A stretch of 12,608 nucleotides of DNA from Rhodospirillaceae bacterium (lineage in GTDB: Bacteria > Pseudomonadota > Alphaproteobacteria > Rhodospirillales > Magnetovibrionaceae). Each line of letters starts with the position of its first letter. The stretch's first letter is position 1. Both the position numbers and the translations under genes were made by a program. Where the stretch lies: the NCBI GenBank assembly GCA_002732845.1, contig NVSZ01000005.1, forward strand, positions 45,926 to 58,533. Direction: 5' to 3'. The notes beneath the pieces are model-generated. The model did not search any database. It worked only from the letters and a program-made list of their open reading frames with translations, and was not told the origin of the DNA. Of the stretch, positions 1-12,608 are shown in pieces.

Positions 1-415
1 TGGTAATATTTAAATCCTTACGCACCATAAAGCTTTGACCATCATAGTAATTGATGCTCGCCCAATTGAGATCTAACAAGGAATCGCGCATAAGCGTGTG
101 GGTGGTCGTGCGCGATAAAATATCAATATCATGCGATTGCAGGGCGGAAAGGCGGTTTTTTTGGGAAAGGGAGGTAAACTTGACTTTTTGGGCATCCCCC
201 AACACCGCCGCAGCAACCGCGCGGCACATGTCCACGTCCAGACCCGACCATTGGCCGTCTTCATCCGGGTTAGAAAAGCCCGGCAATCCATTGCTGACAC
301 CGCATTGAATATAGCCCTTTGCTTTCACATCCTCCAACGTTGAGGCATTCGCCACGGCGGAAAAGGCGATCAACGAAAGTATGGAAAGCGATAGTAAATC
401 CCGGCGCAACTTCAT
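1..415 (-). CDS. aapJ: General L-amino-acid ABC transporter periplasmic binding protein (AapJ/BztA-like), 5' part
   Basis: This is the first 138 codons of a gene that runs off the left edge. The product should be the periplasmic solute-binding subunit of an Aap/Bzt-type polar amino-acid ABC importer. Residues 1-24 form a classical signal peptide: a basic start (MKLRR), a hydrophobic core, and an A-N-A cleavage site before Ser25. The mature part begins TLEDVKAKGYIQCGV, followed by GLPGFSNPDEDGQWSG, LDVDMCRAVAAAVLGD and an S-x-L-Q-S-H-D-I-D-I-L-S-R stretch, then YYDGQSFMVRKD. These follow the AapJ/BztA family pattern closely. The ATG at 413-415 has an AAAGGGA element about ten bases upstream. 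The transporter's permease and ATPase genes would lie to the left, outside the window. The family call is confident; exact substrate range cannot be read from this part. Confidence 0.85.
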   Translation of the reverse strand, partial: MKLRRDLLSLSILSLIAFSAVANASTLEDVKAKGYIQCGVSNGLPGFSNPDEDGQWSGLDVDMCRAVAAAVLGDAQKVKFTSLSQKNRLSALQSHDIDILSRTTTHTLMRDSLLDLNWASINYYDGQSFMVRKDLNIT

Positions 416-619
416 TGTATATTTCCCTTTAGTCACTGTGTATTCGCTTTTAATGGATGGTGTTTTCGACAAAATTATCTCTAAATCGTAGAGTGTTCTC
501 AGAAGTTTTTAGATTGCGGCCCGGCCTGAGATGACCTTTGGCTCGGCGGCCCATTGATCTATCTGGATTAACAAGATCCATTCTTCTTGTCCCCCCTACT
601 GATGGTTCAGTGAGCCACT

Positions 620-644
620 GTATCGCACATCAAGTATCGCACAT
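620..644. repeat. Tandem 11-bp direct repeat GTATCGCACAT
   Basis: The sequence GTATCGCACAT occurs at 620-630 and again, without mismatch, at 634-644, separated by three bases (period 14). It lies in the long non-coding interval between two divergent genes. It could be a protein-binding site pair or a small duplication; nothing else in the window shows the same word. Confidence 0.6.
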
Positions 645-946
645 AATGTAGTAAATTAAGCGTATTGGGCACTATACTTACGTATTTATTTATATAACAC
701 TGCGACAGCCCTCACAAGGGGCAAGTAAATGCCACAACCTTCGGAAGTAAGTAGCCTTAATCAGCTACCCTCGCCACAAAAGGATGCTTGATTCGGTACG
801 ACTGCAGAGTCAAATTTCGGTGGTTACGTACTCCCGCAACCATCAACATCAAAGGCTTACATTAACTTTCTCGGCCGTTTTTATATTTTTGGAAGCAATG
901 CACAAGGGGGCAATGTCTGTGAGAAAAGGACGGCTTCGACAAAATG

Positions 947-976
947 TTGTGAACCTTTAGCATTGTTATGTATAAG
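947..976 (+). promoter_or_regulatory. Possible sigma-70-type promoter upstream of the helicase
   Basis: TTGTGA at 947-952 and TATAAG at 971-976 are separated by 18 bases, giving weak to moderate -35 and -10 matches about 120 bp upstream of the helicase start. This is a visual call only. Confidence 0.25.
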
Positions 977-1095
977 ATGCCTGCTGGTGTTTTACCTAGG
1001 GGATGCGACGTAAGGCTTTCCCCCAGCTCACGCCATTTTTTTCCTGCCCGCCCTTTCAAGGGCTACGGTTATCGACTGTTTGATATAGGCTTTCA

Positions 1096-2925
1096 ATGCA
1101 TCTCAGAAATTGGCAACAAAAAATCATCGATGACTTTCCGTCGATCATCCAAAAATACCGCAGATTTATCCTGAAAGCGCCAACGGGCGCTGGCAAGACC
1201 GTGCTGGCAAGTGAGATCGTAGAGCGATTTTATAAGAACCAGAAAATTATCGTGCTCTGCCACCGTCTCGTGCTGTTAGAGCAACTTGAAACGGCCCTAA
1301 GCCGAAAACACTCTGTCCGCAAGTTAACAGCTGCGGACACGGGTCCTGCGTTTGAGGGCTACGATATTTTGCTCTCGACCAATATGCGCGCCAAGGAGAT
1401 GTTGGCGGACGCCATATCCAAAGCCGACCTTATCATTGTGGACGAAGCGCATCGCGTATCGCCCAATGGGACGGCTTACAAACGGATTATCGATAATTTT
1501 AACGAAAACGGCAAACCCAACGCGCACTTCATTGGGCTAACGGCTTCGCCCGAGCGCATCACAAACGATCAGCGTGACCAGCTTAACCTAGCCTTTGACA
1601 CCATCATCGATTGCGCCAATATCGAAGACTTAATTGCAGAAGGTGTTTTGGTGCAGCCGGTCTATCGGCCCCATTTTGTGCACGATCTGAACCTCGACAG
1701 TATCGACATCAGTTCGGGTGATTTTCCCGTTACCAAACTGTCGCCCGCGATCATTAAATCATCCATGATCGATTATGCGACATGGAGTTATAACGAAGAG
1801 CGTTTGAAACTTTCTAAACCGATCTCGGCCTGGTTCTGTGCCGATATCAGCGTCGCCGAAGTCACGTTAAGCAAAATCCAAGAATTCGGCATCAGTGCCG
1901 CGATCATCACGGCGGGAACATCGATCAAGGAACGCATGGAACTGTTGGCCCGCCATGAAAGCGGTGAGATTGAAGCCATGGTCTCGGTGGGTGTATTGAC
2001 CGAAGGCTGGGACAATCCCTATTGCAACATCATCGTCCATCTTCGCCCAACCTTGTCGAAAGTTCTGTGGGGTCAGTCCGTTGGTCGTGGGCTACGTTCT
2101 GCTCCGGGCAAAGATAAATGTGTGATCATTGATGTGAGCTCGAACTGGAGCACATTCGGCCCGGTGGAAAAACTAGAATGGAGCCTGTGGAGCACACGCC
2201 GTTCCCATGTAAAATACATGAACAGGTTCAATTGGATTGGCAAACAACAAGACGGCGAGGAAGTCCACGATACCTATTTGCTGTGTAAAAATGAATTAGA
2301 GAACAAAATGCGCTGTTCTCATATTTATCGGAAAAACGCCTATAAGGACGACACCTGTCCTGTGTGTGGTACGTATGCTGCAACCGATATCTACAAGGAA
2401 CAAAAACTCGACAGTTCACTGAACGAAGGCGGTTTGCATCGTTTGTTCTTTGAACGTGCCCCACAGGTTTATGGTGAAATGAACCTGTCTGTTTGGGAAA
2501 GCCTTGGCGGTACGGCGTGGAAATCTGCAACCGACAAAGAAAAAGTGTTTCTTGGGTTCTGCATGGCTTTCGCAGAGGTGTCGGGTGATGAAACAAACTC
2601 GGAATCTGAATATTGGGATGCCGCCCTCGCCACAGAAGCGCACATCCGCGCACATCTGGTGAAGCATAAATTCTGGATTAAAAAACAGGAAGACTTTGAA
2701 TTATCACTCATTGCCGATGGTATGCTTGCGGGTAAACTGATCCGGACCTTACAGGCCCATTACGGGATATCTCTTTGCGGTATAGCCTTTCAAACGCACA
2801 CGCCCGCTGAAAATGAACGCAAATACCAAAAAGCGATCAAAATTGCCGAAAGGCTCGCGATGCTTGGTTGCTCTTCACAAGACAGCCTACCCTATTTCAA
2901 CGCCGCCGATCATTTGACAGCATGA
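1096..2925 (+). CDS. RadD-like superfamily II DNA/RNA helicase with zinc-finger-like segment
   Basis: This 609-residue protein has the full set of SF2 helicase motifs: an RNWQQ Q-motif-like start, Walker A APTGAGKT (28-35), DEAH box (D116-E-A-H119), motif III LTAS (148-151), motif V TEGWDNP (302-308) and motif VI QSVGRGLR (327-334). After the helicase core there is a C407-x-H409 ... C421-PV-C424 cluster, possibly with C397, that could bind zinc. Length and order (helicase core, then cysteine cluster, then a variable C-terminus) resemble E. coli RadD/YejH, a repair helicase of about 586 residues. The last 190 residues are unrecognised. The ATG at 1096 directly precedes the conserved N-terminus, but its ribosome site is weak (AGGC). 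The gene stands alone between two non-coding stretches, so it could be housekeeping repair or part of an accessory or phage-derived region; neither is proven. Confidence 0.8.
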   Translation: MHLRNWQQKIIDDFPSIIQKYRRFILKAPTGAGKTVLASEIVERFYKNQKIIVLCHRLVLLEQLETALSRKHSVRKLTAADTGPAFEGYDILLSTNMRAKEMLADAISKADLIIVDEAHRVSPNGTAYKRIIDNFNENGKPNAHFIGLTASPERITNDQRDQLNLAFDTIIDCANIEDLIAEGVLVQPVYRPHFVHDLNLDSIDISSGDFPVTKLSPAIIKSSMIDYATWSYNEERLKLSKPISAWFCADISVAEVTLSKIQEFGISAAIITAGTSIKERMELLARHESGEIEAMVSVGVLTEGWDNPYCNIIVHLRPTLSKVLWGQSVGRGLRSAPGKDKCVIIDVSSNWSTFGPVEKLEWSLWSTRRSHVKYMNRFNWIGKQQDGEEVHDTYLLCKNELENKMRCSHIYRKNAYKDDTCPVCGTYAATDIYKEQKLDSSLNEGGLHRLFFERAPQVYGEMNLSVWESLGGTAWKSATDKEKVFLGFCMAFAEVSGDETNSESEYWDAALATEAHIRAHLVKHKFWIKKQEDFELSLIADGMLAGKLIRTLQAHYGISLCGIAFQTHTPAENERKYQKAIKIAERLAMLGCSSQDSLPYFNAADHLTA

Positions 2926-2986
2926 TCGATTGCAACTGAGCCTTTGCCATCATGCTGACCGACATAAAACAACAGAGTCCGTTAAG

Positions 2987-3014
2987 GGGCAGAACCAGAC
3001 GTGAGGTTCTGCCC
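2987..3014 (+). terminator. Strong hairpin after the helicase gene
   Basis: GGGCAGAACC (2987-2996) and GGTTCTGCCC (3005-3014) form a perfect 10-bp stem with an 8-base loop, about 60 bp after the helicase stop. There is no clear T-run after the stem on either strand, so this is a terminator-like or RNA-stabilising hairpin, not a textbook intrinsic terminator. Confidence 0.45.
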
Positions 3015-3084
3015 AACTCTAAAATCCCTGCTGTTCGCCAATAACAGAAGTTGCGTTTGTGTTGTGCATCTATCAGAATGTGAT

Positions 3085-3112
3085 TTGATCGGCATAAGAC
3101 GCCGACAATAAG
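3085..3112 (+). promoter_or_regulatory. Possible promoter for senC
   Basis: TTGATC (3085-3090) and AATAAG (3107-3112) are 16 bases apart and lie about 40 bp upstream of the senC ATG, downstream of the helicase hairpin. Each box matches four of six consensus positions. It is the best placed candidate I see in this gap. Confidence 0.25.
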
Positions 3113-3154
3113 TACGTTAATCTTCCATCTGAATTGCTACTCATAGTAGGTTTT

Positions 3155-5434
3155 ATGAAATCCAGCCAAAGCGCCATTGTCAAAGACCTTGTTCTCGTCG
3201 GTGGCGGCCATAGTCATGTCATCGTGCTTAAGAAATTTGCCATGAACCCGTTGCCCGGCGTTCGCCTAACGGTTATCGCGCGCGACGTCGATACGCCTTA
3301 TTCCGGTATGCTGCCGGGCTTTGTGGCCGGTCATTATGAATTTGATGACGTGCATATTGACCTGCGCCCCCTCTGCCAATTCGCCGGGGCGCGCCTTTAT
3401 CACGATGAAGCGACGTTGCTAAACTTGCAGGACAAGCAGGTCATCTGCAAGGGGCGCCCGGCCGTTTCCTATGATGTGCTGTCGGTCAATATTGGCTCGA
3501 CTCCTGGTTTTATGGGCATCGCCGGGGCCGAGAATTTCACCACACCCGTCAAGCCAATCAACACCTTTATCAATCGTTGGCACCAATTGGTCGAGCGTGT
3601 GCTGGCTCATCCGGGTTGCCACCGGATCGGTGTCGTCGGCGCTGGGGCTGGCGGCGTAGAGCTGTTGCTTGCGATGCAATTTCGGCTGAAGAGCCTGCTC
3701 GCCGAACAAGGACGGACCACCGATAGCCTCGAGTTCCACCTGATTTGCAGGTCGCAAACCATATTGCCTGACTTCGGCGTCGGTTTGCAACGCCGCGTTG
3801 GGCGGGTTCTATCGGCGCGCGGCGTGCACGTTCACACCAACGCCGAAGCCGAAAACGTGGCCCAAGGTGCCCTCACAATGAGGGGCGGCAAGACCATCGA
3901 ATTGGATGAAATCTTATGGGTCACCGCGGCCGGTGCGCCGTCGTGGCTTCGCCAATCGGGTCTGGCTGTCGATGCGGCCGGGTTTATTGAAGTTCAAGAC
4001 ACTTTGCAATCAATGTCTCACCCGGACGTCTTCGCCGCCGGAGATATTGCAGCCGTGGTCAATCATCCTCGGCCAAAAGCCGGTGTCTTTGCGGTTCGTC
4101 AGGGGCCGCCGCTGGCCGATAACCTGCGCCGCGTACTGATCGGTCAGTCGCCCCGTGCTTTTACGCCGCAAAAAAACGTTCTGGCTTTGATCAGTACCGG
4201 CGACAAATATGGCATCGCTTCAAGGTGGGGAAGGGCGATCGGGGGCAAATGGGTGTGGACGTGGAAAGACCGCATCGACCGTAATTTTATGCGTAAGTTT
4301 AACGAGCTTCCTGAGATGGCCCCCGAACAGGCGGTTGCGCTGAACCCCGGGCTTGCTGATCAGGCGACCCTCAATGATATTTCCGCCGTTGCCATGCGCT
4401 GCGGTGGCTGTGGGGCCAAGGTCGGGGCCAATGTCTTGACCCGCGCCTTGGCCGATCTGGAACCGGTCGCCAACGCAGATGTTCTGGTTGGCCTTCATGC
4501 CCCGGACGACGCCGCTGTCGTGCAAATTCCCCCCGGCAAGGTGATGGTGCACACTGTTGATTACTTCCGCTCCTTTATTGATGATCCTTACATCTTTGGA
4601 CAAGTCGCCGCGAACCATGCCTTGAGCGACATCTTCGCCATGGGTGCCGTTGCTCAATCTGCGTTGGCCATTGCCACCGTTCCCTACGGCTTGGAAGCCA
4701 AGGTCGAGGCCACGTTGCGCGAAATGATGAGCGGCGCGATGGAGGTCCTTAATGACGCTGGTGCGACATTGGTCGGTGGCCATACCAGTGAAGGGCCAGA
4801 ACTGGCGCTGGGGTTTTCTGTTAACGGCTTAGCCGACCCGGATGCCATTCTTCAAAAGGGCGGCATGGCCCAAGGCGATATCTTAATTCTCACCAAGGCG
4901 CTCGGCACGGGGACTTTGTTTGCCGCCGACATGCAACATTGTGCCAAGGGACGGTGGATCGACGGTGCCGTGAAGTCCATGGTTCAGTCAAATCGCTTGG
5001 CCGCGGACTGTGTGTTCAACTTTGGTGCCAGCGCGTGTACGGACATCACCGGGTTCGGTTTGTTGGGCCATACGGTGGAAATGACCAAGGCTTCCGGCGT
5101 TGACGTTGAAATTGATTTGGATGCCTTGCCAATTTTGGACGGTGCCCAAGATACGGTCCGTCTTGGAATTTTAAGCTCACTGCAGCCTGCGAATATCCGG
5201 CTGCGTCGGGGCATCAGAAATCTTGAAGAGATGAAAAACCACGAACGCTATCCGCTGATTTTCGATCCGCAAACATCCGGCGGACTTTTGGCCAGCCTGC
5301 CCGCTGAGAAAGCCCAATCGTGCCTGCAGGCGTTGCATGAATTAGGGTACAGCAAAGCCGCCATCGTTGGCCGGGTGACTGCTGAAAGTAATCATCTGGA
5401 ACCGGTTACGCTGGTCTCGCAATTGAATTTATAA
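3155..5434 (+). CDS. senC: Selenide, water dikinase (SenC/SelD type) with N-terminal FAD/NAD(P) oxidoreductase domain
   Basis: This 759-residue fusion should make selenophosphate from selenide and ATP in the cytoplasm. Residues 1 to about 390 are a pyridine nucleotide-disulfide oxidoreductase domain: FAD-binding GGGHSH (16-21), NAD(P)-binding GAGAGG (162-167) and FAAGDIA (293-299). This is the family known as an N-terminal partner of SelD; its exact role is not established. Residues from about 400 are SelD: the active-site segment C416-GG-C419-GA-K422, where C419 and K422 match Cys17 and Lys20 of E. coli SelD, then DDAAV, VDYF, NHALSDIFAMGA, VGGHTSEGPE and DPQTSGGLLA. The catalytic residue is cysteine, not selenocysteine. 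The ATG at 3155 has a nearby AGTAGG ribosome site; a TTG at 3134 would add seven hydrophobic residues. Placement beside senB and senA supports the SenC role, and it may also supply MnmH. The stop overlaps the convergent senB by 29 bp. Confidence 0.92.
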   Translation: MKSSQSAIVKDLVLVGGGHSHVIVLKKFAMNPLPGVRLTVIARDVDTPYSGMLPGFVAGHYEFDDVHIDLRPLCQFAGARLYHDEATLLNLQDKQVICKGRPAVSYDVLSVNIGSTPGFMGIAGAENFTTPVKPINTFINRWHQLVERVLAHPGCHRIGVVGAGAGGVELLLAMQFRLKSLLAEQGRTTDSLEFHLICRSQTILPDFGVGLQRRVGRVLSARGVHVHTNAEAENVAQGALTMRGGKTIELDEILWVTAAGAPSWLRQSGLAVDAAGFIEVQDTLQSMSHPDVFAAGDIAAVVNHPRPKAGVFAVRQGPPLADNLRRVLIGQSPRAFTPQKNVLALISTGDKYGIASRWGRAIGGKWVWTWKDRIDRNFMRKFNELPEMAPEQAVALNPGLADQATLNDISAVAMRCGGCGAKVGANVLTRALADLEPVANADVLVGLHAPDDAAVVQIPPGKVMVHTVDYFRSFIDDPYIFGQVAANHALSDIFAMGAVAQSALAIATVPYGLEAKVEATLREMMSGAMEVLNDAGATLVGGHTSEGPELALGFSVNGLADPDAILQKGGMAQGDILILTKALGTGTLFAADMQHCAKGRWIDGAVKSMVQSNRLAADCVFNFGASACTDITGFGLLGHTVEMTKASGVDVEIDLDALPILDGAQDTVRLGILSSLQPANIRLRRGIRNLEEMKNHERYPLIFDPQTSGGLLASLPAEKAQSCLQALHELGYSKAAIVGRVTAESNHLEPVTLVSQLNL

Positions 5435-6368
5435 TGCGCAACAAAGCTTTCTGCTCATGGGCGGGCTCGAATTTTGCTTTTAACATCTGGCCATGACGGG
5501 TCAGCGTCTCAAGGAATGCTGCATCTGTTTCGGCGCGGTCCAGCAAATGCGCCAATTGGGCCTCATCACCAACCGGATAATAGCCGGGGTAATCGTCGCC
5601 CAATAAGCCTACGTTGCCGGCAATGTCGCTGGCGATGATCGGCACATCCGCGACGATGGCTTCGGAAATTACATTTGCGCCGCCTTCCTGTGTGGAGCTG
5701 ATCACCATTAATCTGGTTTTCGACAATTCGCGCCGTACCCGCCATCCCGGCACTTCGCCCTGCCAATGATAGCGCGGGTTGTTGGTCATTTCGGCGTTGG
5801 CTTGCGTGTGGAAGTCTGGGGTGGTGGCCTTGCCCAAATGGATCACCCGAATACGCGAGGACGGCGGCAAAAGCCGAGCCGCCAGCGCCGTTCTAAAGGG
5901 ATCTTTTTCGTCCCGCAGGTGGCCGATAACACAAATGTCGAAGTTTTTTTGTGCCGGGTGCCGGGGGCTTGCTAAAGGCATGGCCGATTGGCGAATCACA
6001 TGAAGCTTGCCACGAAGCGCCAGCGGAAGCTCCTTGCCAATAAGGTCGTGCAGGCAAATCAGCACGTCGGCCATTTCCATCGAGCGAAGCGTAGTTTTGG
6101 GCTGGGTTTTCAAGAACGTATTGATGTCGGTTCCACCGAGGCCAACCACCAGCGGTCCGTCCGAAAAACGCGCCCGATAGCGTTTGATCGCCGGGGCGCT
6201 GTGCCAGGCGTGAATGGCGATCATTAAATCTGTGTCTTCGCCGTTATAGTCGACTTCGACACGCACCCGGTGACCGCCGGTGCGCAATATCTTGGCCCAA
6301 CGCAGCGCTGTTGTGCGATTGCCGCTTTTAGAGTATTTTTTGGCTGGCGTGATCAGACTAATTTTCAC
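5406..6368 (-). CDS. senB: Selenosugar synthase SenB (GT4-like glycosyltransferase)
   Basis: The 320-residue product matches the SenB family, earlier known only as a putative glycosyltransferase family. SenB uses selenophosphate and a UDP-sugar to form a carbon-selenium bond, giving a selenosugar. Visible features are an N-terminal GNRTTALRWA segment (16-25), GLGGTDIN (76-83), GHLRDEKDPFR (149-159), and a GT-B C-terminal domain with an E-x7-E motif in EGGANVISE (E228 and E236), followed by DYPGYYPVGD (259-268). The start is GTG at 6366-6368, supported by a strong GGAGG ribosome site seven bases away. It is on the opposite strand from the other sen genes: its 3' end overlaps senC by 29 bp and its start is 28 bp from senA. 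Family call is strong; the sugar donor cannot be read from sequence. Confidence 0.9.
   Translation of the reverse strand: MKISLITPAKKYSKSGNRTTALRWAKILRTGGHRVRVEVDYNGEDTDLMIAIHAWHSAPAIKRYRARFSDGPLVVGLGGTDINTFLKTQPKTTLRSMEMADVLICLHDLIGKELPLALRGKLHVIRQSAMPLASPRHPAQKNFDICVIGHLRDEKDPFRTALAARLLPPSSRIRVIHLGKATTPDFHTQANAEMTNNPRYHWQGEVPGWRVRRELSKTRLMVISSTQEGGANVISEAIVADVPIIASDIAGNVGLLGDDYPGYYPVGDEAQLAHLLDRAETDAAFLETLTRHGQMLKAKFEPAHEQKALLRIINSIARPA
6311..6339 (+). promoter_or_regulatory. Possible senA promoter lying inside senB
   Basis: TTGTGC (6311-6316) and TATTTT (6334-6339) are 17 bases apart on the plus strand, within the first codons of senB read on the other strand. Because senA and senB start only 28 bp apart, a senA promoter would have to lie inside senB, and this is the best candidate I see. 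The matches are weak. Confidence 0.22.
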
Positions 6369-6396
6369 TTAACATCCTCCAAAATCAGGATACCGT
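6369..6396. promoter_or_regulatory. 28-bp divergent gap holding both ribosome binding sites of senB and senA
   Basis: The gap between the senB GTG (6366-6368, minus strand) and the senA ATG (6397) is just 28 bases. It carries the senB ribosome site (CCTCC at 6376-6380, read as GGAGG on the minus strand, seven bases from its start) and the senA site (CAGGA at 6386-6390, six bases from its start). There is no room for promoters here, so each gene's 5' leader must be transcribed from within its neighbour. Confidence 0.75.
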
Positions 6397-7710
6397 ATGA
6401 CCGTTCCAATCACCACCGCACAAATCATTGAAAATATGCAAGATGCCCGGAACCGAACTTTGGAACTGATCGGTGACCTGAGTGACGAGCAACTCATGGG
6501 GCCTAAGCTGCCAATCGTTAACCCGATGCGCTGGGAAATTGCCCATGTTGCCTATTTCTACGAATTTTTTATTCTGCGCCAACTGTATGGCATGGAGTCC
6601 GTTCTGGGGGCGCGCGCCGACCAGCTTTACGATTCCATCGCCGTTGCTCATGACTTGCGCTGGGATCTTCCGCTGTTGGACCGGGGCGAGACATTGTCTT
6701 ACATGCAGGCGGTCTTCGAGCTATTGGTCGAGCGACTAGATGGCCATATGGCGACAGAGCAAGACAGCTTTATCTATCAGTTTGGCATCTTCCATGAAGA
6801 TATGCACACCGAAGCTTTCTTGTGGGCGCGTCAAACGTTGGCCTACCCGACGCCTAAGTTGGCCAACGCGGCTGATGTTTCGACGGAACGAAAAGCTGGC
6901 TCGTATGCTGGCTGGGCCCACGTTCCGGGCGGGACATTTTACTTAGGCGCATCCAAAAACGCGCCGTTCCTGTTCGACAATGAAAAATGGGCGCACCCGG
7001 TGATCCTCAAATCCTTCGAGATTGCAAAGGCCCCCGTCACCAACGGCGCGTTTCAAGCCTTTGTCGATGAAGGCGGCTATCACCAAGAGGCCTTTTGGGA
7101 TGCGCAAGGTTGGGCATGGCGCACGGAAGCTGGCGCGGAGTATCCGGTCTATTGGCAACCAGATGGCCCTGCCAATTGGCTGGTGAGACGGTTTGATCGG
7201 ACCTTAAAGCTGCCCGTGCATGAACCCATTATTCATGTGAATTGGCATGAAGCCAACGCCTATTGCCGTTGGGCCGGGGTGCGCTTGCCGACGGAAGCCG
7301 AATGGGAAGCGGCAGCTCTGGGCGAAGCCGACAGCGACGGCAAGCTGGCCACAACTAAACGGCGCTACCCTTGGGGGGACAGCTTGCCAGATACCACACG
7401 CGCGAATTTAGATGCTCGGGCTTTGGGTCCCGTTGACGTGGCGGCCCTAGGGCATGGTGACAGCGCGTTTGGATGTCGACAGATGCTTGGCAACGTCTGG
7501 GAATGGACGGCCGACACGTTTGAGGCTTATCCGGGATTCAAGGCGGATGCCTATAAGGAATATTCAGACATGTTATTTGGCGATACCAAAGTGCTGCGCG
7601 GTGGCGCATGGACCACACGGGGGCGCATGGTTCACGGCACTTATCGAAACTATTTTCCGGCCCATCGTCGCGACGTGTTCGGTGGATTTCGCACATGTCG
7701 GGTGACTTGA
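6397..7710 (+). CDS. senA: Selenoneine synthase SenA (EgtB-like nonheme iron sulfoxide-synthase family)
   Basis: This 437-residue protein has the two-domain EgtB architecture. The N-terminal DinB-like domain carries the likely iron ligands H50 (in WEIAHVAYFYE) and the H133-EDM-H137-T-E139 motif. The C-terminal formylglycine-generating-enzyme-like domain runs from about residue 172 and shows VNWHEANAYCRWAG (281-294), RLPTEAEWE (296-304), GNVWEWTAD (365-373), LRGGAW (400-405) and GGFRTCRV near the end. EgtB enzymes join hercynine to a sulfur donor with O2; SenA instead uses a selenosugar to make the C-Se bond of selenoneine. The choice of SenA over EgtB rests mainly on the adjacent senB and senC and on the absence of egtA, egtC or egtE nearby. 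The ATG has a CAGGA ribosome site six bases upstream. egtD follows after two bases, so they are probably translationally coupled. Confidence 0.88.
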   Translation: MTVPITTAQIIENMQDARNRTLELIGDLSDEQLMGPKLPIVNPMRWEIAHVAYFYEFFILRQLYGMESVLGARADQLYDSIAVAHDLRWDLPLLDRGETLSYMQAVFELLVERLDGHMATEQDSFIYQFGIFHEDMHTEAFLWARQTLAYPTPKLANAADVSTERKAGSYAGWAHVPGGTFYLGASKNAPFLFDNEKWAHPVILKSFEIAKAPVTNGAFQAFVDEGGYHQEAFWDAQGWAWRTEAGAEYPVYWQPDGPANWLVRRFDRTLKLPVHEPIIHVNWHEANAYCRWAGVRLPTEAEWEAAALGEADSDGKLATTKRRYPWGDSLPDTTRANLDARALGPVDVAALGHGDSAFGCRQMLGNVWEWTADTFEAYPGFKADAYKEYSDMLFGDTKVLRGGAWTTRGRMVHGTYRNYFPAHRRDVFGGFRTCRVT

Positions 7711-7712
7711 TC

Positions 7713-8696
7713 ATGGATAGTGAAACCGCTGCGGCCTCTTTTGCCGATGTCCGCCCCGACTTGGAAATATTTCTGAGCGAGGCTTTGGCGGGTCTTGGCG
7801 CAACTCCGAAAACGTTACCGAGTAAGTATTTTTACGATGACCACGGCAGCGTTTTGTTCGAACAAATTTGTGAATTACCAGAATATTACGTGACCCGCGT
7901 TGAAATGGCGCTGTTGAAAGACATCGCGGACGACGCAGCAACAGAAATCGGTCCCGGGGCGAGGATCATCGAATACGGCACCGGATCTTCTGAGAAAATC
8001 AATATTTTGCTGTCGGCGCTCGATAACCCGGCGGCTTTTGTCGGTGTGGATATTTCCGGTACGGCCCTGCAAGGGGTTACGCAAGAGCTGGCCAAAAGGT
8101 TTCCAGCCCTTGCCGTGCACGCCGTATGCGCGGACTTTACGCAGCCCTTCGACTTGCCCGACATAGCGGGACCGGGCCGAAAAGTGGTGTTTTTTCCGGG
8201 TTCAACGCTGGGTAACTTTGCCCCCGATCAAGCGCTTGAGTTTATGGCTAACGCGGCCAGCATAGCTGGACCCGGCGGCGGAATGTTGATCGGCATTGAC
8301 TTGAAAAAAGACGAAGCTGTTCTGAACGCCGCCTATAACGATGCTCAGGGCGTGACGGCCCAGTTTAACCTCAATCTTTTGAGGCGCTTAAACACTGAAT
8401 GCGGTGCAGACTTTGATCTTGATACCTTCAGCCACAAAGCCTTTTATAACGCAGATGCCGGGCGCATAGAGATGCACTTGGTTAGTCAATGCGCACAGGT
8501 GGTGTCGTTGGGCGGACAATCGATAACGTTCGCCAAGGGGGAAACCATCCACACCGAGAACTCATACAAGTATTCGGTTTGTGAATTTCAAGAGCTCTCC
8601 CGGCGCGCCGGATTTGAGCCCTTGCATGGATGGACGGATTCTGAGCAAATGTTCAGCCTGCATTATTTGTCCGTCGCACCGCAGGAAGCGGTGTAA
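7713..8696 (+). CDS. egtD: L-histidine N-alpha-methyltransferase EgtD
   Basis: EgtD uses three S-adenosylmethionine molecules to convert histidine to hercynine, the substrate of SenA. The 327-residue length is close to the usual 320 or so. Conserved features include PSKYFYDDHGS (36-46), ELPEYYVTRVE (54-64), the SAM-binding EYGTGSSEK (87-95), FFPGSTLGNF (160-169), whose Asn fits the substrate-binding Asn of mycobacterial EgtD, and GETIHTENSYKY (276-287), containing the conserved substrate-binding acidic region. The chosen ATG at 7713 lies two bases after the senA stop; an in-frame ATG at 7695 would overlap senA by 16 bases and add six residues. The placement gives the cluster its own hercynine supply. 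Confidence 0.94.
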   Translation: MDSETAAASFADVRPDLEIFLSEALAGLGATPKTLPSKYFYDDHGSVLFEQICELPEYYVTRVEMALLKDIADDAATEIGPGARIIEYGTGSSEKINILLSALDNPAAFVGVDISGTALQGVTQELAKRFPALAVHAVCADFTQPFDLPDIAGPGRKVVFFPGSTLGNFAPDQALEFMANAASIAGPGGGMLIGIDLKKDEAVLNAAYNDAQGVTAQFNLNLLRRLNTECGADFDLDTFSHKAFYNADAGRIEMHLVSQCAQVVSLGGQSITFAKGETIHTENSYKYSVCEFQELSRRAGFEPLHGWTDSEQMFSLHYLSVAPQEAV

Positions 8697-8730
8697 CGCT
8701 CTTAGCCCTGACGCCTAAAGAACCGAGATT

Positions 8731-9840
8731 ATGTCAAACCACATTGTACCTAAAGAACAGTTCGAAGATTTGTTGATCGCGGACACGCCGTTTATCGATG
8801 TGCGGGCTGAAATTGAGTTTTCTAAGGGCGGTTTTCCGACGTCGACGAACATCCCCATTTTACGTGACGATGAACGCAAACTTGTTGGCACCTGCTATAA
8901 AGAAAAAGGCCGTCAAGCCGCCATTAAATTGGGGCATTCACTGGTCACCGGAAAGACCAAAGATCAACGCATTCAGGCGTGGTGCGATTTCGCGAAGGCC
9001 CAAGAAAATGCCCATATTTATTGTTGGCGCGGCGGCATGCGCTCTAACTATGCGCAGGCCTGGATGTCTGAAGCCGGTATCGACGTCCCTTTGATTGACG
9101 GAGGTTTTAAGGCGCTTCGCCGGTTCATTATTGACCAATTTCAGGATGCGGCGGAACGGGTGCCGATTTTACGGATCGGTGGAAAAACCGGAACGGCAAA
9201 GACACCGCTGGTGAATGCGGTTGAGTTCAGCATAGATTTGGAAGGTCATGCCAATCACCGGGGATCAAGCTTCGGACGGCGGGTATCTGGGGCCCCCAGC
9301 CAAATTGATTTTGAACACGCCTTAGGCATCGATTTATTACGCAAACGCCGTCAATACCCGGACCGCACATTGATCGTAGAAGATGAAGGCCGCCGCATCG
9401 GACCAAACGCTGTTCCGCCCGAATTTTATAATAAAATGCACAATGCCAACGTTGCTATCGTTGAAATGCCTATGGAGTTTCGAGTCCAGCGCATTGTCCA
9501 AGAATACGTAATTGAGATGACACAGGAGTTTTTCGATACGCACCCGACGAATGGATGGGAATTGTTCGCCGCTTATTTGACACAAAGCTTGTCGCGGGTG
9601 CAAAAACGCTTGGGACTGGAAAATTATAAACGGATTGCAGTGCTTATGGATGAGGCGCTGCGCCGACAAAATGAGCACGGTGACACCAGTGGACATGAAG
9701 CGTGGGTCACGGCAATGCTAAAGGATTATTATGATCCCATGTACGCCTATCAACTTGAAAAACAATCCAACAAAATCATCTTTCAGGGCAAGTATGACGA
9801 CGTTCTTAATTGGGTGAATGAAAAAAGCCGATCAATTTGA
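8731..9840 (+). CDS. mnmH: tRNA 2-selenouridine synthase MnmH (SelU/YbbB)
   Basis: MnmH replaces sulfur by selenium at the wobble 2-thiouridine of tRNAs, using selenophosphate and going through a geranylated intermediate. The 369-residue protein has an N-terminal rhodanese domain (LIADTPFIDVRAEIEF, DDERKLVGTCYKEKG, LGHSLVTG) with the catalytic cysteine C98 in YCWRGGMRS, matching Cys97 of E. coli. The C-terminal part is a P-loop domain: GGKTGTAKT (150-158), DLEGHANHRGSSFG, EDEGRRIG, and the typical YYDPMYAYQLEK near the end. In the P-loop the usual glycine before the lysine is alanine (A156). The gene is 34 bp after egtD on the same strand with no terminator between, so it probably belongs to the senA-egtD transcript and shares SenC's selenophosphate. 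The ribosome site (CCGAGA) is weak. Confidence 0.95.
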   Translation: MSNHIVPKEQFEDLLIADTPFIDVRAEIEFSKGGFPTSTNIPILRDDERKLVGTCYKEKGRQAAIKLGHSLVTGKTKDQRIQAWCDFAKAQENAHIYCWRGGMRSNYAQAWMSEAGIDVPLIDGGFKALRRFIIDQFQDAAERVPILRIGGKTGTAKTPLVNAVEFSIDLEGHANHRGSSFGRRVSGAPSQIDFEHALGIDLLRKRRQYPDRTLIVEDEGRRIGPNAVPPEFYNKMHNANVAIVEMPMEFRVQRIVQEYVIEMTQEFFDTHPTNGWELFAAYLTQSLSRVQKRLGLENYKRIAVLMDEALRRQNEHGDTSGHEAWVTAMLKDYYDPMYAYQLEKQSNKIIFQGKYDDVLNWVNEKSRSI

Positions 9841-9904
9841 AACGCCAGCCGCCAGTGATACATCGAAATGTCACAAGCGCTCCCATTACCTTGGGAGATC
9901 AGTG

Positions 9905-9923
9905 TTGTATTAGTATTGTATTA
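9905..9923. repeat. TTGTATTA direct repeat spaced one helical turn
   Basis: TTGTATTA at 9905-9912 recurs exactly at 9916-9923, an 11-base period. It lies in the AT-rich unpaired stretch between the second and third hairpins after mnmH. It could be a binding-site pair or an AT-rich promoter-like segment; chance is possible. Confidence 0.45.
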
Positions 9924-10024
9924 TTTCACACCAATGGCTTGGTGTAACGAGAGCGCCACTCATGGCAAAAGGGTAGTTTTACCATGAGTTTGAAGAAACA
10001 CACTTCTGCTTGTAGCGGAGAGGT

Positions 10025-10066
10025 AACGGCTGGCTTTTGTTTTTGCAACAACCAGCCGTTTTGATT
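10025..10066 (+). terminator. Intrinsic-terminator-like hairpin at the end of the selenium operon
   Basis: AACGGCTGG (10025-10033) pairs perfectly with CCAGCCGTT (10052-10060) across an 18-base loop, and the tail reads TTTTGATT (10059-10066). It faces the plus strand and is the best candidate for the end of the senA-egtD-mnmH transcript. The loop is long and the T-tail is broken by GA, which lowers confidence. Confidence 0.6.
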
Positions 10067-10069
10067 GAA

Positions 10070-10294
10070 TTATGCCCTTGTGTTGGCTCGGTTGTGACCG
10101 ACGGGGTAAAAGCGTTCTGCATCACCCGGCAAGACTTCAATAATGCGTCCTAACAACCAACACAGGGGCTCTCCGATCAAGCGGATCAATTTACCCCGTA
10201 AGTGCGTGTTTCTAGGTCCCCCATCTGATGCGCAAACTTCGGGCAAGGGGCGCGTTCGACGAGCCACAAGATTGCCTTGATGCCAAACAAACAT
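10070..10294 (-). CDS. Possible short gene or 3' gene fragment, unrecognised
   Basis: An open frame of up to 74 codons ends at 10070. The last 40 or so codons (from about 10195 down) read like real coding sequence, with a LIGEPLCWLLGRIIEVLPGD stretch and ending RANTRA. The first 20 codons overlap the primase remnant on the other strand and look random. I recognise no family. It could be the 3' end of a broken mobile-element gene. There is no convincing ribosome site at the listed start, so treat the 5' limit as uncertain. Confidence 0.25.
   Translation of the reverse strand: MFVWHQGNLVARRTRPLPEVCASDGGPRNTHLRGKLIRLIGEPLCWLLGRIIEVLPGDAERFYPVGHNRANTRA
10101..10199. repeat. 10-bp perfect inverted repeat ACGGGGTAAA ... 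TTTACCCCGT
   Basis: ACGGGGTAAA (10101-10110) and its exact reverse complement (10190-10199) bound a 99-bp segment with 79 bp between arms. A second pair, TGTGTTGG (10079-10086) and CCAACACA (10157-10164), interlocks with it. The location is at the edge of mobile-element-like DNA. It may be a recombination or regulatory site, or a structured RNA; chance cannot be excluded. Confidence 0.45.
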
Positions 10295-10548
10295 GGCTTA
10301 ATTCAGCACCCCCCCTTACGGCCTTTATTAATGAACGTTGCAGTAGCAATGCTGATGCCTTTGTACCAATCAAAGCGCTGTATGAGGCTCTGAAGTTTTG
10401 GGCAGAAGAATGCGGCATCCGGAAAATCCCAACACGGAATACCGTGAAAGCTAACCTCGAAGGTCTTGGATATACAGTTCAGCGCCGTGATGCTGGAAAT
10501 GCCGTGTATGGGCTTGAATTAAACGGCTCACATTTCGGGGAACCCTGA
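10228..10548 (+). pseudogene. C-terminal remnant of a phage/plasmid-type D5/P4-family DNA primase
   Basis: The 106-residue frame shows, from residue 29, PLTAFINERC, an F-V-P-I-K-A-L-Y-E-A-L-K-F-W-A-E-E-C-G-I segment, PTRNTVKANLEGLGY and a final VYGLEL. This pattern (insert ... FINERC ... LYEA ... W-EE-G ... GY ... G-L) is what the extreme C-terminus of D5/P4-type primase-helicases of phages and integrated plasmids looks like; those proteins are normally several hundred residues. The ATPase and primase domains are missing: upstream the frame is closed by a TAG at 10213 and the DNA has no matching domain. I read it as the stump left by deletion of an integrated element. A small functional protein is a less likely alternative. 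Confidence 0.5.
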
Positions 10549-10752
10549 CGAAAATGACAAAACTCAACCAACCTAATATGTGTGGAAATGAAAGAAGTTT
10601 AATGAAAACTATATTCATACCCTATGTAAAGAACTTGATTAAATTTCGTCATCTTTGTCAGCCTAAACTGAACCTGAGAAAGCCGTGCGACAGCAACAGG
10701 CAAAGTTTACCACTATACGCGCCCGCGTGTGTGCGCGTCATGGGGTACGACA

Positions 10753-10920
10753 ATGAAAGACAAAATTAAGTGTGGTTCTAAAACCAGAAAAGGGACGCCG
10801 TGCCAAGCGAAGGCGTTGGCTAATGGGCGTTGCAAGCTACATGGGGGGCTTTCGACAGGGCCTCGAACGCCGGAAGGTAAGGCTCGGTCGTTGGCGGCGT
10901 TGGCAAAAAGGTGGAGTTAG
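10753..10920 (+). CDS. Small HGGxSTGP-motif protein (phage/mobile-element associated)
   Basis: This 55-residue basic protein has C6-x8-C15-x9-C25-x2-H28, followed directly by GGLSTGPRTPEGKARS. The HGG-x-STG-[PK]-[RK]-T-PEGK signature defines a family of small proteins common in phages, prophages and integrated elements of proteobacteria; their function is not known to me. The Cys/His set suggests zinc binding. The ATG at 10753 has a GGGG element about seven bases upstream; a GTG at 10729 would add eight residues. It follows the primase remnant and ends 40 bp before the convergent lipoprotein gene, with no terminator visible between them. Confidence 0.7.
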   Translation: MKDKIKCGSKTRKGTPCQAKALANGRCKLHGGLSTGPRTPEGKARSLAALAKRWS

Positions 10921-10960
10921 AAAATAAGGTTCAATTGTATTGTGAGTGATGAAAGTGGAA

Positions 10961-12262
10961 TCAATCTCTGATCGTCTCAAGCCACTGACAACGTTCGGCG
11001 ATCAATGTGGAGCTTGTATCCATTCCGATACCATCTGCGATGATGGATATGACCCGGTCATCGGCTTCGTAATCGTTGTGGGCGGTTGCCGGATTAGCAA
11101 ATTCTCCAAGACCTAAAAGATCAACCACGGGGGCAATGTTAATGGCCACGTTGACGACACGGGGGCAAAGCCTTGAATCTATATATTTGTCCGAAAATCC
11201 GGGCGGCAGAGAATAGCTGAGAATGTCATTGGGGTCACTGAAGGCCACCACGTTGAGTTCTTTAAACATCCGGTTTTTATAGTTTGGCCCATCCGCGCGG
11301 CAATACTGGTCAATCTGATTTGAAACCGTCGGGGCTTCTCGGCCTAGCTGTAACAGCGGCAATTGATTGGCCAACATGTAAATGGGGAAACGTTTGTTTT
11401 GCAGGGCTTGAAAGGTTTTTGAAAATTGAGCCTGATCCGCACCCGACAATTTATCCATGCCCTTTTGGGTCAGCGCGGCAATCCGTTGCAGACTGTCGAT
11501 GACCACACGACTGCCCAGACTGTGTGTGATCAAAGCATAATCGTCTTTTTCGGCATTGACCGGGTTAAGGCTTCGACACACGGCATTCGAAGTGTCGTCA
11601 TAACCCTGCCAATCTTTGCTGACCATCCAGCAAATAGACTGCCCGACCGCCTGCAGAATTTTTTCTTTGCTTTTGCCCAAATAAATCATCGGGTCGGGAA
11701 CATGGCTGTTGAAAAATTCTTTGATCATACGGTTCACAGTTGCGCGTTTAGAGGTCTGCGTTCCGGAATCATCAAAGGCCAATAACTCTTTTTCCGGGGC
11801 CAAAATATCCGACCACGTCAGTTCATAAAAAAGAAGCTCACGATCACGTTGCTTGTTGGTAAAACGTTGAATACGCAATTGACCAAGATCGTTTTCACCA
11901 TCTGTTTGCATCACGGACGGCGGGGCTTTTAAGTTAATTTCTTTATAGCCTTCGCTGATCACCGTGAGGTTCAGTTGGTGGGCAAGTTTTTCAGATAATC
12001 GAGCCGAATATCCGGGGATATGTTCGCCAATGCCATGAACCATCAAGACTTTAAGCGTGCGGTCATTTCCCCCGGACGTATTTGTTTGTTTATCGAGATC
12101 GGCCCGTAATCCGGGGAAGGCCGCCCCGCGAATTTCACACAGACGACGGTCTTCGGCCGCTGGACGGTCTAAAAACGCCTCGGTAATGCCTTTGGCAATA
12201 CTACCACACCCTGAAACGCTCAACGCAAACGCAACGGCTGTTAATTTATAGAGGGTTTTCAT
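10961..12262 (-). CDS. Lipoprotein with alpha/beta-hydrolase (lipase/esterase-like) domain
   Basis: The 433-residue product starts with a lipoprotein signal peptide: basic N-terminus, hydrophobic core and lipobox V16-S-G-C19, with Gly at +2, which favours the outer membrane. The mature part has an alpha/beta-hydrolase layout: an oxyanion-loop segment LMVHGIGEH (73-81), the nucleophile elbow T246-H-S248-L-G250, a SDPND loop (342-346) offering the catalytic Asp, and H395 in a TAHNDYE segment. Thr takes the place of the first Gly of the usual G-x-S-x-G. Substrate is unknown. The gene is divergent from the membrane-protein gene at 12355, with 92 bp between them. No clear ribosome site is visible before the ATG, but the signal peptide fixes the start. 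Confidence 0.8.
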   Translation of the reverse strand: MKTLYKLTAVAFALSVSGCGSIAKGITEAFLDRPAAEDRRLCEIRGAAFPGLRADLDKQTNTSGGNDRTLKVLMVHGIGEHIPGYSARLSEKLAHQLNLTVISEGYKEINLKAPPSVMQTDGENDLGQLRIQRFTNKQRDRELLFYELTWSDILAPEKELLAFDDSGTQTSKRATVNRMIKEFFNSHVPDPMIYLGKSKEKILQAVGQSICWMVSKDWQGYDDTSNAVCRSLNPVNAEKDDYALITHSLGSRVVIDSLQRIAALTQKGMDKLSGADQAQFSKTFQALQNKRFPIYMLANQLPLLQLGREAPTVSNQIDQYCRADGPNYKNRMFKELNVVAFSDPNDILSYSLPPGFSDKYIDSRLCPRVVNVAINIAPVVDLLGLGEFANPATAHNDYEADDRVISIIADGIGMDTSSTLIAERCQWLETIRD

Positions 12263-12289
12263 GAGGCCGAAGTCACTTTTCTGGTGTTT

Positions 12290-12319
12290 TTGTTGATCAA
12301 GTCCACGATATGCTATTTA
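12290..12319 (+). promoter_or_regulatory. Possible extended -10 promoter for the right-edge gene
   Basis: TTGTTG (12290-12295) and TATTTA (12314-12319) are 18 bases apart, with TG at -15/-14 (TGC before TATTTA), an extended -10 pattern. It lies 35 bp upstream of the ATG at 12355, between two divergent genes. Confidence 0.3.
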
Positions 12320-12354
12320 GTCAAAGATATTGCATTCAAAGGTACATTCAAAGC

Positions 12355-12608
12355 ATGAAATTCAATTCCTTTTCGCCTTGGCTTCATCACGTCATCACGC
12401 CGCTTGGCGTGGGGCTTTTGTTTGGGTTTGTCGAGCTTACCAAATCCAGTACCGAAGGCGTGGGTTATGCTTCTTTTTTTGCTCGCCCCGTATTAAGTGC
12501 GATCTTGATTTGGGCGATTATGTTACCGACAACGGCGCTCATCAATGCGGCGTTTCAGGGAAAATTTGTGTCGCTGCTGACGAGATTGTTTTTGGCCAGC
12601 GGCCTTGG
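12355..12608 (+). CDS. Unrecognised inner-membrane protein, 5' part
   Basis: The frame is open from ATG 12355 to the right edge (84 full codons). It begins MKFNSFSPWLHHV and has two likely membrane segments, about residues 14-29 (ITPLGVGLLFGFVE region) and 47-66 (LSAILIWAIMLPTTALINAA), with a third hydrophobic stretch beginning near residue 75. An AAAGG element lies about 11 bases before the ATG. I do not recognise the family; a multi-pass membrane protein or membrane-anchored enzyme would fit. Confidence 0.6.
   Translation, partial: MKFNSFSPWLHHVITPLGVGLLFGFVELTKSSTEGVGYASFFARPVLSAILIWAIMLPTTALINAAFQGKFVSLLTRLFLASGL

What the first reader, a model, noticed from the sequence alone, without database searches (positions are those of the whole stretch)
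3155..8696. Apparently complete selenoneine biosynthesis cluster (senC, senB, senA, egtD)
Seen: a SelD-type protein, a SenB-family glycosyltransferase with E-x7-E, an EgtB-like protein with H-x3-H-x-E and an FGE-like domain, and EgtD sit side by side. Known: in Variovorax paradoxus SenC/SenB/SenA make selenophosphate, a selenosugar and selenoneine, and EgtD makes hercynine. Inference: this organism makes selenoneine, with the hercynine step included in the locus. No EgtE-like lyase or gamma-glutamylcysteine gene is seen here, which fits the sen route and not the ergothioneine route.
Basis: partly seen in the sequence, partly recalled or inferred. Interest (0 to 1): 0.85.

Follow-up and report, generated by a model that had tools for sequence, protein, structure and literature searches.

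The report
Selenoneine gene cluster plus tRNA-selenium gene
An uncultured, probably alphaproteobacterial genome carries side by side all the genes expected for making the selenium antioxidant selenoneine, including the step that makes its histidine-derived precursor, plus a gene for putting selenium into tRNA, so one selenium-activating enzyme probably feeds two uses.

Summary
The four proteins match curated families over cut-off: Ndh-SelD fusion, SenB, SenA, EgtD. The SenA model alone proves little: three of three OvsA-family proteins (ovoselenol enzymes) pass it too, and the nearest solved structures are OvsA and EgtB, not V. paradoxus SenA. Active-site columns decide: H85/W89/M136 as in SenA and OvsA, where EgtB has R, G or V, Q; and Y389/N418/Y419 where OvsA has M/Q/A. 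PDB 8ux5 records that M/Q/A to Y/N/F gives OvsA selenoneine activity. Catalytic residues of SenB, SelD and EgtD are kept. No SelA, tRNA-Sec, EgtE or EgtB over cut-off was found in the 81.5%-complete genome.

Missed: SenC is an oxidoreductase-SelD fusion, and mnmH (tRNA 2-selenouridine synthase) follows egtD. In a same-genus genome mnmH instead overlaps senC by 4 nt; one of 79 named loci has another type of mnmH near senA. So one SelD probably feeds two uses. The pathway is known; the pairing with mnmH is the unusual part. Selenoneine production is untested.

The parts
3155..5434 (+). senC: fusion of an Ndh-2-like FAD/NAD oxidoreductase (residues 11-382) and selenophosphate synthetase SelD (residues 414-746)
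   Evidence: TIGR03169 502 bits (cut-off 310), TIGR00476 304 (125); SelD active site C-G-G-C-G-A-K (CxxC); solved SelD relatives 3u0o, 2yye. TTG at 3134 is an alternative start.
5406..6368 (-). senB: selenosugar synthase (Se-glycosyltransferase), GTG start, convergent with senC (29-nt overlap), divergent from senA (28 nt apart)
   Evidence: TIGR04348 394 bits (300); N17, T20, R152, K155, E228, E236 align to V. paradoxus N20, T23, R155, K158, E231, E239
6397..7710 (+). senA: EgtB-superfamily non-heme iron selenoneine synthase, long form with full FGE domain
   Evidence: NF041186 473.5 (420); H50/H133/H137; Se-type H85/W89/M136; hercynine-type Y389/N418/Y419; model pLDDT 85.2
7713..8696 (+). egtD: histidine N-alpha-trimethyltransferase making hercynine (alternative start 7698)
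   Evidence: TIGR03438 408 (291); EgtD structures 4uy5 etc. 202 bits
8731..9840 (+). mnmH (selU): tRNA 2-selenouridine synthase, 34 nt after egtD
   Evidence: NF008751 475 (361), TIGR03167 331 (220); only match in the genome
6369..6396 (.). 28-nt senB/senA divergent intergenic stretch with a ribosome-site-like purine run for each gene (by eye)
   Evidence: sequence read directly

Best explanation
A selenium-metabolite locus. The SenC fusion makes selenophosphate (its N-terminal FAD domain probably reduces or shields the selenium supplied to SelD); SenB makes a 1-selenosugar from selenophosphate and a UDP-sugar; EgtD trimethylates histidine to hercynine; SenA (Fe, O2) joins the selenosugar to hercynine C2, giving a selenoxide that collapses to selenoneine. 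The neighbouring MnmH takes selenophosphate from the same, only SelD found, to make 2-selenouridine in tRNA. Shown here: gene identities, catalytic residues, SenA-type active-site pattern, co-location. Inferred: the reactions in this organism, the role of the Ndh domain, the shared Se supply.
For: Family scores over cut-off for all five proteins. SenA columns: H85/W89/M136 as in V. paradoxus-type SenA 10 of 10 and OvsA 10 of 10, against R/G-or-V/Q in 31 of 31 EgtB; Y389/N418/Y419 against M/Q/A in 10 of 10 OvsA. PDB title of 8ux5: OvsA M401Y/Q430N/A431F is a hercynine-binding variant with selenoneine-biosynthetic activity; these are the same three columns. SenB catalytic set kept (residues from passages of PMC10891094 and PMC10702425). 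EgtD over cut-off in 44 of 49 searched genomes bearing senA+senB, as expected if hercynine is the substrate. In the genome: one SelD over cut-off, one MnmH, and no SelA, tRNA-Sec or EgtE over cut-off. Of 27 Ndh-SelD fusions taken from the phylum, the 5 closest to the window are all senB-linked, 0 of the other 22. mnmH next to sen genes in two more genomes: G007, overlapping senC by 4 nt, and L082, another MnmH subfamily 667 nt from senA.
Confidence: 0.86

Rival explanations
1. The EgtB-like protein is an OvsA-type selenoxide synthase that works on histidine, so the locus makes ovoselenol or a related 5-selenohistidine.
For: Best PDB sequence hits are OvsA 8ux5/8u41; NF041186 also scores 3 of 3 OvsA-family proteins over its cut-off; window+OvsA is only borderline rejected (p 0.053).
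Against: Y389/N418/Y419 instead of OvsA's M/Q/A in 10 of 10; OvsA rows form their own clade, 100/100; egtD sits in the locus; EgtD is the only one of the eight window proteins scanned with a methyltransferase match.
Confidence: 0.05
2. The protein is an ordinary EgtB making an ergothioneine precursor; SelD and MnmH are a selenouridine pair and senB is incidental.
For: EgtB model matches full length at 339 bits; EgtB structure 4x8b is the second family hit; no AU rejection of window+EgtB.
Against: Below the EgtB cut-off (339 against 360); R87/Q137-equivalent EgtB positions are H85/M136; senB beside senA in 60 of 79 relatives; no EgtE over cut-off found in the genome.
Confidence: 0.03
3. Only the pairing with mnmH is chance: a laterally acquired sen quartet landed beside a resident mnmH without functional coupling, and selenouridine and selenoneine are independent.
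For: GC 0.529-0.570 for senC/B/A/egtD against 0.486 for mnmH and 0.447-0.482 for flanks; senB over cut-off in 2 of 5 genomes of the genus; an mnmH relative in only 1 of 79 named loci; in 10 of 49 sen genomes mnmH is present but not seen beside sen genes.
Against: In G007 mnmH lies on the other side of the cluster, overlapping senC by 4 nt; in L082 a different MnmH subfamily lies near senA; so three arrangements pair these genes. The window genome has only one SelD over cut-off.
Confidence: 0.27

Closest known systems
sen cluster of Variovorax paradoxus (SenA, SenB, SenC)
   Same: SenB, SenA and a SelD-type SenC side by side; SenB catalytic residues and SenA active-site pattern kept
   Different: SenC carries an N-terminal Ndh-like domain; SenA is the long form (V. 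paradoxus SenA lacks roughly 50 aa of the FGE part); egtD and mnmH are in the locus. The original paper (Kayrouz 2022) is not held, so its own list of clusters was not seen.
OvsA, ovoselenol selenoxide synthase (PDB 8u41, 8u42, 8ux5)
   Same: Fold, iron triad, Se-type H85/W89/M136 columns; nearest by sequence
   Different: Y389/N418/Y419 instead of M/Q/A; egtD present
EgtB type I (PDB 4x8b)
   Different: H, W, M in place of R, V, Q; below EgtB cut-off; no EgtE found
Ndh-SelD fusions of marine metagenomes (PMC2398784)
   Same: Same domain order and CxxC in the SelD active site
   Different: That paper (passages) calls the fusions' functions not fully clear, expecting selenophosphate synthesis; here the fusion is in a sen cluster in a genome without detected SelA or tRNA-Sec
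MnmH/SelU (YbbB) tRNA 2-selenouridine synthase
   Same: Over the cut-offs of three MnmH models, NF008751, TIGR03167, NF008750, and below two others; rhodanese region with C-W-R-G-G-M-R-S aligned to 3g5j
   Different: Placed in a selenoneine locus

Membership tests
SenA (selenoneine synthase) | Score over the curated SenA model | tested here: met
   473.5 against 420; but the model also takes 3 of 3 OvsA-family proteins tested, so not discriminating
SenA (selenoneine synthase) | Se-type pocket (H, W, M) with hercynine-type Y, N, aromatic | tested here: met
   H85, W89, M136, Y389, N418, Y419
SenA (selenoneine synthase) | One clade with V. paradoxus SenA to the exclusion of OvsA and EgtB | tested here: inconclusive
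   Quick tree 90 SH-aLRT for; careful tree unresolved, AU p 0.20 for window+Vp, 0.485 for all SenA without OvsA
SenA (selenoneine synthase) | Joins hercynine and selenosugar in vitro | not testable with these tools
   needs enzyme assay
SenB (selenosugar synthase) | TIGR04348 over cut-off and residues N20, T23, R155, K158, E231, E239 | tested here: met
   394 against 300; all six conserved
SenC/SelD (selenophosphate synthetase) | selD model over cut-off; active-site Cys and Lys | tested here: met
   304 against 125; C-G-G-C-G-A-K. Essential Cys/Lys recalled from E. coli SelD.
EgtD | TIGR03438 over cut-off; substrate-site Tyr, Asn, Met, Glu, Ser | tested here: met
   408 against 291; counterparts aligned; the residue roles (Y56, N166, M252, E282, S284) are recalled, not from a call
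OvsA (ovoselenol synthase) | Histidine-type M/Q/A at the three specificity positions | tested here: not met
   Y/N/Y in the window, M/Q/A in 10 of 10 OvsA rows
EgtB (ergothioneine) | TIGR03440 over cut-off; Arg and Gln counterparts of R87 and Q137 | tested here: not met
   339 against 360; H85 and M136; roles of R87/Q137 from passages of PMC9103826
MnmH | tRNA_sel_U_synt over cut-off | tested here: met
   331 against 220; NF008751 475 against 361

The most novel reading that the evidence does not exclude
A compact selenium hub: one Ndh-SelD fusion supplies selenophosphate both to a self-contained selenoneine pathway (own hercynine step) and to tRNA selenouridine, without selenocysteine. If general, the Ndh-SelD fusions long noted in marine bacteria form two sequence clades with different sinks: one clade is senC (selenosugar and selenoneine), the other mostly supplies MnmH; and the Ndh domain is a dedicated selenium-reducing or selenide-handling module, since it stands alone beside senB in L011.
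Probability: 0.45. Interest if true: 0.6.

Novelty: new variant of a known kind. Interest (0 to 1): 0.43.

Why it matters
[quoted passage not shown] A locus with every step, hercynine included, in an uncultured bacterium is a candidate producer; a marine setting is only inferred from the label of its nearest named SenA relative (MAG BS150m-G9). The residue test (H/W/M plus Y/N/aromatic) separates SenA from OvsA, which the current curated model does not, so databases can be re-sorted. The split of Ndh-SelD fusions into a senB-linked and a largely mnmH-linked clade makes an old open question (what these fusions are for) directly testable.

Tried and rejected
Rejected: ordinary EgtB (below cut-off, other residues, no EgtE found); OvsA (other specificity residues); Sec trait in this genome (no SelA; seven tRNA-Sec matches, all below the gathering score, the best two being tRNA-Leu and tRNA-Ser). 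NF041186 score as proof of SenA was dropped. Tree topology as proof was dropped after the AU tests. Fold search does not separate the families.

Led nowhere: promoter/terminator scan gave 3 promoter-like and 7 terminator-like sites, both below shuffled means 5.3 and 9.4; Rfam 0 matches; no tRNA in the window. ORF 10961-12262 has no family in NCBIfam, Pfam or PHROGs. Plasmid collection: senB in 3 of 72,556 records. Phage collection: SelD-like partial hits in 4 of 50,697 records, not followed.

Rows dropped: two short SenA rows (L084, L088); 27 of 360 fetched proteins were used there; 112 of 138 rows in the quick tree, 58 in the careful one; L237 left out of the fusion tree (cut by contig end). 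CxxC was seen in 35 of 37 rows; L236 (over-long frame) and L237 (cut) were not scored.
Full report
WHAT IS THERE. The window is contig 9, 45926-58533, of an unnamed draft genome (2.63 Mb, 121 contigs, 81.5% complete). Order: phage-like helicase (1096-2925 +), senC (3155-5434 +), senB (5406-6368 -), senA (6397-7710 +), egtD (7698 or 7713-8696 +), mnmH (8731-9840 +), primase fragment (10228-10548 +), an unassigned ORF (10961-12262 -). Five proteins score over curated cut-offs: Ndh domain TIGR03169 502 and SelD TIGR00476 304; SenB TIGR04348 394; SenA NF041186 473.5; EgtD TIGR03438 408; MnmH NF008751 475. The EgtB model scores the SenA protein 339, under its cut-off of 360.

WHY THE SENA NAME NEEDED A TEST. 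By sequence the nearest solved chains are OvsA (307 and 298 bits) and EgtB 4x8b (274); V. paradoxus SenA scores 193. The NCBIfam SenA model also passes OvsA-family proteins: P0241 430, P0254 434, P0258 443 against 420, while V. paradoxus-type P0121 scores 525; a number of Marinobacter proteins 61-66% identical to OvsA carry the source name 'selenoneine synthase SenA'. So score or name alone cannot tell selenoneine from ovoselenol.

ACTIVE-SITE COLUMNS (138 aligned rows: window clade 28, other senB-linked 41, no senB beside 18, alphaproteobacterial EgtB 30, M. thermoresistibile EgtB 1, OvsA 10, V. paradoxus-type SenA 10). Iron ligands H50, H133, H137. Column 85: H in 27 of 28 window-clade rows, 41 of 41, 17 of 18, OvsA 10 of 10, Vp SenA 10 of 10; R in 31 of 31 EgtB. 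Column 89: W in all 107 SenA/OvsA-like rows; G (30) or V (1) in EgtB. Column 136: M in 106 of those 107; Q in 31 of 31 EgtB. Column 389: Y in 28 of 28 window-clade, 40 of 41, 14 of 18, 10 of 10 Vp SenA and 31 of 31 EgtB, M in 10 of 10 OvsA. Column 418: N in 27 of 28, 40 of 41, 15 of 18, 10 of 10 and 31 of 31, Q in 10 of 10 OvsA. Column 419: Y or F in 28 of 28 window-clade rows, A in 10 of 10 OvsA. PDB entry 8ux5 is titled OvsA M401Y/Q430N/A431F, 'a hercynine-binding variant with selenoneine-biosynthetic activity'; comparing the 8ux5 and 8u41 rows shows these are the three columns 389, 418, 419. The window protein carries naturally (Y/N/Y) nearly what made OvsA a selenoneine enzyme (Y/N/F). In M. 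thermoresistibile EgtB, Q137, N414 and W415 bind hercynine and two arginines bind gamma-Glu-Cys (passages of PMC9103826). The 4x8b chain counts used run one above the paper's numbers, so Tyr377 corresponds to window Y386.

TREES. Quick tree of 112 rows: the window sits in a 25-row clade (96) within a 78-row clade (90) that also holds V. paradoxus-type SenA and excludes OvsA and EgtB. Careful tree of 58 rows: 18-row window clade 98/98, Vp SenA in a 13-row clade 95/94, OvsA 100/100, EgtB 100/99, but their deep order is open. AU tests: window+OvsA p 0.053, window+EgtB 0.14, window+Vp SenA 0.20, all SenA without OvsA 0.485. The tree alone is therefore not decisive.

NEIGHBOURHOOD. Of 79 named loci encoding SenA relatives (the best 80 of 540), 60 have senB beside senA, 37 divergent and 23 in tandem, 19 none (starts extrapolated; 13 of the 79 hold under 8 kb of DNA). 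The four-gene set Ndh-SelD, senB, senA, egtD is not unique to the window: it is also seen in L029, L072, L216, L220 and G007. An mnmH near sen genes is rare: 1 of the 79, L082, where another MnmH subfamily (NF008752, 442 bits, cut-off 266) lies 667 nt from senA on the other strand with one small gene between; senA there is cut by the contig end and senB is not visible. MnmH is over cut-off in 10 of 49 searched sen genomes; the surroundings of 7 of the 10 were fetched and hold no senA or senB, and the shorter MnmH loci of the other three show none either. In the window's family senB is over cut-off in 2 of 18 genomes and mnmH matches in 3 of 18. In same-genus G007, mnmH ends on the senC start (ATGA overlap) near the end of contig 109, and contig 25 carries the rest of senC, senB, senA, egtD; the contigs share a 109-base word ending at the end of contig 109 and starting at base 229 of contig 25, so mnmH-senC-senB-senA-egtD is probable there, though the first 228 bases of contig 25 differ. 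G016 of the same family has mnmH beside a divergent stand-alone SelD and no senB over cut-off. The two traits are thus separable; the window, G007 and L082 bring them together in three arrangements with two MnmH subfamilies.

NDH-SELD FUSIONS. PMC2398784 (passages) reports such fusions as about 40% of Cys-type SelDs in ocean data, all with CxxC; PMC4561486 (passages) calls them by far the commonest SelD fusion and says Sec genes were found in those genomes. Over 398 genomes of the phylum, TIGR03169 is over cut-off in 42 (43 places): the window, 27 fusions with SelD, one cut by a contig end, 14 stand-alone frames. I fetched 41 loci covering all but the window. The five fusions closest to the window (NDH 56-57% identical) all have senB; of the other 22 none has senB and 16 have an MnmH relative, six neither. 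A tree of 36 fusions puts the 14 senB-linked rows in one clade (100/98); nine of those 14 (the window and eight loci found through SenA) were chosen with senB near, so only the five are an unbiased count, and they are not independent lineages: three (L217-L219) share a family and show senB but no senA in the fetched DNA, so their product is open. On the Ndh domain itself: in L011 a stand-alone Ndh protein (TIGR03169 487 bits) without SelD sits beside senB, and 2 of the 14 stand-alone frames (L255 and the second one of L216) share a locus with sen genes, but the other 12 do not. Its reaction is unknown; a reductive step in selenium supply is my inference.

LIMITS. No metabolite or expression evidence. 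The genome is incomplete. The key papers (Kayrouz 2022, 2024) are not held; what they say is taken from citing papers (PMC9814287 read whole; passages of PMC10702425, PMC10891094, PMC10903977, PMC13188914) and from PDB titles. The literature searches listed no title or abstract on a joint sen-mnmH locus, but the library is partial, so I do not claim it is unreported.

Noticed in passing
Their Se sink was not found.
   Followed up: partly
P0254, P0258 and other Marinobacter proteins: Proteins about 61-67% identical to OvsA are named 'selenoneine synthase SenA' by source databases; the two tested exceed the SenA model cut-off yet carry OvsA's M/Q/A residues, so they are probably misnamed.
   Followed up: yes
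L039-L042, L057, L060, L064, L067, L078, L083: SenA relatives with no senB seen beside them; nearly all of the no-senB rows still show the Se-type H/W/M columns. These ten group together, next to L035 which has senB. SenB may be elsewhere, or the selenium donor differs.
   Followed up: no
window 6369-6396 and 37 divergent loci: senB and senA start back to back; 19 of 37 divergent pairs are 27 nt apart or less (window 28), so each promoter probably lies inside the other gene.
   Followed up: partly
window 1096-2925 and 10228-10548: A phage-type helicase (phrog_16, 211 bits) and the C-terminal fragment of a P4-type primase flank the Se genes; with the GC step and patchy presence in the genus this looks like an accessory island.
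   Followed up: partly
window 10961-12262 (-): 433-aa protein with a lipoprotein-like N-terminus and a hydrolase-like VHGIGEH motif (by eye); no NCBIfam, Pfam or PHROG match.
   Followed up: no
L082 4635-5444 (+): Membrane protein resembling TauE/SafE-type permeases (by eye; NCBIfam only far below cut-off) in the locus that holds senA and another mnmH; a possible selenium or sulfur transporter.
   Followed up: no
phage records OR846590, MT836694, MT835821, OR845817: SelD-like stretches (33-39% identity to the window's SelD domain) in records filed as phages; may be host DNA.
   Followed up: no
L122 bases 1-228 (G007 contig 25): First 228 bases differ from the senC continuation expected from contig 109; an open minus-strand frame there reads like part of another gene (by eye). 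Possible assembly fork.
   Followed up: partly
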